A DNA stretch of 64,000 bases from Haloferax sulfurifontis ATCC BAA-897. GTDB lineage: Archaea > Halobacteriota > Halobacteria > Halobacteriales > Haloferacaceae. Positions within the stretch are counted from its first letter, which is position 1; each line of letters begins with the position of its first letter. The notes below the pieces were generated by a model. The model did no database searches and was not told the DNA's origin. It saw only the letters and a program-made list of their open reading frames with translations. The translations under genes were made by a program, and so were the position numbers. Location: NCBI RefSeq assembly GCF_000337835.1, contig NZ_AOLM01000022.1:1-64000 (forward strand). The letters run 5' to 3'. Shown here in pieces: positions 1-64,000 of the stretch.

Positions 1-635
1 CGGAGCGCCTCGGCCTCCCGCTCGTGACCGACGCCATCGGCCTCCAGAACGACGGCGGCCTCGTCGTCACCCGCGAGATGTACGCCTCGAAGGTCGAATC
101 GACCGTCGAGGTCGACGCCGACCGCGCCGCGGTCACCGTCCGCCCCGGCGAGTGGGACGCCGCCGAGGAGCCGGGCGAGCCCGCCGTCGAGTCGTTCTCG
201 TTCGACCTCGACGAGTCTCGCGTGCGCTCGCGCGTGGCCGGCTTCGAGGAGGTCGGAAGCGGCGACGTGGACATCGCCGACGCCGACGTGCTCGTCTCCG
301 TCGGCCGCGGTATCGAAGAAGAGGAGAACATCGAACTCGTGCAGGAACTCGCCGACGCGCTCGGCGCGACGCTGTCGTCGTCGCGGCCCATCGTCGACAA
401 CGGCTGGCTCCCGAAGGACCGGCAGGTCGGCCAGTCCGGGAAGGTCGTCACGCCGAAGTTCTACATCGCAATCGGCATCTCCGGGGCCGTTCAGCACGTC
501 GCCGGGATGAAAGGTGCCGAGAACATCGTCGCCATCAACACCGACCCCGACGCGCCCATCTTCGACATCGCCGACTACGGCATCGTCGGCGACCTCTTCG
601 ACGTGGTGCCGGAGCTCATCGAGCAGTTCGAGTAA
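1..635 (+). CDS. etfA: Electron transfer flavoprotein alpha subunit, C-terminal part
   Basis: The reading frame is open from the left edge, so the N-terminus lies outside the window; a start at base 24 would only be internal. The visible part carries the FAD-binding domain of EtfA: the segment SSSRPIVDNGW, then GQSGKVVTPKFYIAIGISGA and QHVAGM, then INTDPDAPIFDIADYGIVGD, which are hallmarks of the family. EtfA with EtfB takes electrons from acyl-CoA dehydrogenases and passes them to a membrane quinone reductase. The last 35 bases of the gene are repeated about 100 bases downstream. Identity is secure; the paralogue is not known. Confidence 0.93.
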   Translation, partial: ERLGLPLVTDAIGLQNDGGLVVTREMYASKVESTVEVDADRAAVTVRPGEWDAAEEPGEPAVESFSFDLDESRVRSRVAGFEEVGSGDVDIADADVLVSVGRGIEEEENIELVQELADALGATLSSSRPIVDNGWLPKDRQVGQSGKVVTPKFYIAIGISGAVQHVAGMKGAENIVAINTDPDAPIFDIADYGIVGDLFDVVPELIEQFE

Positions 636-685
636 GCGCCCAGCGGTTTTTGGTCCAGCTTTTTGCGGACGCGAACTCGTGAGCG
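601..685 (+). repeat. Direct repeat copy 1 (etfA 3' end plus downstream tail)
   Basis: Bases 601-635 are the last codons and stop of etfA. Bases 646-685 are a 40-base T-rich tail beginning gtttttggtccag. Both blocks recur at 705-788; only about 10 bases after the stop differ between copies. Confidence 0.9.
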
Positions 686-704
686 TCCGGAAAAAGGTGG
701 TCGC

Positions 705-788
705 ACGTGGTGCCGGAGCTCATCGAGCAGTTCGAGTAACCACCACCCGTTTTTGGTCCAGCTTTTTGCGGACGCGAACTCGTGAGCG
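705..788 (+). repeat. Direct repeat copy 2 (orphan etfA tail)
   Basis: Bases 705-739 repeat the etfA 3' end including its stop codon, without an upstream gene body. Bases 749-788 repeat the 40-base tail exactly. The copies are separated by 19 bases (686-704). The T-runs may also act as a transcription terminator for etfA. Confidence 0.9.
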
Positions 789-889
789 ACCGCGACCGGA
801 GGGGCGGCCGGGCGGGCGGCTCCCACCGGGTGAGAAGCGTCCGGGTGCATTTCCGAGTCGCGTGCGACTCTCTACTGAGGGGAACACGC

Positions 890-1069
890 ATGCCACGATA
901 CGAATACCGGACAGTCGACCTCGCGTCGAAGGTCCCCGGTCTGAAGAAAGAAGACCCCGAAGAGGCGCTCAACAGGTTGGGCCGAGAGGGGTTCGAACTG
1001 GTCGAACGAGTCGAACAGCAGTTCGGCGGGACGCAACTGCTCATCCTCGCGCGCGAGGTCACTGACTAG
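890..1069 (+). CDS. Small DUF4177-like protein
   Basis: This 59-residue protein starts MPRYEYRTVDL and has the core LNRLGREGFELVE followed by a strand-like LLILAREV, the pattern of the DUF4177 family of small beta-alpha-beta proteins. The function of the family is unknown. The ATG at 890 is chosen because the conserved YEYRTV begins right after it; the frame stays open further upstream to 782 but that part looks noncoding. It stands alone between the etfA repeat and the polyprenyl synthase. Confidence 0.7.
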   Translation: MPRYEYRTVDLASKVPGLKKEDPEEALNRLGREGFELVERVEQQFGGTQLLILAREVTD

Positions 1070-1190
1070 ACACCGCACAGCGGGAATCACGTCCTCTATT
1101 TTCGGTCAGAAACGGCCGCGAACGACCGCTCCCGCTCTCGGTTTCTCCAAATCCGGTACGTACTTCCCTACCCAACCCTACGAACCGACA

Positions 1191-2033
1191 ATGGAATACC
1201 TGGAGCGCCGGGTCACGATGGTAAACGACCGCCTCGAGGAGGTCGTCTCGGCGGTCGAGCCGTCGGAACTCGCCGACCAACTCGACCACGTCGCTCTCGC
1301 GGGGGGCAAGCGCGTCCGCCCCGCCGTGACCATCCTCGCCTGCGAGGCCGTCGGTGGCACCCCCGAGGACGCCGTCGACTTCGCGGTCGGCGTCGAACTC
1401 GTCCACAACGCCTCGCTCGTCGTCGACGACATCATCGACCGGTCCGACATCCGCCGCGGCACGCCGAGCGCGTGGGCCGAGTACGGCTACGGGCCGGCCA
1501 TCATCGCCTCCGACGGCCTGCTCGGCGAGGCGTTCGCCCTCCTGTCGTCGTCCGACCGCGCCACCCGCATCGTCGCCGAGTCGATGGTCGAACTCGGCGA
1601 GGGCGAGGCGACCGAACTGGTCGCGGTCCCCTCCAACGAGGCCGAGTACATGCAACTCGCCCACCGCAAGACGGGCGCGCTGTTCCGCGCCGCCGCCGAG
1701 CTCGGCGCGGTCGCCGCGGGCGGCGACGCCCACGTCGTCGAGGCGTTCGGCGACTACGCGGCCCGCGTCGGCGTCGCCTTCCAGATTCGCGACGACGTGC
1801 TCGACGCCACCGCGGACGCGGAAGAACTCGGCAAGCCGACGGGGCAGGACGCCGAGATGGGCCGGCCGTCGCTCGTGCAGGTGACAGACCTGACGCCCGA
1901 GGAGGCGAACCGCCGGGCCCGCCAGCAGGCCGACGAGGCGCTTTCGGCCCTCGACTCCTCGGGCGTCGAGGACTCGGAGCCGCTGGAGTATCTCCGCGAC
2001 CTCGCGGAGTTCGTCATCGTCCGCGAGAGCTGA
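1191..2033 (+). CDS. Short-chain polyprenyl diphosphate synthase
   Basis: A 280-residue member of the trans-isoprenyl diphosphate synthase family, which condenses isopentenyl diphosphate onto allylic diphosphates, in archaea mainly to supply geranylgeranyl chains for lipids. It shows GGKRVRP near residue 38, the first aspartate-rich motif DDIID at about 79-83 and the second motif DDVLD at about 201-205. It is shorter than the usual 300-350 residues, the C-terminal helices being reduced. Haloarchaea often carry two such genes and the chain length of this one cannot be read from sequence. The ATG at 1191 precedes the first conserved helix. Confidence 0.88.
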   Translation: MEYLERRVTMVNDRLEEVVSAVEPSELADQLDHVALAGGKRVRPAVTILACEAVGGTPEDAVDFAVGVELVHNASLVVDDIIDRSDIRRGTPSAWAEYGYGPAIIASDGLLGEAFALLSSSDRATRIVAESMVELGEGEATELVAVPSNEAEYMQLAHRKTGALFRAAAELGAVAAGGDAHVVEAFGDYAARVGVAFQIRDDVLDATADAEELGKPTGQDAEMGRPSLVQVTDLTPEEANRRARQQADEALSALDSSGVEDSEPLEYLRDLAEFVIVRES

Positions 2034-2111
2034 CGACTCTGGGTCGAGTTCCGAACAGACGATAGCAAAAAGCCACAGACAACCCCGAGCGGCGCGACCG
2101 CCCGCGACTGA

Positions 2112-3245
2112 TTACGCCGGTTGCTCGCTTTCGCCGTCGGAGCCGGTCGGATACCGGGACTCGGCCACCGCGAACGTCAGCGTGCTCAGCACGCCGAGGA
2201 GCGTGCCGACCGTGAGCGCGACGGCGAGGCCGGGGAGGTAGAACTTCCGGACCCCGGCGACGCCCTCGGGGAGGAAGAAGCCGGACAGCGCGTACAGCAC
2301 GATGGCGATGGCGAACACGTAGAACGGCGCGTTGAGGTAGCGCCACTTGAAGCGGTCGTGGAGGTACTCGTCTGTCACCTGCCCGAGACTGCTCGTGATG
2401 CCGGCGGCGGCGAACCACTCGACCGCGCCGTGGACGAGCGTGGCGAGGACGAGCCCCGGCGCGGGGTCGCCCGCGACGCTGTCCGAGACGGTTTCGAGGA
2501 GTTCCGCCCCGCGGACGCCGCCGACGACGAGGAGCGCGGCGGCGGCGACGTAGGTGATGATGGTGACGCGGCCGGCGTAGAGGACGTTCCGCGCGCGGTT
2601 GGCCGCCTCGTCGACGGCCGATTCGAGGCCGAGCCCGCGGAACAGCGTGTACAGCCCGAGGAGCGCCGATATGAGGCCGAGGACGACCGCGCCGGGCACG
2701 TCGAAGAAGCTGGCGATGGTGACGAAGGGGTAGATGAGAAGCAGGATGCCGAGCGGGACGAGGATGGTCCCGCGGGTCTCGGGGTCGGCGAGCACCTGCT
2801 TCATCGTGTAGTACATCGATTCGAGGTTCTGGGCCTGCCTGACGACGACCCGGCGGACCCCGTCGATGGGGACGCGCGAGCGGATGACCGGGAGGACGGA
2901 CTCGTCCTGTGCGCCGTCGGTGATGACGATGGCGTGGACGGGCTCGCCGGTCGAGAGGCTCGCGAGGACGGTGTCTATCTCGTCGCCGATGGCGCGGTTC
3001 GCCTTCACGTCGCTCCCTTCCAACCCGGTGACCGCCGCGACCTCGACTTCCTCGTCCTCCGATTCGAGCAGTTCGTCGTGGACCTGAATGCCCTGAAAGA
3101 GGACGTTCACGTCGGAGTCCTCCGGGTCCGCGGTGGCCAGCGCCACCGCGGCGTCCTCGACGCGCTGTCGGCCGACGACGGGCGTCGACAGTCCCGTCTT
3201 GCGACCGAGGTCGTCGTCGAGGTCGACACAGAGGACCAAGAGCAT
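2112..3245 (-). CDS. DUF373 family membrane protein
   Basis: A 377-residue protein with a soluble N-terminal domain beginning MLLVLCVDLDDDLG, containing VVGRQRVEDAAVALATADPEDSD and HAIVITDGAQDESVLP, and followed from about residue 165 by five or six hydrophobic helices. This is the layout of the archaeal DUF373 family, whose function is unknown; the aspartate-rich N-terminus suggests a metal or nucleotide site but that is inference. It ends with a short hydrophilic tail. It is convergent with the polyprenyl synthase gene. Confidence 0.85.
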   Translation of the reverse strand: MLLVLCVDLDDDLGRKTGLSTPVVGRQRVEDAAVALATADPEDSDVNVLFQGIQVHDELLESEDEEVEVAAVTGLEGSDVKANRAIGDEIDTVLASLSTGEPVHAIVITDGAQDESVLPVIRSRVPIDGVRRVVVRQAQNLESMYYTMKQVLADPETRGTILVPLGILLLIYPFVTIASFFDVPGAVVLGLISALLGLYTLFRGLGLESAVDEAANRARNVLYAGRVTIITYVAAAALLVVGGVRGAELLETVSDSVAGDPAPGLVLATLVHGAVEWFAAAGITSSLGQVTDEYLHDRFKWRYLNAPFYVFAIAIVLYALSGFFLPEGVAGVRKFYLPGLAVALTVGTLLGVLSTLTFAVAESRYPTGSDGESEQPA

Positions 3246-3371
3246 CGTTGACTCCTATGCCACGGGGATATATCTGCTTTCGGGGGCGCGGCCGCGGTGG
3301 CGCGGTCCGTCGGTCTCGCGGAGAAGCGGGCATCCCCGCGGCGCGGTCGCGGCCCATCTGTGCGCCGCCGG

Positions 3372-5243
3372 TCACACGGTCGCGCCGGCTTCCCCGACGG
3401 GGTCGAAAAGCACCTCGAAGCGCGCGCCGGCCGCGCCGTCGGCGACGCGGATTATCCAGCCGTGAGAGTCGACTATCTGGCGGACGATGTCGAGTCCGAG
3501 GCCGGTTCCGTCGCCGCCTTTCGTCGAAAAGCCGGAGTCGAAGACGCGGTCGCGAATCGACGACGGGATGCCCGGACCGTTGTCCTCGACGAAGAAGCCG
3601 CGGCGCGACGGGAGCGCGCCGACGCGAATCACGAGCTCGGCGTCGTCGCCGCGGCCGCTCCGAGCGTGCTGGAGCGCGTTCCGAAACAGGTTCTCGAAGA
3701 GGCGCGTCGTCCGGCTCTCGTCGGCTTCGACGACGGGGAGCTCGCCGATTTCACAGCGCACGTCGCCTGCGTTCGACGAACACATGTCCCACGCGGTGGC
3801 CGCGGAGTCCGCCAGCGAGACCGTCGACGCATCGAGGACGGAGTGCTCGTCGCGGGCGAGAGAGAGGACGTCTTCGACCACGTCGGTGATGCGCCGGTGG
3901 GCGCGCTCGACGTGGTCGAGGTGGGAGTCATCGTCGAGTTCGCGGGCGAGTTCGAGTCGGCCCTGTGCGACCGCCAGCGGCCCGCGGATGTCGTGGGAGA
4001 GGACGCGGGCGAAGGCGTCGAGCCGGGCGTTCTGCTGGGCGAGTTCGCGCTCGTGGCTGATGCGCTCCGTGAGGTCGGAAATCACGCCGATGATGTTCGT
4101 CACGTCGCCGTTCTCGCCGAGAAGCGGGACCGCGCGGGCGGTGGCCCAGCGGATGGTTTCGCTCCCCTCGGGAACGAACCGGAACTCGAACTCGTACTGG
4201 TCGTCGACGGAACCGTCTCGGATGTCGGCGTACATCTCGTCGATAGCCCGCATCAGTTGGTCGCGGTCGTCGACGTGGATGAGGTCGAGGAACGAATGCG
4301 GGTCGTCGTAGAGGAGCGACACGTCTCGTCCCCACGCGTCTTCGAACTGGTCGTTGATGTAGACGACGTCGAACTCGGTCGGTTCCGAGATGAACACCAT
4401 GTCCGGGAGCGACGAGATTATCTGTCTGGTGAGGCGCTCGGAGCGCCTGAGGAGTCGTTCGGACTCCAGTCGGGCCGTGACGTCCATCGCGGTCCCGACG
4501 ACGACCGGCTCGCCGTCGACCGCCGTCCGCTGGCCCGTGATTTCCAGCGCGGTCAGCTCGCCGTCGTAGTTGCGGACGCGGACGGTGTACGACATCGATT
4601 CGACGCTCCCGTGGGACCTGTTTCGCAGGCTCTCGTCGACGATGGCGCGGTCTTCCTCGACGACGAAGTCGGTGATGGGTCGACCGACCACCTCGTCCGT
4701 GTCGTAGCCGAGCAGGTTCGAGAGGTACTCGTTGACGAACTCGACCCGGCCGTCGCGTATCACGTACAGGCCGACGAGCGACTGGTCGGCGATGAGCCGG
4801 AGCCACGCGTGCAGTTCGCCGAGTTCGGTCGACTGGCGGGCCGCGACGACCGCGTTCGAGACGCGGTGGGCGAGCACCGCGGTCTGCGCGTCGGCCGGCC
4901 GCTTGTCGACCACGTCGGAGACCCCGGCGGCGAACGCCTCGGCGACCACGTCCTCGGAGTCGAGTCGCGTGTACAGAATCACCGGCGGCGGGTTCGGCGA
5001 CTCGCGGACGCGGAGAAGCGTGTCGAGACCGGAGGTACCGTCGAACTCGAACTCGGTGACGATACAGTCGAACGGCGACTCGGCGTGCGCGTCGAGCGCC
5101 GCGGTCGGATCGGAGACCGCCGTGACGTCGAGGCTGTCGCATTCGTCGAGCGCCGATACCGTGTCCGCGGCGGTCTCGGGGTCGTCGTCGACGAGGAGAA
5201 CCCGCACCGGAGGCTCAGCACGAACGACGGAACCGAGAGACAT
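3372..5243 (-). CDS. Receiver/PAS sensor histidine kinase
   Basis: A 623-residue cytoplasmic hybrid sensor. Residues 13-130 form a receiver domain (VLLVDDD, conserved Lys114 in VVDKRP) in which the usual phospho-acceptor aspartate is replaced by Glu64 in IVTEFEFDG. Two PAS domains follow (about 148-260 and 276-395). The kinase core has the phospho-acceptor His417 in LSHDIRGPL, the N box LFENLFRNALQHA (about 516-528), the G1 box VEDNGPGIP and the G2 box GGDGTGLGL. No membrane segment is seen, so the signal is probably intracellular. No partner regulator lies nearby, which is common in haloarchaea. The target is unknown. Confidence 0.9.
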   Translation of the reverse strand: MSLGSVVRAEPPVRVLLVDDDPETAADTVSALDECDSLDVTAVSDPTAALDAHAESPFDCIVTEFEFDGTSGLDTLLRVRESPNPPPVILYTRLDSEDVVAEAFAAGVSDVVDKRPADAQTAVLAHRVSNAVVAARQSTELGELHAWLRLIADQSLVGLYVIRDGRVEFVNEYLSNLLGYDTDEVVGRPITDFVVEEDRAIVDESLRNRSHGSVESMSYTVRVRNYDGELTALEITGQRTAVDGEPVVVGTAMDVTARLESERLLRRSERLTRQIISSLPDMVFISEPTEFDVVYINDQFEDAWGRDVSLLYDDPHSFLDLIHVDDRDQLMRAIDEMYADIRDGSVDDQYEFEFRFVPEGSETIRWATARAVPLLGENGDVTNIIGVISDLTERISHERELAQQNARLDAFARVLSHDIRGPLAVAQGRLELARELDDDSHLDHVERAHRRITDVVEDVLSLARDEHSVLDASTVSLADSAATAWDMCSSNAGDVRCEIGELPVVEADESRTTRLFENLFRNALQHARSGRGDDAELVIRVGALPSRRGFFVEDNGPGIPSSIRDRVFDSGFSTKGGDGTGLGLDIVRQIVDSHGWIIRVADGAAGARFEVLFDPVGEAGATV

Positions 5244-5324
5244 GGCGTATTGTCAGTCATATACAACAATAACCGTACCGGCGGAATGGACAGGCAACCG
5301 ACCGAAGTCGGACGCCTTTTGACG

Positions 5325-6347
5325 ATGCGCCAAGTAGACATCCGTAATCGAATGATCTCGAAGGGATGCGAACAGTGCGCCATGGGCGGAAAGATGGTGC
5401 TGTTCGTCTACGGGTACTGCGACCAGCGCGATTGTTTCTACTGCCCGCTCGGCGAGAATCGCAAGAACGTCACGGACGTGTACGCGAACGAGCGGAAAGT
5501 CGAGTCCGACGCCGACGTCATCGAGGAGGCGAAACGCATGGACGCGCTCGGGTCGTCCATCACCGGCGGCGAGCCGCAGGAGGCGCTCGACAAGACCTGT
5601 CGGTACATCTCGCTTCTCAAAGACGAGTTCGGCGAGGACCACCACATCCACCTCTATACGGGAATCACGGGCGGCCGCGAGAACATGCGCCGCCTCGCCG
5701 AGGCCGGCCTCGACGAGATTCGCTTCCACCCGCCGCTCGAACTCTGGGGCGACATGCACGGCACCGAGTGGGAGGACATCCTCTACATCGCCCGCGAGGA
5801 GGGCCTCACCCCGGCGTTCGAGATTCCGGGCATCCGCGCGGAACAGGAGTTCCTCGAGTTCCTCGACGAGGGGGCCGCGGAGTTCTGCAACATCAACGAG
5901 TTCGAGATGTCCGACGGCAACTACCGCCGGATGCAGGAGAAGGGCTACGAACTCCAGGACGGCCACATGTCGGCGGTCGACGGCTCGAAGGAGGCCATCC
6001 TCGACGAGATGGGCGACCACGAGCGCGTCTACTTCTGTACCTCCGTGTTCAAGGACGCCGCCCAGCACAGAAACCGCCTGAAGCGCATGGCTCGCAACCT
6101 CCGCCGCCCGTTCGACGAGGTGACCGACGACGGCACGCTCGTCTACGGCAAGACCTACACCCCCGCCGAGCGCTTCATCGAACTCGGCGTCCCCGACGAG
6201 TTCTACAGCATCAAGTCGAACCACGTCGAGGTCGCGTGGTGGCTCCTCGAAGAGATGATCGAAGACGGCGACGTCGACGACGGCGAAATCGTCGAGCAGT
6301 ACCCGACCTACGACGGGACGGTCGTCGAGCGGACGCCGTTGGCCTGA
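5325..6347 (+). CDS. Radical SAM protein, COG2108-like
   Basis: A 340-residue protein related to archaeal COG2108 (distant kin of pyruvate formate-lyase activating enzymes). The cluster motif is C32-DQRD-C37-FY-C40, a CX4CX2C spacing instead of the usual CX3CX2C, followed by PLGENRKN and later SSITGGEPQ, the SAM-binding GGE motif. A second pair, C15 and C18 in KGCEQC, precedes it. The substrate is unknown. The frame is open far upstream but only antisense to the kinase; ATG 5325 is preferred, with ATG 5286 as an alternative 13 codons upstream. Confidence 0.85.
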   Translation: MRQVDIRNRMISKGCEQCAMGGKMVLFVYGYCDQRDCFYCPLGENRKNVTDVYANERKVESDADVIEEAKRMDALGSSITGGEPQEALDKTCRYISLLKDEFGEDHHIHLYTGITGGRENMRRLAEAGLDEIRFHPPLELWGDMHGTEWEDILYIAREEGLTPAFEIPGIRAEQEFLEFLDEGAAEFCNINEFEMSDGNYRRMQEKGYELQDGHMSAVDGSKEAILDEMGDHERVYFCTSVFKDAAQHRNRLKRMARNLRRPFDEVTDDGTLVYGKTYTPAERFIELGVPDEFYSIKSNHVEVAWWLLEEMIEDGDVDDGEIVEQYPTYDGTVVERTPLA

Positions 6348-6383
6348 GTTCAGTCTTTTTCGGTTCGGGTGTTCACGCGACCG

Positions 6384-7070
6384 TCACGACCGATAGCGGC
6401 GGTTCGGTGTCCGGGTTCTCGTGAGCGCGACGAACAGACTCGGCGTGAGCGCCGCGACGACGGACGCGGCCGTCGTCGGCCCGAGGGGAAGCCGCATCGC
6501 GACGCCGATGCCCGCGACCGCGACGCCGACGAACACGCCCGCGGCGATGCCGGCGCGCTGTTGGCGATGGGTCGGTCGAAAGCCGCGGGCGTCGGCGTAG
6601 AGCGCCCCCGAGAGTCCGAGGACGAATCCGAGGAGCGCGCTCGTCGTCCCGAGGCGGGGCGCGAGCGCGAGGAACGCCGCGCCGCAGACCGCACAGCAGG
6701 CGAGCGACGCGACCGGTGAAAGCGGGTTCACGCCCGCGCCGAAGCGGACCGCGTAGGCGACGGGGGGAAGCGACACCACGACGGCGGCGAAAAGCCCGTC
6801 GAGCGGCTCGACCGTCGCGCGTTCGAGGACGGCGGTCGCCGCGGTCAGGAGTCCGATGACCGCGCCGAGGCCGAGGACGACTCGGGGTGGCAACGCCTCC
6901 GAGGGGTCGTCCGACCGGAGGACGCCGAAGGCGGCGAAGGGGTAACAGACGACGGCACCGAAGAGAAGCGGGCGAAACAGCGCCCCCGAGAGGACCGCCG
7001 CCGAGACGGTCGCAGAGAGGCCGAGGAAGACGCCGATGAGGAGTGCGAACTCGGGGACGCGTTCTGCCAT
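6384..7070 (-). CDS. Haloarchaeal multi-pass membrane protein
   Basis: A 228-residue hydrophobic protein with about seven predicted membrane helices and short loops rich in Arg, Gly and Pro. It begins MAERVPEFALLIGVFLGL and ends with a basic tail. I recognise no family motif. It is convergent with the radical SAM gene, only 36 bases apart, and divergent from the TRAM protein gene. The frame has normal haloarchaeal codon use, so it is probably a real gene of unknown function. Confidence 0.7.
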   Translation of the reverse strand: MAERVPEFALLIGVFLGLSATVSAAVLSGALFRPLLFGAVVCYPFAAFGVLRSDDPSEALPPRVVLGLGAVIGLLTAATAVLERATVEPLDGLFAAVVVSLPPVAYAVRFGAGVNPLSPVASLACCAVCGAAFLALAPRLGTTSALLGFVLGLSGALYADARGFRPTHRQQRAGIAAGVFVGVAVAGIGVAMRLPLGPTTAASVVAALTPSLFVALTRTRTPNRRYRS

Positions 7071-7160
7071 ACCGCGGGGTTCGAGCGCGCGACGGAAAGC
7101 GTTTCGGCGGCCGGCGGGCTACCCGCAAGCGTTTAGAGTGCCCCTAGTGTACCTCCCCGC

Positions 7161-7625
7161 ATGTCCGACTGTCCACTCGCGGACGACTGCCCGAGCTTCT
7201 CAGAACGAATCGCGGGCATGGGGTGTCAGTACTACAGCGACCGGGGGGGCGCGGAGTGGTGCGACCACTACGAGCGGCCCATCTCCGAGCTCAAACAACA
7301 GCCGGTCAAGCCGGGCGAGGAGGTCATCGTCACCGTCGAGGACATCCACGAGAGCGGTGCCGGCGTCGGTCGGACCGAAGACGGTTTCATCGTCTTCGTC
7401 GACGGGCTCCTCCCTGACGCGCGCGCCGTCGTTCGCATCGACCAGGTGAAGGGGAGCCACGCCCGGGCGAAGAAGATCGTCGAGCGCCTGCCGCTGGACC
7501 CCGACGCCGAGGAGAGCGAGGCGGGCGAAGCGCCCGAAGCAAACGCCGAATCGACGGGGAGCGGTCGCGACGGCCCGAAGCGCCCCGAGGCGCTCGGGAG
7601 CCGAGACAACTTCTGGGGCGAGTAA
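7161..7625 (+). CDS. TRAM domain protein with N-terminal cysteine cluster
   Basis: A 154-residue protein. Residues 1-40 hold cysteines (CPLADDC, GC, WCDHY) that may bind zinc or a metal cluster. Residues 50-110 form a TRAM domain, an RNA-binding beta barrel: VKPGEEVIVTVEDIHESGAG, then DGFIVFVDGLLP and ARAKKIVE. The C-terminal 40 residues are acidic and disordered. Stand-alone TRAM proteins in archaea are proposed RNA chaperones acting on tRNA or rRNA. A role in translation or RNA folding is inferred. Confidence 0.85.
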   Translation: MSDCPLADDCPSFSERIAGMGCQYYSDRGGAEWCDHYERPISELKQQPVKPGEEVIVTVEDIHESGAGVGRTEDGFIVFVDGLLPDARAVVRIDQVKGSHARAKKIVERLPLDPDAEESEAGEAPEANAESTGSGRDGPKRPEALGSRDNFWGE

Positions 7626-7701
7626 CGCCGACGCGTCGGCGGCGTCCCGTGGACAGTCAGCCTGCTGTATCTTTTTTCACCCCCGAGCCCAACCCCGAGG
7701 T

Positions 7702-8196
7702 ATGAGCGACGCCGGACGCGACGACGAGACGGTCCCCGACGTAGACCAACTCCTCGACAGGGCGGGGTTCGACCCGGAGACGAGCGTGCTCACCCGGCGG
7801 CAAGCCGAGGTGCTCGCACTGCGCGAGCGGGGGGTCCGACAGTCGACCATCGCCGACTTCCTCGGCACCTCGCGCGCGAACGTCTCCAGCATCGAGGCGA
7901 GCGCCCGCACCAACGTCGAGAAGGCCCGCGAGACGGTGACGTTCGTCGACGCGCTCACCGCCCCGGTCCGCGTCGAGGTCCCCGCCGGAAGCGACCTCTA
8001 CGACGTTCCCAAGCAGGTGTACGACGCCTGTGACGCCTCGGGCGTGAAGGTGAACCAGACCGCGCCGGACCTGATGAAAATCGTCTCCGACGCCGCCGGT
8101 GACGCGGTCGAGGGACGCGAGATTCGAGAACAGCTCTTCGTCGGCGTCACGAGCGACGGGCGCGTCCGCGTCCGCCGCCACGCCGACGGCGTCTGA
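7702..8196 (+). CDS. Tfx family DNA-binding protein
   Basis: A 164-residue protein matching the archaeal Tfx family, first described as an activator of the molybdenum formylmethanofuran dehydrogenase operon in methanogens. The helix-turn-helix lies at about residues 30-70: TRRQAEVLALRERG, then QSTIADFLGTSRANVSSIE. The C-terminal half (RVEVPAGSDLYDVPKQVYDA) is the Tfx sensor-like domain. Its target in haloarchaea is not known. It stands alone, 76 bases after the TRAM gene. Confidence 0.87.
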   Translation: MSDAGRDDETVPDVDQLLDRAGFDPETSVLTRRQAEVLALRERGVRQSTIADFLGTSRANVSSIEASARTNVEKARETVTFVDALTAPVRVEVPAGSDLYDVPKQVYDACDASGVKVNQTAPDLMKIVSDAAGDAVEGREIREQLFVGVTSDGRVRVRRHADGV

Positions 8197-8328
8197 GCCG
8201 CGTCCGCATTCGCGTCCCATGGCGTCCGTCCCGCCCCTCGCGCCCCGAAGCGAACCCGATGACCTCGGTTCGCCACACGACGTGCCGCGAGGCCCACGCT
8301 TTTGCTCGCGGCGGCCGTCGCCCCTCGC

Positions 8329-9114
8329 ATGGACCTCGGACTCGACGGCGACACGGTCGTCGTCACGGCGAGTTCGGCCGGCCTCGGGCGTGCGAGCGCC
8401 GCGGCGCTGGCCGACGAAGGAGCGAACGTCGTCGTCTGCGGGCGCGACCCCGAGCGCCTCGCGGCGACCGAATCGGAACTGGGCGACCTCGACGGCGACG
8501 TGCTCGGCGTCGAGACCGACATCACGAGCAAGGGAGACGTCGAGGCGCTCGTCGAGGCGGCCGTCGAGGAGTTCGGCGGCGTCGACCACGTCGTCACCTC
8601 GGCCGGCGGCGTGCCGCCGGGCGGGTTCGCCGACCTGACCGAACAGGAGTGGTACGGCGCGTTCGACATGCTCGTCATGAGCGCCGTCTGGACCGTGCGG
8701 GCGGCGCGACCGCATCTCGAAGCGAGCGACGCGGGCACGATTACCTGCATCACCTCCACGTCGGTCAGGGAGGTCATCGACGACCTCATCCTCTCGAACG
8801 CGGTCCGCCGCGGCGTCATCGGCCTCGTGAAGTCGCTGTCGCGGGAACTCGCGCCGAGCGTGCGAGTGAACGCGGTACTGCCGGGCGCACACGAGACGAG
8901 CCGCATCGAGGAACTGGTCGAGGCGGCCGTCGAGCGCGGCGACCACGACACCTACGAGGAGGGACTGAGCTCGTGGTCCGACGGGATTCCGCTGGGCCGC
9001 GTCGGCGACCCGCGGGAACTCGGCGACGTGGTCGCGTTCCTCGCCAGCGACCGCGCGAGCTTCGTCACCGGGGCCTGCGTCCCGGTGGATGGCGGCCGAC
9101 TGCGGAGCGCCTGA
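8329..9114 (+). CDS. SDR family protein with altered active site
   Basis: A 261-residue Rossmann-fold protein of the short-chain dehydrogenase/reductase superfamily, similar to the beta-ketoacyl-ACP-reductase-like subgroup that departs from the usual motifs. The nucleotide motif reads TASSAGLG rather than TGxxxGxG. At the catalytic YxxxK position the sequence is LILSNAVRRGVIGL, with Ser and Arg in place of Tyr and Lys by my alignment. The family end PVDGG is present. ATG 8329 is used because the preceding nine codons are not conserved-looking. Substrate unknown. Confidence 0.85.
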   Translation: MDLGLDGDTVVVTASSAGLGRASAAALADEGANVVVCGRDPERLAATESELGDLDGDVLGVETDITSKGDVEALVEAAVEEFGGVDHVVTSAGGVPPGGFADLTEQEWYGAFDMLVMSAVWTVRAARPHLEASDAGTITCITSTSVREVIDDLILSNAVRRGVIGLVKSLSRELAPSVRVNAVLPGAHETSRIEELVEAAVERGDHDTYEEGLSSWSDGIPLGRVGDPRELGDVVAFLASDRASFVTGACVPVDGGRLRSA

Positions 9115-9129
9115 GCCGCACCCCGCCGG

Positions 9130-9339
9130 TCACGGCGCAATTTTTGAGGGCGACACCGACGCCGCCACGTCCCCGTGAACCCGCGACCTGAGCGCGAGGT
9201 GCTTCGCCACGAAGAGCATCTGGTTGTGAGTGAGAATCACCTCGACGAACACGAGACCGATGAGAATCGGGACCATCCCGAGATACACGAGGTGGCCGGC
9301 GTAGAGCGCGTAGCCGATGACGGCGGCGATGGCGGCCAT
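9130..9339 (-). CDS. Small two-helix membrane protein (3' part of a probable frameshifted gene)
   Basis: Starting at ATG 9339 this encodes 69 residues with two hydrophobic helices (MAAIAAVIGYALYAGHLVYL and MVPILIGLVFVEVIL) and a basic tail. The start overlaps the stop of the upstream frame as TGATG. Reading the same frame upstream gives GKRIQGL directly before the first helix, which suits continuation of the upstream helical segment, so this may be the second half of one 110-residue protein broken by a one-base deletion. Function unknown. Confidence 0.5.
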   Translation of the reverse strand: MAAIAAVIGYALYAGHLVYLGMVPILIGLVFVEVILTHNQMLFVAKHLALRSRVHGDVAASVSPSKIAP

Positions 9340-9461
9340 CAGGCCCTGAATCCGCTTCCCTGTTGGTCGATGAGGTCCTGTTTTTCGCTCTGGAGGCACT
9401 CGTACTGCGTCAGTAACTGCTCGACGCGCTGACGTCGGTTCGGGAGGTAACGGTCACTCAT
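9339..9461 (-). CDS. Short helical frame upstream of the membrane helices (5' part)
   Basis: ATG 9461 opens a 40-residue frame, MSDRYLPNRRQRVEQLLTQY and onward to LIDQQGSGFRA, ending in TGA that overlaps the next ATG. The first 35 residues look like a charged amphipathic helix preceding a membrane anchor. Adding one G to the GGG run at about 9366 would join it to the following membrane frame. Either the two are a translationally coupled pair or one frameshifted gene; I favour the frameshift. Confidence 0.4.
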   Translation of the reverse strand: MSDRYLPNRRQRVEQLLTQYECLQSEKQDLIDQQGSGFRA

Positions 9462-9502
9462 ACTGTCAATCCGGCTGAACTACGCGGAGAAGAACCGTTC
9501 GG

Positions 9503-10507
9503 TCAGAACATCTCTTTCCGCTTCAGCCACGAGACGACCTCGCGGACCCGCTGTGCCTTTTCTTTCGGCACGACGAGCACGCGGTCGTCCCACGCGACGA
9601 CCGCGAGGTCGGAGACGCCGACGAGCGAGACGTTCGCGCCGTCGGTGGCGACCACGTTGTCCGCGGCGTCGACGAACACCGGGTCGTCGCCGAGCGCGAC
9701 GTTGCCGTCTTCGTCGGCGTCGATGATTCGTTCGAGGGCGTCCCACGAGCCGAGGTCGTCCCACTCGAAGTGGACCGGGACGACCGCCGCGTCGGCGGCG
9801 CGCTCCATCACCGCGTAGTCGATGCTGACGGCCTCGACCGCCGCGAAGCCGGCGTCCGTGTCGCCGTCGTCGAGGGCGTCGAGGAGGTGGGAAAGCGGCG
9901 AGTCACGCGCGGCGGAAAACAGCGCCTCGGGCGTCCACGCGAACATGCCGGCGTTCCAGAGGTAGCCCTCGTCGACGTAGCGGGCGGCCGTCTCGGCGTC
10001 GGGCTTCTCGTGGAACGCGGCGAGGTCGCGGTAGTCGCCGCGGTCCGCGCCGGGTTCGATGTAGCCGTAGCCGTCGTCCGGGCGGGTGGGTTCGACGCCG
10101 AAGGCGACGAGCGAGTCGGTGTCGGCGGCGACGCGCGCGCCGCGGGTCATCGCCTCGGTGAAGCCGTCGCCGACGTGGTGGTCGCTCGGGAGGACGACGA
10201 CGACCGGGTCGTCGTACAGCTCGGCGATGCGGTGGGTCGCGTAGACGAGCGCCGGGCCGGTGTCCTTGGCCGCGGGTTCGACCACGACCTCGGCGTCGGG
10301 CGCGTGGTCGGCGATGTCGCCGGCGAACGCGGGGCGCGTCGAGACGACGACGTGGTCGGCGAAGTCGGCGCGGGCGACGGTCTCGGCGAGGAGGGAGCGG
10401 TCGCCGCCGAGCGGGAGGAACTGCTTGGGCCGGTCGCTCCGGCTCGCGGGGTACAGGCGGGTGCCGGTGCCGCCGGCGAGGACGAGCGCGACGAGTGGTC
10501 GGTCCAT
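9503..10507 (-). CDS. Mannose-1-phosphate guanylyltransferase
   Basis: A 334-residue nucleotidyltransferase. The N-terminal signature LAGGTGTRLYPASRSDRPKQ is that of GTP:mannose-1-phosphate guanylyltransferases, which make GDP-mannose for glycan synthesis. Further family features are VLPSDHHVG, FHEKPD and LWNAGMFAW. The C-terminal left-handed-helix region ends with VLVVPKEKAQRVREV. No phosphomannose isomerase domain is fused, so it is the short form. ATG 10507 puts the start right before the nucleotide-binding strand; 15 more upstream codons are open but unlikely. Likely feeds N-glycosylation of surface proteins. Confidence 0.9.
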   Translation of the reverse strand: MDRPLVALVLAGGTGTRLYPASRSDRPKQFLPLGGDRSLLAETVARADFADHVVVSTRPAFAGDIADHAPDAEVVVEPAAKDTGPALVYATHRIAELYDDPVVVVLPSDHHVGDGFTEAMTRGARVAADTDSLVAFGVEPTRPDDGYGYIEPGADRGDYRDLAAFHEKPDAETAARYVDEGYLWNAGMFAWTPEALFSAARDSPLSHLLDALDDGDTDAGFAAVEAVSIDYAVMERAADAAVVPVHFEWDDLGSWDALERIIDADEDGNVALGDDPVFVDAADNVVATDGANVSLVGVSDLAVVAWDDRVLVVPKEKAQRVREVVSWLKRKEMF

Positions 10508-10586
10508 ACGGACCGGTGGCGCCACAGCCTCAAAACCGTACCACGTCGTCACCCCACCGCTCCGACCACGTCGCCGACCATCTCGC

Positions 10587-10868
10587 CTACCACGTCTCGA
10601 CTATCCCCTCGCGGATGTCTTCGACACAGCCCCGACAGTCGGGGTGGTCGGGGTCGAAGCAGGCGGGGCGGCCCTTCCCGTCGACGGCGACGGCGCGACG
10701 CTCGGCGTGGCGGCGACAGACGATTTTCGCGCGTCCCTCGCCGTCCCGCGGGAGCGAGTGCGCCGAAGACGAGTCGCGGCCGTCCCGATAGGCGCGTTTG
10801 ACCTCCTCGTAGCGCTTGCCGGCGTTTCGAGCGGCACTGCGAATGATGCTTTCGAGGCGGTCGTCCAT
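10587..10868 (-). CDS. Haloarchaeal small protein with Cys/His cluster
   Basis: A 93-residue protein of a kind found in haloarchaea, function unknown. The N-terminus is helical (MDDRLESIIRSAARNAGKRY). The C-terminal half carries a possible zinc site: CRRHAERRA, then CFDPDHPDCRGCVED. Its pattern C, H, C, H, C, C would suit a small zinc fold. It lies between the guanylyltransferase and rpa3 and is divergent from rpa3. Confidence 0.7.
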   Translation of the reverse strand: MDDRLESIIRSAARNAGKRYEEVKRAYRDGRDSSSAHSLPRDGEGRAKIVCRRHAERRAVAVDGKGRPACFDPDHPDCRGCVEDIREGIVETW

Positions 10869-10970
10869 GGTGTCGAATGCGTCCCCGAGGCAATCAATTC
10901 CTCGCTCGGTGCGACGGTTCTGACGCGCGCTCTCGCGCGACGTTCACTTTCACTGCGGGGTTTGCAACTT

Positions 10971-10977
10971 TTTATAT
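10971..10977 (+). promoter_or_regulatory. TATA box for rpa3
   Basis: TTTATAT lies 62 bases before the rpa3 ATG, after a long GC-rich stretch. Transcription would start near base 11000, giving an untranslated leader of about 40 bases, which is unusual in a genome where many genes are leaderless. Confidence 0.5.
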
Positions 10978-11000
10978 GAGTACGCATCCAAGCTCGGTAT

Positions 11001-11028
11001 GCCTCCCAATGGAAACCAAGGTGGAGGC
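11001..11028 (+). promoter_or_regulatory. Leader hairpin masking the rpa3 ribosome binding site
   Basis: GCCTCC (11001-11006) can pair with GGAGGC (11023-11028). The right arm contains GGAGG, a Shine-Dalgarno sequence 11 bases before the rpa3 ATG. The stem would therefore hide the ribosome binding site. Function in regulation is inferred. Confidence 0.45.
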
Positions 11029-11038
11029 GAGGTAGACC

Positions 11039-11974
11039 ATGACTGATTTGCGAACCCACGCGGCTGAGATAGCCGACCAGTTCTCGGACCACCTAGACGT
11101 GTCCGCGGACGAAGTCGAAGAACGATTAGAGAGTCTCGTCAGCGAGTACCGCGTCCCCGTCGACGAAGCGCGGCGGAGCGTCGTCAACAGTTACCTGGAC
11201 GAAGCCGGTATCGAGCGCGACGAACTCGCCGGCGGCGCCGGCGGGAACGAACAGACCCTGCTCAACGACATCGACGAAGACGAAAAGTGGGTCGACGTGC
11301 GCGCGAAGGTCGTCGAACTCTGGGAACCCCGGAGCGAGTCCGTCGCGCAGGTCGGCCTGCTCGGCGACGACTCCGGGCGGATGAAGTTCATCGCCTTCAC
11401 CACGTCCGAGCTCCCCGAACTCGAAGAGGGGAAGTCGTACGCGCTCGGCAACGTCGTCACCGACGAGTACCAGGGCAACTTCTCCGTGAAGCTCAACCGG
11501 ACGACGAGCATCACCGAACTCGACGAGGAGATCGAAGTCGGCGACGACTCGACCAGCGTCGAGGGCGCGCTCGTGGACATCCAGTCCGGGAGCGGCCTCA
11601 TCAAGCGCTGTCCCGAGGAGGGCTGTACGCGCGTCCTCCAGAACGGGCGCTGTTCCGAACACGGCAGTGTCGAAGGCGAGTTCGACCTCCGCATCAAGGC
11701 CGTCGTCGACGACGGCGAGGAGGTCCACGAGGTCATCTTCAACCGGGAGATGACAGAAGAGCTGACCGGTATCGAACTGGACGAGGCGAAGCAGATGGCC
11801 ATGGACGCCCTCGACACCACCATCGTCGAAGAGGAGATGCGCGGTGACCTCGTGGGGTTCTACTACCGCGTCACCGGCCCGACGCTGGGTCGGTACGTGC
11901 TCGCCAACGAAGTCGAGCGGCTGAGCGAGCCTGCGGACGCAGAAGAACTGCTCATCAAAGCGAGGTCGATGTAA
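11039..11974 (+). CDS. rpa3: Single-stranded DNA-binding protein RPA3
   Basis: A 311-residue replication protein A homologue. Residues 1-60 are helical, then an OB-fold region (VDVRAKVVELWEPRSESVAQ, GNVVTDEYQGNFSVKLN) and a zinc finger at about 195-212: RCPEEGCTRVLQNGRCSEHG. One OB fold plus zinc finger and about 311 residues fit haloarchaeal RPA3 rather than the longer RPA1. It protects ssDNA in replication and repair. The next gene starts directly after its stop, so the two are co-translated. In H. volcanii RPA3 works only with its associated protein. Confidence 0.88.
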   Translation: MTDLRTHAAEIADQFSDHLDVSADEVEERLESLVSEYRVPVDEARRSVVNSYLDEAGIERDELAGGAGGNEQTLLNDIDEDEKWVDVRAKVVELWEPRSESVAQVGLLGDDSGRMKFIAFTTSELPELEEGKSYALGNVVTDEYQGNFSVKLNRTTSITELDEEIEVGDDSTSVEGALVDIQSGSGLIKRCPEEGCTRVLQNGRCSEHGSVEGEFDLRIKAVVDDGEEVHEVIFNREMTEELTGIELDEAKQMAMDALDTTIVEEEMRGDLVGFYYRVTGPTLGRYVLANEVERLSEPADAEELLIKARSM

Positions 11975-12565
11975 ATGAGTTCCAACGAAATCCCCACCCG
12001 AGAGGTCGCCCGGCGCGTCTTCGCACAGGAGTTCAACGACGCCGGTTACACGTTCAAAGAGTCAGACGACGAGCGCGCGCCCGTCTACCTGCTCCTTCCG
12101 ACGGGCGAAAGCGCCAACCGCGTCTTCCTCGTCGGCACGCTGACCGAGAAGGAAGACGTCGGCGAGGACAACGAGTACTGGCGCGGTCGCATCGTCGACC
12201 CGACGGGGACGTTCTTCGTCTACGCCGGCCAGTACCAGCCCGAGGCCGCCAGCGCGCTCCGTGACCTCGACGCGCCCGCCTACGTCGCGGTCGTCGGCAA
12301 GCCGCGGACCTACGAGACCGACGACGGCAGTATCAACGTCTCCGTCCGCCCCGAGTCCATCACCGAGGTCGACGCGGCCACGCGCGACCGCTGGGTGACG
12401 GAAACCGCGGCCAAGACGCTCGACCGCATCGCGGCGTTCGACGACGAGGGCGACGAGTACGCCCGGATGGCCCGCGAGCACTACGACCTCGACCCCGAGG
12501 AGTACAAGCGCGCCGCCATCGCCGCGCTCGAAAGCCTCGAACAGGCCGACGAACTGAGCGCGTAA
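11975..12565 (+). CDS. rpap3: RPA-associated protein (COG3390)
   Basis: A 196-residue protein whose ATG follows the rpa3 stop without a spacer. It belongs to COG3390, the RPAP family, which forms a complex with the RPA encoded by the same operon in Haloferax. Visible features are TREVARRVFAQEFNDAGYTF at the N-terminus, an OB-like core (NRVFLVGTLTEKED, GTFFVYAGQYQP) and a helical C-terminus. It is a subunit of the ssDNA-binding complex. Confidence 0.88.
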   Translation: MSSNEIPTREVARRVFAQEFNDAGYTFKESDDERAPVYLLLPTGESANRVFLVGTLTEKEDVGEDNEYWRGRIVDPTGTFFVYAGQYQPEAASALRDLDAPAYVAVVGKPRTYETDDGSINVSVRPESITEVDAATRDRWVTETAAKTLDRIAAFDDEGDEYARMAREHYDLDPEEYKRAAIAALESLEQADELSA

Positions 12566-12743
12566 GCGAACACGCCGGCCGCGACCCGCGCGTCAGCGGG
12601 ACGCACACCGGCCGCCGAACGCGCCGACGCCGACTGACGGCCGATTTCCACCGTCACACGCCCCTTTTTGCGACGAATCGCGACGCCCGAGACCCCTCGT
12701 CTGACGAACCATTAAGTGGCCTCACCACGGACCGAGAAATATC

Positions 12744-13157
12744 ATGGGCAACAAGAACAAGACCATCTCGTTTCGCGTCAACGAAGACGCGTTCGAGACC
12801 CTTCGGGAGATCGCCGAGGAGCGGGACATCTCCCTGTCCGCCGTCTTCCGCGACTACGTGGACACGTTAGTTGCCCACGACGGTCAGGTGCAGGTCGTCC
12901 CCAAACACGAACTCGAAAAACTGCGCGAGGGCGAAGACGAGTCGTTCCCGCCGACCGTGGAGGTCCCCAAGAGCTTCATCCGCGAGCACGAGCGCCTCGA
13001 ACTGGAGGCCGAACACCTCCGCGAACAGCTCGAAGAGCACAAGGGCTACGTGAACTACCTGCGCGAGCAGGTCGAAACCGACCACGACGACGTCGAGGAG
13101 GTCATCCAACTGGAGGACCTCGATACCGGCGACGAGCCGTCGTTCCGCCTCGGCTAA
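12744..13157 (+). CDS. Ribbon-helix-helix protein with C-terminal coiled coil
   Basis: A 137-residue protein. Residues 6-50 match the CopG/MetJ ribbon-helix-helix fold: a strand KTISFRVNEDAF, helix TLREIAEERDI, then SLSAVFRDYVDTLV. Residues 85-120 are strongly heptad-like (HERLELEAEHLREQLEEHKG), so it probably dimerises or oligomerises by a coiled coil. DNA binding is inferred from the fold; the target is unknown. It starts shortly after an A-rich stretch (gaaatatc) that gives no clear TATA match. Confidence 0.8.
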   Translation: MGNKNKTISFRVNEDAFETLREIAEERDISLSAVFRDYVDTLVAHDGQVQVVPKHELEKLREGEDESFPPTVEVPKSFIREHERLELEAEHLREQLEEHKGYVNYLREQVETDHDDVEEVIQLEDLDTGDEPSFRLG

Positions 13158-13201
13158 GCGTCCCTCCCGTCCGTCTGCGGCGTTCTCTCTTACCGATTCA
13201 T

Positions 13202-13663
13202 TCAGCGAGGACCGACGAGGTCCTGCTTCGCCCGCCGCGCCTCGTCCTGCATCTCCCGGTCGCCTTCCACGTCCGCGAGCGCCTCGACGGATTCGAGCGT
13301 CCGGACCGAGTCGTCGAGAAACGAGAGCACGTCGCCGGGATAGGCGTACACCATGTAGTCGTCGCTCATCACGTCGACGATGGCGTCGGGGCCGAGACCC
13401 TGCGCGCGGAGTTCGAGCAGGTACTCGATGAACTGGCGCTCGGGGTAGCCGGTGTAGATGTCGTCGGAGTTCTCGCAGTCGAGGAAGTCCTGCGCGAAGT
13501 CGAGTAGACGGTCGCGGGTGGCGTCGTCCACCTTGGCGAGGCCCTCGCCGGAGTAGAGGATTTCGAGGGTCGCACCGCTGAAGACGCGCTTGGGGATGTT
13601 CGTATCCAGTTGCGAGACGATTTGGCGGTGGTTTTTGAGATAGATCTTGTCCGTGATAGCCAC
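13202..13663 (-). CDS. Conserved haloarchaeal hypothetical protein
   Basis: A 153-residue acidic soluble protein starting with GTG (MAITDKIYLKNHRQIVSQL). The middle part FSGATLEILYSGEGLAKVDD and RLLDFAQDFLDCENSDD looks globular and helical. I recognise no catalytic motif. It is convergent with the ribbon-helix-helix gene, 44 bases apart, and faces away from tRNA-His. Function unknown; codon use is normal for the genome. Confidence 0.7.
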   Translation of the reverse strand: MAITDKIYLKNHRQIVSQLDTNIPKRVFSGATLEILYSGEGLAKVDDATRDRLLDFAQDFLDCENSDDIYTGYPERQFIEYLLELRAQGLGPDAIVDVMSDDYMVYAYPGDVLSFLDDSVRTLESVEALADVEGDREMQDEARRAKQDLVGPR

Positions 13664-13811
13664 TGCTACCCGCGACTTCGAGCCACCGCGGCAAAAGCGT
13701 CCCGCTCGCCGGCGCGGGTGGTCGGTGGGGGCGACCTCTGTTACGTACTGTCATTCCGGGACCGTAGCGTAACGTATTTTAGTCGTAGCGGATTAGGAAG
13801 GGTTGCAACGT

Positions 13812-13885
13812 GTCCGGGTTGGGGTAGTGGACTATCCTTCAGCCTTGTGGAGGCTGAGACGCGGGTTCAATTCTCGCACCTGGAC
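13812..13885 (+). tRNA. tRNA-His (GTG)
   Basis: The acceptor stem TCCGGGT (13813-13819) pairs with ACCTGGA (13878-13884). The anticodon arm is CAGCC-TTGTGGA-GGCTG with anticodon GTG. The T arm is GCGGG-TTCAATT-CTCGC. A G at -1 (13812) opposite C73 (13885) is the histidine tRNA identity pair and here is encoded in the genome. CCA is not encoded. The D arm to anticodon junction has one extra base. Confidence 0.92.
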
Positions 13886-13986
13886 CTCTTCTCTACATTT
13901 CGACCGGTGAGCGCCGCAATCGAAAGAGGAGCACCGCGCATCGCCCACCAGACCCAAGTGTGCCACACACTAACATTCATCGTGGG

Positions 13987-14106
13987 ATGAGAACCCAACT
14001 CCGCGCGGACAACTCGGTGTTCGACCGCATCCGCGACGCGATACTTAACCGCGGCGACCCGGAGGACAACGAAGACCCCGTCGGCCCCACGGTACCGACG
14101 GGCTGA
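13987..14106 (+). CDS. Small acidic hypothetical protein, 39 residues
   Basis: ATG 13987 opens a 39-codon frame, MRTQLRADNSVFDRIRDAIL followed by an acidic, proline-rich tail ending PTVPTG. Codon use and acidity match haloarchaeal genes, and it fills the space between tRNA-His and the CinA-like gene. No known family. It may be a real microprotein but evidence is only composition. Confidence 0.4.
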   Translation: MRTQLRADNSVFDRIRDAILNRGDPEDNEDPVGPTVPTG

Positions 14107-14281
14107 CCGGTCGCTCCGCAGAGTCGTCGTCGGTTCACCCCGCTTTTCCGCGAGCCGGTGCTCGAACCGCCGGGAGCGAAGCGGCCCGTCCGGAAGCGTC
14201 GAGACGACCGTCGTCGCCGACAACCCGAAGGGAACGCCGGAAACGGGCAGGTCTTTCTTCCGGGCGTCATACGGCCCAGCC

Positions 14282-15052
14282 ATGCAGGTCGCCATCCTCA
14301 CCGTCGGCAACGAACTGCTCGCGGGGGACATCGAGAACACGAACGCGACGTGGTTAGCTCGGCGGCTCACCGAGGGCGGGGCGACGGTCGCGCGGATTCA
14401 GACGGTCCCCGACGACCACGAGGTCATCGCCGAGACGGTCGCCGACTGGGCGGCCGCCTTCGACGCGGTCCTCGTCACCGGCGGCCTCGGCGGGACGCCG
14501 GACGACATCACGATGGAGGCCGTCGCCGCCGGGCTCGACCGGGCGTTCGTCGTCAACGAGGAGGCCGAAACGCAGGTCGAAGCGACCATCGCGGCGATTC
14601 TCGAACGCCGACCGGACATCGACTTCGACCTCGAACCCGAGTGGTACGCCTCGATGCCCGCCGACGCCGAGGTGCTTCCGAACGAAGAGGGCCTCGCGCC
14701 CGGCTGTCGGGCGGGGAACGTCTACGTCTTGCCGGGCATCCCCACGGAGATGAAGCCGATGTTCGAGTCCATCGCCGAGCGGTTCGCCGGCGACGTTCGG
14801 TCGCGGGTGGTGTACGCCGACGCGCCGGAGGGGGCCGTCGCCCGCGAACTCGGTGTCGTCACCGAGCGCTTCGGCGTGGGCGTCGGGAGCTATCCCAACA
14901 GCGGCGGGCCGACGCGAATCAAACTCACCGGCGGCGACCCGGCGGCGCTCGACGAGGCGATGGCGTGGTTCCGGTCGAACGCGACGGTCGACCTCTACGA
15001 GAGCGAGGCGGCCGTGATGGCGGCGCGCGAAGCGGAGACGGACGGCGAGTAA
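14282..15052 (+). CDS. Molybdopterin-binding/CinA N-terminal domain protein
   Basis: A 256-residue protein of COG1058. The MoCF-like fold is shown by VAILTVGNELLAGDIENTNA, VLVTGGLGGTPDDIT and VYVLPGIPTEMKPMF. Bacterial CinA joins this domain to a C-terminal NMN deamidase, which is absent here as in most archaeal members. Proposed roles include nucleotide pyrophosphatase activity on ADP-ribose or molybdopterin handling; neither can be decided from sequence. Confidence 0.85.
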   Translation: MQVAILTVGNELLAGDIENTNATWLARRLTEGGATVARIQTVPDDHEVIAETVADWAAAFDAVLVTGGLGGTPDDITMEAVAAGLDRAFVVNEEAETQVEATIAAILERRPDIDFDLEPEWYASMPADAEVLPNEEGLAPGCRAGNVYVLPGIPTEMKPMFESIAERFAGDVRSRVVYADAPEGAVARELGVVTERFGVGVGSYPNSGGPTRIKLTGGDPAALDEAMAWFRSNATVDLYESEAAVMAAREAETDGE

Positions 15053-15076
15053 CCGAACCAGCGGGCGGCTGGCCGG

Positions 15077-16249
15077 TCAGCGGAGTTGTGCGAGACTGGC
15101 GTCGGCGCGGGGCATGGCGTCGAGCGACCCGCGACTGCGGATGATGTTGAAGGCGGTGACGAGGTCCGACCGGGAGACGAGGCCGACGAGTTCGCCCGCC
15201 TCGTCGACGACCGGGAGGCGGCCCACGCCGCGCTCCTGCATGAGGGCGATAGCGTCCATCGCGTCGGCGTCGGGGGTGATGGTCGTCAGTTCGTCGCTCA
15301 TGATGTCGTCGACGCGGAAGGCGTCGCGCTCGACCTCCTTGACGCCGCGGGCGTCGTCGAGAGTGACCATGCCGACGAGGTCGCCGTTTCTGAGGACCGG
15401 GTAGCCCGTGTGGCGCTCGACGAACATGCGTTCGAGGAGTTCCGCGACGGAGGTCTTCTCGTCGACCACGTCGAGGTTCTCGCGGCCGGTCATGATGTCG
15501 CGGACGACCACGTCTTGGAACGTCGCCTTGAGGACGGTCTGTTGGGCCTCGCCGGACGCGCCCATGTAGATGAAGAAGGCGAGCGCGACGAGAAACAGGT
15601 TGAAAAACAGGCCGAACAGGCCGAGCAGGAACGCGAACACCTTGCCGACCTCGGCGGCCATCTGCGTCGCTTTCGCGTGCGGGCGGTTCCGCGCGAGGAG
15701 CGCCCGGAGGACGCGCCCGCCGTCCATCGGGAAGCCGGGGAGCATGTTGAACACGGCGAGCGAGACGTTCACCAGCGCGAGGTAGCCGAGGACGAACTGC
15801 GCGGGGGCCTGCGACGCGGGGAGCAACAGGAAGCCGGCGTAGGAGACGACGCCGATGGCGACCGAGACGAGCGGGCCGGCGACGGCGATGGTGAACTCCT
15901 GTTTCCAGTCCTCGGGTATCTCCTTGAACCGGGCGACGCCGCCGAAGAGCCAGAGCGTGATGGACTCGATTTCGTAGCCGTAGCGCATGGCGACGAGCGA
16001 GTGGCCGAACTCGTGGAGCAGAACGCCGGCGAACAGGCCGATGGCGGCCGCGCTCCCGAGCACCCACTGCATCGACCCCGCGGAGATGGCCGCGCCGTCG
16101 ATGCTCGCGCCGAAGAGGTCGTTGACGATGAGCGCGAGATTCGTCACGTCCGAGCCGATGAGCCACGCGAAAAGCGGGAGAACGATGAGGAACGTGAGGT
16201 CCAACTTTATCGGGATGCCGAAGACGCTACCGATGCGGATTCCTCGCAT
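15077..16249 (-). CDS. Site-2 protease (M50) with two CBS domains
   Basis: A 390-residue membrane metalloprotease. The zinc site is HEFGH in the second or third helix and NMLPGFPMDGG further on supplies the third ligand. About six membrane helices fill residues 1-220. Two CBS domains follow (VRDIMTGRENLDVV at about 255 and VDDIMSDELTTITP at about 320), which usually bind adenine nucleotides and may sense energy state. Such proteins cut membrane-bound regulators within the bilayer. The substrate is not apparent from neighbours. Confidence 0.92.
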   Translation of the reverse strand: MRGIRIGSVFGIPIKLDLTFLIVLPLFAWLIGSDVTNLALIVNDLFGASIDGAAISAGSMQWVLGSAAAIGLFAGVLLHEFGHSLVAMRYGYEIESITLWLFGGVARFKEIPEDWKQEFTIAVAGPLVSVAIGVVSYAGFLLLPASQAPAQFVLGYLALVNVSLAVFNMLPGFPMDGGRVLRALLARNRPHAKATQMAAEVGKVFAFLLGLFGLFFNLFLVALAFFIYMGASGEAQQTVLKATFQDVVVRDIMTGRENLDVVDEKTSVAELLERMFVERHTGYPVLRNGDLVGMVTLDDARGVKEVERDAFRVDDIMSDELTTITPDADAMDAIALMQERGVGRLPVVDEAGELVGLVSRSDLVTAFNIIRSRGSLDAMPRADASLAQLR

Positions 16250-16335
16250 ACCCGTAGTAACCCCGGAGGGGCCTTAAGCAGTCAGGGCGGGGAGACGGGG
16301 AAATGCTTACGCGGGCGGGCAATCCACGGGGAGAT

Positions 16336-16725
16336 ATGAGCGATTCCCGACCGGAGCCGGTGGTCAAACGGAGCGCGGACATCGAGTACGAGGCGGTCGG
16401 CGCGGCCGACGGGATGTCGAAGGGCGTCCTCGTCTCCGAGGCCGACGGCGCGCCGAACTTCGCCATCCGGCGGTTCGTCCTCGATTCGGGCGCGTCGGTG
16501 CCGAAACACACAAACGAGGTCGAACACGAGCAGTACGTCCTGTCGGGGCGATACGTCGTCGGCATCGGCGACGAGGAGTACGAGGTCGAAGCCGGCGACT
16601 CGCTTTTGATTCCCGCCGGCGTCGTCCACTGGTACCGAAACGAGTCCGACGAGGAGGGAGCGTTCCTCTGTGCGGTCCCCAACGGCGACGACGCCATCGA
16701 ACTCGCCGGCGACGCCGACGCCTGA
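16336..16725 (+). CDS. Cupin domain protein
   Basis: A 129-residue single-domain cupin. Motif 1 is PKHTNEVEHEQYVLSGRYVV, giving two His and one Glu as metal ligands, and motif 2 is EAGDSLLIPAGVVHWY with the last His. Such proteins range from isomerases to sugar- or hormone-binding proteins; no specific role can be read here. The ATG at 16336 begins MSDSRPEPVVKRS; 11 upstream codons are open but improbable. It is divergent from the S2P protease gene. Confidence 0.85.
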   Translation: MSDSRPEPVVKRSADIEYEAVGAADGMSKGVLVSEADGAPNFAIRRFVLDSGASVPKHTNEVEHEQYVLSGRYVVGIGDEEYEVEAGDSLLIPAGVVHWYRNESDEEGAFLCAVPNGDDAIELAGDADA

Positions 16726-16857
16726 GCGCGGCCGGCCGTCGGTGGCCCTCGGGGGCCGGGAGCGAGGAGACACGGTACGAAGCCGCGTGCGGGTCGCTAT
16801 CGAATCTGAGCGGTCGCAGGCGAATCGCTGAAATACCACGTCGCCGTAGCAGGCACC

Positions 16858-18912
16858 GTGTCTAAACAGGTCACCCGCGTCGACACGCTGTTTCTCCACC
16901 AGACGGGAGACGACTACCTCGTCGTCGCCCGCCGGGACGGAAAGCGGGTGCTCCGCGGCAAGCTCGAACTCAAAGAGACGAACGCGGGGCCCCGACCCCT
17001 GCGCTTTCTGGTGACGCGGAAGGGAGAGGACTCGCCGCGCGACCCGAGCCAGTTCGTCGAACTCGCCCGGTCGGCCGCCCGCATCCGCATCTCGCAACAG
17101 ACGCCGAAAGACGGCCGCGACGAGCTAAAGGAGATGCTCGACGGCTACCAGCTCGAGGCGCTGACGGTGCGGACCTGCCGCCGCTGTGCCGTCAACGGTC
17201 GGTACTCGCCCATCACCGACGACACGGCCATCAAGGCCGAACACGAGCACATCTGCCGCGACTGCGCCGTCAAAGAGCTGGAGGGAGAACTCTCCTTCGC
17301 CGGCGGCCTCACGCAGGCGGCCCAAGAGCGCTTGGAGGAACTGCTGTACGAGACGGGCGACCTGACCCGCATCACGAACCTACTGCAGGGCGAGTTGGAC
17401 CCCGACCTGACGAAGTTCGACACCATCAGCGCGACGACGGAGGACGTGGAACTGGTCGAGACGAGCACGCTCGACCTCCACCCGAACCTGAAGTCGATGC
17501 TGACAGACCGCTTCGACACCCTGCTCCCCGTCCAGAGCCTCGCCATCGACAACGGCCTGCTCGACGGCGACGACCAGCTCGTCGTGAGCGCGACGGCGAC
17601 CGGGAAGACGCTCGTCGGCGAACTCGCCGGCATCAACCGGATGCTGAACGACGACGGGAAGATGCTGTTTCTCGTCCCGCTCGTCGCGCTCGCCAACCAG
17701 AAACACGAGGACTTCAAGGAGCGATACGGCCACCTCGGCAAGGTGACCATCCGCGTCGGCGCGAGCCGAATCAACGACGACGGCAACCGCTTCGACCCGA
17801 ACGCCGACGTCATCGTCGGCACCTACGAGGGCATCGACCACGCGCTCCGAACGGGCAAGGACCTCGGCGACATCGGCACGGTCGTCATCGACGAGGTCCA
17901 CACGCTGAAAGAAGAGGAACGTGGCCACCGCCTCGACGGGATGATAGCCCGCCTGAAACACTACTGCGAGGCCCGCGCGAAGCGCCGCGAGAGCTACGGC
18001 GGCGCGCAGTGGATTTACCTCTCTGCGACCGTCGGCAACCCGAAGTGGCTCGCACAGAACCTCCGGGCGAACCTCGTCGAGTACGAAGACCGCCCGGTCC
18101 CCATCGAGCGCCACGTCACCTTCGCGGACGGGCAGGAAAAGCCCCGCATCGAGAACCGCCTCGTGCGGCAGGCGTTCGACTCGAAGTCCTCGAAGGGCTA
18201 CCGCGGCCAGACCATCATCTTCACCAACTCCCGGCGGCGGTGTCACGAAATCGCCCGGAAGATGGACTACAACGCCGCGGCGTACCACGCCGGCCTCGAC
18301 TACGGCCAAAGAAAACGCGTCGAGCGACAGTTCGCCAATCAGGACCTCGCGGCCGTCGTGACGACCGCCGCGCTCGCCGCCGGCGTCGACTTCCCGGCGT
18401 CGCAGGTCATCTTCGACACGCTGGCGATGGGCATCGAGTGGCTCTCCGTACAGGAGTTCAGCCAGATGCTCGGCCGCGCCGGCCGCCCCGACTACCACGA
18501 CAAGGGCGTCGTCTACCTGCTCGTCGAACCCGACGCGAGCTATCACAACACGATGGAGATGACCGAAGACGAGGTCGCGTTCAAGCTCCTCAAAGGCGAG
18601 ATGGAGGAGGTCCGCACTGTTTACGACCAGTCCTCGGCGGTCGAGGAGACGCTGGCGAACATCGTCGTCGCCGGCAAGAAGGCGAAGGCGCTCAACAGCC
18701 GGATGCTCGGCGAGGTGCCGACGACCCACGCGGTCGGCAAGCTCTTGGAGTGGGGCTTCATCGACGGGCTGGACCCGACGCCGCTCGGCCTCGCCGTGAC
18801 CCGGCAGTTCCTCTCGCCGAGGGAGGCGTTCGCCATCCTCGACGGTATCCGGAAGGGGTCGTCGCCGTACGAAATCGTCGCCGACCTCGAACTCGACGAG
18901 GAGGGCCGGTAG
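16858..18912 (+). CDS. DEAD/DEAH-box helicase, archaeal DUF5814-type
   Basis: A 684-residue superfamily 2 helicase with GTG start. An N-terminal accessory domain (1-200) contains a zinc site made of CRRC and, 30 residues later, CRDC. The motor shows Walker A SATATGKT at about 245, Walker B/DEVH VIDEVHTL, motif III LSATVG, and in the second lobe IIFTNSRRR, ALAAGVDFP and QMLGRAGRPD. It resembles Hel308/Ski2-like enzymes acting on DNA or RNA; which one is unknown. A C-terminal helical extension is present. It stands alone. Confidence 0.9.
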   Translation: MSKQVTRVDTLFLHQTGDDYLVVARRDGKRVLRGKLELKETNAGPRPLRFLVTRKGEDSPRDPSQFVELARSAARIRISQQTPKDGRDELKEMLDGYQLEALTVRTCRRCAVNGRYSPITDDTAIKAEHEHICRDCAVKELEGELSFAGGLTQAAQERLEELLYETGDLTRITNLLQGELDPDLTKFDTISATTEDVELVETSTLDLHPNLKSMLTDRFDTLLPVQSLAIDNGLLDGDDQLVVSATATGKTLVGELAGINRMLNDDGKMLFLVPLVALANQKHEDFKERYGHLGKVTIRVGASRINDDGNRFDPNADVIVGTYEGIDHALRTGKDLGDIGTVVIDEVHTLKEEERGHRLDGMIARLKHYCEARAKRRESYGGAQWIYLSATVGNPKWLAQNLRANLVEYEDRPVPIERHVTFADGQEKPRIENRLVRQAFDSKSSKGYRGQTIIFTNSRRRCHEIARKMDYNAAAYHAGLDYGQRKRVERQFANQDLAAVVTTAALAAGVDFPASQVIFDTLAMGIEWLSVQEFSQMLGRAGRPDYHDKGVVYLLVEPDASYHNTMEMTEDEVAFKLLKGEMEEVRTVYDQSSAVEETLANIVVAGKKAKALNSRMLGEVPTTHAVGKLLEWGFIDGLDPTPLGLAVTRQFLSPREAFAILDGIRKGSSPYEIVADLELDEEGR

Positions 18913-18986
18913 CGACCGGCGCGCTCGGCCGAGGCTGATATTCCGAATCCCGCACGCTTTTTGGCCGCCGATACATCGATGACCGC

Positions 18987-20843
18987 GTGGTAGCGATAAC
19001 GCCGGACATCCTCGTCGTCTTCGCCGTCATCCTCGTCGCGCTGGCGTTCTTCGCGACCGAGCCCGTCCCGGTCGACGTGACGGCCATCGGCGTGATGGTG
19101 TCGCTGATGCTGATTCAGCCCGCCTCCGAGGCGCTCGCCTCGGCGGGGATGCTCGGCGCGCCAATCGTCCTCTTCGAGTCCTACCCCGGCGACGCCCTCT
19201 CGGGGTTCGCCAACACGGCGACGCTGACCGTCCTCGCGATGTTCATCCTCAGCGAGGGCGTCCAGCGGACCGGCATCATCCAGCTTCTCGGCGCGAAGAT
19301 ATCGACGTTCACCGGCGACAGCGAACTCCGGCAACTCGGCGCGACCGTCGGCGTCGTCGGTCCCATCTCCGGCTTCATCAACAACACCGCCGCGGTCGCC
19401 ATCTTGCTCCCGATGGTGACGGACCTCGCCGACCGCGGCCAGACCTCCCCCTCGAAGCTCCTCTTACCGCTGTCGTACGCGTCGATGTTCGGCGGCATGC
19501 TGACGCTCATCGGCACGTCGACCAACATCCTCGCCAGCGACGTCTACTCGCGCATCACCGGCGAAGCGCCCTTCACGATGTTCGAGTTCACCGCGCTCGG
19601 TGCGGTGGTCATGGCCGTCGGCATCGTCTACCTCATGACGATCGGCCGGCGGCTCACCCCGGCGCGCATCGAGCCGCGGCGGGACCTGACCGAGGAGTTC
19701 GAGATGGCGGAGTACCTGACCGAGGTCGTCGTCCGCGAGGACTCCCCGCTCGTGGGCCAACAGGTCCAGCGGGCGCTCGTCGAGACGGATTTCGACGTCG
19801 ACCTCCTTCAGCTCATCCGCGGCGAGAGCGTCTTCCTCGAACCGCTCGGCCCGAAGGAGATTCAGCCGGGCGACGTGTTCACCCTCCGGACCGACCGCAA
19901 CACGCTCGTCGAACTGCTCGACGTGGAGGGCCTCGACCTCGTGCCGGCGACCGTCACCGAAGACGAACTCGAACTCGCCGACCGCGGCCAGAACCTCGTC
20001 GAAGTCGTCGTCGCGCCGGGGTCGGCGCTGGTCGGCGAGTCGCTCGCCTCGGCGAGTTTCAGACAGCGGTACGACGCGACCGTGCTCGCGCTCCGCCGCG
20101 GCGGCGAACTCATCCGCCGGCGGATGGACAAACTCCCGCTCCGCGTCGGCGACACGCTTCTCGTGCAGGCGACCGTCGAGAGCATCGAGCGCCTCGACAA
20201 CAACCGCAACTTCATCGTCGCCCAGGAAATCGAGCGCCACGACTACCGCGAGTCGAAGATTCCGGTCGCCGTCGGCATCGTCGCCGGCGTCGTCGCGCTC
20301 GCCGCACTCAACTTCCTGCCCATCGTCGTCGCCGCGCTCCTCGGCGCGCTCGCCATGGTCGCCACGAAGTGCCTCCGCCCGACGGAGCTGTACGACGCCG
20401 TCCAGTGGGACGTCATCTTCCTGCTCGCGGGCGTCATCCCGCTCGGCATCGCGATGGAGAACTCCGGGGCCGCGGAACTCCTCGCCGAACTGGTCGTGAT
20501 GAGCGGCGAGTTCCTCCCCCTCATCGCGGTCCTCGGGGTGTTCTACTTCGTGACGGCGCTCCTGACGAACGTCATCTCGAACAACGCGAGCGTCGTGCTC
20601 ATGATTCCGGTCGCCATCGAGGCCGCGACGACGCTCGGCGCCGACCCGTTCTCGTTCGTCCTCGCGGTCATGTTCGCGGCGTCGACGGCCTTCATGACGC
20701 CCGTCGGCTACCAGACGAACCTGTTCGTCTACGGTCCCGGCGGCTACAAGTTCACGGACTACATCCGCGTCGGCGGCCCGCTCCAGTTGCTTCTCGGGGT
20801 CGTGACGACCATCGGCGTCGCACACTTCTTCCCCCTGACCTGA
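18987..20843 (+). CDS. SLC13-type permease with two TrkA-C domains
   Basis: A 618-residue transporter starting with GTG. Hydrophobic helices at residues 1-220 and 425-618 flank two RCK_C/TrkA-C domains (about 240-325 and 330-410; DVFTLRTDRNTLVELLD, GDTLLVQATVESIERL). The pattern GFINNTAAVAILLPM and LIGTSTNILAS, repeated as LTNVISNNASVVLMIPVAIE, is the ion-transporter signature of the DASS/SLC13 family. Likely substrates are sulfate, phosphate or dicarboxylates with sodium; not decided. The only in-frame early start is GTG 18987. Confidence 0.9.
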   Translation: MVAITPDILVVFAVILVALAFFATEPVPVDVTAIGVMVSLMLIQPASEALASAGMLGAPIVLFESYPGDALSGFANTATLTVLAMFILSEGVQRTGIIQLLGAKISTFTGDSELRQLGATVGVVGPISGFINNTAAVAILLPMVTDLADRGQTSPSKLLLPLSYASMFGGMLTLIGTSTNILASDVYSRITGEAPFTMFEFTALGAVVMAVGIVYLMTIGRRLTPARIEPRRDLTEEFEMAEYLTEVVVREDSPLVGQQVQRALVETDFDVDLLQLIRGESVFLEPLGPKEIQPGDVFTLRTDRNTLVELLDVEGLDLVPATVTEDELELADRGQNLVEVVVAPGSALVGESLASASFRQRYDATVLALRRGGELIRRRMDKLPLRVGDTLLVQATVESIERLDNNRNFIVAQEIERHDYRESKIPVAVGIVAGVVALAALNFLPIVVAALLGALAMVATKCLRPTELYDAVQWDVIFLLAGVIPLGIAMENSGAAELLAELVVMSGEFLPLIAVLGVFYFVTALLTNVISNNASVVLMIPVAIEAATTLGADPFSFVLAVMFAASTAFMTPVGYQTNLFVYGPGGYKFTDYIRVGGPLQLLLGVVTTIGVAHFFPLT

Positions 20844-20892
20844 CGGGGCGGAACGAAACCCTTTACTCCGCGACGGGGAGAGTCGTATGTGC

Positions 20893-20965
20893 GGGACCGT
20901 GGGTTAGCCTGGTATACTTCGGGCCTTGGGTGCCCGTGACCCCGGTTCAAATCCGGGCGGTCCCA
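20893..20965 (+). tRNA. tRNA-Pro (TGG)
   Basis: The acceptor GGGACCG pairs with CGGTCCC, discriminator A at 20965. The anticodon arm is CGGGC-CTTGGGT-GCCCG with anticodon TGG. The T arm CCCGG-TTCAAAT-CCGGG is perfect. CCA is not encoded. The base composition drops sharply right after its 3' end, as at tRNA-targeted integration sites. Confidence 0.95.
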
Positions 20966-21026
20966 TACCCATTAAAGGGAATTTGGCTAATTTTACCGAT
21001 TTCAACAGCCAACAGCGGTGGTTGGC

Positions 21027-21233
21027 ATGATGCTCCTATTCACCGAGGCGAAGCCTCGGGAATGCGAGCATTGCGGGTGCCACGTCACCCGCGATTTCTC
21101 GGCGCACCAGCGAGTTGAGAAGTCCAGCAGATCATATTTGTCAGTAACAGATGTCACCTTCAGAAACACAAACTACAATCAGTCTTCGGGAGAGAATTGC
21201 CCTTCTAACCCATTCGTAAAAACACACTGTTGA
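21027..21233 (+). pseudogene. Truncated small zinc-finger protein
   Basis: The frame begins MMLLFTEAKPRECEHCGCHV and continues TRDFSAHQRV, which resembles the first half of a haloarchaeal small zinc-finger family (ECxxCG-HVTxDF) common near mobile elements. The second CxxC pair expected about 20 residues later is missing; instead the sequence turns AT-rich and loses similarity. It is probably a gene fragment fused to unrelated DNA. Confidence 0.4.
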
Positions 21234-21246
21234 GAATAATAGAATT

Positions 21247-21504
21247 TTGTATACTCAACTGCCATTAGGGCCACACCCCCACATATATGGAGAAGAAATT
21301 CCTACCAGTCAAGAAGACACAGTAGGTGTTCAGTGGGACTTCGAAGCAGAGGATATAGAGAAAGATGTCAGAGAGATGGATGTCAATTTGAGCCAAAGCT
21401 ATAGTTTTGAAGTGATTCACCAATGTGCAGGTCCAGAGCTCATATACAGTGACACGCCAGACATAGATATTGAGCGGACAATTGAAATTGTAAAAGATAA
21501 TTGA
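21247..21504 (+). CDS. Orphan AT-rich frame, possible gene fragment
   Basis: An 85-codon frame with only a TTG start at 21247, reading MYTQLPLGPHPHIYGEEIP and ending TIEIVKDN. Its codon use (many A- and T-ending codons) is unlike the chromosome but consistent along its length, so it may be the remnant of a gene carried by the island. No family recognised. Confidence 0.3.
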   Translation: MYTQLPLGPHPHIYGEEIPTSQEDTVGVQWDFEAEDIEKDVREMDVNLSQSYSFEVIHQCAGPELIYSDTPDIDIERTIEIVKDN

Positions 21505-21635
21505 ATATGAAATAAAACGGTATTCGCCCCCTCGTCATTATTTATATTTTGTTTGTCAAATATCATTTAGTGATCCTGTGCTGAGAGGACGTGAGATACA
21601 GAAGACGTATGTTCGTGACAATTAATTGAACAATA

Positions 21636-22061
21636 ATGCCCTCCAGACGCCAATTCATCGCCACAGCTGTCGGAACCGTTCCGCTTGCTGGCTGTTCGCT
21701 ACCCCCCGATGAGAGCGGGAATATTGAGGTTGGGAACCTCACAGAACAGAAAATTTGGGTCGAGATTACGATACGACGCGATGGCGGACTATTTTCGAAT
21801 CCCAAGCAAGTATACCGTAACAGAACCCAACAACTACCAGCGCACGGCTATCGCACAACTCAGACAGACGTTGTTCGCCCGGGAACGTACGACGTACAGG
21901 TCGAAGCGGAACAGATGGAAGAGGAGGAACGCCCCCAACGCAGTACGAAAGACCAGGAACGCCCCCAACGCAGTACGCAATGGGAAGTAACCGGAGAGAA
22001 AGGTCGATCTCTCATCATCCACATTCTAGATGGATTCGAGATAGAATTTTTCAAACAGTAA
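21636..22061 (+). CDS. Tat-exported lipoprotein, haloarchaeal
   Basis: A 141-residue protein. The N-terminus MPSRRQFIATAVGTVPLAGC combines a twin-arginine motif (SRRQFIA) with a lipobox (LAGC), so the mature protein should be anchored at the outer membrane face through Cys19. The body looks like a small beta-rich domain (NLTEQKIWVEITIRRDGG, VRPGTYDVQVEAE). Residues 98-114 hold a repeated ERPQRST unit encoded by a 23-base direct repeat. Codon use differs from the host chromosome, suggesting transfer. Function unknown. Confidence 0.7.
   Translation: MPSRRQFIATAVGTVPLAGCSLPPDESGNIEVGNLTEQKIWVEITIRRDGGLFSNPKQVYRNRTQQLPAHGYRTTQTDVVRPGTYDVQVEAEQMEEEERPQRSTKDQERPQRSTQWEVTGEKGRSLIIHILDGFEIEFFKQ
21925..21977 (+). 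repeat. Tandem 23-base repeat inside lipoprotein gene
   Basis: Bases 21925-21947 and 21955-21977 are identical (aggaacgcccccaacgcagt and three more bases), with a period of 30 bases, so the reading frame is kept and ERPQRST is duplicated. Likely replication slippage or recombination. Confidence 0.9.
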
Positions 22062-22137
22062 TCGCCATCCGTCACCGCGGAACCCCCAAATAACAGCAAC
22101 AAGACTTTTGCGACGAGCGGGAATCCCCTCAATCAAG

Positions 22138-22329
22138 GTGAATATTCAACCCCTCGATGTCCTCGGCGGGGTCATGTTCCTCGCCGGTCTCGCGGTCGTG
22201 ACCGGCGTGGTCGCGTCCGCGGTCGCCCCGGGACAGCGCCTCGGCGTCGGTGCCTCGCTCACGGTGCTCGGAACGGCCGCCGTCGCCGGCCCGCGTATGT
22301 ATCAAAAAGCCCTCGAAACGACGAACTAA
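22138..22329 (+). CDS. Small two-helix membrane protein
   Basis: GTG 22138 opens 63 residues: MNIQPLDVLGGVMFLAGLAV with two hydrophobic helices separated by APGQRLGVG and a short tail PRMYQKALETTN. High-GC codon use shows it belongs to the chromosome and not to the AT-rich island, so the island ends near here. No known function. An upstream extension to 22108 is open but has poor codon use. Confidence 0.65.
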   Translation: MNIQPLDVLGGVMFLAGLAVVTGVVASAVAPGQRLGVGASLTVLGTAAVAGPRMYQKALETTN

Positions 22330-22388
22330 CCGGCATCGACCCCCGGCCGACCCGTTTTCGGGTCGAGTTTGCGGTCGCGCTCGCGGAG

Positions 22389-22649
22389 TCACCGCCGCTT
22401 CTTTCGGTACCAGAACCGACAGCCGACGGGCGACTCGCCGGCGTCGATGTCGAGCCGGCTGAGAAACAGGTCGCGGACCGCGAGAGTGACGACCAGTTCG
22501 ACTGAATCGTCTCCCTCGCGTCCGTTCTCGGCCGGGCGCGCGCGGACCACCCAGTGACCGTCGCGTTCGGCGACCGACTCGACGACGCCCTCGGTCCAGC
22601 GGTCGCGGTCGTGGGTCGGTTCCCTCGCGTGGATTCTGTCGTGAACCAT
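22389..22649 (-). CDS. Haloarchaeal hypothetical protein downstream of spermidine synthase-like gene
   Basis: An 86-residue charged soluble protein (MVHDRIHAREPTHDRDRWTE) with strands such as HWVVRARPAE and SVELVVTLAVRDLFL and a basic C-terminus FWYRKKRR. Its ATG lies three bases after the stop of the spermidine-synthase-like gene, so the two form an operon. Family function unknown. Confidence 0.7.
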   Translation of the reverse strand: MVHDRIHAREPTHDRDRWTEGVVESVAERDGHWVVRARPAENGREGDDSVELVVTLAVRDLFLSRLDIDAGESPVGCRFWYRKKRR

Positions 22650-22652
22650 CGC

Positions 22653-24269
22653 CTACGCCGCCCTCACGGCCGCACCGGTGACCGCGCTCCGAGTGGTTGC
22701 GTTCCTGTCGGCCTCGCGTTGTTCGGTCTCGTTCGTCCGCTTGACGACGTAGCGCTGGCCGACCATCGGGTCCAAGAGGCTGTCGACCGGGGCGCGGTCG
22801 TCGGTGAGAAGCGGCACGTCGTCGGTCGGTTCGTCGTTCCGGTAGGACGTGAGTTCGGCCGCGAGGTCGATGCCGATGTCGCGCCGCTCGTTGCGCGCCT
22901 GTAGCTCCTCGGCCGTCACGAGCGTCTCGTCTTTCGTCGCCACCACCTCGATGTTCTGGACGACGACGCTCCCCGCGGTGGGGAAGCTGTACACCTGCGG
23001 GTAGACCGACCGCATCGTCTTGTACTCCGCGCGGTAGAACTGCGAGGCCGGGCCGCTCGGCGCGGAGATGACGTTGGCGAACAGGACGCCGTCCTCGTCG
23101 AGGCGGTCCGAGGTGAGTTGCATGAACTCCTGTGTCGTCAGCTGAAACGGGACCTTGTCCTTCCGGTAGGCGTCGAGGACGATGAGGTCGTACGTCCGGT
23201 TCGTCTCCCGGAGGTACTGCCGGCCGTCCATCGTGTGGACGTTGAGCCGCGGCGACTCCTCGACGCCGAAGTACTCCTCGGCGACGGAGACGACCTCGGG
23301 GTCGAGTTCGACCACGTCGACGGTCACGTTCGGGTACTGCTCCAAGAACACGCGCGGGCCGGTGAACCCGCCGCCGCCGACGAACAGCACGCGGTCGATG
23401 TCGTCCGAGAGGAGGAAGGGGACGTGGAAGTACGAGGTGTAGTCGAAGACGTGCCGCGTCGGGTCGTCGAGGTCCATCGCGCTGTGGGGCTGGCCGTCGA
23501 GATAGAGCGTCCGCGTCCCGCCCGCGTCGGCGACGCGAAGCTCCTGATAGGCGGTCTGGGTGTGGTAGACGGTCGTGCCGCGAGAGTCGAGGCCGACGCC
23601 GCCGGTCAGCGACGCGAGGACGAGGATGGCCGCGATGCCGACGCTCCAGACCGCTTCGTCGCGGCCGATGTTCGGCCGGGCGAGCGCGAGCGCCGTCACG
23701 ACCGAGACGAGCCCGAAGACGAGCCCGATGTTGGTGACGCTCAGAGACGGGATGAGGAAATAGGTGGTAGCGAACGCGCCGATGATACTGCCGACGGTGC
23801 CGACGGCGTAGACGTGGCCCGAGGCCGCGCCCACGTCGGACCGCCCGGAGAGTTCCGCCGCGTAGGGGCTGATGAAGCCGAGGAAGTAGGTCGGCGGCCC
23901 GAACAGAAGCGTGATGGCGGGGAGCGACGCGAACCGGCTCGGGACGGGGAGTCCGGCGGTCGACTGGATGAACAGGTCGCCGAGGAGAATGACGCCCGCG
24001 ATGTAGGCGGCCGTGCCGATGAAGACGCGGGCGAGCGCGCCGTTCGACGCCCGTTCGGCCCGCTGTCCGCCCCGGTGATAGCCGAGGCTCAGCGCCGCCA
24101 GAAAGACCCCGATAATGCTCCCCCACGTGTAGATACTGCTACCGAACTCGGGAGCGACCATCCGCCCGGCGAGAATCTCCAACCCCATGCTCGTGACCCC
24201 GGAGACGAACACGGCGAGTTCGGGCCGCGTCATCCGGAGCCACGAAGAGGATGAGGGCGTCGATGCCAT
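22653..24269 (-). CDS. Membrane-anchored spermidine/spermine synthase-like protein
   Basis: A 538-residue fusion. Residues 1-225 contain seven to eight membrane helices (MTRPELAVFVSGVTSMGLEI onward). Residues 225-500 form a class I methyltransferase-like aminopropyltransferase fold: LYLDGQPHSAMD, VLFVGGGGFTGPRVF, VVELDPEVV, MDGRQYL and IVLDAYRKDKVPFQLTTQEF, with the acidic residue of the D-x-Y motif kept. Fused forms of this kind are common in haloarchaea and many bacteria but their polyamine activity is rarely shown. Starts with ATG 24269. Upstream is divergent from the Cas4-like gene. Confidence 0.88.
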   Translation of the reverse strand: MASTPSSSSWLRMTRPELAVFVSGVTSMGLEILAGRMVAPEFGSSIYTWGSIIGVFLAALSLGYHRGGQRAERASNGALARVFIGTAAYIAGVILLGDLFIQSTAGLPVPSRFASLPAITLLFGPPTYFLGFISPYAAELSGRSDVGAASGHVYAVGTVGSIIGAFATTYFLIPSLSVTNIGLVFGLVSVVTALALARPNIGRDEAVWSVGIAAILVLASLTGGVGLDSRGTTVYHTQTAYQELRVADAGGTRTLYLDGQPHSAMDLDDPTRHVFDYTSYFHVPFLLSDDIDRVLFVGGGGFTGPRVFLEQYPNVTVDVVELDPEVVSVAEEYFGVEESPRLNVHTMDGRQYLRETNRTYDLIVLDAYRKDKVPFQLTTQEFMQLTSDRLDEDGVLFANVISAPSGPASQFYRAEYKTMRSVYPQVYSFPTAGSVVVQNIEVVATKDETLVTAEELQARNERRDIGIDLAAELTSYRNDEPTDDVPLLTDDRAPVDSLLDPMVGQRYVVKRTNETEQREADRNATTRSAVTGAAVRAA

Positions 24270-24395
24270 GTCAGTACGCCAAGGGACGCGACCGTATTAA
24301 TTCATGCACGGCGGCGAACCCGTTGCGGGGCGAGGCGACGCCCGCCGACGAGCCGGCCGAACGCTCGCGTCCAAACGTCCAAACGCTCTTAGCCG

Positions 24396-25106
24396 ATGAG
24401 GAGACCACGCCGGTCCGTGTCCTCTCTCGTCGCCGCGTCCGACCTCGCCCGCGCCGCGTACTGCCCGCGACAGCTCTACTACGCCCGCCGCGACGACGAC
24501 CGAGCGCCGCCGGCCGCAGTCGCCGGCGTTCGCGCGCTCGCCTTCGAATACCCCGACCTGCTCGACGCCAGCGACGACGCGCTCGCGGCGCGGCCGATTT
24601 CGGTGTCGCCCGCGACGTACCGCGAGCGCCTCGCTCGACTCCGCGAGCGCGACGACTGGGATGCGCTCACCGACCCCGTCGCCCGCGACGAACTCCTCGC
24701 GGGGAAAGACTGCCGCGGCGTCGCGCACAAACTCGTTCGCCCGACCGACGACGAGAGCGAGCGACCGCCGGAGCCGGTTCCCTCGCTCGTCTCGCCGGGC
24801 GAACCCCCCGAACGCGGCGTCTGGGAACCCCAGCGCGTCAGGGCCGTCGCGCTGGCGAAGGCGCTCGCGTGGGAGCGCGAGGCGTCGGTTCCGCGTGCGC
24901 TGGTCGAGTACCCGGCGGTCGGCGTCGTCCGAACGGTCAGGCTCACGACACAGAACAAGGCGGCGTACCGGCGGGCGCTCCGCGTCGCCCGCGACCTCGA
25001 CTTCGTCCCGTCGCGACTGCGCGACTCCGCGAAGTGTGAGTCGTGTGCCTACCGGGAGCGTTGCGGGGTGAAAACGTGGTCGCTGTCGTCGTTGCTCGGT
25101 CGGTGA
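24396..25106 (+). CDS. Cas4-like PD-(D/E)XK family protein with degenerate active site
   Basis: A 236-residue protein with the cysteine frame of Cas4-like proteins: Cys23 in AAYCPRQLYYARR near the N-terminus and Cys214, Cys217 and Cys223 in KCESCAYRERC at the C-terminus, which should hold a 4Fe-4S cluster. The nuclease core is hard to find: where GxxD, ExK and Q are expected I read GVAHKL, SLVSPGEPP and RVRAVALA, so the metal ligands appear lost. No CRISPR array or cas gene is near. ATG 24396 or GTG 24417 may be the start. Role unknown. Confidence 0.8.
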   Translation: MRRPRRSVSSLVAASDLARAAYCPRQLYYARRDDDRAPPAAVAGVRALAFEYPDLLDASDDALAARPISVSPATYRERLARLRERDDWDALTDPVARDELLAGKDCRGVAHKLVRPTDDESERPPEPVPSLVSPGEPPERGVWEPQRVRAVALAKALAWEREASVPRALVEYPAVGVVRTVRLTTQNKAAYRRALRVARDLDFVPSRLRDSAKCESCAYRERCGVKTWSLSSLLGR

Positions 25107-25128
25107 CAGGTCGTCGCCGAGAGGGACG

Positions 25129-25731
25129 CTACGCGTCGGCGGCGTGCTCGTCGAGCCACGCCTCGATGTCGTCGGCCATCGAGCCGCGGCGGTGGACGAC
25201 GCCGCGGCCGGGGTCGACGACGGTGCTCTCGGTTCCGGGGGTCGTCCCGCCGTCGAGGACGACGGCGACCGCCTCCCGAATCTCGTCGGAGAGCTGTGAG
25301 GGGTGGGTGATGCTCCCGGTTCCGGAGCGGTTGGCGCTGGTCGCGGTGACGGGCGTCCCGGCCGCCCGAAAGAGAGAGCGCGCGAGTTCGTGGTCGGGGA
25401 CGCGGACGCCGACGCGGTCTTTCCCGGCGACGAGCGCGTCCGGCAGGCTGTCGCGTCGCTCCACGACGACCGTCACCGGGCCGGGGAGGAACCGACGCAT
25501 AAAGGCCTCCTCGCGGGCGTCGGCGACGACGTGCTCCAGCGCGGCGTCCACGTCGGGGAAGCCGGCGGAAAGCGGTTTGTCTCGGTCGCGGCCCTTGATG
25601 TCGAAGACGCGTTCGACCGCGTCGGCGTTCGTCGCGTCCGCGCCCATGCCGTAGACCGTCTCGGTCGGGTAGACGACCGCCTCGCCGCGGCGGACGGCGT
25701 CGGCGGCGCGCTGCACGTCGTCGTCGCTCAT
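25129..25731 (-). CDS. sua5: L-threonylcarbamoyladenylate synthase (Sua5/TsaC)
   Basis: A 200-residue YrdC-domain protein. It makes threonylcarbamoyl-AMP from threonine, bicarbonate and ATP for the t6A37 modification of tRNAs. Family motifs are VVYPTETVYGMGADA, FDIKGRDRDKPLS, FLPGPVTVV, VGVRVPDH, and TSANRSG. The extra C-terminal Sua5 domain is absent, so it is the short TsaC-like form. ATG 25731 precedes the first conserved helix; a longer upstream frame overlaps the redoxin gene and is not credible. Confidence 0.92.
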   Translation of the reverse strand: MSDDDVQRAADAVRRGEAVVYPTETVYGMGADATNADAVERVFDIKGRDRDKPLSAGFPDVDAALEHVVADAREEAFMRRFLPGPVTVVVERRDSLPDALVAGKDRVGVRVPDHELARSLFRAAGTPVTATSANRSGTGSITHPSQLSDEIREAVAVVLDGGTTPGTESTVVDPGRGVVHRRGSMADDIEAWLDEHAADA

Positions 25732-25868
25732 GTTCGAACTGACGCGCAACGGGCGAAAAAGCGTGACGAAAGCGTGACGAAACGGCGATTCCGCGCGTGG
25801 ACGAGCGCGCGGTCGGCGCGGCGGGGTCGAGAGACCGACCCGCGCGTCGTTTCGGCAGACGAGTCCGG

Positions 25869-26375
25869 CTACAGGTCGTCGAGGGCGTCCGCGATGCCCT
25901 CGTAGTCCGGGAAGTCCGGCCACTCGTCGGAGACCCAGCGGTACCGGACCGTTCGGTCCTCGTCGAGGAGGAACACGGCGGGGCGGTGTTCGGTGACGCC
26001 GGCCATCCCGTCGAGGTCGTGTTCGAGGTCGTAGTCGGCCGCGACGCCGGCCGCGGGGTCCGAAAACAGGCGGGCGTCCACGCCGCGCTCCTCAAGGAAC
26101 GACTTGTGCTCGTAGGGCGACGAGATGGAGACGCCGACCGTCTGCACGTCCGCCGGGACGCCGCGGTCGCGGAGCTCGTTCCAGACGTACGTCGCGGGGA
26201 ACGCGCCCGCCATCGTGTGGAACACGAGGAGGACGGGCCCGTCGTCGGTGAGGTCCGACAGGGAGGCGTCCTCCCAGAACTCCGCGTTGACCAGCGGCCG
26301 GGTGAAGTCTGGGGCGGTGTCGCCCACGGACGGCGCGTCGTGGTCGGGCAGGGAGACGACGTCGAACTCCGGCAT
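25869..26375 (-). CDS. Cysteine-free redoxin (AhpC/TSA-like)
   Basis: A 168-residue thioredoxin-fold protein of the peroxiredoxin superfamily: VGDTAPDFTRPLVNAEFW, LLVFHTMAGAFPATYVWNEL, VQTVGVSISSPYEHKSFLEE, and PAVFLLDEDRTVRYRWVSDE. At the place of the peroxidatic cysteine (PxxxTxxC) the sequence is GAFPATYVW, and the protein has no cysteine at all. It cannot work as a classical peroxiredoxin. Its ATG overlaps the stop of the glutaredoxin gene (TGATG), so the two are translationally coupled. Confidence 0.83.
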   Translation of the reverse strand: MPEFDVVSLPDHDAPSVGDTAPDFTRPLVNAEFWEDASLSDLTDDGPVLLVFHTMAGAFPATYVWNELRDRGVPADVQTVGVSISSPYEHKSFLEERGVDARLFSDPAAGVAADYDLEHDLDGMAGVTEHRPAVFLLDEDRTVRYRWVSDEWPDFPDYEGIADALDDL

Positions 26376-26638
26376 CAGGCTCCCTCCCCGTAGGTGTGTT
26401 CGAGGTACTCGACGATGTTCGCCGACTCGGACATCGTGACGCCGGTGTTGTCGTCGACGATGGCGGGGACCGAGCGCTTGCCCGAGACGCGCTTGACGAC
26501 GTTCCGGTCGGAGTGCATCGGCTCGACGAACCGCGACTGGTAGGCCAGCCCCTGCTCGTCGAGCGTGCGGACGACCCGCTCGCAGTACGGGCACGCCTGC
26601 AGTCGGTACAGCGTAATCGCCGGTTGCTCGTCTGCCAT
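26375..26638 (-). CDS. Glutaredoxin-like protein
   Basis: An 87-residue thioredoxin-fold protein with active site Cys16-Pro-Tyr-Cys19 in LQACPYCERVV, the cis-proline segment KRSVPAIVD and C-terminal ESANIVEYLEHTYG, as in glutaredoxin and GST N-terminal domains. Haloarchaea use gamma-glutamylcysteine rather than glutathione, so the electron donor probably differs. It is the first gene of a coupled pair with the cysteine-free redoxin. Start ATG 26638. Confidence 0.87.
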   Translation of the reverse strand: MADEQPAITLYRLQACPYCERVVRTLDEQGLAYQSRFVEPMHSDRNVVKRVSGKRSVPAIVDDNTGVTMSESANIVEYLEHTYGEGA

Positions 26639-26798
26639 GGGCGGCTGTTGGGAAGAGCGTCGCCTAAGCCCTTCGCTCGCGGGCATCCGCGCCGCAATAT
26701 CGGTTCGGCGGGCGACTCGGCGAAGGCGACCGAGGCGTTGAGCGAGGGGGTTCGAGGGCAACTCTTAATTCCGGTCCCGCGCAAGACAACGTAGTTAC

Positions 26799-28208
26799 AT
26801 GGGTTTGCCGCCGCTACAGTTACCACCAGCCACGACGCTCGCGGCCGCACAGGTCTCGAACATTCCGCTGGACGACACGACGATAACGGTCCTCGGCGTA
26901 ATCGGAATCATCGTCCTGATCGGTCTCTCGGCGTTCTTCTCCTCGTCAGAGATCGCGATGTTCTCGCTCGCAAAACACCGCGTCGACTCGATGGTCGAAG
27001 ACGGTGTGCCGGGTGCCGAACGGGTGAAGGCGCTCAAGGACGACCCGCACCGGCTTCTCGTGACCATTCTGGTCGGAAACAACATCGCGAACATCGCGAT
27101 GTCCTCGATATCGACCGGGCTACTCGTCTTCGTCGGCTTCCAACAGGGCGAGGCGGTCGCGATCGCGACGTTCGGGATAACGGCGGTCGTCCTGCTGTTC
27201 GGCGAGAGCGCGCCGAAGTCCTACGCGGTCGAAAACACCGAATCGTGGTCCCTCCGCATCGCGCGGCCCCTGAAATACGCCGAACTGCTGTTGCTCCCGC
27301 TCGTCGTCTTCTTCGACTACCTGACCCGCGTCATCAACAAGGTCACCGGCGGACAGACCGCCATCGAGACGACCTACGTCACCCGCGACGAGATTCAGAA
27401 CCTCATCGAGACCGGCGAGCGCGAGGGCGTCATCGAGGAGGAAGAACGCGAGATGCTCGACCGCATCTTCCGGTTCAACTCGACCATCGCGAAGGAGGTC
27501 ATGACCCCGCGCCTCGACATGACCGCCGTCCCGAAGGACGCGACCATCGACGAGGCCATCGAGACGTGCGTGCAGGCCGACCACGAGCGCGTCCCCGTCT
27601 ACGACGGTAACCTCGACAACATCATCGGCATCGTCAACATCCGGAACCTCGTCCGCGAGAAGTACTACGGCGAACGCGGCGTCGGCATCGCCGACATCGT
27701 CTCGCCGACGCTCCACGTCCCCGAGTCGAAGAACGTCGACGAGCTGATGGCCGAGATGCAGGACACGCGGATGCAGATGGTCGTCGTCATCGACGAGTTC
27801 GGGACCACGGAGGGCCTCATCACCCTCGAAGACATGGTCGAGGAAATCGTCGGCGACATCCTCGAAGGCGACGAAGAAGAGCCGTTCGAGTCGGTCGACG
27901 AGAACACCTACCTCGTCCGCGGCGAGGTCAACATCGACGAGGTCAACGAGATGCTCGACATCGAACTCCCCGAGGGCGAGGAGTTCGAGACGCTCGCCGG
28001 CTTCATCTTCAACCGCGCCGGCCGCCTCGTCGAGGAGGGCGAAGAGATCAGCTACAACGACATCATCATCCGCATCGAGCAGGTCGACAACACGCGCATC
28101 ATGAAAGCGCGCATCCAGACCAACGCGGGCATCGAAGCCGCCGACGGCGACGGCGACGAAGACGGAAACGGCGGCGACGAGGAAGCGGAAGTCGAACCCG
28201 ACACCTGA
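26799..28208 (+). CDS. CorC/HlyC-type membrane protein (CNNM/DUF21 with CBS)
   Basis: A 469-residue protein. An N-terminal hydrophobic stretch and the DUF21 (CNNM) membrane domain occupy 1-195 (LSAFFSSSEIAMFSLAKHRV, LLVTILVGNNIANIAMSS). Two CBS domains follow (VMTPRLDMTAVPKDATIDEA, IVSPTLHVPESKNVDELMAE, VVVIDEFGTTEGLITLEDM) and a CorC_HlyC domain near 360-435. The C-terminal 30 residues are an acidic Gly/Asp/Glu tail. Relatives move magnesium or sodium, or affect cobalt resistance. Ion specificity is unknown. Confidence 0.9.
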   Translation: MGLPPLQLPPATTLAAAQVSNIPLDDTTITVLGVIGIIVLIGLSAFFSSSEIAMFSLAKHRVDSMVEDGVPGAERVKALKDDPHRLLVTILVGNNIANIAMSSISTGLLVFVGFQQGEAVAIATFGITAVVLLFGESAPKSYAVENTESWSLRIARPLKYAELLLLPLVVFFDYLTRVINKVTGGQTAIETTYVTRDEIQNLIETGEREGVIEEEEREMLDRIFRFNSTIAKEVMTPRLDMTAVPKDATIDEAIETCVQADHERVPVYDGNLDNIIGIVNIRNLVREKYYGERGVGIADIVSPTLHVPESKNVDELMAEMQDTRMQMVVVIDEFGTTEGLITLEDMVEEIVGDILEGDEEEPFESVDENTYLVRGEVNIDEVNEMLDIELPEGEEFETLAGFIFNRAGRLVEEGEEISYNDIIIRIEQVDNTRIMKARIQTNAGIEAADGDGDEDGNGGDEEAEVEPDT

Positions 28209-28310
28209 TAGGGCGACCCGACGAACCCGATTCGTTCCGACCGCCGAACTCGACTCGACTCGTCTCGACGCCCGACCGAACTCGTTTTCAGACCGTTGGT
28301 CCGCCCCGGT

Positions 28311-28586
28311 TCAGCCGAGGAGCGTAAAGGAAAGAACCACGAGCACCAGCGACGCCAGCGCGAGAACCACCAGTCCGGTCGCGTCGGCGGTGCCGTCGCC
28401 GAGCCGTCGCGCCCGTCCGCGGAAGCGAATCGCCAGCGCGAACGCGCCGAGGCCGACGGCACCGAAGGCGAACCCGCGGAGCGAGATGCCGGTCACGACC
28501 GCCATCCCGACGTGGTAGACGCCGAAGACGGCCCAGAGCGCGGAAACGAGGGTAGCGAGCGCGACGCGGAGCGCACGGACGTTCAC
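28311..28586 (-). CDS. Small membrane protein coupled to phosphate permease
   Basis: A 91-residue protein from GTG 28586, with three hydrophobic helices (VALATLVSALWAVFGVYHVG, LRGFAFGAVGLGAFALAI and TGLVVLALASLVLVVLSF). Its start overlaps the stop of the phosphate permease (GTGA), so it is expected to be translated from the same transcript. No family recognised. It might be an accessory subunit of the permease; that is only inference from coupling. Confidence 0.65.
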   Translation of the reverse strand: MNVRALRVALATLVSALWAVFGVYHVGMAVVTGISLRGFAFGAVGLGAFALAIRFRGRARRLGDGTADATGLVVLALASLVLVVLSFTLLG

Positions 28587-29781
28587 ACACCGAGTACGCT
28601 CGACACGAGCGTAAAGACGCCGTAGCCCAGTCCGAGCGCGAGGGCGAGCGAGCCGACCCACGCGAGGACGGTGTACAGCATCTTCCGCCCGGAGACGCCC
28701 GACCCGCCGGCGGCGTAACCCGAGCCGATGATGGCGCTGACGATAATCTCGTTAAAGGAGACTGGGACGCCGAGGGCGACGGCGGTCTGGGCGATGGCGA
28801 ACGAGGGAATCATCGCCGCGATGGAGCGCCGCGGCCCGAGCGAGGAGTAGTCCTGCGCGAGCGCCTTAATCATGCGCGGCGCGCCGGTCCACGACCCCGC
28901 GAGGAGGCCCAGTCCGCCGCCGACGAGGAGCGCCGGAAGCGGGACCGTGACCGCGTCGAGAAGCGGGACGAGCGGCCCGATGGCGAGGCCGACCTGACTG
29001 CCGCCGGCCGAGAACGCCACGAGGCCGCCGAGGACGAGCAGGAAGCGCCGCTGGCCCCGGGTCTTGTCAGTCGTCACCCACCGGCCGACCACGGCGGCGG
29101 CGGCGAGCGCGACGAGGAGCGAGGCGGCGACGAACCAGACGGTCTCGCCGAGGCCGGCTACCCCGGTCAGTTCGACCGCGGCGGCACGGGCGACCGAGGC
29201 CGACCCCGACGCGCCGCCGAGCCCGCGAACTCCATGTTGGCGACGAGCAGGCCGACGATTCCGGCGAGCGCGGGGACGGTCCACCGCTCGGAGACGCCGT
29301 CGGCGCGGAGGAGTCGGGCGGTCGCGTACGACGCGCCGCCGCCGACGAAGGGCGTGAGCACCCACAGCGAGACGATTTGTTGGTACTTCGCCCACGCGGG
29401 GTCGCCGCCAATGGCGAGGCCGGCGCCGACGACCGCGCCGGTGACGGTGAAGGCGGTGGCGATGGGGTAGCCGGCGAAGACGCCGATCGCGACGAGCACC
29501 GCCGCGGTGAGGAGCGCGACGACCGCGGCCCCCGCGGTCAGCGTGACGCCGCCGATGAGTTCCGTCCCGACCGCGTTGGTGACGTTCGCGCCCTGCAGGA
29601 ACGCCCCGGCGAAGCCCAGCAGGCCGACGATGAAGCCCGCGCGCATCACCGAGATGGCGTTGGCTCCGACGGCGGGCGCGAAGGGCGTCGACCCCGACGA
29701 CCCTGCGCCGATGGCCCACGCCATGAACAGGCTGGCGAGCGCGGCGACGACGAACGTGGCGAGCGTCGCGGCGGCTACCAC
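28583..29781 (-). pseudogene. pit: PiT-family phosphate permease interrupted by a one-base frameshift
   Basis: The N-terminal half, from GTG 29781 to about 29221, reads LASLFMAWAIGAGSSGSTPF, APAVGANAISVMRAG and ends in frame at NMEFAG. The family sequence then continues in another frame with LGGASGSASVARAAAVELTG, VAFSAGGSQVGLAIGPLVP and SIAAMIPSFAIAQTAVALG to base 28583. Restoring one C in GCGGGCTCGG near 29221 joins both parts into a normal permease of about 400 residues. PiT proteins import phosphate with sodium or protons. Either the gene is truly broken or the assembly lost a base. The start could also be TTG 29799. Confidence 0.85.
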
Positions 29782-29827
29782 GGGGCGACCCCCCGGCAAT
29801 CGTCGGCGTCGGCTGTTGTCCCGTCCA

Positions 29828-29995
29828 TCAGCGGCGGCGGGCCTCGTCGTAGCCCTCGCTCAGTCCGAGGAGCGTCCGACGGACGAGGAGATACCCGAAG
29901 AAAACGAAGAGCAACAACGCGACGAGCAGGCCGACGAACACGGGATTCCCCGCGAGAAAGTCGACGAGGCCGTCTACGACCAAAGGGTCGGTCAT
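29828..29995 (-). CDS. Single-helix small membrane protein
   Basis: A 55-residue protein from ATG 29995 (MTDPLVVDGLVDFLAGNP) with one strong membrane helix (FVGLLVALLLFVFFGYLLV) and a charged tail ending GYDEARRR. It lies 46 bases upstream of the phosphate permease on the same strand and probably in its transcript. Function unknown; similar short proteins occur beside pit in haloarchaea by memory. Confidence 0.65.
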   Translation of the reverse strand: MTDPLVVDGLVDFLAGNPVFVGLLVALLLFVFFGYLLVRRTLLGLSEGYDEARRR

Positions 29996-30091
29996 GTGGG
30001 TGGGTTCGGCGGGCACGAGGTATAGCAATTTCGGCGAGGCGTCGTGAAAGAATACGAACACTCATGGGAAGCGGCGAGTAACGCCGATTCG

Positions 30092-31054
30092 ATGGCCGAC
30101 CTCATCCCCTCCAGCCCGGGCGACCCGGACGACGACCGGGCCGACCGAGACCCCAAGGTCATCGGCCTCGACAGCGACGAGGCGGACGACCTGCTCGGCG
30201 CGCTCTCCTCGTCGACCGCCCGGTCGGTCCTCGCGTCGCTCCACGAGTCCCCGGCGACGCCCTCCGACCTCGCCGCCGAAGTCGACACGTCCCTCCAGAA
30301 CGTCCAGTACCACCTCGGCAACCTCTCGGAAGCCGACCTCATCGAGGTCGCGGACACGAGGTACTCCGAGAAGGGCCGCGAGATGAACGTGTACGCGCCC
30401 GCGGACCGAGCGCTCGTCGTCGTCGCCGGGCGCGAGGACGAGACGAAGGGGCTGAAGGGCGCGCTCACGCGCCTCATCGGCGGCGTCGGCGTCCTCGGCA
30501 TCGGCGCGGCCGTCGTGAACCGACTCGCCCGAACCGGGTCGGTGCTCCCGTTCGGTTTCGGCGCCTCGGGCGGCGGCGCGGGCGGCGCTGGCGGTTCCGA
30601 AGCCGGCCAGAGCGGCGGGGCGGGAAGCGGACTCAACGCGACCCATCAGGCCGATGCGGCCACCACGACCGCGGCGGCCGAGCCAACGTCGACAGCGACG
30701 CGGACGGCCACGGAGACGGCGACGACGACCGACGGCGGCGGGTTCGGCATCGCCGAGGTGACCACGACGTCGGATCCGACGGCGCAGACCGCGGAGGCGA
30801 CCCGGACGGCGGTCGAGTCGACGCCGACGGTGACGGAGGCCGCGCGGACCGCGACGGAGACCGCGGCCGCGACGCCGACGCCGGTTCCGGACACGCCGGT
30901 CGCACAGACGGCCACGGAGACCGCGGCACAGCTCACGAGCGGGTCGAACGGGCTCGCGGGAGCAATCGGGTCGCTCTCGCCGGGGGCGCTGTTCTTCCTC
31001 GGCGGGCTGACCGTGCTTCTCGCGTGGGTCGCGGTGGGCGTACTGCGTGACTAA
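30092..31054 (+). CDS. Membrane-anchored winged-helix regulator
   Basis: About 320 residues from ATG 30092 (GTG 30044 is an alternative). Residues 30-110 form an ArsR-like winged helix: ALSSSTARSVLASLHESPAT, LAAEVDTSLQNVQYHLGNL and LIEVADTRYSEKGREMNVYA. A hydrophobic segment (LIGGVGVLGIGAAVV) follows, then a long Gly/Thr/Ala/Ser-rich linker with many TATET-like repeats, and a C-terminal membrane helix (LFFLGGLTVLLAWVAVGVL). The linker resembles a glycosylated stalk, so part may be outside the cell. Divergent from the phosphate permease cluster, which it may regulate. Confidence 0.82.
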   Translation: MADLIPSSPGDPDDDRADRDPKVIGLDSDEADDLLGALSSSTARSVLASLHESPATPSDLAAEVDTSLQNVQYHLGNLSEADLIEVADTRYSEKGREMNVYAPADRALVVVAGREDETKGLKGALTRLIGGVGVLGIGAAVVNRLARTGSVLPFGFGASGGGAGGAGGSEAGQSGGAGSGLNATHQADAATTTAAAEPTSTATRTATETATTTDGGGFGIAEVTTTSDPTAQTAEATRTAVESTPTVTEAARTATETAAATPTPVPDTPVAQTATETAAQLTSGSNGLAGAIGSLSPGALFFLGGLTVLLAWVAVGVLRD

Positions 31055-31201
31055 AACGGCTGTTTGAGCTTACGGTGCGTATTTGATACCGTCACCCGTA
31101 GGAGTGAGTACGAGGTCGCGCGTGGCCCCCCAACGGCGACGGGACTGCCATCCGTGCCCCTGCCCCTCACCCCGTCGTCCGCGTGGCCTCGGACTACCCT
31201 C

Positions 31202-31223
31202 AACAGACCCGCTCGGGTCTGTT
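31202..31223. terminator. Perfect hairpin between convergent genes
   Basis: AACAGACCCG (31202-31211) and CGGGTCTGTT (31214-31223) are perfect inverted repeats with a two-base loop. It lies in the 208-base space between two convergent genes (31054 and 31263), where a bidirectional terminator would fit. The remainder of this space shows no convincing gene. Confidence 0.45.
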
Positions 31224-31262
31224 CCCGCTGATTCTTCCGGCCCTCCACCGGACCTCGCCCCG

Positions 31263-31781
31263 CTATTCGTCGGGGACGATGCGGAACGTCTCGAAGGTGT
31301 CGCCGTCGACCGTGACGAGTCGCCCGCGGAGTCCGCCGTCCGGCAGTTCCTCTAGTTCCGCGTGGGCCTTGCGGTTGCCCCGCGGTTGGGCGTGGCTCCC
31401 CGGATTGAGGAGCGGAATCGCCCCGGTGCCGTGGAAGCCCGGCCGGTGGCTGTGGCCGAAGATGACCGCGTCGGCGCCGCGCTCGCGGCCGAACATCGAC
31501 AGCGCGGTGTTCCCGCCGCGGCGGGTGTGGGTCACCGCGAACTCGACGCCGCCGTAGGTGACGTTCCGCGCCGCGGGAACCCGGTCGCGTATCTCTGATC
31601 CGTCGTTGTTGCCGTACACCGCGAGGAAGCTGTCGGCTTCGTCGATGAACGCGTCGAGGACGGACTCGCGCATGAAGTCGCCCGCGTGGACGACGAGGTC
31701 GGCCTCGCGGACCGCGTCGAGGGTTCGGTTAGTCAGTCGATGACCGTCCGTGCTGTGGGTGTCGGAGACGACGACGAGCAT
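31263..31781 (-). CDS. YfcE-type metallophosphoesterase
   Basis: A 172-residue calcineurin-like phosphoesterase. The di-metal site is clear: SDTHS near residue 6, HAGDF, VYGNNDGSE, VTHTRRGG and IFGHSHRPGF, followed by NPGSHAQPRG. This is the compact YfcE/MJ0936 form that hydrolyses phosphodiesters. The physiological substrate is unknown. It starts ATG 31781 and is divergent from the cation efflux gene. Confidence 0.9.
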   Translation of the reverse strand: MLVVVSDTHSTDGHRLTNRTLDAVREADLVVHAGDFMRESVLDAFIDEADSFLAVYGNNDGSEIRDRVPAARNVTYGGVEFAVTHTRRGGNTALSMFGRERGADAVIFGHSHRPGFHGTGAIPLLNPGSHAQPRGNRKAHAELEELPDGGLRGRLVTVDGDTFETFRIVPDE

Positions 31782-31946
31782 GCGCCGGGCTAGGGGCCGG
31801 AGGGATTGAAACCTACCGACTGTTGCGTCGGGTCGGTCGGAGGCGGTCGGAGGCGGTCAGGACCGGTCGGGGACCGCCGCGGTCGGCGAGCGGTGTCCCG
31901 GTTCTGCGTCGGTAGCTCTATCCGGGCGGGGGGAGTGGCCCACGAC

Positions 31947-32891
31947 ATGGCAGGCAGTACGTCCGTCGTCGTCGCCGCGCTCTTCGCGAACGGAGCGATT
32001 GCGATTCTCAAGTTCCTCGGCTTCCTCGCGACCGGGAGTCCCTCCATGCTCTCCGAAACGTACCACTCCATCTCCGACACCGGCAACCAGGTGTTTCTCC
32101 TCATCGGCATCCGCGACAGCAAGCGCGGCGAGACGCAGTCCCATCCCTTCGGTCACGGGAAATCGCAGTTCTTCTACTCGTTTCTCGTCTCCGTGATGCT
32201 GTTCGGCATCGCCGGCTGGGAGTCGGCCAAACACGGCTACGACGCCCTGATGCACCCCGCCCACGGCGGGGGCGGCGAGGCGCTCGTCCTCGCCGGCTTC
32301 GAAATCGAGCCCGTGTTGGTCAACGTCGCCATCCTCCTCGGGGCGATCGCCTTCGAGAGCTACGCCTTCCTGAAGGCGCACGCCGAACTCCGCCGGCAGA
32401 TAGAGGAGTACGAGTGGACCGGCCTCGTCGAGGCCTTCCGGCAGACGAGCGACGTGACGACGCTCACGGCGTTCACCGAGGACACCGTCGCGCTCACCGG
32501 CGCGGTGCTCGCGCTCGTCGGCATCGGCCTCACCGAGTTCACGGGCAACGAGATGTTCGACGCCGGCGCGGCGCTCCTCATCGGGATACTGCTCATGGGC
32601 TTCGCCATCGCGCTCGCGTGGGAGAACAAGCGCCTCCTCATCGGCGAGAGCGTCCCCGTGGACGAGGAACAGGCCCTCCGCGACATCGTCAAAAACGACC
32701 CGCGGGTCGTCCACGTCGACCACTTCCGCGCGAGCTACGTCGGCCCGGAGAAACTGCTCGTCGCCCTCGACGTGAGCTTCGACCCCGAACTCGACACCGA
32801 AGAGCTGGACGACCACATCACCGAAATCGAGTCCGAACTCAGGGCGGCCGACGACCGGGTCCACTTCGTCTACATCGAACCCGAGTTGTAA
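31947..32891 (+). CDS. Cation diffusion facilitator family transporter
   Basis: A 314-residue CDF protein. Helix I begins SVVVAALFANGAIAILKFLG; the metal site region reads SMLSETYHSISDTGNQVFLL and SHPFGHGKSQFFYSFLVSV, and the second half has EDTVALTGAVLALVGIGL. A cytoplasmic domain (about 225-314) has the ferredoxin-like fold with DPRVVHVDHFRASYVGPEKL. Where classic zinc transporters have HxxxD/DxxxD the residues are E-x-x-H and E-D, so the metal may be another divalent cation. ATG 31947 is chosen before helix I. Confidence 0.88.
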   Translation: MAGSTSVVVAALFANGAIAILKFLGFLATGSPSMLSETYHSISDTGNQVFLLIGIRDSKRGETQSHPFGHGKSQFFYSFLVSVMLFGIAGWESAKHGYDALMHPAHGGGGEALVLAGFEIEPVLVNVAILLGAIAFESYAFLKAHAELRRQIEEYEWTGLVEAFRQTSDVTTLTAFTEDTVALTGAVLALVGIGLTEFTGNEMFDAGAALLIGILLMGFAIALAWENKRLLIGESVPVDEEQALRDIVKNDPRVVHVDHFRASYVGPEKLLVALDVSFDPELDTEELDDHITEIESELRAADDRVHFVYIEPEL

Positions 32892-32951
32892 TCCGAACGA
32901 ACCGAGTGGGACGCCAGCGGCCGACCGCGACTCACGGCGGCCCCTCTCGAC

Positions 32952-33977
32952 CTACCGCGATTCGACCGCGTCGGCGACGAGTTCGACCGCTTCTTCCACG
33001 TCCTCGCGCGAGACGTTCAGGTTCGTCGTAAAGCGGGTGTGGTACTCGCCGAACGTCCCGCCGAGGACGCCCACGTCGTCGCACAGACCGACGAACTCCT
33101 CGGCCGTCAGCCCCGCGCCCTCGGAGTCGACGACGACGATGTTCGTGTCGGGCGTCGGCACCGAGAGGCCGGAGACGGCGTCGAGACCCTCGGCGAGAAC
33201 GCGGGCGTTCGCGTGGTCGTCGGCGAGGCGGTCGACGTTGTCGAGCGCGACGAGCCCCGGCGCGGCGATGAGACCGGCCTGCCGCATGCCGCCGCCGAAC
33301 TGCTTTCTGACGCGGACGGCCTCCTCGATGAACGCCTCGGAACCGGCGAGCATCGAGCCGACGGGCGCGCCGAGCCCCTTCGAGAGACAGAACATCACCG
33401 TGTCGACGCGCTCGACCATCGCCGCCGGGTCCTCGTCGAGGGCGACGCAGGCGTTGAACAGGCGCGCGCCGTCGAGGTGGACCGGAATCCCGAGGTCGCG
33501 GGCGGCATCGGCCGCGGCGTCGATGTCGGCTTTGGGAACCGCGACGCCGCCGCGGGCGTTGTGCGTGTTTTCGAGGCACAGCACGCCCGTGCCGGCGACG
33601 TGAAGCGACTCCTCACGGGCGTGGTCGCGGACCTGCGCGGGCGTCGGCGCGGCGCGCTCGCCGGCGTCGTAGGCGCGGACCTGCAGGCCCGACAGCTGGG
33701 CGAAGCCGCCGACCTCCCACTTGTAGACGTGCGCCTTCGCGTCCACGAGCGCCTCTTGGCCGGGGTCGGCGTGGACGCGGGCGGCGATTTGGTTGCCCAT
33801 CGTCCCCGACGGCACGAACAGCGCGGCCTCCTTGCCGACGAGTTCGGCGGCGCGCGCTTCGAGTTCGTTCACGGTCGGGTCGCCGCCGTACACGTCGTCG
33901 CCGACGGCGGCGTCGCGGGCGGCCTCGCGCATCTCGTCGGACGGGAGCGTGACGGTGTCGCTTCGGAGGTCTATCAT
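32952..33977 (-). CDS. ltaE: Low-specificity L-threonine aldolase
   Basis: A 341-residue fold type I PLP enzyme that splits threonine or allo-threonine to glycine and acetaldehyde. Motifs: MIDLRSDTVTLPSDEMREAA, VGDDVYGGDPTVNELEARAA, FVPSGTMGNQIA, LENTHNARGGVAV, VHLDGARLFNA and the PLP lysine in MFCLSKGLGAPVGSML. Length and order match the family. Start ATG 33977. Divergent from the aminopeptidase gene. Confidence 0.93.
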   Translation of the reverse strand: MIDLRSDTVTLPSDEMREAARDAAVGDDVYGGDPTVNELEARAAELVGKEAALFVPSGTMGNQIAARVHADPGQEALVDAKAHVYKWEVGGFAQLSGLQVRAYDAGERAAPTPAQVRDHAREESLHVAGTGVLCLENTHNARGGVAVPKADIDAAADAARDLGIPVHLDGARLFNACVALDEDPAAMVERVDTVMFCLSKGLGAPVGSMLAGSEAFIEEAVRVRKQFGGGMRQAGLIAAPGLVALDNVDRLADDHANARVLAEGLDAVSGLSVPTPDTNIVVVDSEGAGLTAEEFVGLCDDVGVLGGTFGEYHTRFTTNLNVSREDVEEAVELVADAVESR

Positions 33978-34093
33978 GCGCGGAGAGACCGCGCCGACGG
34001 AGAAATAAACGATGGTCCGCGGGGCGTTCTCGGTCGTGGTCGCAATATTTGCGCTTCGAAAGGTGTTTGCCCCGGGGACACACACGACGCGGT

Positions 34094-35176
34094 ATGGACC
34101 CGCGCATCCGCGAGCACGCACAAACCATCGTCGACCACTCCACGAGCGTCGAGGCCGGCGACAACGTCGTCGTCTCCGCGCCCTCGGTGGCCGAGGACCT
34201 CGTCACGGCCGTCCACGAACTGCTCGGCGACCGCGGCGCGAACGTCGTCGCGATGGACGCGAACCCGCGATTCACCCGCGCGTTCCTCCGCGCCGGCGAC
34301 GACGACTACGAGACGCCCGAGCACGTGCTGGCGCTCTACGAGGAGACCGACGTCATCATCCGCGTCCGCGGCGAGACGAACGCGACCGAACAGAGCGACG
34401 TGCCGCCCGAGACGAACGCCGCGTACAAGCGCGCCTACAAGCCCGTACAGGGCGAGATGCTCTCGAAGCGCTGGTGTCTCACCCAGTACCCCGCGAAGGG
34501 GAGCGCCCAGCTCGCCGGCATGAGCACCGAGACCTACGAGAACTTCGTCTACGACGCCGTCACCCTCGACTGGGACGCGCAGGGCGAACTCCAACAGCAG
34601 TTGGTCGACATCCTCAACGACGGCGACGAAGTGCGCATCAAATCGGGCGACGAGACCGACGTGACGATGAGCATCGCCGGCAACACCGCCATCAACGACA
34701 CGGCCGAGCACAACCTCCCCGGCGGCGAGGTGTTCACCGCGCCCGTGAAAGAGTCCGTGAACGGCGAGGTCTACTTCGACCTGCCGCTGTACCGGCAGGG
34801 CCGCGAAGTCTCCGGCGTCCGCGTCCGCTTCGAGGACGGCGAGGTCGTCGACTACTCCGCCGAGGGCAACGAGGAGGTCTTAGACGGCGTGTTCGACACC
34901 GACGAGGGCGCGCGTTACCTCGGCGAACTCGGCATCGGCATGAACCGCAGTATCGACCAGTTCACCTACAACATGCTGTTCGACGAGAAGATGGGCGACA
35001 CCGTCCACATGGCCGTCGGCTCGGCGTACCCCGAGACGGTCGGCGCGGACAACGAGCTCAACGAGAGCGCCGAGCACGTGGACATGATCGTCGATATGTC
35101 CGAAGACTCGGTCATCGAGGTCGACGGCGAGGTCGTCCAGCGAAACGGCACGTTCGTCTTCGAAGACGGGTTCTGA
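34094..35176 (+). CDS. M29-family aminopeptidase
   Basis: A 360-residue protein of the AmpS/AmpT/AmpII family of zinc or cobalt aminopeptidases. It shows DPRIREHAQTIVDHSTSVEA and GDNVVVSAPSVAEDLV at the N-terminus, MLSKRWCLTQYPA in the middle, and a C-terminal metal region NLPGGEVFTAPVKESVNGEV, ELGIGMNRSIDQFTYNML, FDEKMGDTVHMAVGSAYPET. Archaeal members cut N-terminal residues from peptides in the cytosol. ATG 34094 fits the conserved N-terminus. Confidence 0.9.
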   Translation: MDPRIREHAQTIVDHSTSVEAGDNVVVSAPSVAEDLVTAVHELLGDRGANVVAMDANPRFTRAFLRAGDDDYETPEHVLALYEETDVIIRVRGETNATEQSDVPPETNAAYKRAYKPVQGEMLSKRWCLTQYPAKGSAQLAGMSTETYENFVYDAVTLDWDAQGELQQQLVDILNDGDEVRIKSGDETDVTMSIAGNTAINDTAEHNLPGGEVFTAPVKESVNGEVYFDLPLYRQGREVSGVRVRFEDGEVVDYSAEGNEEVLDGVFDTDEGARYLGELGIGMNRSIDQFTYNMLFDEKMGDTVHMAVGSAYPETVGADNELNESAEHVDMIVDMSEDSVIEVDGEVVQRNGTFVFEDGF

Positions 35177-35428
35177 CCCGGCCGGCGGCGCGCCGCCCGA
35201 CTACGAACAACTCGCAACATTTCGCCTCCAGTTTATCGCCCGGAGAATCGACTCGCGTCGTCGGTTTTTCCAGTCGAAACGGAAGCCTCCGAGCGGTCGC
35301 CGAAATCGGCACCGAGACGCGGGGACGGATTCGGTCTGTCTCGACCGAAATCCGCGGGCTCTCCAGTCGAAGCGATGCCCTTCCGTCTATAGACAGGCGT
35401 GTGACAACAGCACACAGATCCCAGTAGG

Positions 35429-35435
35429 TTTATTT
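35429..35435 (+). promoter_or_regulatory. TATA box for the 50-residue zinc ribbon gene
   Basis: TTTATTT ends 24 bases before ATG 35460, the spacing of leaderless haloarchaeal transcripts. The rest of the 283-base space from 35177 holds nothing I can identify. Confidence 0.45.
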
Positions 35436-35459
35436 CGAATAGTCGACGAACACGAACCG

Positions 35460-35612
35460 ATGCCAGCGGTCCAGTGCCGGGAGTGTGGACGCGACGTGGC
35501 GGTCCACGAGATAGAAACGGCGACCACGACGACGCCCGACGGCTTCGAGACGAGATATCGGTGTCCCTACTGCGACTCCGAGATGCGCGACGTAAAAACG
35601 CGAATCGTCTGA
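35460..35612 (+). CDS. 50-residue zinc ribbon microprotein
   Basis: ATG 35460 opens MPAVQCRECGRDVAVHEIET, then a Thr-rich loop and RCPYCDSEMRDVKTRIV. Two CxxC knuckles (C6-x2-C9 and C35-x2-C38) form a complete zinc ribbon. H. volcanii is known to express many such proteins of 60 residues or less. It ends five bases before the end of the convergent lrp gene. The role is unknown; proximity to Lrp and glnA may be chance. Confidence 0.75.
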   Translation: MPAVQCRECGRDVAVHEIETATTTTPDGFETRYRCPYCDSEMRDVKTRIV

Positions 35613-35617
35613 CGGCG

Positions 35618-36076
35618 TTACTCTTCGAGGTCGAGGTCGAACTGCTCGTTTTCGGTGACAGCGTTGAGCACGACCGACGTGTTGGACTCGCGGATGTCCG
35701 CGTCGGTGAGCAGTTTCTTGATCTGCGTGTTCATGCCGTCGGTGTCGCGGAACTTGCCGATGGCGATGATGTCGTAGTCGCCGGTGACCTCGTACACCGA
35801 AATCATCTGCTTTTCCGCGCGGAGGCGCTCTGTGATTTCGGGGAGCGCGGAGCCCTCGACTTTCAGTTGGATGACGGCGGTCACGTCGTAGCCGAGCGCG
35901 TCGTAGTTCACCCGCGGCGTGTAGCCCTCGATGACGCCTTCGTCTTCGAGGTCTCGCAGGTGATTCGAGACGGTCGTCACCGACACGTCGAGTTCTTCGG
36001 CGAGGCTTCGCAGGCTCGCTCGACCGTCACCGAGGAGCGCGTTGATGAGCTTCGCGTCGAGGTTTTCGTACGTCAT
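35618..36076 (-). CDS. lrp: Lrp/AsnC family transcription regulator
   Basis: A 152-residue regulator. The helix-turn-helix is at residues 20-45: [20 protein letters not shown]. The RAM effector domain follows ([36 protein letters not shown]) and would bind an amino acid. It is transcribed away from glnA, and the 126-base shared region contains three AATTC-type half-sites. In archaea Lrp proteins control amino acid and glutamine synthesis; control of glnA and of itself is a reasonable inference. Confidence 0.9.
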
Positions 36077-36103
36077 TACATCCAGAGACCGTCCGAGGGC
36101 ATT

Positions 36104-36148
36104 AGAATTTTACGAATATCCAATTCTGTGGCACACCGCGGGGAATTG
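36104..36148. promoter_or_regulatory. Candidate Lrp operator with three AATTC half-sites
   Basis: AGAATT (36104-36109) faces AATTCT (36122-36127), and CAATTC (36121-36126) faces GAATTG (36143-36148). The centres are 18 and 21 bases apart, about two helix turns, as for Lrp octamers. It lies between lrp and glnA and upstream of the glnA TATA box. Assignment to Lrp is inference. Confidence 0.4.
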
Positions 36149-36165
36149 CATTAAGCGGAAAGGTC

Positions 36166-36171
36166 TTTATA
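36166..36171 (+). promoter_or_regulatory. TATA box of glnA
   Basis: TTTATA lies 31 bases before ATG 36203, preceded by purine-rich GCGGAAAGG that fits the BRE. The transcript would start close to the start codon. Confidence 0.6.
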
Positions 36172-36202
36172 GTGCGGGTGTTCGAATCGCGTGTTCAGGA
36201 AA

Positions 36203-37573
36203 ATGACGGAAGACAACGCACTCACCGACGGCGGCCTGAGCGACGAGGCACAGTCGGTCATCGACGAGATCGAAGAGAAGAATGTCGACTTCCTCCGACT
36301 GCAGTTCACCGACATTCTCGGAACGGTCAAAAACGTCTCCATCCCGGCCTCGCAGGCCGAGAAGGCGTTCACCGAGGGCATCTACTTCGACGGTTCCTCC
36401 ATCGACGGCTTCGTGCGCATTCAGGAGTCCGACATGCGCCTCGAGCCCGACCCGTCGACGTTCGCCGTCCTCCCGTGGCGGAAGAAGGAAAACAGCGCCG
36501 CAGGCCGTCTCATCTGTGACGTGTTCAACACGTCCACCGGCGAGCCCTTCAGCGGCGACCCGCGTGGCGTCCTCAAGCGCGCCATCGCCCGCGCCGAAGA
36601 CCTCGGCTATGACGTGAACGTCGCCCCCGAACCGGAGTTCTTCCTGTTCGAAGAAGACGAAAACGGCCGCGCGACGACCGTCACGAACGACGCCGGCGGC
36701 TACTTCGACCTCGCGCCGAAGGACCTCGCGTCCGACGTGCGCCGCGACATCATCTACGGCCTCGAAAGTATGGGCTTCGACATCGAAGCCTCGCACCACG
36801 AGGTCGCCGAGGGTCAACACGAGATTAACTTCACGTACGACGACGCCCTCTCGACGGCCGACAACGTCGCGACGTTCCGGTCCGTCGTCCGCGCCATCGC
36901 GTCCGAACACGACCTCCACGCGACGTTCATGCCCAAGCCCATCCCGCGCATCAACGGCTCCGGTATGCACACGCACATCTCGCTGTTCCAGGACGGCGAG
37001 AACGCGTTCCACGACGGCGACGACGAGTTCGACCTGAGCGACACGGCCAAGAGCTTCGTCGCGGGCATCCTCGAACACGCGCCCGCGATCACGGCGGTCG
37101 CCGACCCGACGGTCAACTCCTACAAGCGCCTCGTCCCCGGCTACGAAGCGCCGGTCTACATCGCGTGGTCCGACCGCAACCGCTCGGCGCTCATCCGCAA
37201 GCCGGCCGCCCGCACGCCGGCCGCCTCGCGTATCGAGGCCCGCTTCCCCGACCCGTCCTGTAACCCGTACCTCGCGTTCGCCGCGCTCATCCACGCCGGT
37301 CTCGACGGCGTCGAAAAGGACCTCGACTGCCCCGACCCGGTCCGCGAGAACATCTACGAGTTCGACGAGGAAAAGCGCGAAGAGTACGGCATCGAGACGC
37401 TCCCGAAGGACCTCGGCGGCGCCGTCGACGCCCTCGAAGAGGACGAAGTCATCCAGGACGCCCTGGGCGACCACGTCTACGAGAAGTTCGTCGAAGCCAA
37501 GCGCTCCGAGTTCAAGGACTACCTCGTCGACGTCTCCCAGTGGGAGCTCGACCGGTACCTCGAGACGTTCTAA
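36203..37573 (+). CDS. glnA: Glutamine synthetase type I
   Basis: A 456-residue glutamine synthetase that makes glutamine from glutamate, ammonia and ATP. Seen: [16 protein letters not shown] and [19 protein letters not shown] in the beta-Grasp domain, [12 protein letters not shown], the metal site [38 protein letters not shown] and the substrate loop [20 protein letters not shown]. The adenylylation tyrosine segment of bacterial type I-beta enzymes is not present, so control is probably by feedback, GlnK or Lrp. GTG 36191 is in frame four codons upstream, but ATG 36203 fits better. Confidence 0.96.
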
Positions 37574-37707
37574 GCGTCGCGCACGCCTCACACCGATTTT
37601 TCTTTCGCGCCCGCTCGCCGGAGAGCGACGGCGCCCGGTGTCGCAGTCGGCGAGAAAAACCGGAAGTGACACGAGCCGAACGCGAATAACAGCCCGAAAA
37701 CGCGGCC

Positions 37708-38673
37708 TCAGTCGGCCCGCAGGGACGCCCCGTCGCCGAGTCCGAGACGGTCGTACGCCCGCGGCGCGACGAGGATAAAGGCGACCACCGCCGCGGTGGC
37801 GAGCACCGTCACCGGAATCGAGGCGTCGACCACGTCGACGCCGACCCAGAGGCCGCCCGCGCCGAGGAACGCGACGAGCGCGACCGGCGGCGACAACGTC
37901 GGCAGTGACTCGTGGTCGGCGAGCCGCGTCCAACCGGCGAGGCCGCCGAGCGACCCGCCGAGCGCCGCCGCGGCGTTTTCGGTGTGCCCGGAGGGACCCG
38001 TGGCGAACACCACCGCGAGCGCGAGGACGCTGAGGCCGGCCGAAATAGCGAACAGCCGCGCCGGGTCGAGGTGGCCGGCCGCGTCGGGGTCGTCCGCGCC
38101 GGCGACGAGAAAGACCGCTTTCAGGAAGCCGAGTCCGAGGAGGACGCCGACCGCGACGTCGACGCCGTAGTGGACGCCGAGGAAGAGACGCGAGAGCGAG
38201 ACGGTGCCGACGACGACTGCCGCGGCGACGAGTCGGCGGCGGCGGTCCCACAGGTCGAGAAGCGAGACCGCCGCCCCGTAGACGACCGTGGTCCCGAGGG
38301 CGTGCCCGCTCGGGAAGCCGAAGCCGTCGTCTGTCGTGAACGAGACGAACAGGTCCGAAAGCGGCGACGGCCACGCGGGCGCGTCGGCGACGGCCGCTGT
38401 CGGCGGTCGCGGCAGGGCGAAACCGACTTTCAGCGCCGTGACGAGCGCCAGCGACCCGAGCGCGAGGCCGACGAAGGAGGCCGCGGTCCGCCGCGGTCGC
38501 GCCGTGACTCGGGGGCGGCAGAGCCAGTACAGCGAGGTGAACGCGACGAAGTAGAACCACTGGTCGCCGAGCTGGGTGACGAGACCGAACAGGAAGACCA
38601 GCGCGTCCGGTGCCTGCGCAAGGGCGTTTTCGCCGAACCCGCGGGTCTGAAGCGAAAGCGCGAACCGGAACAT
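37708..38673 (-). CDS. PAP2-family membrane phosphatase
   Basis: A 321-residue multi-pass protein with the three phosphatase motifs: KVGFALPRP, FPSGHA and SRLFLGVHYGVDV. They lie on loops between helices, as in type 2 phosphatidic acid phosphatases and undecaprenyl-diphosphate phosphatases. A C-terminal extension of about 140 residues holds four to five more helices, making it longer than the usual 200-residue enzyme. A likely role is removal of phosphate from lipids such as dolichyl phosphates. It ends one base from the BrkB gene, so they are co-transcribed. Confidence 0.88.
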   Translation of the reverse strand: MFRFALSLQTRGFGENALAQAPDALVFLFGLVTQLGDQWFYFVAFTSLYWLCRPRVTARPRRTAASFVGLALGSLALVTALKVGFALPRPPTAAVADAPAWPSPLSDLFVSFTTDDGFGFPSGHALGTTVVYGAAVSLLDLWDRRRRLVAAAVVVGTVSLSRLFLGVHYGVDVAVGVLLGLGFLKAVFLVAGADDPDAAGHLDPARLFAISAGLSVLALAVVFATGPSGHTENAAAALGGSLGGLAGWTRLADHESLPTLSPPVALVAFLGAGGLWVGVDVVDASIPVTVLATAAVVAFILVAPRAYDRLGLGDGASLRAD

Positions 38674-38674
38674 C

Positions 38675-40012
38675 TCAGCCGCGGCGTTCGCGAACCGCGT
38701 CGACGGCGCGGCCGGGGAGACCGAGCGCGTTCAGGCCGATGCCGAAGATGACGAACAGGACGTAGAGCCCGAGCGTCGACAGGAAGATGATGAGCATGGC
38801 GACGACCGCGATGAAGTCCGACTGGAGGTAGTAGAACGCGCCGAGCGTGAGGACGACGCCGTAGCCGAGCACGAGATACGGGCCCCAGCCGCGGGCCTTG
38901 CCGCGGCGCATCCGCCGACGGACGTAGCGCTTCAACTCGGCTTCGAGCTTGGGCTTTTCGACCGTCCGGTCGGTCACGTCGTCCTCGAACGCGTCGAGGT
39001 CGGCCCGGAGTTCCTCGACCTGCGATTCCAGCTCCTCGATGTCGGGAGCGCCGCGCGGGGAGACGGACGCGCCGGTCTCCGCGTCGCCGGCGTCGTCCGT
39101 CCGCGGCCCATCGGTGTCTCCTCGGTCGTCGCTCATATCCGTACGAGCGTCATGTCGGCCTCCCGTATGTTGTACCTGCCGGTCCACTCCGGGTGGTCCC
39201 CCCGGCGGGTCACGCGGTTCCGCGGGCGACGCGTCGTCGCCGACCCCCGCGAGGACCGCGTTGACGACCGCGCCCGAAAGCAGGATGAGCCCCGAAAAGT
39301 AGAACCACGTCACGAGCAACAGGAGCGTCCCGAGCGCGCCCGCGACCGACGCGCCGGCCACCGACGCGTAGACGCCGAATCCGACCCCGAGGAGCGTCCA
39401 GCCGACGGCCGCGAAGACGGTTCCCGGAACGACCTGCCGCGGCGAGAGGTCGGCGTCGGGAAAGACGTAGTACAGCGGGAAGAACGCCGCACACAGCGTG
39501 AGAAGCAACAGAATCGGCGAGAGCAGTTGGATGAACGGCACGTCGAGCAGGCCGAGGAGCGCGGTCAGCACCGCGACGCCGATGGTGCCGACGCCGATGC
39601 TGGCGAGGGCGATGGTGCCGTCGCGGAGCTGGTCGAGGAGGCCGCCCGCCTCCGAGCCGTAGATGCGCGAGAAGGCGATGTCGAGGCCGCGGAAAAGCTT
39701 CAGCGCCCCCCAGACCGTCAAGGCGAGGCTCACCGCCCCGACGCTACCCTGTCCGGTTCGGTCCGCGAGGGCCTCCTCGACGAGGCCCTGTCCGGTCGGG
39801 ACGAGATACTGCTCGACGAGCGTCTGGAGTTGGGCCTGCAACTCCGCGCCGCCGACCGCGGTGGCGATGACGACGCCGAGCACGAGAAGCGGAATCAGCG
39901 AGACGAGCGCGTAGTACGAGATGCTGGCCGCGAGAAACGAGATTTCCTTCTCCCGAATCGTGTCGACGACGGCCCGTGCGACGGGGACGGCGGTTCGAAT
40001 CGTGGCGCTCAC
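38675..40012 (-). CDS. YihY/BrkB membrane protein fused to a coiled-coil membrane domain
   Basis: A 445-residue protein with GTG start. Residues 1-262 are a normal YihY/BrkB domain with six helices (EKEISFLAASISYYALVSLI, ALKLFRGLDIAFSRIYG, VTWFYFSGLILLSGAVVNAV). An acidic linker (260-330) and a short coiled coil (IEELESQVEELRADLDAFED) follow, then a basic segment (RRRMRRGKARGWG) and two helices at 375-430. The second half begins MSDDRGDTD and looks like an originally separate protein. Function unknown; BrkB itself was once wrongly called ribonuclease BN. Confidence 0.86.
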   Translation of the reverse strand: MSATIRTAVPVARAVVDTIREKEISFLAASISYYALVSLIPLLVLGVVIATAVGGAELQAQLQTLVEQYLVPTGQGLVEEALADRTGQGSVGAVSLALTVWGALKLFRGLDIAFSRIYGSEAGGLLDQLRDGTIALASIGVGTIGVAVLTALLGLLDVPFIQLLSPILLLLTLCAAFFPLYYVFPDADLSPRQVVPGTVFAAVGWTLLGVGFGVYASVAGASVAGALGTLLLLVTWFYFSGLILLSGAVVNAVLAGVGDDASPAEPRDPPGGPPGVDRQVQHTGGRHDARTDMSDDRGDTDGPRTDDAGDAETGASVSPRGAPDIEELESQVEELRADLDAFEDDVTDRTVEKPKLEAELKRYVRRRMRRGKARGWGPYLVLGYGVVLTLGAFYYLQSDFIAVVAMLIIFLSTLGLYVLFVIFGIGLNALGLPGRAVDAVRERRG

Positions 40013-40097
40013 GTATCACGGAAACGACACGGGAGGCAAAGAAGTTACCCGCCGACGCGGCCGCGTGACTCGGTTACGGCCGCTGGCCGTTGCCTCG

Positions 40098-41228
40098 TCA
40101 GGCCTCGGGGTCGAGCGCGGCGGTCGCCTCGCGTATCTCAGCGACCGTCGCGTCGGTCTTGAACGCGGTGCCGTGGTAGTGGGCGGCCGTGGCGTCGTAG
40201 CCGGCCTCGCGGAGGGTTTCGAGGAACGTCTCCATCTTCGAGGCCGACCGGCCCCAGAGCTTACAGAGGCGGTGCTGGTCGAAGTGGGTCGGCGTGTCGA
40301 GTTCGACCGCGAGCGTGTCGAGGAGTTTGCGGGCGCGCTTCGCGGTGCCGAAGTCCTCGGTCACCTCGTCGCGGACGGCCTCGGCGAACGCCGGCTCGGA
40401 GACGGGGCCGAGCCAGATGGGGCCGGCTTCGAGAATCCGGGTCGACCCGCAGTTGGCGCACGACTCGGGCGGGTGGGCGATGAGCGAGTACTCCGCCTCG
40501 CGGTGGAGGCAGTCCTCGCAGTGGTAGACGAACCCGGTCGATTCGAGGAGTTCGTCGGCCTTCGTCGCCCGCTCGTCGAGTTCGAGATACGCCCGCGCGT
40601 AGTGGCGCGTCGCGTGCGAGAGAATCGGGACGGCGGCCTTGTCGTAGCGGGCGGCGGTGCGGACCATCGCGCCGAGGAGCGTCCGAAGCCCCATCTCGGG
40701 GTGGTAGTCGGTGTTCTGCGGGAGACAGCCGTACTTCCGGATGCCGCTTTTCTGGTGTGCGCCGCACAGCGGGGCGGTGTCCGTGGCGGTGACGCAGACG
40801 AGGTCGCGGGTGTTTGCGAACGCGGGGTCGGCGAAGGGCATCGGCGTGCCGAAGGGGTCGAGGTCGACCACGTCGAAGACCGAGTCGTACATGAGGGCGT
40901 TGGCGTTGCGGTGGACCGCCTCGCCGCCGTTGCCGGCGCGGTCGAGGTTCGACTGGGCGAGTTCGACGGCGTCGGTGTCGAGGTCGGCGCAGGTCACGTC
41001 GTAGCCCTCGGCGGCGGCGCGGACGCCCCGGATGCCCGAGGCGGCCATCGCGTCGAGGTAGCTCTCGGCGCGGGGTTCGCGCTCGCGGAAGGCGCGGAGG
41101 ACGGCCGCGGTGATGTCCCGGTTCAACTCCTGTGTGGGGTTGTAGAAGACATCGTCGCCGGTCCCCGCGGACGCCCCGTCGCGGGCGTCGGGAACCTCGA
41201 TTTCGACGCCTCCCTCGCTCACGTGCAT
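40098..41228 (-). CDS. trm1: tRNA (guanine26-N2)-dimethyltransferase Trm1
   Basis: A 376-residue SAM enzyme that dimethylates G26 of tRNAs. It shows the Trm1 signatures [67 protein letters not shown] and a zinc region CEDCL with CANCG. The C-terminal helical domain ([20 protein letters not shown]) is complete. ATG 41228 is placed before the conserved [11 protein letters not shown]. Divergent from the SWIM gene. Confidence 0.94.
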
Positions 41229-41264
41229 ACCCGCAGTCGCCCGCGCGGGCGGAAACCGGTTGCG

Positions 41265-41717
41265 ATGCGGTTGTGCGACGCGATTGTGCGACGCGATTGC
41301 GACGCGATTGCGGCGGTCGGTCCACCCCGCGGCATCGAATGCGTTTTCACCGCCACCGACGAAGTCGGCGGCGTGGACCCGGCCGACGACTGGCGAGCGG
41401 CGCTCGCGGAGACCGGGCGACTCTCGCCGACCATCGTGCAGGCCATCGTCGACGCCCACGGCGACCGGGGCGTCACGGCCATCGAGGCCGTCTCCGAGCG
41501 ACGGGTGAAGCGCTACCGCGACTTCGACGTGGTCGTCGGCTACGACGACGAGTACGTGGTCGAAGACCGGGGCTGTACCTGCAAGGACTCCCAGTACAAC
41601 CTCGACCCCGACGAGGGCGAGCGCTGTTGGCACGTCCTCGCGGTCGACGTGGCCGAGGCGCTCGGCGAACTCGACCACCACGACATGTGGTACTCCGACG
41701 TGCGGGAATTTCTGTAA
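41265..41717 (+). CDS. SWIM zinc-finger protein
   Basis: About 150 residues from ATG 41265. The SWIM motif CxCxnCxH is seen as [20 protein letters not shown] near the C-terminus, preceded by [19 protein letters not shown] domains bind DNA or protein partners. The N-terminus is uncertain since its first 15 codons lie in a slipped tandem repeat; GTG 41373 is the next plausible start (114 residues). Good third-base GC runs from about 41340, so translation probably begins before 41373. Confidence 0.72.
41271..41307 (+). repeat. Short tandem repeat at the start of the SWIM gene
   Basis: The unit ttgtgcgacgcga occurs at 41271-41283 and 41284-41296, then a shortened ttgcgacgcga at 41297-41307. Unit lengths 13, 13 and 11 are not multiples of three. 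Confidence 0.9.
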
Positions 41718-41821
41718 CCACACTTCTCAACGACGCGCCCGTTCGGCCGTTCGGCCCGTCGCCGCGCCGCGGGAACGACCACAATCCTTTCCGAACCCCG
41801 CCGCGAACCTCGGCCCAACGG

Positions 41822-42649
41822 ATGGCTGATTTCGACCTCTCTATCGACGAAAAGCGGGTGTACGCGGACAAGTCCGGCAAGCAGACGGTGTACGTCGCCG
41901 CGGGCGTCGGGGTCGTGACCGTCGACGTCTCCGACGACCTCGTCGGCGGCTTCCGCATCGACCGCCGGTGTACCGCGCGGGACGCCGCCGGGTCGCCCGG
42001 GGAAGTCGCCGTCGCCACCGACGAGGACGTGTTGCTCGTGCAGGGCGGCGACTACCACGAACTCGACTTCGGCCCCGCGACGGCCGTCGGCTTCCACCGG
42101 AATCGCGTCGTCGCCGCCGACGATGCAGGGCGCGTCGCCCGCTTCGACGAGTCCGGGTGGGCCGACCTCGGCGCGGTCGGTGCGGTCCGCGCCCTCGACG
42201 GGAGCCTCGTCGCGGCCGAAGACGGCGTCTACCGCGTCGGCGACGACGGCCTCTCGCACGTCGGCCTCGACGACGTGAACGGCGTTTCCGACCCCGCGGG
42301 CCGCCTCGGCGGCGACTCGGGGACCCCGCTCGCCGCGACCGACTCGGGGCTGTACGCGCTCGGCAACGGCTGGATGGACGCGCTCGACGGGGCGTTTTCG
42401 GCGGTCGCGTCGATGCCGGACGGCCGCGCCCACGCGGTCGGCCCGGACGGCGTCGTCGCGCGAGACGCCGAGTCGGGGACGTGGGAGGCCGCGCCGATTC
42501 CGCTGGACGAGACGGTCGTCGCGCTCGCTCACGACGCCCGCGCCGCCTACGCCGTCACCGACGCGGGGAGCTTCTGCGTCCGACTGACCGGGGGCGACTG
42601 GCGGACGCAGGTGCTCGGGTTAGACACGGTCGGCGTCGCGGTGCGCTGA
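41822..42649 (+). CDS. HVO_0234-type beta-propeller protein
   Basis: A 275-residue protein matching the haloarchaeal HVO_0234 family, a beta-propeller of unknown function. It begins MADFDLSIDEKRVYADKSGK and has repeated blades, for example TVYVAAGVGVVTVDVSDDLV, VAVATDEDVLLVQGGDYHEL, VVAADDAGRVARFDESGWAD, and SLVAAEDGVYRVGDDGLSHV. No signal peptide, so it is cytoplasmic. It is followed by prs with a 60-base gap. Confidence 0.9.
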   Translation: MADFDLSIDEKRVYADKSGKQTVYVAAGVGVVTVDVSDDLVGGFRIDRRCTARDAAGSPGEVAVATDEDVLLVQGGDYHELDFGPATAVGFHRNRVVAADDAGRVARFDESGWADLGAVGAVRALDGSLVAAEDGVYRVGDDGLSHVGLDDVNGVSDPAGRLGGDSGTPLAATDSGLYALGNGWMDALDGAFSAVASMPDGRAHAVGPDGVVARDAESGTWEAAPIPLDETVVALAHDARAAYAVTDAGSFCVRLTGGDWRTQVLGLDTVGVAVR

Positions 42650-42709
42650 CACGCGACGCGGCTGAACGCAACGAAAAGCGGTTTTACCCCCCACGAGAGA
42701 CGAACGGGT

Positions 42710-43561
42710 ATGCTCGTACCCGGCGCATCCTCGCAGGCACTCGCGGCCGCGCTCGCTTCCGAACTCGGCGAGTCGCTCGCGGCCGTCGAGTACGACCGCT
42801 TCCCCGACGGCGAGACGCTGGCCGCGGTCCCCGGTTTCGACGCCGACGCCGCCACCATCGTCGCCAGCACCGCCAGCAACGACGCCTACGTCGAACTGCT
42901 CCAACTGCAGGACGCCGTCCGCGAGGCCGGCGCGTCGGCGGTCACGACGGTCATCCCGTACATGGGCTACGCCCGACAGGACAAGGCGTTCGAGGCCGGC
43001 CACCCGGTTTCGGCCCGCGCGGTCGCCCGCGCCGTGAGCACGACGACCGACCGCGTCGTGCTCGTCAACCCCCACGAGGACGCCGTCGCCGACTTCTTCG
43101 ACGCGCCCGTCGACGTCGTCGACGCCGCCGGGCGGCTCGCCGAACCGCTCCCCGAACTCGACGACCCGCTGTTTCTGTCGCCCGACTCGGGGGCCATCGG
43201 CATCGCAGAGACCGTCCGCGACGCCTACGGCGAGGGCGAGACCGACTACTTCGAGAAGGTGCGCCACTCCGGGACCGACGTGGAAATCACGCCGAGCGAC
43301 GCCGATTTCGAGGGCCGCGACGTGGTCATCACCGACGACATCATCGCCACCGGGTCGACCATGAGCGAGGCAGTCGGGGTCCTCGCCGACGGCGGCGCGA
43401 AGCGCGTCTTCTGTGCGACCGTCCACCCGCTTTTGGCTCGCAACGCCCGCACGAAACTCGCGCGCGCCGGCATCGAGCGCGTCGTCGGCACCGACACCAT
43501 CGAGCGCGACGTGAGCGAGGTGTCCGTCGCGCCCGCTCTCGTCGACGAACTCGAACGGTAG
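42710..43561 (+). CDS. prs: Ribose-phosphate pyrophosphokinase
   Basis: A 283-residue enzyme that makes PRPP from ribose 5-phosphate and ATP for purine, pyrimidine and histidine synthesis. Motifs: YDRFPDGETLAAVPG, TTVIPYMGYARQDKAF, VNPHEDAVADFF, LFLSPDSGAIGIAE and the PRPP loop VVITDDIIATGSTMSEA. Shorter than bacterial enzymes, as for class III archaeal forms. Clustered with the propeller gene and a small membrane protein. Confidence 0.94.
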   Translation: MLVPGASSQALAAALASELGESLAAVEYDRFPDGETLAAVPGFDADAATIVASTASNDAYVELLQLQDAVREAGASAVTTVIPYMGYARQDKAFEAGHPVSARAVARAVSTTTDRVVLVNPHEDAVADFFDAPVDVVDAAGRLAEPLPELDDPLFLSPDSGAIGIAETVRDAYGEGETDYFEKVRHSGTDVEITPSDADFEGRDVVITDDIIATGSTMSEAVGVLADGGAKRVFCATVHPLLARNARTKLARAGIERVVGTDTIERDVSEVSVAPALVDELER

Positions 43562-43615
43562 CAGACCACACACTCTCTCGAAACGGTTTTGCCGGTCCCC
43601 GCATCTCGGGATAGT

Positions 43616-43846
43616 ATGGGACGTTACGGAAACATCGACTACCCGCGGATGACCAAGACCGGCCTCGGGCTGGGGCTCGCGCTGTTCCTGTTCGGCGCTG
43701 TCGGCGCGAAAGTCGCCCTCGCCGTGAGCGGCGGTGCCATCCCCGGCTGGGAGCGCACGCTGTTTTTCGACGCCGAGTGGCTCGGCATCGCGCTGGTGCT
43801 GTTCTCGCCGATTATCTTCGGCATCGTGCTCCCCCTGACGGAGTAG
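43616..43846 (+). CDS. Small two-helix membrane protein upstream of UDG
   Basis: A 76-residue protein (MGRYGNIDYPRMTKTGLGLG) with two hydrophobic helices, LGLGLALFLFGAVGAKVAL and WLGIALVLFSPIIFGIVLPL, joined by SGGAIPGWERTLFFDAE. Its stop TAG is followed directly by the ATG of the uracil-DNA glycosylase, so the two are coupled. This layout is seen in haloarchaeal genomes by memory. Function unknown. Confidence 0.72.
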   Translation: MGRYGNIDYPRMTKTGLGLGLALFLFGAVGAKVALAVSGGAIPGWERTLFFDAEWLGIALVLFSPIIFGIVLPLTE

Positions 43847-44476
43847 ATGGCCGACGCCGACCCCCGGTTTCCCGACGCCGACGAGACGCTCGTCCTCGAA
43901 CCCGACTGCGCGCGCTGTCCGGCGCTCGCCGACTGCCGAAACCGCATCTCGTGGGGCGTCGGCCCCGCTGACGCGACCGTGATGGTCGTCGGCGAAGCGC
44001 CCGGCGCGGGCAACCCCGACGCCGAGCGCTGGCGGGGCGGCAACTGGACCGGGATGTCCTACACCGCCCGGCACTCGGGCCACCGCATCCGCGAGACCAT
44101 GGCCGCCGTCGGCTACGAGTCCGGCGTCTTCTACACGAACGCGGTCAAGTGCTTCCCCTCGGACGGCGAGGGGTCGAACCGCGCGCCCACGGCCGCGGAA
44201 AAGGCGAACTGCCGCGACCACCTCGTTTCCGAACTCGAAGCCATAGACCCCGACGTGGTGGTCCCGACCGGCCGCCACGCGACCGAAAGCGTCCTCGCGC
44301 TCGACGACGCCTCACTTGACGGCTTTCTCGATACCGTCCTCGAACCCGTCGAGAGCGAGCGGTTCGGCTACACCGTGGTCCCGCTTTTACACCCCTCCTA
44401 CCGCGACGTGTGGCTGTCGCGTCTCGGCTACGAGTTAGACGAGTATCTGGCCGACTTGGAGTCGATTCTCCCCTAA
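43847..44476 (+). CDS. Uracil-DNA glycosylase, Fe-S family
   Basis: A 209-residue member of the family 4/5 uracil-DNA glycosylases. Cys21 and Cys24 (DCARCPAL), Cys in NAVKCFPSD and Cys in KANCRDHL are placed as the 4Fe-4S ligands. Motif 1 reads VVGEAPGAGN and motif 2 LLHPSYRD. These enzymes remove uracil arising from cytosine deamination, important in a GC-rich genome. The ATG directly follows the stop of the membrane protein gene. Confidence 0.9.
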   Translation: MADADPRFPDADETLVLEPDCARCPALADCRNRISWGVGPADATVMVVGEAPGAGNPDAERWRGGNWTGMSYTARHSGHRIRETMAAVGYESGVFYTNAVKCFPSDGEGSNRAPTAAEKANCRDHLVSELEAIDPDVVVPTGRHATESVLALDDASLDGFLDTVLEPVESERFGYTVVPLLHPSYRDVWLSRLGYELDEYLADLESILP

Positions 44477-44598
44477 GCTCGCCGCGTCGACCGAGGCGCA
44501 CACCGACGCCGACCCCAAACGGTCCGCCGAGCGGAACTGACTCGACCGACTCCGGACCGGTGCGAACTTTCTTTTTCCCGCCAATCGACGAACCACGT

Positions 44599-45015
44599 AT
44601 GTCCGACTGCATCTTCTGCGCCATCGTCGACGGCGACATCCCCGGCCGAATCGTCCACGAGACCGAGCACACGCTTGCGTTCCTCGACGCCAACCCGCTC
44701 GCGCCCGGCCACACGCTCGTCGTCCCGAAAGAGCACCACGCCCGCCTCGACGAGGTGCCGGCCGACGCGGCGGCCGACCTCTTCGCCGCCGTGAACGACC
44801 TCGTCCCGCGCGTCGAGGCGGCGGTCGACGCCGACGCGACGAACGTCGGCATCAACAACGGCCCCGCCGCCGGGCAGGAAGTCGACCACGTCCACGTCCA
44901 CATCGTCCCGCGGTTCGAGGGCGACGGCGGCAGTCCCATCCACGCCGTCGCGGGCGAGCGACCCGACCTCTCCGACGAGGAACTGGACGACATCGAAGCG
45001 GCCATCTCGGGCTGA
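44599..45015 (+). CDS. HIT family hydrolase
   Basis: A 138-residue histidine-triad protein. The zinc/start segment CIFCAIVDGDIPGRIVHETE, then AFLDANPLAPGHTLVVPKEH, GINNGPAAGQEVDHVHVHIV hold the HxHxH triad. Such proteins hydrolyse AMP-lysine or dinucleotide substrates. ATG 44599 is set by the conserved MSDCIFC. It stands alone. Confidence 0.92.
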   Translation: MSDCIFCAIVDGDIPGRIVHETEHTLAFLDANPLAPGHTLVVPKEHHARLDEVPADAAADLFAAVNDLVPRVEAAVDADATNVGINNGPAAGQEVDHVHVHIVPRFEGDGGSPIHAVAGERPDLSDEELDDIEAAISG

Positions 45016-45103
45016 ATCGGGTCTCACACCGGCCGACGTCAGTTCTCTCCCGCCGTAAGTGTCGATGTGAACACATATATGGCCGCCGCAAGTACCGCCA
45101 GTC

Positions 45104-45919
45104 GTGACAGTCCTCCAATCGTTTCGGACGGCCCTCCGAATCGTCACCGAGACGCCCGTGCTCGTCGCGTTCGCCCTCGCGTTCGGGGCCATGGGCGCGT
45201 TGAACAACGCCTCCGGCCTCGTCAGTGTGGTCGGGACGATTCTGCTCCTGTTCGGCTCACCGGCGCTCATCGGCGCGTTCTACACCGTCATCGACGGCGC
45301 GCGCCCCGGTTCCGACACCGACCTGCGCGCGTCCACCGCGGCACAGCGCTACTACGTGAGCCTGCTCGGTGCGAGCGTCCTTTCCGGCCTCGTCATCATG
45401 ATCATCGCGATGGTCGTCGGCGGCGGCGTCGTCGGCTACATCGGCTTCGGCCGGCTCAACGCGGTCCTGAACGGCTCCGCGACCCTCACGCTCGTCGAAC
45501 TCGCCGCCGCCGGGGCGGCCTTCGTAGTCCTCGCGGCGGTCATCTACGTCTTCACGTTCTTCGACACCGCCGTCGTCTTCGACGGGAAGACCGCGGGCGG
45601 GTCGCTCAGCCGGAGCGTCGACTTCGTCTTCGGGAACCTCCGGCGGGTCGTCGGCTACGCGGTCGTCGCGACCGTCGCCACCTCGGTCGTCGACCTGCCG
45701 GTGCTCTGGTTCGTCACCCTCGACGGCGCGACCACCGTCGCCGGCGCGGTGACGGCGTTCCAAGCGCCGATGTCCGGGGTCGATATCGCCGTCGTGGCCG
45801 TCGCCTCGACGGTCACCACGCTCGTCGGGCGGACCTACAAGGTCTGTTTCTACCGGGCCTGCGCGGATGACGCATGGGGTTCGGGGCCGGAGTCGGCCGA
45901 CGAGAACTGGACGATGTAG
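45104..45919 (+). CDS. Haloarchaeal multi-pass membrane protein
   Basis: A 271-residue membrane protein with about six helices, GTG start about 30 bases after ACATATATG, a good TATA box for a leaderless transcript. It opens MTVLQSFRTALRIVTETPVL and has the segment FFDTAVVFDGKTAGGSLSRS followed by FVFGNLRRVVGYAVV, the pattern of a family of haloarchaeal integral membrane proteins of unknown role (DUF7847-like by memory). The acidic tail ends SADENWTM. Confidence 0.75.
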   Translation: MTVLQSFRTALRIVTETPVLVAFALAFGAMGALNNASGLVSVVGTILLLFGSPALIGAFYTVIDGARPGSDTDLRASTAAQRYYVSLLGASVLSGLVIMIIAMVVGGGVVGYIGFGRLNAVLNGSATLTLVELAAAGAAFVVLAAVIYVFTFFDTAVVFDGKTAGGSLSRSVDFVFGNLRRVVGYAVVATVATSVVDLPVLWFVTLDGATTVAGAVTAFQAPMSGVDIAVVAVASTVTTLVGRTYKVCFYRACADDAWGSGPESADENWTM

Positions 45920-45987
45920 TCGCGCGTCCGGCGGCGCTAACGGCGGGCGACCGAAGCTATTAATCTGAGCACCCGACCAATCGCGGT

Positions 45988-46731
45988 ATGTCGATTCCCA
46001 CCACTATCGCGCTCGTCGGAGCCACCGGCGGCGCGGGGACGACCCGACTGACGCTCGAACTCGCCGCGGCGCTCGCGGACGACGGTCGCGACGTGGCCGT
46101 CCTCGACGCGGCGTTCGCCACGCAGGGACTCTCGGACTACGTCTCGGGGACGCTCGACCCCGACGCGACGTCGCTCGTCACCGACGATGCGGACGTGCCG
46201 CTCGAATCGGGGCTGGTCGCGTTCGCCCCCGACGCCGAGGGGCGCGTGGCCGTCTGCCCGGCCGCGGCCCCGTTCGAGCGACTCGCGCGGGCGATGACGC
46301 CCGACGCCGCGCGGGCGTTCGAGGGGCGCATCGCCGAGGCCGCAGACGGCTTCGACCACGTCCTCGTCGACGCGCCGCTCCTCGCGTCGAACCAGACGGT
46401 CGCCGCCGCCGCGGCCTGCGACCGAGTCGCGCTCGTCGCGCCCGCCACGGACCGCGGTGACGACGCCGTCGGTCGCCTCAGCGCACGGGCCGCCGACATC
46501 GGCACCGACGTCGACGCCGTCGTCTCCACGTTCGGCGAACTCCGCGACGCGGACGTCGTCGTCCCCGAAACCGAGGCGGACGGCATCGCCGACGCGCCGG
46601 CGTGCCGCGACGACGCCGAACTCGCGGCGGGCGTCGGCGCGGTCGCGGAGGTCGTCCTCGACGTCGAAATCGAACCCGCGGCCGCCACCGGCGGAGTCCT
46701 CAACTCGGTCGGCGAGTACGTCCGTCGCTGA
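45988..46731 (+). CDS. ParA/MinD-like protein lacking P-loop lysines
   Basis: A 247-residue protein with the ParA/MinD fold: IALVGATGGAGTTRLTLELA, then VAVLDAAFATQGLSDYVSG and FDHVLVDAPLLASNQTVAAA with RVALVAPATDRGDDAVG. In the deviant Walker A both lysines of KGGxGKT are changed (Thr13 and Thr18). ATP binding may be weak or hydrolysis absent, so it could be a regulatory relative of MinD. It sits 1.8 kb from a canonical MinD-type system and beside a helix-turn-helix-like protein. Confidence 0.82.
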   Translation: MSIPTTIALVGATGGAGTTRLTLELAAALADDGRDVAVLDAAFATQGLSDYVSGTLDPDATSLVTDDADVPLESGLVAFAPDAEGRVAVCPAAAPFERLARAMTPDAARAFEGRIAEAADGFDHVLVDAPLLASNQTVAAAAACDRVALVAPATDRGDDAVGRLSARAADIGTDVDAVVSTFGELRDADVVVPETEADGIADAPACRDDAELAAGVGAVAEVVLDVEIEPAAATGGVLNSVGEYVRR

Positions 46732-46847
46732 GCCGCACGGGGCGTCGAGTATTCGGAAAGACAGTCGGCTCGGTGAGCACCGCCGCTCGCGGGCGCAAAA
46801 ACCGGGGGAGAGAGTAGAACGGCCGAGAGAGAAAGGCGCGCCTCGCG

Positions 46848-47369
46848 TCAGAACTGCATGTCGGTGACCGAGCTCATCGTCTCGGCCAGCGAGTCGCGCT
46901 TGGCGACCGCGGCGTCGGTGCGGTCGGTCAGCGCGCCCTCGACGGCTTCGACGAGGGGGGCGACGGGGTCGTGCGTCTCGACGTACGTCGCGAGCGCGAA
47001 CTCCGGCGGCTCCGCGCCGGTGAGCGCGAGCGCGTCGGCCCGCGAGACTCGCCCGTCGACCCAATCGCGGACGATGCGTCGCGCCTCGGGCGCGAGGGGC
47101 GTCACGCCCGCCTCGCCGCAACGGTGCAAGAGCTTCGCCGCCGTGACCGGGGCGACGCCCGCCTCGCGCGCGCTCTCTCCGATTGACGTGCCCGAGCCGT
47201 GTGCTTCGACGACCCGCTCCGCCGCCGCAGGCGCACAGGGGAGCGCGTCTGCGTGCGCCTCGAAGCGCTCGCGGAGGGAAACGTCGGTGTCGTCGACGGT
47301 CGGGACGCGGCTCGAACGCTGTTCAGTCGTCGTCGTCTCTAACGCGGCGGCGATATCCGACAGCCCCAT
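46848..47369 (-). CDS. Conserved haloarchaeal protein with helix-turn-helix-like region
   Basis: A 173-residue soluble protein. The part TSIGESAREAGVAPVTAAKL followed by LHRCGE looks like a helix-turn-helix, and RRIVRDWVDGRVSRADALAL another helical pair. The C-terminus is helical (LTDRTDAAVAKRDSLAETM). No enzyme motif seen. It is convergent with the ParA-like gene and divergent from tfb. ATG 47369 is chosen; GTG 47384 adds five residues. Function unknown. Confidence 0.72.
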   Translation of the reverse strand: MGLSDIAAALETTTTEQRSSRVPTVDDTDVSLRERFEAHADALPCAPAAAERVVEAHGSGTSIGESAREAGVAPVTAAKLLHRCGEAGVTPLAPEARRIVRDWVDGRVSRADALALTGAEPPEFALATYVETHDPVAPLVEAVEGALTDRTDAAVAKRDSLAETMSSVTDMQF

Positions 47370-47468
47370 TGACCGGAGTTCCACACCGTTCCGTCAAAAG
47401 CGTTCGCAATGAATATCGATATTGATAGCTAAACGTACCGGTAACCGGTAGGCTCTGTCACCCCAAAC

Positions 47469-47484
47469 CGGGGTTCGAACCCCG
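47469..47484. promoter_or_regulatory. Perfect 16-base palindrome upstream of tfb
   Basis: CGGGGTTCGAACCCCG is a perfect palindrome 12 bases upstream of the tfb TATA box. It resembles a tRNA T arm but no tRNA surrounds it. A regulator dimer site is a possible role. Confidence 0.45.
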
Positions 47485-47496
47485 TTTTGTCCCGTG

Positions 47497-47504
47497 TTTA
47501 AATA
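47497..47504 (+). promoter_or_regulatory. TATA box of tfb
   Basis: TTTAAATA ends 27 bases before ATG 47532, the expected spacing for a leaderless transcript. Confidence 0.6.
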
Positions 47505-47531
47505 CCTCTTCGAGACCGATTTTCAATTGTG

Positions 47532-48398
47532 ATGAGTGAAGCACGCTCCCCCCAGGGTTGCCCCGAATGCGACGGACACCTCGGTTTCGAAGCCGGCGAG
47601 ACGGTCTGTACGGACTGCGGCCTCGTCGTCTCGGAGTACCGCATCGACCACGGTCCCGAATGGCGCTCGTTCGCCGACGACGACCGGAACCCCGCCCGCA
47701 CCGGCGCGCCGCTCACCCGGTCGCGCCACGACCGCGGCCTGTCGACCGAAATCGGCCGTTCGACGCGTATCAAGGGCCGCAAGCGCCGGCAACTCGCCCG
47801 CATGCGCCGCCAGCACAACCGCGCCCGCATCTCGACCAAGCGCGAGCGCAATCAGGTGTACGCTTTCACCGAGATTCGCCGCGTGACGAGCGCGCTGTCG
47901 CTCCCGAACCACATCCGCGACCAGGCGTGTTCGCTGTTCGAGTCCGCCCAGAACGAAGACCTCCTGCGCGGTCGCTCGCTCGAAGGGTTCGCCGCGGCCT
48001 GCGTCTACGCCGCCTGTCGCGTCGCCGGCGTCTCCCGGAGCGTCGAGGAGGTCTGCGACGTGTCGAAGTCCACCGAGGCGGAGCACCAAGCGGCCTACGG
48101 CGCGCTCAACCGCGACCTCGGCCTCCCCGTCGCGCCCGCCGACCCGACCGAGTACCTGCCGCGGTTCGCGACCAAACTCGATCTCGACAGCGACACCGAG
48201 CGCCGGGCGCGCGAGTACGTCGCCGACGCCCGCGACGAGGGACTCGTGGGCGGCAAGAACCCCTGCGGCGTCGCCGCCGCGTGTCTCTACACCGCCGCGT
48301 GCGACCGCGGGGAAGACTGCACGCAGGCCGAGGCCGCCGAGGTGGCCGACGTGACGCCCGTGACGCTCCGCAAGACGTACGTGGCGCTCCGCGAGTGA
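47532..48398 (+). CDS. tfb: Transcription initiation factor TFB
   Basis: A 288-residue TFIIB homologue that joins TBP on promoters and recruits RNA polymerase. The N-terminal zinc ribbon has Cys10, Cys13, Cys26 and Cys29. The B-reader/linker region holds EWRSFADDDRNPARTGAPLT. Two cyclin repeats follow (SALSLPNHIRDQACSLFESA and FAAACVYAACRVAGVSRSVE; then LPRFATKLDLDSDTERRARE and CGVAAACLYTAACDRGE). It is slightly shorter than many TFBs. Haloarchaea have many tfb copies; this one's promoter set is unknown. GTG 47529 is directly upstream and also possible. Confidence 0.93.
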   Translation: MSEARSPQGCPECDGHLGFEAGETVCTDCGLVVSEYRIDHGPEWRSFADDDRNPARTGAPLTRSRHDRGLSTEIGRSTRIKGRKRRQLARMRRQHNRARISTKRERNQVYAFTEIRRVTSALSLPNHIRDQACSLFESAQNEDLLRGRSLEGFAAACVYAACRVAGVSRSVEEVCDVSKSTEAEHQAAYGALNRDLGLPVAPADPTEYLPRFATKLDLDSDTERRAREYVADARDEGLVGGKNPCGVAAACLYTAACDRGEDCTQAEAAEVADVTPVTLRKTYVALRE

Positions 48399-48511
48399 GA
48401 CAGACACCGCAGACCGTGGCCGCGACGGTTCGCTAGCCGAAGCCGAAGCCGAAGCGACGAACCGAGAACTGAACGACTGTCGCGCGACCGAACCGAAACG
48501 AGACGACGCTT

Positions 48512-49174
48512 CTACCGACCGCTTACCCGGACCGCGTCCGCGAGTTCCCGAATCCGAGTACTGGGAAGGCTCTCCGGCGACGACGCGACGACCGGCTCGA
48601 ACCGCTCGACCGCCTCGGAGAGCCGCGCGTCCGCGGGGACCTCCGTCGCCGGCGCACCGAGCACGTCGGCGAAGGCGTCGAGCGGCACCGGGTCGACGAC
48701 GCGGTTGACCGCGACGGCGGCGAGTCCGCACCCGAGTTCGCGGGCGAGCTCGCGGGTCCGAACCGCGTCGGCCAGCGCGTACCCCTTCGGCGACGCGATC
48801 ACGACGCAAGCGTCGGCGACGGCGAGCGGAACGCCGGTGTCGGCGCGCATCCCGGCGGGACAGTCCACGACCACGTCGCCGTGGGCCGCCTCGACCGCGC
48901 GGAGCGCGTCGGCGAGGAGGCGAACGTCGGCGGCGCGCGCGCCGGCGAGCGTCCGGCCGCACGGGAGTATCGAGACCGGCCCGCCCGAGCGGACGGCTTC
49001 GAGGGGGTCCGCCCGCCCCGCGAGCACGTCGTGGAGGTCGGGGCCGGGCGCGTACGGGAGGTTCGCCATCCCGAGGTCCGCGTCGACGACGACCGCGCCG
49101 AGTTCCGCCGCGAGTTCGAACGACAGCGTCGACTTCCCGACGCCGCCCTTCCCGGAGACGACCGCGAGAATCAC
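48512..49174 (-). CDS. MinD/ParA family ATPase
   Basis: A 220-residue P-loop ATPase with intact deviant Walker A SGKGGVGKSTLSFELAAELG, switch I VVVDADLGMANLPYAPGPD and Walker B VVVDCPAGMRADTGVPLAVA. Family members position proteins or DNA by ATP-driven dimerisation. Unlike MinD1 and MinD2 it lacks a clear C-terminal amphipathic membrane helix. Its GTG start overlaps the stop of the preceding gene (GTGA), so it is coupled with the 301-residue protein. Last gene of the train running from mcm. Confidence 0.88.
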   Translation of the reverse strand: MILAVVSGKGGVGKSTLSFELAAELGAVVVDADLGMANLPYAPGPDLHDVLAGRADPLEAVRSGGPVSILPCGRTLAGARAADVRLLADALRAVEAAHGDVVVDCPAGMRADTGVPLAVADACVVIASPKGYALADAVRTRELARELGCGLAAVAVNRVVDPVPLDAFADVLGAPATEVPADARLSEAVERFEPVVASSPESLPSTRIRELADAVRVSGR

Positions 49175-50076
49175 GCGAGCCTCCGGAGCGCGTCCGCGTC
49201 GGGGTCGGCGTCGGCCGCGCGGTCCGCGAGCGCCGTCGCCCGCGCCGCCAACCGGCGGAGTCGCGCTCGGTCCGCGTCGAGCGAGTCGAGCGCCTCGACG
49301 CCGAAGTCGGCCTCGGAGAGCGCGGCCGCGGCGTCCGCGACCGACGCGCCGTCCAGTCGCTCGGCGAGTTCGATGCGTCGCTCGACGGTCGCGAGAGACG
49401 CCGACTGGACCGACTGCCCGGTCTCGTGCCCGCGCGCCTCGCTGACCCCGACCGCCGCCGACACCTCGTCGTCAGTCGGCTGTTCGGACGGTCCGGTTCG
49501 GTCGGGGGCGGCGGCGCGTTCCGATTGCGAAATCGGGCCGGGTCGCTCCTCGTCGGACTCGGGGGTCGTCGCGTTCGTCGGCTCGGGTGTCTCCAGCTCA
49601 GGCGACGCCGACTCTGGCGTCTCCGGCTCGGGCGTCGCCGACTCAGCTGTCGTCGGTGACGGGTCAGAAGAGACGGGGACCGCGTCCGCGGGCGGCCGCG
49701 CCGAACCGAGCGTCCGAACCGCGTCCTCGGGCGTCGAATCGGCGGCCCGTTCCGACTCGTCGGCGCGGCCGAGAACCTCGATGTCGACCGCGCGCTCCGG
49801 AGAACCGTCGACGTCGGCGGGCGCGGCGTCGCGGTCGCCCGACGTCGACAGGGGAACGGCGTAGCCGAGCGCGACCGTCGAACCCGCGGGAACGACGCCG
49901 TCGAAACCCTCGTCGTCCCACCCGGGTTCGGGGACGCCGGCACGGCGCGGCGGGAGCACCGGGCCGTCAAGGCGGTTGCGAAGCCTGACGCGGCGGTCGA
50001 CCGGCGCGTCGTTGTCGACTCGGACCGAGACGAGGGCGACGCCGTCGGCCGCGGTCACGTCGATATCGGTGTGCAT
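49171..50076 (-). CDS. Haloarchaeal protein with beta domain, disordered linker and helical C-terminus
   Basis: A 301-residue protein. Residues 1-105 are strand-rich (VALVSVRVDNDAPVDRRVRL, VPAGSTVALGYAVPLS), like an immunoglobulin-type fold. Residues 110-210 are a Pro/Ser/Thr/Glu-rich linker with repeats such as PEPETPESASPELETPEP. Residues 225-301 are helical (LATVERRIELAERLDGASVA, DADRARLRRLAARATALADR). It overlaps the MinD-like gene by four bases. Family function unknown; it may be the partner of the ATPase. Confidence 0.75.
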   Translation of the reverse strand: MHTDIDVTAADGVALVSVRVDNDAPVDRRVRLRNRLDGPVLPPRRAGVPEPGWDDEGFDGVVPAGSTVALGYAVPLSTSGDRDAAPADVDGSPERAVDIEVLGRADESERAADSTPEDAVRTLGSARPPADAVPVSSDPSPTTAESATPEPETPESASPELETPEPTNATTPESDEERPGPISQSERAAAPDRTGPSEQPTDDEVSAAVGVSEARGHETGQSVQSASLATVERRIELAERLDGASVADAAAALSEADFGVEALDSLDADRARLRRLAARATALADRAADADPDADALRRLA

Positions 50077-50146
50077 AGCGGGGGTGGCCGCGGCTTCGCA
50101 TATAAACCAACGCCCGGAGCGACCGGGGCGGCCGACGCTCAGACTG

Positions 50147-51082
50147 TCAACACCGAACGACCGGCACGCCGAGCCAGTCCGCGGCGGCCTCGGCGTCCGA
50201 AAACCGGCCGCACGAGAGGACGACCGGCGCGGAGAGGTCGGCGAGGCGGACGGCGGCCAGCGCGCGGGCGACGGGGTCCGATTCGAGGGCGGGCGGTTCG
50301 GGCGGCGAGTCGACCGCCGCGGTCGCCGTCGCCGTCGCCGGGAGCGACGCGAGGTCTCGAAGCGCCGCCGCGAACTCCGCTCCGAGTTCGGCCGCGAAGT
50401 GCGCCCGGGCCTCGCGGCGGCGGTTCTCGACCGCGTCTTCGAGTTTGAGTCGCGCCTCCCGCCCGTCTCGCTCGGCTCTGACCGCGCGTTCGAGCGCCGA
50501 AAGCCGCTGTTCGGCCGCGACGCGCTCCGTCTCGACTTCCGAGAGCTCAGTCGCCGCCGAGACGAGCTCCTCGCGCGCCGCGGCGGTCGCCTCGTCGTCG
50601 CCGGCGTCGCGGTGGGCGTTCACCCGCCCGCGGAGAGCCGCGACGCGCTCTCTGAGTCGAGACTCGTCCTCTCCGGCGGCGGCGACGCGGCGACGGGCGT
50701 CTCGGAGCGCGGCCGCCGAGGTGTCGGGCCGTTCGCGTTCGTCCGCCTCCGCCTCCTCGGCCGCATCGTCGCGGTGCTCGCCGAGTTTCGCTTCGAGTCG
50801 AGCGAGGTCGTCGGCGACCGGAGAGCGGCGGCCGTGCGACCGACCGGCCGCCGCGAGGAGCCACCCGCGGGACGGAGACGGGGACGGCGCGGAGACCGGG
50901 ACTCTGCCGAGTCTGTCGTGTCCGGGGCCGGGCGACGGGCAGTCGATTCGGAGCGCGCCCGGCGCGTCGGTCCCGTCGTCCGCCCGCACCGCGGCGACGA
51001 CGGCGTCGACGTCGACCGACTCGCCGGCGAGGTCGATTGCCGACCCTTCGTAGACGGTCCCGTCGGGCAGTCGGAGCCTCAT
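50147..51082 (-). CDS. Haloarchaeal coiled-coil protein
   Basis: A 311-residue protein. The N-terminal 55 residues form a small domain (MRLRLPDGTVYEGSAIDLAG). Residues 85-225 are a long charged coiled coil (VADDLARLEAKLGEHRDDAA, SELEVETERVAAEQRLSALE-like heptads), and the C-terminal 70 residues return to a globular fold (VVLSCGRFSDAEAAADWLGV). Its start overlaps the stop of the previous gene by four bases (ATGA). No known function. The coiled coil suggests a structural or tethering role. Confidence 0.75.
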   Translation of the reverse strand: MRLRLPDGTVYEGSAIDLAGESVDVDAVVAAVRADDGTDAPGALRIDCPSPGPGHDRLGRVPVSAPSPSPSRGWLLAAAGRSHGRRSPVADDLARLEAKLGEHRDDAAEEAEADERERPDTSAAALRDARRRVAAAGEDESRLRERVAALRGRVNAHRDAGDDEATAAAREELVSAATELSEVETERVAAEQRLSALERAVRAERDGREARLKLEDAVENRRREARAHFAAELGAEFAAALRDLASLPATATATAAVDSPPEPPALESDPVARALAAVRLADLSAPVVLSCGRFSDAEAAADWLGVPVVRC

Positions 51083-51417
51083 AGCTCGCGGCGCTTCATC
51101 TCCGCGGCCGACGGGTGGTCGGTTCCCGAGGCGAACTTGCTGTACGGCGTCGCCGGCGACTCGCGGTCCTCGTAGGCCGCCGCGGCCTCGCGGACCGCGT
51201 CGGGGACCGCCGAGAACTCGTTGAACGGCTCGGTTCCCTCGATTTGAACGGCCTCGTCGTGTTTCTCCCGAAGCCGAAGCGCGAGGAAGGCGGCCAGCTC
51301 CGTCTCGTCGAACAGCGCGGCGCGGCCCAGTCGTCGGACCACGACCCCCTCGTGGGTCCGACAGATGTTCCGAAGCGTCGTCCGCGCCGCCTGCGAGTAA
51401 GTCACGACCAACAGCAC
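51079..51417 (-). CDS. Small conserved haloarchaeal protein
   Basis: A 112-residue protein from GTG 51417, chosen because LLVVTYSQAARTTLRNICRT looks like a true N-terminal strand and helix and because a T-rich TATA-like stretch lies 30 bases upstream; GTG 51474 is an alternative. It continues VVRRLGRAALFDETELAAFL and ends with a charged tail PSAAEMKRREL. Function unknown. The end overlaps the coiled-coil gene by four bases, so the two are coupled. Confidence 0.7.
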   Translation of the reverse strand: MLLVVTYSQAARTTLRNICRTHEGVVVRRLGRAALFDETELAAFLALRLREKHDEAVQIEGTEPFNEFSAVPDAVREAAAAYEDRESPATPYSKFASGTDHPSAAEMKRREL

Positions 51418-51543
51418 GCACGACCGGTCACGGAGCCGGGAGAAAAATCGTTCGACAGCGGCACCGCAGGCCACTCGTCCGGCGGTCGTGCGGACGGTGG
51501 TGCGTGGTGCCGAACCCCATATTCGAATCCCCCGCGTTGCGTC

Positions 51544-51846
51544 TCAGACGCGCTCGACGGAGAACGACACGTCGTCGGCGTCGCCGGTCGCCTCGTCGAG
51601 GAGGTCTCTGACCCGCGCTCGCGCGTCGGCGGCGTCGGCGGCGAGGACGACGAGCCCCTCCGCGCGGTCGTCGCCGACGGCCGTCCACGCGTCGAGCGTC
51701 CCGTCGCCGGCGTCGTCTTCGAACTCCGTCGCGAACGTCCGGAGGACGGTCACGACGCGCCGCTCGGTGCTGGCGAGGTCCGCGTCACCCGATTCGAGGT
51801 CGCGGATGGCGTCTTCGATGTTGCGGATGGCGGAGATTCGGTCCAT
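51544..51846 (-). CDS. Small acidic haloarchaeal protein
   Basis: A 100-residue protein beginning MDRISAIRNIEDAIRDLESG, with a helical N-terminus and a possible ferredoxin-like second half (VLAADAADARARVRDLLDEA, DDVSFSVERV). It lies 91 bases after mcm on the same strand and is the first of the four unknown genes before the MinD-type ATPase. Function unknown. Confidence 0.72.
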   Translation of the reverse strand: MDRISAIRNIEDAIRDLESGDADLASTERRVVTVLRTFATEFEDDAGDGTLDAWTAVGDDRAEGLVVLAADAADARARVRDLLDEATGDADDVSFSVERV

Positions 51847-51937
51847 CGGTCGTCTGTCCCCTCAGCGCACGCTCCACTAAGTTCGTCGGTTCCGCGCGGG
51901 AACGGTCGCGGACGGTGTGAGAATCGAGGTCGGCGGC

Positions 51938-54046
51938 TCAGGTCGCGCGGTACACGTCGCCGCGGGGCTCGTAGATGTCGCCTTTCATCTTGAGCTTGTC
52001 AAGCTGGTCGTTGACCGTCTTCTCGTCCATGTTCAGCTCGCTGTTGGCGCGTTCGAGGACCTCCTCGTGGGGCGCGCCCTCATCGTACTCCTCCTGCATG
52101 GTGCGGATGAGTTCGAGGAGGTTCTTGATGCGGTCGCGCTGGGTCTTCGAGCGACCCGTCTCGACGATGTCGGCGTCGAACTCGCCGGTCTCGGGGTCCA
52201 TGCCGATGTCGCGCAGGCAGGACTCGACGATGCCCGTGACGCGCTCTGCGTCCTCGCGGGTCACCTTGTCCGAGAGGCGGACGCGGGCCGAGGCCTCGCC
52301 GAGGCGGACGAGCGCTTCGAGCTTCCGGGCGGTCACGGGGACGGGCGCGTCCTCGTCGGCACCGCGGGCGCGGAAGTCAACGTAGAAGTCGCGGATGACC
52401 TGTTTCGCCTCGTCGGTCATCGTCGGATAGCAGGTGCGCTTCGCGTAGGCGATGTACTTGCGAAGCAGGTCCGCGTCGATGGTGGGCGCGACCTCGTCGG
52501 TGACGGCGTCGACCTGCTGTTCGGTGAACTCGGAGTTGGCGACGTTCGTTCGCTGGGTGTTCAGCTCGCCCGCGTAGTTGGTCTTGAGGATGTGGTCCGC
52601 GAGCTTCGAGTCCTCGTCGGGGTCGGGGTCGTCCGTGACCGTGAAGATGAGGTCGAACCGGGAGATGAGCGCGGGTTCGAGGTCTATCTGCTCGCCGATC
52701 GGCTCGTACTGGTCGAAGCGGCCGTACTTCGGGTTCGCCGCGCCGAGGAGCGAACAGCGCGACTTGAGCGTCGCGTTGATGCCGGCCTTGGAGACCGAAA
52801 TCTGCTGTTGTTCGAGCCCCTCGTGCATCGCAGAACGGTCCTCGGGCCGCATCTTGTCCAGTTCGTCGACCGCCGCGATACCCTTGTCCGCGAGGACGAG
52901 CGCGCCGGCTTCGAGCGTCCACTGCTGGCCGTCGCCGAAGTCGTCGCGGACGGCCGCGGCGGTGAGACCCGCCGAGGACGAACCCTTGCCGGAGGTGTAG
53001 ACCGACCGAGGAGCGATATGTCGGATATATGATAACATCTGCGATTTGCCAGTTCCGGGGTCCCCTATCAACAGCATGTGCAGGTCGCCGCGAATCCGCG
53101 ACCCGTCGGGTAGGTGTTTCGTGACGCCCGAGAACAGTTGGAGAATCATGGCCATCTTCTCTTGCTCGTAGCCGTAGATGGCGGGCGCGACGGACTCGAC
53201 CATCTTCTCGTAGATGGCCGGGTCGTTCGAGAGTTCGACGATTTCGGCCACGTCCTCGTCGGATATCTCCATGTCCTCGAACTCCTCGTCTTCGATGGTG
53301 AGCGAGATGCCCTCCATGTAGTAGTCGAAGACGGGGGTCTTCTCGTTGCCCGAGGTCTGCTGTTCGATGTGGAGGATGCCGACGGCGGTGACGTGGTCGC
53401 CGGCGGTGACCTTGCCGGTCACGTCGTCAGAGAGGTTGATGTCGATCGACTGCGGCGTCTCGCCCCCGCGCAGGCCCTCGGGGGACTCCTGAACGCGCAG
53501 TTTCTGGGAGTCGACGAAGTTCGACTGGTCGAAGTCGATGCGGAACGGCCCCTGACGCTCGCATCCCTGACACTCGTGGGGTTCCTGAAAGCCGCCGTCG
53601 CCCTGCGGGATGTAGCTCATCGTCCCACAGCGCTGGCACTCGAAGGCGGCCTCCGTGATTTTCGGGCGCACGTCGGTCGCCTTGCGGACGATGCCCTGCA
53701 CCGAGATGAGCGTCCCGATGTGGTCGTCGTTGACCCGGATGTTCCGGATATCGACCGCCTCGGGGAGGTTTCGCATCCGGACGTGCGCCTGCCCGAGTTT
53801 CACGTCCGCGGGGAGGTCGAACAGGCGCAGGGCCTCCTCCGCGTACTCCTGGAACTGACCGGGCTTCGTGATGTAGTCGTCCGCGAGCTCCGAGTCGAAC
53901 CGATAGAGGTCGTCGTAATCGATGTACAGCGACCGCTTTTCCTTCGGGTACTGCTGTGCGAGCGTCCCGATCTCCTCTCGGTAGTAGTTCCGGTAGAACT
54001 CGATGAACCGCTCCGTCAGGTCTCGGTTCTGGGGGGCCTGCGCCAT
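51938..54046 (-). CDS. mcm: Replicative helicase MCM
   Basis: A 702-residue minichromosome maintenance helicase. The N-terminal domain carries a zinc site (CQRC and CQGC). The AAA+ core shows Walker A GDPGTGKSQ, Walker B AAVDELDKM, sensor 1 LGAANPKYGRF and arginine finger SRFD. A C-terminal winged helix ends the protein (LNMDEKTVNDQLDKLKMKGD). No intein interrupts the P-loop, although many haloarchaeal MCMs carry them. ATG 54046 gives the usual length; the frame is open further upstream but overlaps the next gene. It unwinds DNA at replication forks. Confidence 0.97.
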   Translation of the reverse strand: MAQAPQNRDLTERFIEFYRNYYREEIGTLAQQYPKEKRSLYIDYDDLYRFDSELADDYITKPGQFQEYAEEALRLFDLPADVKLGQAHVRMRNLPEAVDIRNIRVNDDHIGTLISVQGIVRKATDVRPKITEAAFECQRCGTMSYIPQGDGGFQEPHECQGCERQGPFRIDFDQSNFVDSQKLRVQESPEGLRGGETPQSIDINLSDDVTGKVTAGDHVTAVGILHIEQQTSGNEKTPVFDYYMEGISLTIEDEEFEDMEISDEDVAEIVELSNDPAIYEKMVESVAPAIYGYEQEKMAMILQLFSGVTKHLPDGSRIRGDLHMLLIGDPGTGKSQMLSYIRHIAPRSVYTSGKGSSSAGLTAAAVRDDFGDGQQWTLEAGALVLADKGIAAVDELDKMRPEDRSAMHEGLEQQQISVSKAGINATLKSRCSLLGAANPKYGRFDQYEPIGEQIDLEPALISRFDLIFTVTDDPDPDEDSKLADHILKTNYAGELNTQRTNVANSEFTEQQVDAVTDEVAPTIDADLLRKYIAYAKRTCYPTMTDEAKQVIRDFYVDFRARGADEDAPVPVTARKLEALVRLGEASARVRLSDKVTREDAERVTGIVESCLRDIGMDPETGEFDADIVETGRSKTQRDRIKNLLELIRTMQEEYDEGAPHEEVLERANSELNMDEKTVNDQLDKLKMKGDIYEPRGDVYRAT

Positions 54047-54099
54047 CGCACAGGGGTATGTCCCCAAGTGGTTAAGAACCTTCGTCGTCTGACCGACCG

Positions 54100-54705
54100 C
54101 TACAGTGACACGTCGGTCTCGATATCTTCTGTCGCCTCGCGGAGGCCGTCGCGTCGGGCGTCCTCGGCCAGCCGGTTCGAGAGGTCGTCGTCGGTCAACA
54201 GCTCCGCGAAGTCGTCGCGGAAGCGGTAGTTGGCCCGGCTCGAGCGGATGTCCGCCTCGGCGGCGGGGCGGCACTCGGCGACGACTTCGACGGGCACGTC
54301 GAGCGTCTCGGCGATGGTCTCGTCGTCCGCGCCGTCGACGAGCAGGTTGTCGAAGCGGTCGGCGTCGAACGGGAACTCGCGGTCGGCGTCGCGGACGAGA
54401 TGGAGGTCGAACCGGGCGGTGCGAACCGCCTCGGGCGACGCGTCGAGTTCGACCGCGAGGTCGGCGTCGGAGTCGCCGTCGAAGAAGCCGACGACGAGCG
54501 CGACGAGCGCGTCGTCGTCGAAGCCGGTCTCGAACGCGTAGCGCTCGCGCATCGTCGCCACGGTGTCGTGGACGCGCTCGCGGACCGCTTCGGGGTCGTC
54601 CACGTCGGCGAGCGACCCGCGCGACTCGGACTGCTGTTCGGTCACGGTGTCCGAGCCGGTCGCCTCGATGAAGATGTCGCGGAGCTCGGCGGTCTTTTCG
54701 TCCAT
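54100..54705 (-). CDS. Haloarchaeal regulator-like protein (Cmi4-like)
   Basis: A 201-residue acidic protein. It has helical repeats that look like two helix-turn-helix units (GFFDGDSDADLAVELDASPE and TIAETLDVPVEVVAECRPAA). By memory it matches conditioned-medium-induced protein 4 of H. volcanii, found next to mcm; I cannot check this here. It lies 53 bases upstream of mcm on the same strand and may be co-transcribed. Confidence 0.7.
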   Translation of the reverse strand: MDEKTAELRDIFIEATGSDTVTEQQSESRGSLADVDDPEAVRERVHDTVATMRERYAFETGFDDDALVALVVGFFDGDSDADLAVELDASPEAVRTARFDLHLVRDADREFPFDADRFDNLLVDGADDETIAETLDVPVEVVAECRPAAEADIRSSRANYRFRDDFAELLTDDDLSNRLAEDARRDGLREATEDIETDVSL

Positions 54706-54822
54706 ACCCGGAGAATGGCACGTCCAGCGTCTTTAATGATGCTGACCCGAGAGCCGCCGAGCGCCGGAGAGACGACTCGAATCGACCGACGAGGCCCGAA
54801 CCGGCTCCCCGGCCGCGAACTT

Positions 54823-54852
54823 CGTAAACCGATAGGTTAAACTGGGTTTACG
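54823..54852. promoter_or_regulatory. BirA-type biotin operator
   Basis: CGTAAACC (54823-54830) and GGTTTACG (54845-54852) are perfect inverted arms separated by 14 bases. This is the published BirA consensus for bacteria and archaea (TTGTAAACC-N14..16-GGTTTACAA) with changed outer bases. It ends eight bases before the bioY start codon, so binding would block transcription or initiation when biotin is sufficient. Confidence 0.8.
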
Positions 54853-54860
54853 AGACAGCG

Positions 54861-55445
54861 ATGGGCATGGCAACCGAACGCGAGTCTGTCGAACTCGTCG
54901 GCGACGAACTCGTCGGCAACATCGCCCGCGCCGCCCTGTTCGCGGCGCTCATGGGCGCGGGCAGTTACGTCTCGTTCCCGAACCCCGTCTCGCCGATTCC
55001 GGTGACGATGCAGGTGCTCGTCGTCTTCCTCGCGGGCATCTTCCTCGGCCCCGTCTGGGGCGGCGGCTCCATCGCGCTCTACCTCGTCGCGGGCGGCCTC
55101 GGTGCGCCGGTGTTCGCCGGCGGCTCCGCCGGGTTCGCGCCGCTCGTCGGCCCGACCGCCGGCTACCTCTGGTCGTACCCCGTCGCCGCGGCCGTCGTCG
55201 GCCTCGTCGTCCACGGCGGCGTCGACATCGGCGACTACCGCGTGCGCACCGTCCGACTCGTCGGCGCGATGGTCGCGGGCACCGTCGTCGTCTACGCCTT
55301 CGGGACGCTCGGGTTCGCGTACGTCCAAAGCGTCGGCCTCGAATCCGCCTTCTGGACGGCCTCCGCCGCGTTCATCCCCGCCGAGGCGTTCAAAATCGCC
55401 GCCGCGGTCGGCATCGTCCGCTCCGACGCCATCGCCGCCCAGTAG
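54861..55445 (+). CDS. bioY: Biotin transporter S-component BioY
   Basis: A 194-residue integral membrane protein with six helices that binds biotin. The BioY pattern is clear: FAALMGAGSYVSFPNPVSPI, PVTMQVLVVFLAGIFLGPVW and LYLVAGGLGAPVFAGGSAGF, then GPTAGYLWSYPVAA. It works with the ECF ATPase and T-component encoded next. The bioM ATG starts right after its stop. Expected to be repressed by BirA through the operator upstream. Confidence 0.94.
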   Translation: MGMATERESVELVGDELVGNIARAALFAALMGAGSYVSFPNPVSPIPVTMQVLVVFLAGIFLGPVWGGGSIALYLVAGGLGAPVFAGGSAGFAPLVGPTAGYLWSYPVAAAVVGLVVHGGVDIGDYRVRTVRLVGAMVAGTVVVYAFGTLGFAYVQSVGLESAFWTASAAFIPAEAFKIAAAVGIVRSDAIAAQ

Positions 55446-56147
55446 ATGATTCGCGTCGAGGGACTCGTCCACCGCTACGGCGACACGGTCGCGGTCGACG
55501 GGGTCGACCTCGCCATCGACGACGGCGAGTGCGTCATCGTCGCGGGCGCGAACGGCTCCGGCAAGACCACGCTCGTCCGGCACTTCAACGGCCTGCTCGA
55601 CCCCGACGAGGGGACGGTCTCGGTCAACGGCCGCCGGGTCGCCGACGACCTCGTCGCCGCCCGGACCGCGGTGGCGATGGTGTTCCAGCGCCCCGAAGAC
55701 CAACTGGTCGCCGCGACAATCGGCGCTGACGTGGCGTTCGGCCCGGAGAACCTCGGCCTCGACCGCGACGAGATCGACCGCCGCGTCAGCGAGTCGCTGG
55801 CCGCGGTCAACCTCGACGGCCGGGAAGACGAGCGCGTCGACGCCCTCTCCGGGGGCGAAGTCGAACGCCTCGCCATCGCCGGCGCGCTGGCGATGCATCC
55901 CGACCATCTCGTCTTGGACGAGCCGTTCACCGGCCTCGACGAACTCGCCCGGCGCTCCGTGCTCGCCCGCCTCCGGGACCTCCGCGCCGAGGGCACGAGC
56001 CTCGTCGTCGTCACCCACGACCTGCGCGACGTGGCCGAGTTGGCCGACCGCGTGGTCGCCCTCGCCGACGGAGACGTCGCCCTCGACGCCGCGCCCGACG
56101 AGGCCGCAGACCGCCTCCCCGACCTCGACGTTCGCCCGCCGTGTTGA
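55446..56147 (+). CDS. bioM: ECF transporter ATPase BioM
   Basis: A 233-residue ABC ATPase. Walker A ANGSGKTT, Q-loop VFQRPEDQLVA (the ECF-type Q-helix), signature LSGGEVERLAI, Walker B LVLDEPF and switch His in VVTHDLRD are all present. With BioN and BioY it drives biotin uptake. Haloarchaeal ECF systems usually have one or two ATPases; only one is here, so it probably works as a homodimer. Confidence 0.93.
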   Translation: MIRVEGLVHRYGDTVAVDGVDLAIDDGECVIVAGANGSGKTTLVRHFNGLLDPDEGTVSVNGRRVADDLVAARTAVAMVFQRPEDQLVAATIGADVAFGPENLGLDRDEIDRRVSESLAAVNLDGREDERVDALSGGEVERLAIAGALAMHPDHLVLDEPFTGLDELARRSVLARLRDLRAEGTSLVVVTHDLRDVAELADRVVALADGDVALDAAPDEAADRLPDLDVRPPC

Positions 56148-56845
56148 CCTACGAGCCGGGCGACAGCCTCGCCCACCGACTCGACCCGCGGACCAAGCTC
56201 GCGGTGCAGGTCGCCTTCGCGGCGGCCGGGTTCGCGCACACGACGCCCGCCGGGCTCGTCGTCCTCGGCGCCGTCGCCGCGGGCTGTCTCCGCGCCGCCG
56301 ACACCTCACCGGTGTCCGCCCTCCGCGACCTCCGCTATGCGATTCCGTTCCTCGCGCTCGGCCCGGTCGTCGAGGCCGCCCGCCTCGGCGCGCCGTGGTT
56401 CGACCCCGAGGCGGCCGTCGAACCGGCGCTCGCCAGCGTCCGCGTGCTTTTCGTCTTCTTCGTCGCGGCGGCGTACGTCAGGACGACGCCCGTGCGCGAG
56501 TCCCGCGCGGCGATTCAGCGACTCGTGCCGGGTCGCGTCGGCGTCGCGCTCGGCGTCGGCGTCGCGCTCGTCTTCCGGTTTCTCCCCTTGATCCGCCGCG
56601 ACCTGCGTCGCGTCCGCGAGGCGCAGGCGGCCCGCCTCGGGAGCGAACGGCGGCTGGACGAACGGCTCTCGCTCGTCGCCACCGGCGGCCTCCGGCGGTC
56701 GTTCGCGCGGGCCGACGCGCTCGCGCTCGCCCTCCGCGCGCGGTGTTTCGCGTGGAACCCGACGCTCCCCGAGATTCGGTTCGACCGGCGCGACGCGCCC
56801 GGACTCGTCCTCGCCGCCGCGCTCCTCGCCAGCCTCGCGCTCTGA
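56141..56845 (+). CDS. bioN: ECF transporter T-component BioN
   Basis: A 234-residue membrane protein, GTG start overlapping the end of bioM by seven bases. It shows the EcfT N-terminal pattern YEPGDSLAHRLDPRTKLAVQ, then about four to five helices and the cytoplasmic coupling region with Ala-Arg-Gly-like motifs (REAQAARLGSERRL, ALALRARCF). It couples ATP hydrolysis to substrate release from BioY. Last gene of the biotin operon. Confidence 0.88.
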   Translation: MLTYEPGDSLAHRLDPRTKLAVQVAFAAAGFAHTTPAGLVVLGAVAAGCLRAADTSPVSALRDLRYAIPFLALGPVVEAARLGAPWFDPEAAVEPALASVRVLFVFFVAAAYVRTTPVRESRAAIQRLVPGRVGVALGVGVALVFRFLPLIRRDLRRVREAQAARLGSERRLDERLSLVATGGLRRSFARADALALALRARCFAWNPTLPEIRFDRRDAPGLVLAAALLASLAL

Positions 56846-56925
56846 GGTCGCCGGAGCGCTCGTAATCCGCCGACCGACACGCCTCGGGTGGCAAGATTTA
56901 ACCCGCCGTTCTCCGGTGATTGATT

Positions 56926-59043
56926 ATGGACTTTGCGGCACAGGCGGATGTTACGCGGGAGACGTTCTGGACGATTAGTCCGGTCGGCGAGGCGCTCTTC
57001 TACGGTCTGGCCGTCATCGCGTCGCTCGTCTTCCTCTATGGGGTGTACGAGCGGTTCGCGCGATACGCGCGGGGTGGCGAAGACCCGTTCGACCGGCTGT
57101 CCGACCTCCCGGGACGGACGGTTCGGGCCGCGAAAGTGGTGTTCTCCAACGAAAAGCAGTTCAAACGCGACCGGTTCGCCGGCGTGATGCACGCGTTCAT
57201 TATGTGGGGCTTCCTGACGCTCCTCATCGGGACGACCATCCTCGCCATCGACATCGACGTGTGGCGGCGGGTGACGGGCAGTTCCTTCTTCGTCGGCGAC
57301 TTCTACCGCTCGTACTCGTTCGTCATGGACCTCATGGGTCTCGCGTTCGTCGTCGGCGTCGGGATGGCGCTGTGGCGGCGCTACGGGGTCCGGCACCCGC
57401 GGCTGTGGGGCAAACACACCGGCTTCGAGGACGCCGCGTTCGTCTGGACGCTGTTTCTCCTCGGCGTCGGCGGCTACGTCCTCGAAGGCGTCCGCATCGT
57501 CGGCACCGACTTCCCCGACTTCGAGACGGTGAGTTTCGTCGGCTACTTCGTCGCCGTCGTGTTCGAGACCGCGGGCATGGGACAGGGCCTCGCCCAGACG
57601 CTCTACTGGTTCGGCTGGTGGTCCCACGCGCTCCTCGCCTTGGCGTTCGTCGCCGCCGTACCCTACGCCAAGCCCCTGCACATGCTCACCTCCTTCGCCA
57701 ACGTCGTCACCGCAGACGAGAAGGCCGGCAAGCGCCTCCCGGCGGTCCCCGCGGACACGCCGCCGGACGAAATCGGCTACGTCTCCGAGGACGACTTCTC
57801 GTGGAAGGCGATGCTCGACATGGACGCCTGCACGAAGTGCGGCCGCTGTACCGACGCCTGCCCGGCGAAGGCCTCCGGCCGCAACCTCGACCCGCGGGAC
57901 GTGATTCTCGACCTGAAGACCTACCGCGAGTCGGTCGACGCCGGCGGCGACTCCGTCGACATCGTCGCGGACGGCGGCACCTCCGTCGTCGACGCCGAGT
58001 CGATGGAGTCCTGCATGGCCTGCATGGCCTGCATGGACGCCTGCCCGGTCGATATCGAGCACCTCACGCACTTCACCGAGATGAACCGCCGGCTCACCGA
58101 GACGGGCCAACAGCAAGAGCCGGTGCAGGAGGCGATGATGAACATCTTCCAGAACGGCAACGCCTTCGGCGACCCCCAGCGCAAGCGCCCCGACTGGACC
58201 GACGACCTCGACTTCGAGGTGCCCGACGCCCGCGACGAACCGGTCGAGTTCCTCTGGTACGTCGGCGACTACCCCTCCTACGACGAGCGCAACCGCGCCG
58301 TCGCCCGCTCTTTGGCCCGCATCTTCGAGGAAGCCGGCGTCTCCTACGGCATCCTCTACGAGGACGAAGGGCACGACGGCAACGACGTGCGCCGCGTCGG
58401 CGAGGAGGGCCTCTACGAGATGCTCGTCGAGGACAACGTCGCCGCGATGGCCGACTGCGAGTTCGAGAAAATCGTCTGCACCGACCCGCACTCGTACAAC
58501 ACGTTCAAAAACGAGTACCCGGAGATGGACGACTCGTTCGACTACCCGGTGTACCACTACACCCAACTGGTCGAGCGCCTCGTCGTCGACGACCGCCTCG
58601 ACCTCGCGGGCGACGAACTCGCCGCCCAGACCGTGACGTACCACGACCCGTGTCACCTCGGCCGGTACAACGGCGAGTACGAAGCGCCCCGCGAGGTCAT
58701 CCGCGCGACCGGCGTCGAACTCGCCGAGATGCCGCGCAACCGCGACCAGTCGTTCTGCTGTGGCGGCGGCGGCGGCGGCCTCTGGATGGACCACGACGAG
58801 GAGTCGAAACCGTCCGAAGAGCGTCTGCGCGAGGCGCTGGACGACACGACCGGCGGCGTCGAGCGGTTCGTCGTCGCCTGCCCGATGTGCGCGACGATGT
58901 ACGAAGACGGCCGCAAGACCGGCGACTACGAAGAGGACATCGACGTCGTTGACATCGCCGAACTCGTCGTTGAGGCGCTCGACGCGAAGGCCGCCGCGGC
59001 GACGGAAGCGGGCACGGATACGACGCCCGCGTCGGCCGACTGA
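56926..59043 (+). CDS. Membrane-bound HdrD-like Fe-S oxidoreductase
   Basis: A 705-residue fusion. Residues 1-250 contain five or six helices of a NarI-like (respiratory gamma) membrane domain with likely haem ligands. Two 4Fe-4S motifs follow: CTKCGRCTDACP and CMACMACMDACP. The C-terminal half has two CCG domains as in HdrD/GlpC: HDPCHLGRYNGEY with SFCCGGGGGG, and CTDPHSYNTF. Such proteins take electrons from soluble donors such as ETF and pass them to quinone. The start ATG 56926 is preceded by TTG six bases earlier. Confidence 0.88.
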   Translation: MDFAAQADVTRETFWTISPVGEALFYGLAVIASLVFLYGVYERFARYARGGEDPFDRLSDLPGRTVRAAKVVFSNEKQFKRDRFAGVMHAFIMWGFLTLLIGTTILAIDIDVWRRVTGSSFFVGDFYRSYSFVMDLMGLAFVVGVGMALWRRYGVRHPRLWGKHTGFEDAAFVWTLFLLGVGGYVLEGVRIVGTDFPDFETVSFVGYFVAVVFETAGMGQGLAQTLYWFGWWSHALLALAFVAAVPYAKPLHMLTSFANVVTADEKAGKRLPAVPADTPPDEIGYVSEDDFSWKAMLDMDACTKCGRCTDACPAKASGRNLDPRDVILDLKTYRESVDAGGDSVDIVADGGTSVVDAESMESCMACMACMDACPVDIEHLTHFTEMNRRLTETGQQQEPVQEAMMNIFQNGNAFGDPQRKRPDWTDDLDFEVPDARDEPVEFLWYVGDYPSYDERNRAVARSLARIFEEAGVSYGILYEDEGHDGNDVRRVGEEGLYEMLVEDNVAAMADCEFEKIVCTDPHSYNTFKNEYPEMDDSFDYPVYHYTQLVERLVVDDRLDLAGDELAAQTVTYHDPCHLGRYNGEYEAPREVIRATGVELAEMPRNRDQSFCCGGGGGGLWMDHDEESKPSEERLREALDDTTGGVERFVVACPMCATMYEDGRKTGDYEEDIDVVDIAELVVEALDAKAAAATEAGTDTTPASAD

Positions 59044-59091
59044 GTCGGCGGCGCGGCCGTTCTATCTTCGTTTCGTCTCTCCGGTTCTATG

Positions 59092-60054
59092 CTATTCTAA
59101 GTCCAACCGCTCGATGGACTCGCGGATGACGTCCGCCGACTCCCGGAGCGCCGCCGTCTCGTCCGCCGAGAGGTCGAACTCGTGGACGTCGCGGACGCCG
59201 CCTTGGTTGACGGTACACGGGAGGCTCATGTAGACGTCGTCGATGCCGTGTTCGCCCGAGACGAGCGTCGAGACGGTGAGGATGGAGTTGTCGTCGCCGA
59301 GGATGCGTTCCGTGGTCGCGGCCACCGAGCGCGCGACGCCGTAGTTCGTTCGCTCCTTGCGCTCGATAATCTCGTAGGCGGCCTCGCGCACCTCCTCTTC
59401 GACGCGGGCTTTGAGCGCGTCCACGTCGTCGACGCCGTGGCTGGTGGCGTACGACACGAACGGGATGCCGCCGAGGTTCGCCGAACTCCAGACGAGCACC
59501 TCGCTGTCGCCGTGCTCGCCGACGACGTAGGCGTGGACGTTCGCGGGGTCGAGGTCGAACTCGCGGCTGAGCGAGTGGCGGAACCGCGACGTGTCGAGGA
59601 CGGTCCCCGACCCGATGACGCGCTCGGCCGGCAGGTCCGACACCTTCCACGTGACGTACGACAGCACGTCGACGGGGTTGGTGACGATGAGCATCACGGC
59701 GTCGTCGTTCAGCCCCTCGGTAATCTGCGGAATCATGTCGGCGAAGATGTCGGCGTTCCGCTCCATCAGGTCGAGGCGGGTCTCGTCCGGCTTCTGGCTG
59801 GCACCGGCGGTGACGATGACCACGTCGGCGTCCCAGCAGTCCTCGTAGTCGCCCGTCCGCACCCGGACCGGCGACGTGAAGTACGACCCGTGGTTGAGGT
59901 CCATCGCCTCGCCCTCGACGCGCTCTTCGGCGATATCGACGAGGATGATTTCGCCCACGAGACTGCTCTCCATCAGCGCGAACGCCGTGCTCGACCCGAC
60001 TGCGCCCGCACCGCCGACGACCGCCACCGTACCTTTGCCGCGTTCAGTGCTCAT
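59092..60054 (-). CDS. ldh: L-lactate dehydrogenase
   Basis: A 320-residue NAD-dependent dehydrogenase of the lactate/malate family. NAD site VAVVGGAGAVGSSTAFAL; the specificity loop reads AGASQKPDETRLDL with Gln87 where malate dehydrogenases have Arg, which points to lactate; also TNPVDVLSYV, GSGTVLDTSRFR, the catalytic GEHGDSE. It converts pyruvate and lactate. ATG 60054 fits; longer starts upstream are unlikely. TTTTTATC at 60079-60086 on the minus strand gives a TATA box about 25-30 bases upstream. Confidence 0.88.
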   Translation of the reverse strand: MSTERGKGTVAVVGGAGAVGSSTAFALMESSLVGEIILVDIAEERVEGEAMDLNHGSYFTSPVRVRTGDYEDCWDADVVIVTAGASQKPDETRLDLMERNADIFADMIPQITEGLNDDAVMLIVTNPVDVLSYVTWKVSDLPAERVIGSGTVLDTSRFRHSLSREFDLDPANVHAYVVGEHGDSEVLVWSSANLGGIPFVSYATSHGVDDVDALKARVEEEVREAAYEIIERKERTNYGVARSVAATTERILGDDNSILTVSTLVSGEHGIDDVYMSLPCTVNQGGVRDVHEFDLSADETAALRESADVIRESIERLDLE

Positions 60055-60258
60055 ACCGGTCGTTCGAGCGACGGCTTGATAAAAACAGAGCTCCGTTTCG
60101 AAGAACTGGGAGTACAACTCCCGTAACGGATGATAATTTGTTAGAAACCGTCCGATAGCGGCGTATTTTTTTAAAGATGAAGAAGTATCGGAGTCGTCGA
60201 ACCGTCGCACCGGTACCACGCCGACCGTCGCGGGTGCGGTCGCCCGCCGCCCGCGGAG

Positions 60259-60711
60259 TTACTCGCGGTCGTACTCTTTCTTGAAGCCGCGGAACTCGGT
60301 CCGGTGGGCCTCCTCGTCGGCGAGGATGGTCACGGCGAGGTCCTCGGTGACGGGGTCGTTGGCCTCCTCGGCCGCGTCGATGAGCGCGCGGTAGGTCTCG
60401 ATAGCGTCCTCCTCGGCACCGAGAACGCCGTTGATGACGGCGAGCACGTCCGTGCTGTCCTCGGGCGGCTGGAGGTCGTGCTGGCGCGCCTCGAAGGACC
60501 CGGAGCCCGGCGGTTTCTCGTCCAGTTGCTTCAGTCGGTTCCCGAGTTGCTCCGCGTGGGTGAGCTCCTCTTGGATGTCGGTCTGGAGGGACTGCTTTAT
60601 CTCCTCGGCCCGGACGCCGTCGAGGACGATAGAGTTCGTCATGTAGTTCATCACCGTCTCGATCTCGTCCTGGTAGGCGCGCTTCAACAGCGCGGTTACG
60701 TCCTCGGACAT
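60259..60711 (-). CDS. Ferritin-like domain protein
   Basis: A 150-residue four-helix protein starting MSEDVTALLKRAYQDEIET. The helices carry paired carboxylates, IQEELTHAEQLG and ADEEAHRTEF (ExxH type), as in ferritin-like or DPS-like proteins, with a long proline-rich loop (DEKPPGSGSFE) between helices two and three. Iron binding is inferred. It has a long loop-free C-terminal helix. Located near lactate dehydrogenase and a ferredoxin. Confidence 0.8.
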   Translation of the reverse strand: MSEDVTALLKRAYQDEIETVMNYMTNSIVLDGVRAEEIKQSLQTDIQEELTHAEQLGNRLKQLDEKPPGSGSFEARQHDLQPPEDSTDVLAVINGVLGAEEDAIETYRALIDAAEEANDPVTEDLAVTILADEEAHRTEFRGFKKEYDRE

Positions 60712-60831
60712 AGCGACTTCGTATTGACGCTCTGGCAACAAATAGCTGTTCGCCGCGGCGAGTCGGGCGGGCGGTCGAGCCGTCGGCGTCGGCGAAAATC
60801 GGCGTGTGAGACGGGTCGGCGGCGCGGGAGT

Positions 60832-61206
60832 TCAGTCTTCGAGCGCGACGAGTTCGACGACGTACCCGTCGGGGTCCTTCACGAACGCCGCGCGGGCGTT
60901 CGCCGGGTCGATGTCGACCGGCGGCTTGACGACCTCCGGCGACTGCGCCTCGACGATGTCCTCGAACGCGCGGTCGGCGTCGGCGACTTCGACCGCGACG
61001 TGGTCGATGCCGGCGGGTTCGACGCGCGCCGCCGAGGTCGGGTCGTACTTGAACTGCAGTTCCATGTCGGTGTCGTCGCTACCGACGTAGACGTTCCGGA
61101 CGCCGTCGAGTTCGAACTCGTTGGTCCGTTCGAGACCGAGGTCGGTGTAGAAGTCGAGCGTGGCGTCGATGTCCGAGACGACGAGGGCGGTGTGGATGAG
61201 ACCCAT
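60832..61206 (-). CDS. VOC (glyoxalase-like) protein
   Basis: A 124-residue two-repeat betaalphabetabetabeta protein. Metal ligands are likely His5, Glu49, His69 and Glu118 (GLIHTALVV, DMELQF, IDHVAVEV, YVVELVALED). This matches glyoxalase I-like enzymes that detoxify methylglyoxal, but haloarchaea lack glutathione and use other thiols, so the true substrate is open. ATG 61206. Confidence 0.88.
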   Translation of the reverse strand: MGLIHTALVVSDIDATLDFYTDLGLERTNEFELDGVRNVYVGSDDTDMELQFKYDPTSAARVEPAGIDHVAVEVADADRAFEDIVEAQSPEVVKPPVDIDPANARAAFVKDPDGYVVELVALED

Positions 61207-61250
61207 GGCCGACGCGACGCGGCGCGGAGAGATAACGTCTGGTCTTCGTG

Positions 61251-61754
<504 letters not shown>

Positions 61755-61766
61755 TCAGTCGGGCGA

Positions 61767-62057
61767 CTATACCCGCGCGGCCTCGATGTGTTCGAGGACG
61801 CGCGAGATGTGGTGGTCGTCCCGGGCGGGCGCCTGTGTCCGATAGGTGCGGAGGGCGTCTACGAGATAGTCGAGTTCGGCGCTGTCGAAATCTTCGTCGC
61901 CGGCCTCGACCCGCGCGAGCAGGCCGGGGGCCGGCGTCGGCTCTTCGTCTGCATCGACCGCCCGCTCGATGGCGTCGAGCAACGCGGCGTGGACGACCCA
62001 CGTCTCTTCGCGAGAGAGGTCGAGCGCCGTCGGACGGTCCTGGGCCGATGTGGTCAT
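61767..62057 (-). CDS. Small conserved haloarchaeal protein
   Basis: A 96-residue acidic helical protein: DLSREETWVVHAALLDAIER, LDYLVDALRTYRTQAPARDD, ISRVLEHIEAARV. No motif recognised. The pattern fits a family of short haloarchaeal proteins with a helical bundle. It lies between the ferredoxin and the acyl-CoA dehydrogenase, all on the same strand. Function unknown. Confidence 0.72.
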   Translation of the reverse strand: MTTSAQDRPTALDLSREETWVVHAALLDAIERAVDADEEPTPAPGLLARVEAGDEDFDSAELDYLVDALRTYRTQAPARDDHHISRVLEHIEAARV

Positions 62058-62165
62058 TGTGGGGCCTCTACCGTAACCTATGGGCGGGGAGGCATAAATG
62101 TATGTGTACTGTTGTCATGCGACACGCACGACCGCGAAAGCCACGGGGGCGTCCGCTCCCGACGG

Positions 62166-63329
62166 CTAGTCGAATGCTTCGATTCCCGTCAGGTCAGCGC
62201 CGAGGACGAGCGTGTGGATGTCGTCGGTCCCCTCGTAGGTGTAGACGGTCTCGATGTTCTCCATGTGGCGCATCGGCGAGTAGTCGGTCGTGATGCCGTT
62301 GCCGCCGAGCATCTCGCGGGCGGTTCGGGTAACCTCGCGGGCGACCCGGACGTTGTGGCGCTTCGCCATCGACACCTGCTGGTGTCGCAGGTCGCCGCGC
62401 TCTTTGAGGTCGGCGAGGCGGTGGGCCATCAGTTGCGCGTTCGTGATTTGGGTCGCCATCTCCGCGAGCTTGCCCTGCTGGAGTTGGAACCGCGCGATTG
62501 GGCCGCCGAACTGGTCGCGGTCCTTCGCGTACTGACGGGCGTCTTCGAAGGCGTCGCGTGCCGCGCCGACGACGCCCCACGCGATGCCGAACCGCGCCTG
62601 CGTGAGACACGAAAGCGGCCCCTTCATCCCCTCGACGCCCGGGAGGACGTCTTCCTCGGGGACCCGCACGTCGTCGAGGCCGATTTCGCCCGTGACCGAC
62701 GCGCGCATCGAGAGCTTGTCCTCGATTTTGTTCGTCGTCACGCCGTCGCGGTCGGTCTCGACGAGGAACCCGCGGACCGGCGACCCCTCCGCCGACACGT
62801 CGCGCGCCCAGACGACCGCCACGTCGGCGATGGGCGAGTTCGTAATCCACGTCTTCGAGCCGTTGAGGACGTAGCCGTCGGCGTCGCGCTCGGCGCGGGT
62901 CTCCATCCCCGACGGGTCGGAGCCGTGTTGCGGTTCGGTCAGACCGAAACAGCCGACCGCTTCGCCCGACCCGAGCTTCGGGAGCCAGCGCTGTTTCTGC
63001 TCGTCGGAGCCGTAGGCGTGGATGGGGTAGATGACGAGCGACCCCTGGACGCTCGCCATCGACCGGAGGCCGGAGTCGCCGGCTTCGAGTTCCTGCATCA
63101 GGAGGCCGTAGGCGCGCTCGCCGAGACCGGGGAGGCCGTAGCCGTCGAGGTTGGGCGCGTAGAAGCCGAGTTCGCCCATCTTCGGAATGAGGTCGGTCGG
63201 GAACGTCCCGGCCTCGTAGTGCTCGCCGATGTCGGGTTTGACCTGCTCGTCGACGAAGCGCCGGGCCTCGTCGCGGACGAGTTTCTCTTCGCCGGTCAGG
63301 TCGCCCTCCAATTCCAGATAATCGAGCAT
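62166..63329 (-). CDS. Acyl-CoA dehydrogenase, glutaryl-CoA type
   Basis: A 387-residue FAD enzyme. It shows GCFGLTEPQHGSDPSGMETR, GSKTWITNSPIADVAVVWAR and IAWGVVGAARDAFEDARQYA, and the catalytic glutamate in TYEGTDDIHTLVLG. The arrangement GLRSMASVQGSLV and AITGI-like end (LTGIEAF) is closest to glutaryl-CoA dehydrogenases, whose conserved Arg binds the carboxylate. It oxidises acyl-CoA and gives electrons to ETF, whose alpha subunit opens this window. Substrate not proven. Confidence 0.9.
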   Translation of the reverse strand: MLDYLELEGDLTGEEKLVRDEARRFVDEQVKPDIGEHYEAGTFPTDLIPKMGELGFYAPNLDGYGLPGLGERAYGLLMQELEAGDSGLRSMASVQGSLVIYPIHAYGSDEQKQRWLPKLGSGEAVGCFGLTEPQHGSDPSGMETRAERDADGYVLNGSKTWITNSPIADVAVVWARDVSAEGSPVRGFLVETDRDGVTTNKIEDKLSMRASVTGEIGLDDVRVPEEDVLPGVEGMKGPLSCLTQARFGIAWGVVGAARDAFEDARQYAKDRDQFGGPIARFQLQQGKLAEMATQITNAQLMAHRLADLKERGDLRHQQVSMAKRHNVRVAREVTRTAREMLGGNGITTDYSPMRHMENIETVYTYEGTDDIHTLVLGADLTGIEAFD

Positions 63330-63470
63330 GATGGTTTCTGCGCTCGGCGCGGTGAAAAGCGATTCGCTCGGTCGAGGTTCGCGGAGACGGACGGTCGAAA
63401 AGCCGGAGACGGAAGCGGGGCGGTCGTGATTCAGAGACGGCTCCGAAACCGCGAGACGGCAGTCGAGCCG

Positions 63471-64000
63471 TCAGGCCGCCGATTCGACCGGGCCCGCGTT
63501 CGCCCGGTTCACGTAGCCGACGAAGTTGTCGAACAGGCGCTTGGCCTCGCAGGCCGCGGCGTAGTTCTCCGGCGTGATGCCGTCGACCACCGACTGAATC
63601 CGCTCGTCGGGGAGGAACTCCTTCTGCCGGGCGATGGTCTCGGCGGTGTCGGTGTCGTACTCGGGGTGGAACTGGACGCCGAAGGCGTGGTTCCGGCGGA
63701 ACGCGTGGACGCCGAACTCGTTTTCGGCGAGGAGGTCCGCGCCCGACGGGAGTTCGGCCACTCGGTCGCCGTGGGAGGTGAAGACGGTGAATCGCTCGCC
63801 GATGCCGGCGAGGATGTCGTCCTCGTCGTCGGGGCGGGTGCGTTCGATTTCGTTGTAGCCGAGTTCGAACTCGCCCATGTCCTCGACGGTGCCGCCGAGG
63901 GCCGCCGCGACGACCTGATGGCCGAAACAGACACCCAAGAGAGGAACGCCGCGCTCGTCCGCGTCGGCGACCCACGACACGAGGCTTCGAATCCACGGCT
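63471..64000 (-). CDS. Glutamine amidotransferase class I, N-terminally cut by window edge
   Basis: The frame is open to the right edge, so the start is outside. It reads PWIRSLVSWVADADERGVPL, then the nucleophile GVCFGHQ, TSHGDRVAELP, and the His and Glu in FGVQFHPEYD. This is a type 1 glutamine amidotransferase domain like that of GMP synthase subunit A or a related GATase-like protein. The C-terminal tail after FHPEYD (DERIQSVVDGITPENYAAAC) is longer than in GuaA subunits, so the GATase-like form is more likely. Confidence 0.85.
   Translation of the reverse strand, partial: PWIRSLVSWVADADERGVPLLGVCFGHQVVAAALGGTVEDMGEFELGYNEIERTRPDDEDDILAGIGERFTVFTSHGDRVAELPSGADLLAENEFGVHAFRRNHAFGVQFHPEYDTDTAETIARQKEFLPDERIQSVVDGITPENYAAACEAKRLFDNFVGYVNRANAGPVESAA

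Follow-up and report, generated by a model that had tools for sequence, protein, structure and literature searches.

The question raised by this locus is whether a protein that keeps the cysteines of a Cas4 nuclease and lacks the residues with which Cas4 cuts is still an enzyme, and what it may do if it is not. The window is the whole 64,000-nucleotide stretch of Haloferax sulfurifontis DNA that was analysed. A preliminary description, made from the letters alone, had presented the gene as a solitary Cas4-like Fe-S protein with a dead PD-(D/E)XK core and no CRISPR nearby. The reading frame and its start are as follows:

24396-25106, + strand: open reading frame of the predicted Cas4-fold pseudo-nuclease, 236 amino acids from ATG, model pLDDT 91.6
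24417-24419, + strand: probable true start codon, GTG (Val8), giving a 229-amino-acid protein

The frame is a real gene, since it has orthologues in relatives, is under purifying selection (median omega of 0.21 for 91 orthologue pairs in the genus), and has a GC content by codon position of 0.76/0.56/0.87. The genus orthologues are 73-89% identical, and the closest named relative among the matches listed is H. denitrificans with 92%. The coordinates first given for the 236-residue frame hold, except for the start, which homologues place likely at Val8. The start column of 30 orthologue rows contains V in 9, M in 5, a gap in 12, and another residue in 4, and residues 1-10 of the frame have a low pLDDT in the AlphaFold2 model.

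The same model has a pTM of 0.88. Superposition on Cas4, which had been proposed as a check, ranks a solved Cas4 first (7mi4_A, Z 16.5, rmsd 3.3, 177 aligned), followed by 8d3l_I (Z 14.6), Dna2 (Z 12), and AdnA (Z 11). Foldseek matches the model to 8d3l_J (E 1.3e-5). A profile of 44 relatives run against solved structures finds Cas4 8d3l (E 1.5e-7) and 7mi4 (E 1.9e-4), and a PDB search with the single sequence of the protein gave no match. Both curated Cas4 models leave the protein under their cut-offs, with 20.5 bits for PF01930 (cut-off 22.7) and 26 bits for TIGR00372 (cut-off 65); a distant member of the same clade, L064, of the type with D, K, Q, and Y retained and Glu missing, passes TIGR00372 with 76.8. 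The protein comprises a RecB-like core and a four-cysteine module, with one cysteine N-terminal and three C-terminal. The iron-staple nucleases Dna2, AddB, and AdnA have this fold and cysteine staple in common with it. In contrast, they are fused to helicases, and H, D, ExK, and Q all remain in the consensus of haloarchaeal Dna2.

The nuclease positions were read from a profile alignment to solved Cas4 (8d3l, 7mi4) and to 11 CAS-Cas4 proteins adjoining cas1 in relatives, in which ExK and Q are kept in 11/11. The rows compared are 58 from haloarchaea (56 distinct) and 56 more distant ones, 114 together. The sites in the window protein are:

24726-24728, + strand: His111 in place of the motif II Asp of Cas4, H in 51/58 haloarchaeal rows
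24786-24794, + strand: Leu131-Val132-Ser133 where Cas4 has ExK (motif III), acid at 131 in 0/114 rows
24840-24842, + strand: Arg149 at the QhXXY Gln position, R in 47/58 haloarchaeal rows

Thus D is replaced by H111, E by L131, K by S133, and Q by R149, and a second reading of the sequence found GVAHKL, SLVSPGEPP, and RVRAVALA at the expected D, ExK, and Q sites, as described before. The remaining haloarchaeal rows have S (2), Y (2), D (1), A (1), or Q (1) at position 111, where the motif II D is kept in 44/56 distant rows. Position 131 is occupied by L in 34 of the 58, V in 10, I in 8, F in 4, and M in 2, and acids within columns 128-134 occur in 6/114 rows, every one at position 128. Position 133 has S in 51, F in 5, T in 1, A in 1, and K or R in none, while K or R is found in 43 of the 56 distant rows. 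At position 149, R (47) is followed by H (6), K (2), W (2), and Q (1), and the distant rows have Q in 21/56. The QhXXY Tyr (position 153) is present in 0/58 haloarchaeal and 30/56 distant rows. The 80 named haloarchaeal loci are in line with this, with an acid at the E site in 0/80 and position 111 being D in 3 and E in 1. With D in 1/58, E in 0/58, and K or R in 0/58 rows, the window protein is not a lone variant among its homologues.

Changing Asp123, Glu136, Gln149, or Tyr153 of Pcal_0546 singly to Ala left that enzyme almost inactive, according to PMC4176176. Loss of catalysis is therefore expected for the Cas4-like clade, and the haloarchaeal protein is expected to lack catalysis by known Cas4 chemistry. 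Several other residues are kept instead of the nuclease motifs:

24729-24731, + strand: Lys112, invariant in 58/58 haloarchaeal rows, covarying with E171
24816-24824, + strand: family signature Gly141-Val142-Trp143 where the Gln helix begins, W in 57/58 haloarchaeal and 50/56 distant rows
24906-24911, + strand: Glu171-Tyr172 on strand 4, E171 in 58/58 haloarchaeal rows, Y172 in 58/58 haloarchaeal and 51/56 distant rows

GVW and Arg179 are near-invariant in the alignment rows. The conserved C-terminus (SLxSKFF or similar) was considered as a PCNA-binding (PIP) tail and rejected by eye, because it is spaced i, i+4, i+5 and lacks Gln; this hydrophobic spacing differs from the PIP spacing rule.

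The kept residues raise the possibility of a relocated active site, in which His111, Glu171, or other acids would leave the protein a nuclease. Catalytic residues of the PD-(D/E)XK superfamily are able to migrate, H111 is the rule in haloarchaea, and E171, invariant there, is absent from the 11 CAS-Cas4 rows. However, when 21,983 column pairs of the 56 distant rows are ranked by corrected mutual information, K112-E171 comes first, a rank inflated by shared ancestry, with several of the changes being single-clade events. E112 is paired with Y171 in 10/10 distant rows. Such covariation is that of a charge pair and argues against a relocated catalytic acid, and Glu171 was rejected in that role on this ground, ancestry-inflated as the rank is. 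E171 also directly precedes Tyr172 on one strand and should point away from the site, and Q stands at 171 in some distant rows with D and K retained (e.g., L065, L123). The other conserved acids (D16, D35, D105, E139, E144, E160, D202) lie off the D and E positions, and motif I shows no conserved His: columns 44-52 contain one in 12/114 rows, at scattered positions. The search among conserved acids thus gave no substitute acidic metal site in the sequence data, and a relocated site is very improbable.

In contrast to the nuclease residues, the cysteines are found where they had been reported at first:

24462-24464, + strand: Cys23, first cluster cysteine, in 58/58 haloarchaeal and 55/56 distant rows
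25035-25064, + strand: Cys214, Cys217, and Cys223, C-terminal cluster cysteines, each in 58/58 haloarchaeal rows and in 56, 56, and 55 of the 56 distant rows

The earlier reading of a dead PD-(D/E)XK core in an Fe-S-type protein outside CRISPR is supported, the putative cluster resting on these cysteines. They are among the most conserved features although catalysis is lost, which would suit a redox or iron sensor whose cluster state switches nucleic-acid binding. Such a regulator is unlikely, since the cysteines of related nucleases are structural staples (PMC3466216, PMC4176176), and the sole helix-turn-helix match falls far under its Pfam cut-off.

The Cas4-like gene occurs in 52/59 related genomes and in 46/47 good assemblies, with a single copy in Haloferax. 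In the phylum, the clade or its relatives were detected in 124/294 genomes, a count that includes a few weak hits outside the clade, such as the CAS-Cas4 of the same genome. A tree of 116 rows (112 of the clade and 4 of CAS-Cas4), built with the trait columns left out, separates the Cas4-like clade from CAS-Cas4. It comes from a quick search and has long branches, so that its deep order is unsure and its root rests on the four CAS-Cas4 rows. Judged from its groups, the clade appears to be vertically inherited in the archaeal phylum of the window, haloarchaea included. The D state needs 3 changes on this tree and the K state 3. Three rows from the order of the window (L067, L068, and L070) sit beneath the rest of the haloarchaea and still have D and K. 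The absence of E from all rows, together with D in 44/56 distant and 1/58 haloarchaeal rows, suggests, as the simplest story, that the motif residues decayed stepwise, with Glu going first and the loss of Asp and Lys following on more than one occasion.

The gene was not found in one 99%-complete genome (G018), of which two congeners have it; the glutaredoxin-like, peroxiredoxin-like, and Sua5 neighbours are kept at the site (L177). Another genome (G038) carries the orthologue in two halves (L173, L174) on contig C25, between about 257.3 and 291.4 kb; the break is close to codon 82, and about 33 kb separate the halves. A tyrosine-recombinase match lies between them at 288.9-289.3 kb, and the orthologue is apparently interrupted by an integrated element. 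Taken together, the missing gene and the split one show that the Cas4-like gene is not strictly essential. A decayed copy is also present at L069 (G043 contig C1, 1196.5-1197.1 kb), which no longer has the N-terminal CPR motif and has another residue in place of the last cluster Cys.

The surroundings of the gene agree with the preliminary description in that no cas gene is among the neighbours and a direct-repeat scan of the window revealed no CRISPR-like array. The word solitary does not extend to the genome, which has Cas1 with an adjacent intact Cas4 on contig C9, while the window gene is on contig C22. A non-catalytic partner of CRISPR adaptation, which competes with or replaces Cas4 on Cas1-Cas2, would fit this genome content and a fold nearest to the Cas4 of the adaptation complex. 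It is at odds with the lack of adjoining cas genes and with the occurrence of the gene in 32/38 relatives without cas1 (20/21 of the cas1-bearing ones have it), and is very improbable.

The neighbour downstream is a convergent gene:

25129-25923, - strand: Sua5/YrdC gene, PF01300 E 2.9e-51

The two genes stand tail to tail, 22 bp apart (25106-25129). A Sua5 cluster is near the Cas4-like gene at 22/41 loci and at 21/23 loci of the same order, and in much of the order, its deep branches among them, the two genes again converge closely, often about 20 bp apart. This would favour an RNA-directed activity or a part in tRNA modification, tied to Sua5. Convergent genes are, however, not co-transcribed, Sua5 lies within the stretch at 1/18 loci outside the order and about 3 kb off there, and G018 keeps Sua5 when the Cas4-like gene is missing. 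A role of this kind is unlikely. Outside haloarchaea the neighbourhoods differ lineage by lineage, with no conserved partner gene.

Three other associations were rejected. As an operon partner, cluster C3, which lies upstream and has no match in Pfam, is about 200 and 500 bases off in the two measured loci. Dna2 as a partner is near-universal in haloarchaea, which makes co-occurrence uninformative there; elsewhere the clade occurs, but the matches listed are to fragments or to the helicase portion. Full-length haloarchaeal-type Dna2 is restricted to the order of the window among the matches listed. A mobile-element gene was set aside as no plasmid or phage match was obtained from sets that may omit records near this genome.

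Further features of the window were recorded. The divergent neighbour (22653-24269, - strand) has a spermidine-synthase domain in its C-terminal half, over which a PADLOC mad2 match lies (E 1.1e-9), and a hydrophobic N-terminus as read by eye. A small open reading frame (21636-22061, + strand), whose start resembles a lipoprotein signal by eye, contains a tandem 30-bp repeat at 21919-21978. Two direct repeats of about 90 bp, about 104 bp apart, are located at 601-792.

The charge of the protein is the strongest hint at its role. The median pI of the Cas4-like orthologues is 8.74, or 8.66 with the N-terminus removed, and is then >7 in 25/30. Twelve Dna2-like open reading frames from relatives have a pI of 4.5-4.9. 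The haloarchaeal CAS-Cas4 proteins have 4.6-5.6 in 9/11, the two high values belonging to proteins with uncertain starts. The other conserved neighbour clusters have a median of 4-6 in 19/21, and the two basic ones (C4 and C9) are, by our own reading of the sequence, membrane-protein-like. The simplest role for a soluble haloarchaeal protein that is basic and has a nuclease fold would be to bind nucleic acid, even though the basic charge might instead serve protein or membrane contacts. Tyr172 aligns by eye with Tyr166 of Pcal_0546, and PMC4176176 describes that residue as essential and proposed to coordinate DNA. The structural or DNA-sensing role offered at the outset would fit the basic charge and Tyr172.

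Two precedents exist for a nuclease fold that binds. The nucleocapsid protein TP1 of the virus TTV1 is derived from Cas4; like the clade it is an inactivated Cas4 with motif III Glu lost, and its positive patch has been suggested to bind DNA (PMC4625639). In contrast, TP1 is a viral protein without the cluster, and its gene is split. The Cas4-like gene is cellular, near-universal in haloarchaea, and retains four cysteines; with its chromosomal context and no phage or plasmid match, it does not resemble a TP1-like nucleocapsid gene. RecC has a dead nuclease-like domain that forms a hoop for single-stranded DNA, and so resembles the protein in having a PD-(D/E)XK domain without catalysis, guiding DNA being the feature of RecC (PMC1185551). 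RecC is, however, part of RecBCD, whereas the Cas4-like protein is stand-alone and has four cysteines.

The basic charge and these two precedents favour a non-cutting DNA-binding factor. A little better than an even chance is given to the gene belonging to an ancient clade of solo-Cas4 pseudo-nucleases that bind nucleic acid, do not cut it, and act as a non-CRISPR DNA accessory factor. The more specific version, a Cas4-derived core factor for DNA ends or single-stranded DNA whose nuclease was retired early and whose catalytic residues eroded one by one (Glu before Asp and Lys) with the DNA-gripping parts preserved, is tentative and falls somewhat short of an even chance. The four cysteines would form an Fe-S staple, and the former nuclease groove, Tyr172, and the basic surface may grip single-stranded or end-bearing DNA; RNA as the bound partner is less likely than DNA. 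The grip would need neither metal nor cutting and could be accessory to a housekeeping DNA process rather than to CRISPR, in a mode like that of the dead nuclease-like domain of RecC as a guide of single-stranded DNA.

Compared with Cas4 (COG1468/PF01930, TIGR00372; CAS-Cas4 and solo-Cas4), the clade has the same fold, the same four-cysteine pattern, and a Tyr aligned with the DNA-contacting Tyr. In contrast, motif III Glu is absent throughout, and the haloarchaeal members also mostly lack Asp, Lys, Gln, and Tyr. Unlike CAS-Cas4, the members are outside cas loci, which corresponds to solo-Cas4, defined in PMC5704561 as archaeal Cas4 relatives outside cas loci with mostly vertical inheritance, the inheritance being judged here from tree groups. 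This survey takes motif conservation to suggest that all Cas4 proteins are active, and leaves the function of solo-Cas4 open. Dead Cas4 derivatives as such are already known, and a description of this clade was not found in searches of open-licence PMC papers.

For the family, the finding means that the known nuclease chemistry cannot apply to some of the archaeal solo-Cas4 proteins. Automatic Cas4 labels from TIGR00372 or PADLOC models can include some clade members, and if the reading is true, many of them may carry a Cas4 annotation and pass for active solo-Cas4. The genetically tractable Haloferax carries one clean copy. The clade would then parallel, in cells, both viral TP1 and RecC as a nuclease that has become a binding protein.

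Follow-up and report, generated by a model that had tools for sequence, protein, structure and literature searches.

The inverted repeat at positions 54822-54853 of the 64,000-nucleotide stretch of Haloferax sulfurifontis DNA analysed here (the window) is very probably the operator of a bifunctional, group II BirA controlling the bioYMN biotin uptake operon, with a switch of BirA between ligase and repressor and occlusion of the BRE and TATA elements as the proposed mode of control. The initial annotation had described perfect 8-base arms around a 14-base spacer at positions 54823-54852, where the window reads CGTAAACC-GATAGGTTAAACTG-GGTTTACG. These arms are present, and the palindrome is longer by one base on each side. 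The inverted repeat is therefore perfect over 9 bp, with arms at 54822-54830 and 54845-54853, TCGTAAACC-N14-GGTTTACGA (no strand assigned), while the slightly wider segment 54821-54854 reads TTCGTAAACC-GATAGGTTAAACTG-GGTTTACGAG. The published BirA signal is TTGTAAACC-N14/15-GGTTTACAA, as stated in PMC545781, which cites Rodionov 2002. The claimed identity with this signal holds, since all seven core positions match in each arm, around an N14 spacer and with 0 mismatches.

Searching the whole window for GTAAACC-N14-GGTTTAC with up to 3 mismatches returned the bioY box as the sole match, at 0 mismatches, with 0.45 matches expected by chance. The genome scan that the initial annotation had proposed gave a similar picture: in the 3.81-Mb Haloferax genome the bioY box is the only perfect copy; the runner-up differs at 2 positions, and sites with 1 mismatch are absent. 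At ≤3 mismatches the genome contains 36 sites, compared with 32 for a reversed control pattern. Because the 35 sites other than the bioY box (2-3 mismatches) are about as frequent as the control sites, they were rejected as further regulon members and no other member is claimed. The regulon in this genome thus consists of an apparent single target in the sequence. As for autoregulation of birA, the scan gave no box with ≤3 mismatches at the birA start.

Directly downstream of the box lie three contiguous or overlapping genes on the plus strand. They are bioY (54867-55445; PF02632, 1.2e-35), encoding a biotin-specific S component; bioM (55446-56147; PF00005, 3.9e-27), encoding an ECF-type ATPase that in NCBIfam matches energy-coupling factor ATPases best, under their cut-offs; and bioN (56141-56845; PF02361, 3.4e-12), encoding an ECF T component of the CbiQ family. 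The locus therefore has the full set of a BioYMN ECF biotin transporter, namely a BioY S component with an adjacent ECF ATPase and T component. No match over cut-off was found for bioB or bioD in the Haloferax sulfurifontis genome, which is consistent with a biotin auxotroph relying on uptake. The box had been placed eight bases before bioY, which is true for ATG 54861, from which the bioY open reading frame is also open. However, when 12 Haloferax sequences are aligned, ATG 54867 is invariant and ATG 54861 is variable. Invariance in this alignment extends to the whole left arm, to the TATA-like core within the spacer and to most right-arm positions. ATG 54867 is thus the likely bioY start; 13 nt separate it from the end of the 9-bp arm and 15 nt from that of the 7-bp core, so that the core lies 15 nt 5' of a biotin transport gene. 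Among 86 promoters of haloarchaeal bioY genes with an in-frame start nearby, this core-to-start distance is 15 nt in 54 and 14 nt in 26. It is noted that the divergent neighbour of bioY (54100-54705, minus strand) begins MDEKTAELRDIFIEATGSDTVTE and has no Pfam or NCBIfam match. A homologue of this neighbour, with an MDEKT..LRDIF start, is likewise divergent from an adjacent bioY in several further haloarchaeal families (L075, L079, L081, L293).

The spacer of the box appears to hold the core promoter of bioY. A TATA-like TTAAA is located at 54837-54841 on the plus strand, at -30 to -26 of ATG 54867. The corresponding TTNAW occupies exactly spacer positions 7-11 in 49 of the 86 bioY promoters and is seen at 0 of the nine other offsets tested. 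A putative BRE-like element, CGAT, spans the junction of left arm and spacer (54830-54833, plus strand); the left arm ends in CGAA in many relatives, resembling the haloarchaeal BRE, CGAAA (PMC4983044). A second type of target allows the position of these elements to be compared. In relatives, most other sites with ≤1 mismatch overlap the bioB start (M/VVYETGN...), also in H. mucosum and H. marisrubri, giving two predicted BirA targets in relatives with bioB. Relative to the bioB start codon the box there reaches from about -19 to +9, which leaves a TTTAT-like element at -30 to -26 outside it. The distance from TATA-like element to start codon is therefore equal in bioY and bioB, despite the different position of the box. 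Since the element keeps step with the start codon rather than with the operator, it can be identified as the predicted TATA box. A constant distance of this kind is expected for leaderless mRNAs, which account for 72% of protein-coding transcripts in H. volcanii (PMC4983044), and leaderless initiation at bioY is presumed from the transcriptomics of that species. The presence of bioB with a BirA box in the close relatives H. mucosum and H. marisrubri (L288, L289), set beside the lack of an over-cut-off match here, suggests a patchy distribution of biotin synthesis in the genus.

On this layout the bioY operator would span both the BRE and the TATA element of a leaderless promoter, and bound BirA should exclude TFB and TBP. 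We lean, with some reserve, toward a general form of this arrangement, in which the haloarchaeal BirA operator is merged with the core promoter: the half-sites would frame the BRE and TATA of bioY, in direct competition with TFB/TBP, and the start site would be covered instead at bioB. If true, this would be an order-wide case of one bacterial-type metabolite-sensing repressor with two archaeal repression modes. Alternatively, BirA may repress in a way that does not involve covering the BRE and TATA elements, for instance if the start site is elsewhere and TTNAW is not a TATA box. Such a mode would fit the bioB box, which covers the start site and not the TATA element, and the difference in placement between the targets. 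However, the TATA-like-to-start distance shared by bioY and bioB, matching that of leaderless mRNAs, makes it rather unlikely.

The regulator required by an operator of this kind is encoded in the genome. Two proteins belong to the biotin/lipoate ligase superfamily; one is lipoate-protein-ligase-like and the other is the sole biotin protein ligase, a protein of 368 aa (G000:C12:150131-151234) with the N-terminus MSDTRRALLDALAAGPVSGPELADRLGVSRAAVWKHVESLRDEGFGVESSDDGYVV. It contains HTH_11 (PF08279, residues 7-54, over cut-off), BPL_LplA_LipB (PF03099) and BPL_C (PF02237), and it matches the solved BirA of S. aureus and E. coli across the HTH and the ligase domain. This fusion of a biotin ligase domain to an N-terminal HTH makes it, as judged from its domain architecture, a group II BirA. 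The initial annotation had been staked on two points, a DNA-binding domain in BirA and a box conserved before orthologous bioY. Both were found, the former as the N-terminal HTH_11 of the single biotin ligase. The repressor-domain model TIGR00122 gives 52.5 bits for this protein against a curated cut-off of 70, a cut-off under which nearly all archaeal BirA proteins, HTH-bearing, score and which is exceeded in only 2 of 148 genomes of the phylum. The birA gene is located 66 bp downstream, on the same strand, of a gene with the C-terminal biotin-acceptor motif EAMKMEN. It should be mentioned that a low-complexity Ser/Ala/Asp-rich insert of ~55 residues (about 176-232) separates the KWPND and KLCG motifs (L011, 922-2028, minus strand) and splits the ligase-domain match in the HMM search.

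An HTH with an SR-A/N-A-WK helix is kept in 69/69 haloarchaeal BirA N-termini read, and among the genomes listed the best BirA match starts at query residue 1-3. In 195 Halobacteriales genomes, BioY is present in 176 and BirA in 183, and the 12 genomes that lack a BirA match are all part of the 19 in which BioY was not found. BirA doubles as the ligase, and for this reason co-occurrence alone is no proof of binding. A further connection comes from methanogens. Several of them have the box directly 5' of bioY, as in G202 with TTGTAAACC-N14-GGTTTACAA, and in several (e.g. G206, G238, G264 and G293) the order is birA, box, bioY. This adjacency links box and BirA without recourse to the motif match. 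At bioY of many HTH-bearing methanogens no N14 box was found, and other spacings may be in use there. The few genomes with BioY and a ligase but without a TIGR00122 match also have no N14 box at bioY; with ~7 informative genomes and an insensitive TIGR00122 model, this contrast between box and HTH-less ligase across the phylum was dropped as proof.

A real operator of biotin genes could in principle be read by another HTH protein, with the HTH of BirA being vestigial, and the genome is rich in HTH proteins, with 65 HTH_11 matches at E ≤0.1. Nevertheless, the box is the BirA signal known from bacteria, the recognition helix is kept in every one of the haloarchaeal N-termini read, and birA adjoins the box and bioY in the methanogens named above. 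Taken with these observations, a different reader is highly improbable, and BirA is the preferred one.

The comparison with upstream regions of other haloarchaeal bioY genes, also suggested at the outset, shows how strictly the box is kept before orthologues. GTNAACC-N14-GGTTNAC with ≤1 mismatch is present in 97 of 110 bioY upstream regions from ten families and in 0.045% of dinucleotide-shuffled regions. When spacer lengths from 8 to 22 were tried, N14 gave these 97 regions and every other length ≤4; permitting N13 and N15 as well raises the count to 102/110. Four genomes of family f14 that seem to be without a box have it with N13; G008 has lost the right arm and carries an in-frame stop in bioY. 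Although a lone intergenic inverted repeat is weak evidence by itself, a fortuitous match or a terminator-like hairpin without regulatory function is refuted by the conservation of arms and strict spacing with free spacer bases across ten families, and the uniqueness of the perfect match in the genome and the lack of a T run after the repeat likewise leave it a negligible probability.

The arms are fixed by family, being mostly GTAAACC/GGTTGAC in f12 (Halobacterium), GGAAACC/GGTTTAC in many f7 genomes and GTCAACC/GGTTGAC in f17. No simple BirA residue was found to account for these family-specific differences. A one-residue code, relating arm base 3 (A or C) to the BirA recognition helix (SRAAVWK or SRNAVWK), was considered and rejected, as f17 pairs N with C/G boxes whereas f5 has C/G boxes with A. 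A second biotin-ligase match beside the HTH-bearing BirA was noted in G027, G056, G064 and G072 (family f12, genus g35), in line with the BPL plus BirA reported in Halobacterium sp. (PMC3199775).

The preferred model of BirA control can be described by analogy with the known proteins. The BirA proteins of E. coli and B. subtilis act as repressors in their dimerised, biotinyl-5'-AMP-bound state (PMC4016012). By family resemblance, binding of BirA to the box, dependence on a co-repressor and repression of bioYMN would be expected in Haloferax. As long as an unbiotinylated acceptor is present, BirA would work as a ligase and the bioYMN operon would be expressed. Once the biotin acceptor proteins are all biotinylated, BirA would retain biotinyl-5'-AMP, and the loaded protein would dimerise and bind the two half-sites 14 bp apart. 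Bound BirA would then block the assembly of TFB and TBP on the leaderless bioY promoter, turning biotin import off. With the operator over BRE and TATA, exclusion of TFB/TBP would be the simplest mode of repression.

The bioY box can be regarded as a very well supported further case, by sequence, of an already published signal. The title of Rodionov, Mironov and Gelfand 2002 covers Eubacteria and Archaea, and prediction of the signal in Archaea dates back to that year. In the literature searched, mostly without subscription papers, we found no experimental study of haloarchaeal BirA regulation. To the known signal the present analysis adds a corrected bioY start, a regulon with apparently one target, the operator-in-promoter layout and the different placement at bioB. 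The result is a strongly supported prediction of vitamin control in an archaeal genus that is amenable to genetics, with one operator, one regulator and one operon, so that the archaeal BirA regulation predicted in general terms in 2002 becomes directly testable in Haloferax.

We have compared the predicted system with those described before. The BioYMN of Natrialba magadii, named in PMC3403918, has the same three genes in the same order as the predicted Haloferax transporter, with no notable difference. The group II ligases of E. coli, B. subtilis and S. aureus share with Haloferax BirA the order of N-terminal HTH, ligase and C-terminal domain; the extra ~55-residue low-complexity insert sets the Haloferax protein apart from all three. 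As for the operator, the signal of Rodionov 2002, as quoted in PMC545781, has in common with haloarchaea the 7-bp core GTAAACC/GGTTTAC, the N14 spacer, the targets bioY and bioB, and a group II BirA. The GTCAACC/GGTTGAC variant of other haloarchaea is also given for Geobacter. In contrast, the outer arm bases are TC/GA in haloarchaea and TT/AA in the published signal, and one haloarchaeal family uses N13 in place of its N14/15. A further difference lies in what the operator encloses, which is bacterial promoter boxes for the bacterial BirA operator and a predicted archaeal BRE and TATA for the haloarchaeal one; the bioY box would thus be a bacterial-style repressor site fitted onto an archaeal promoter.
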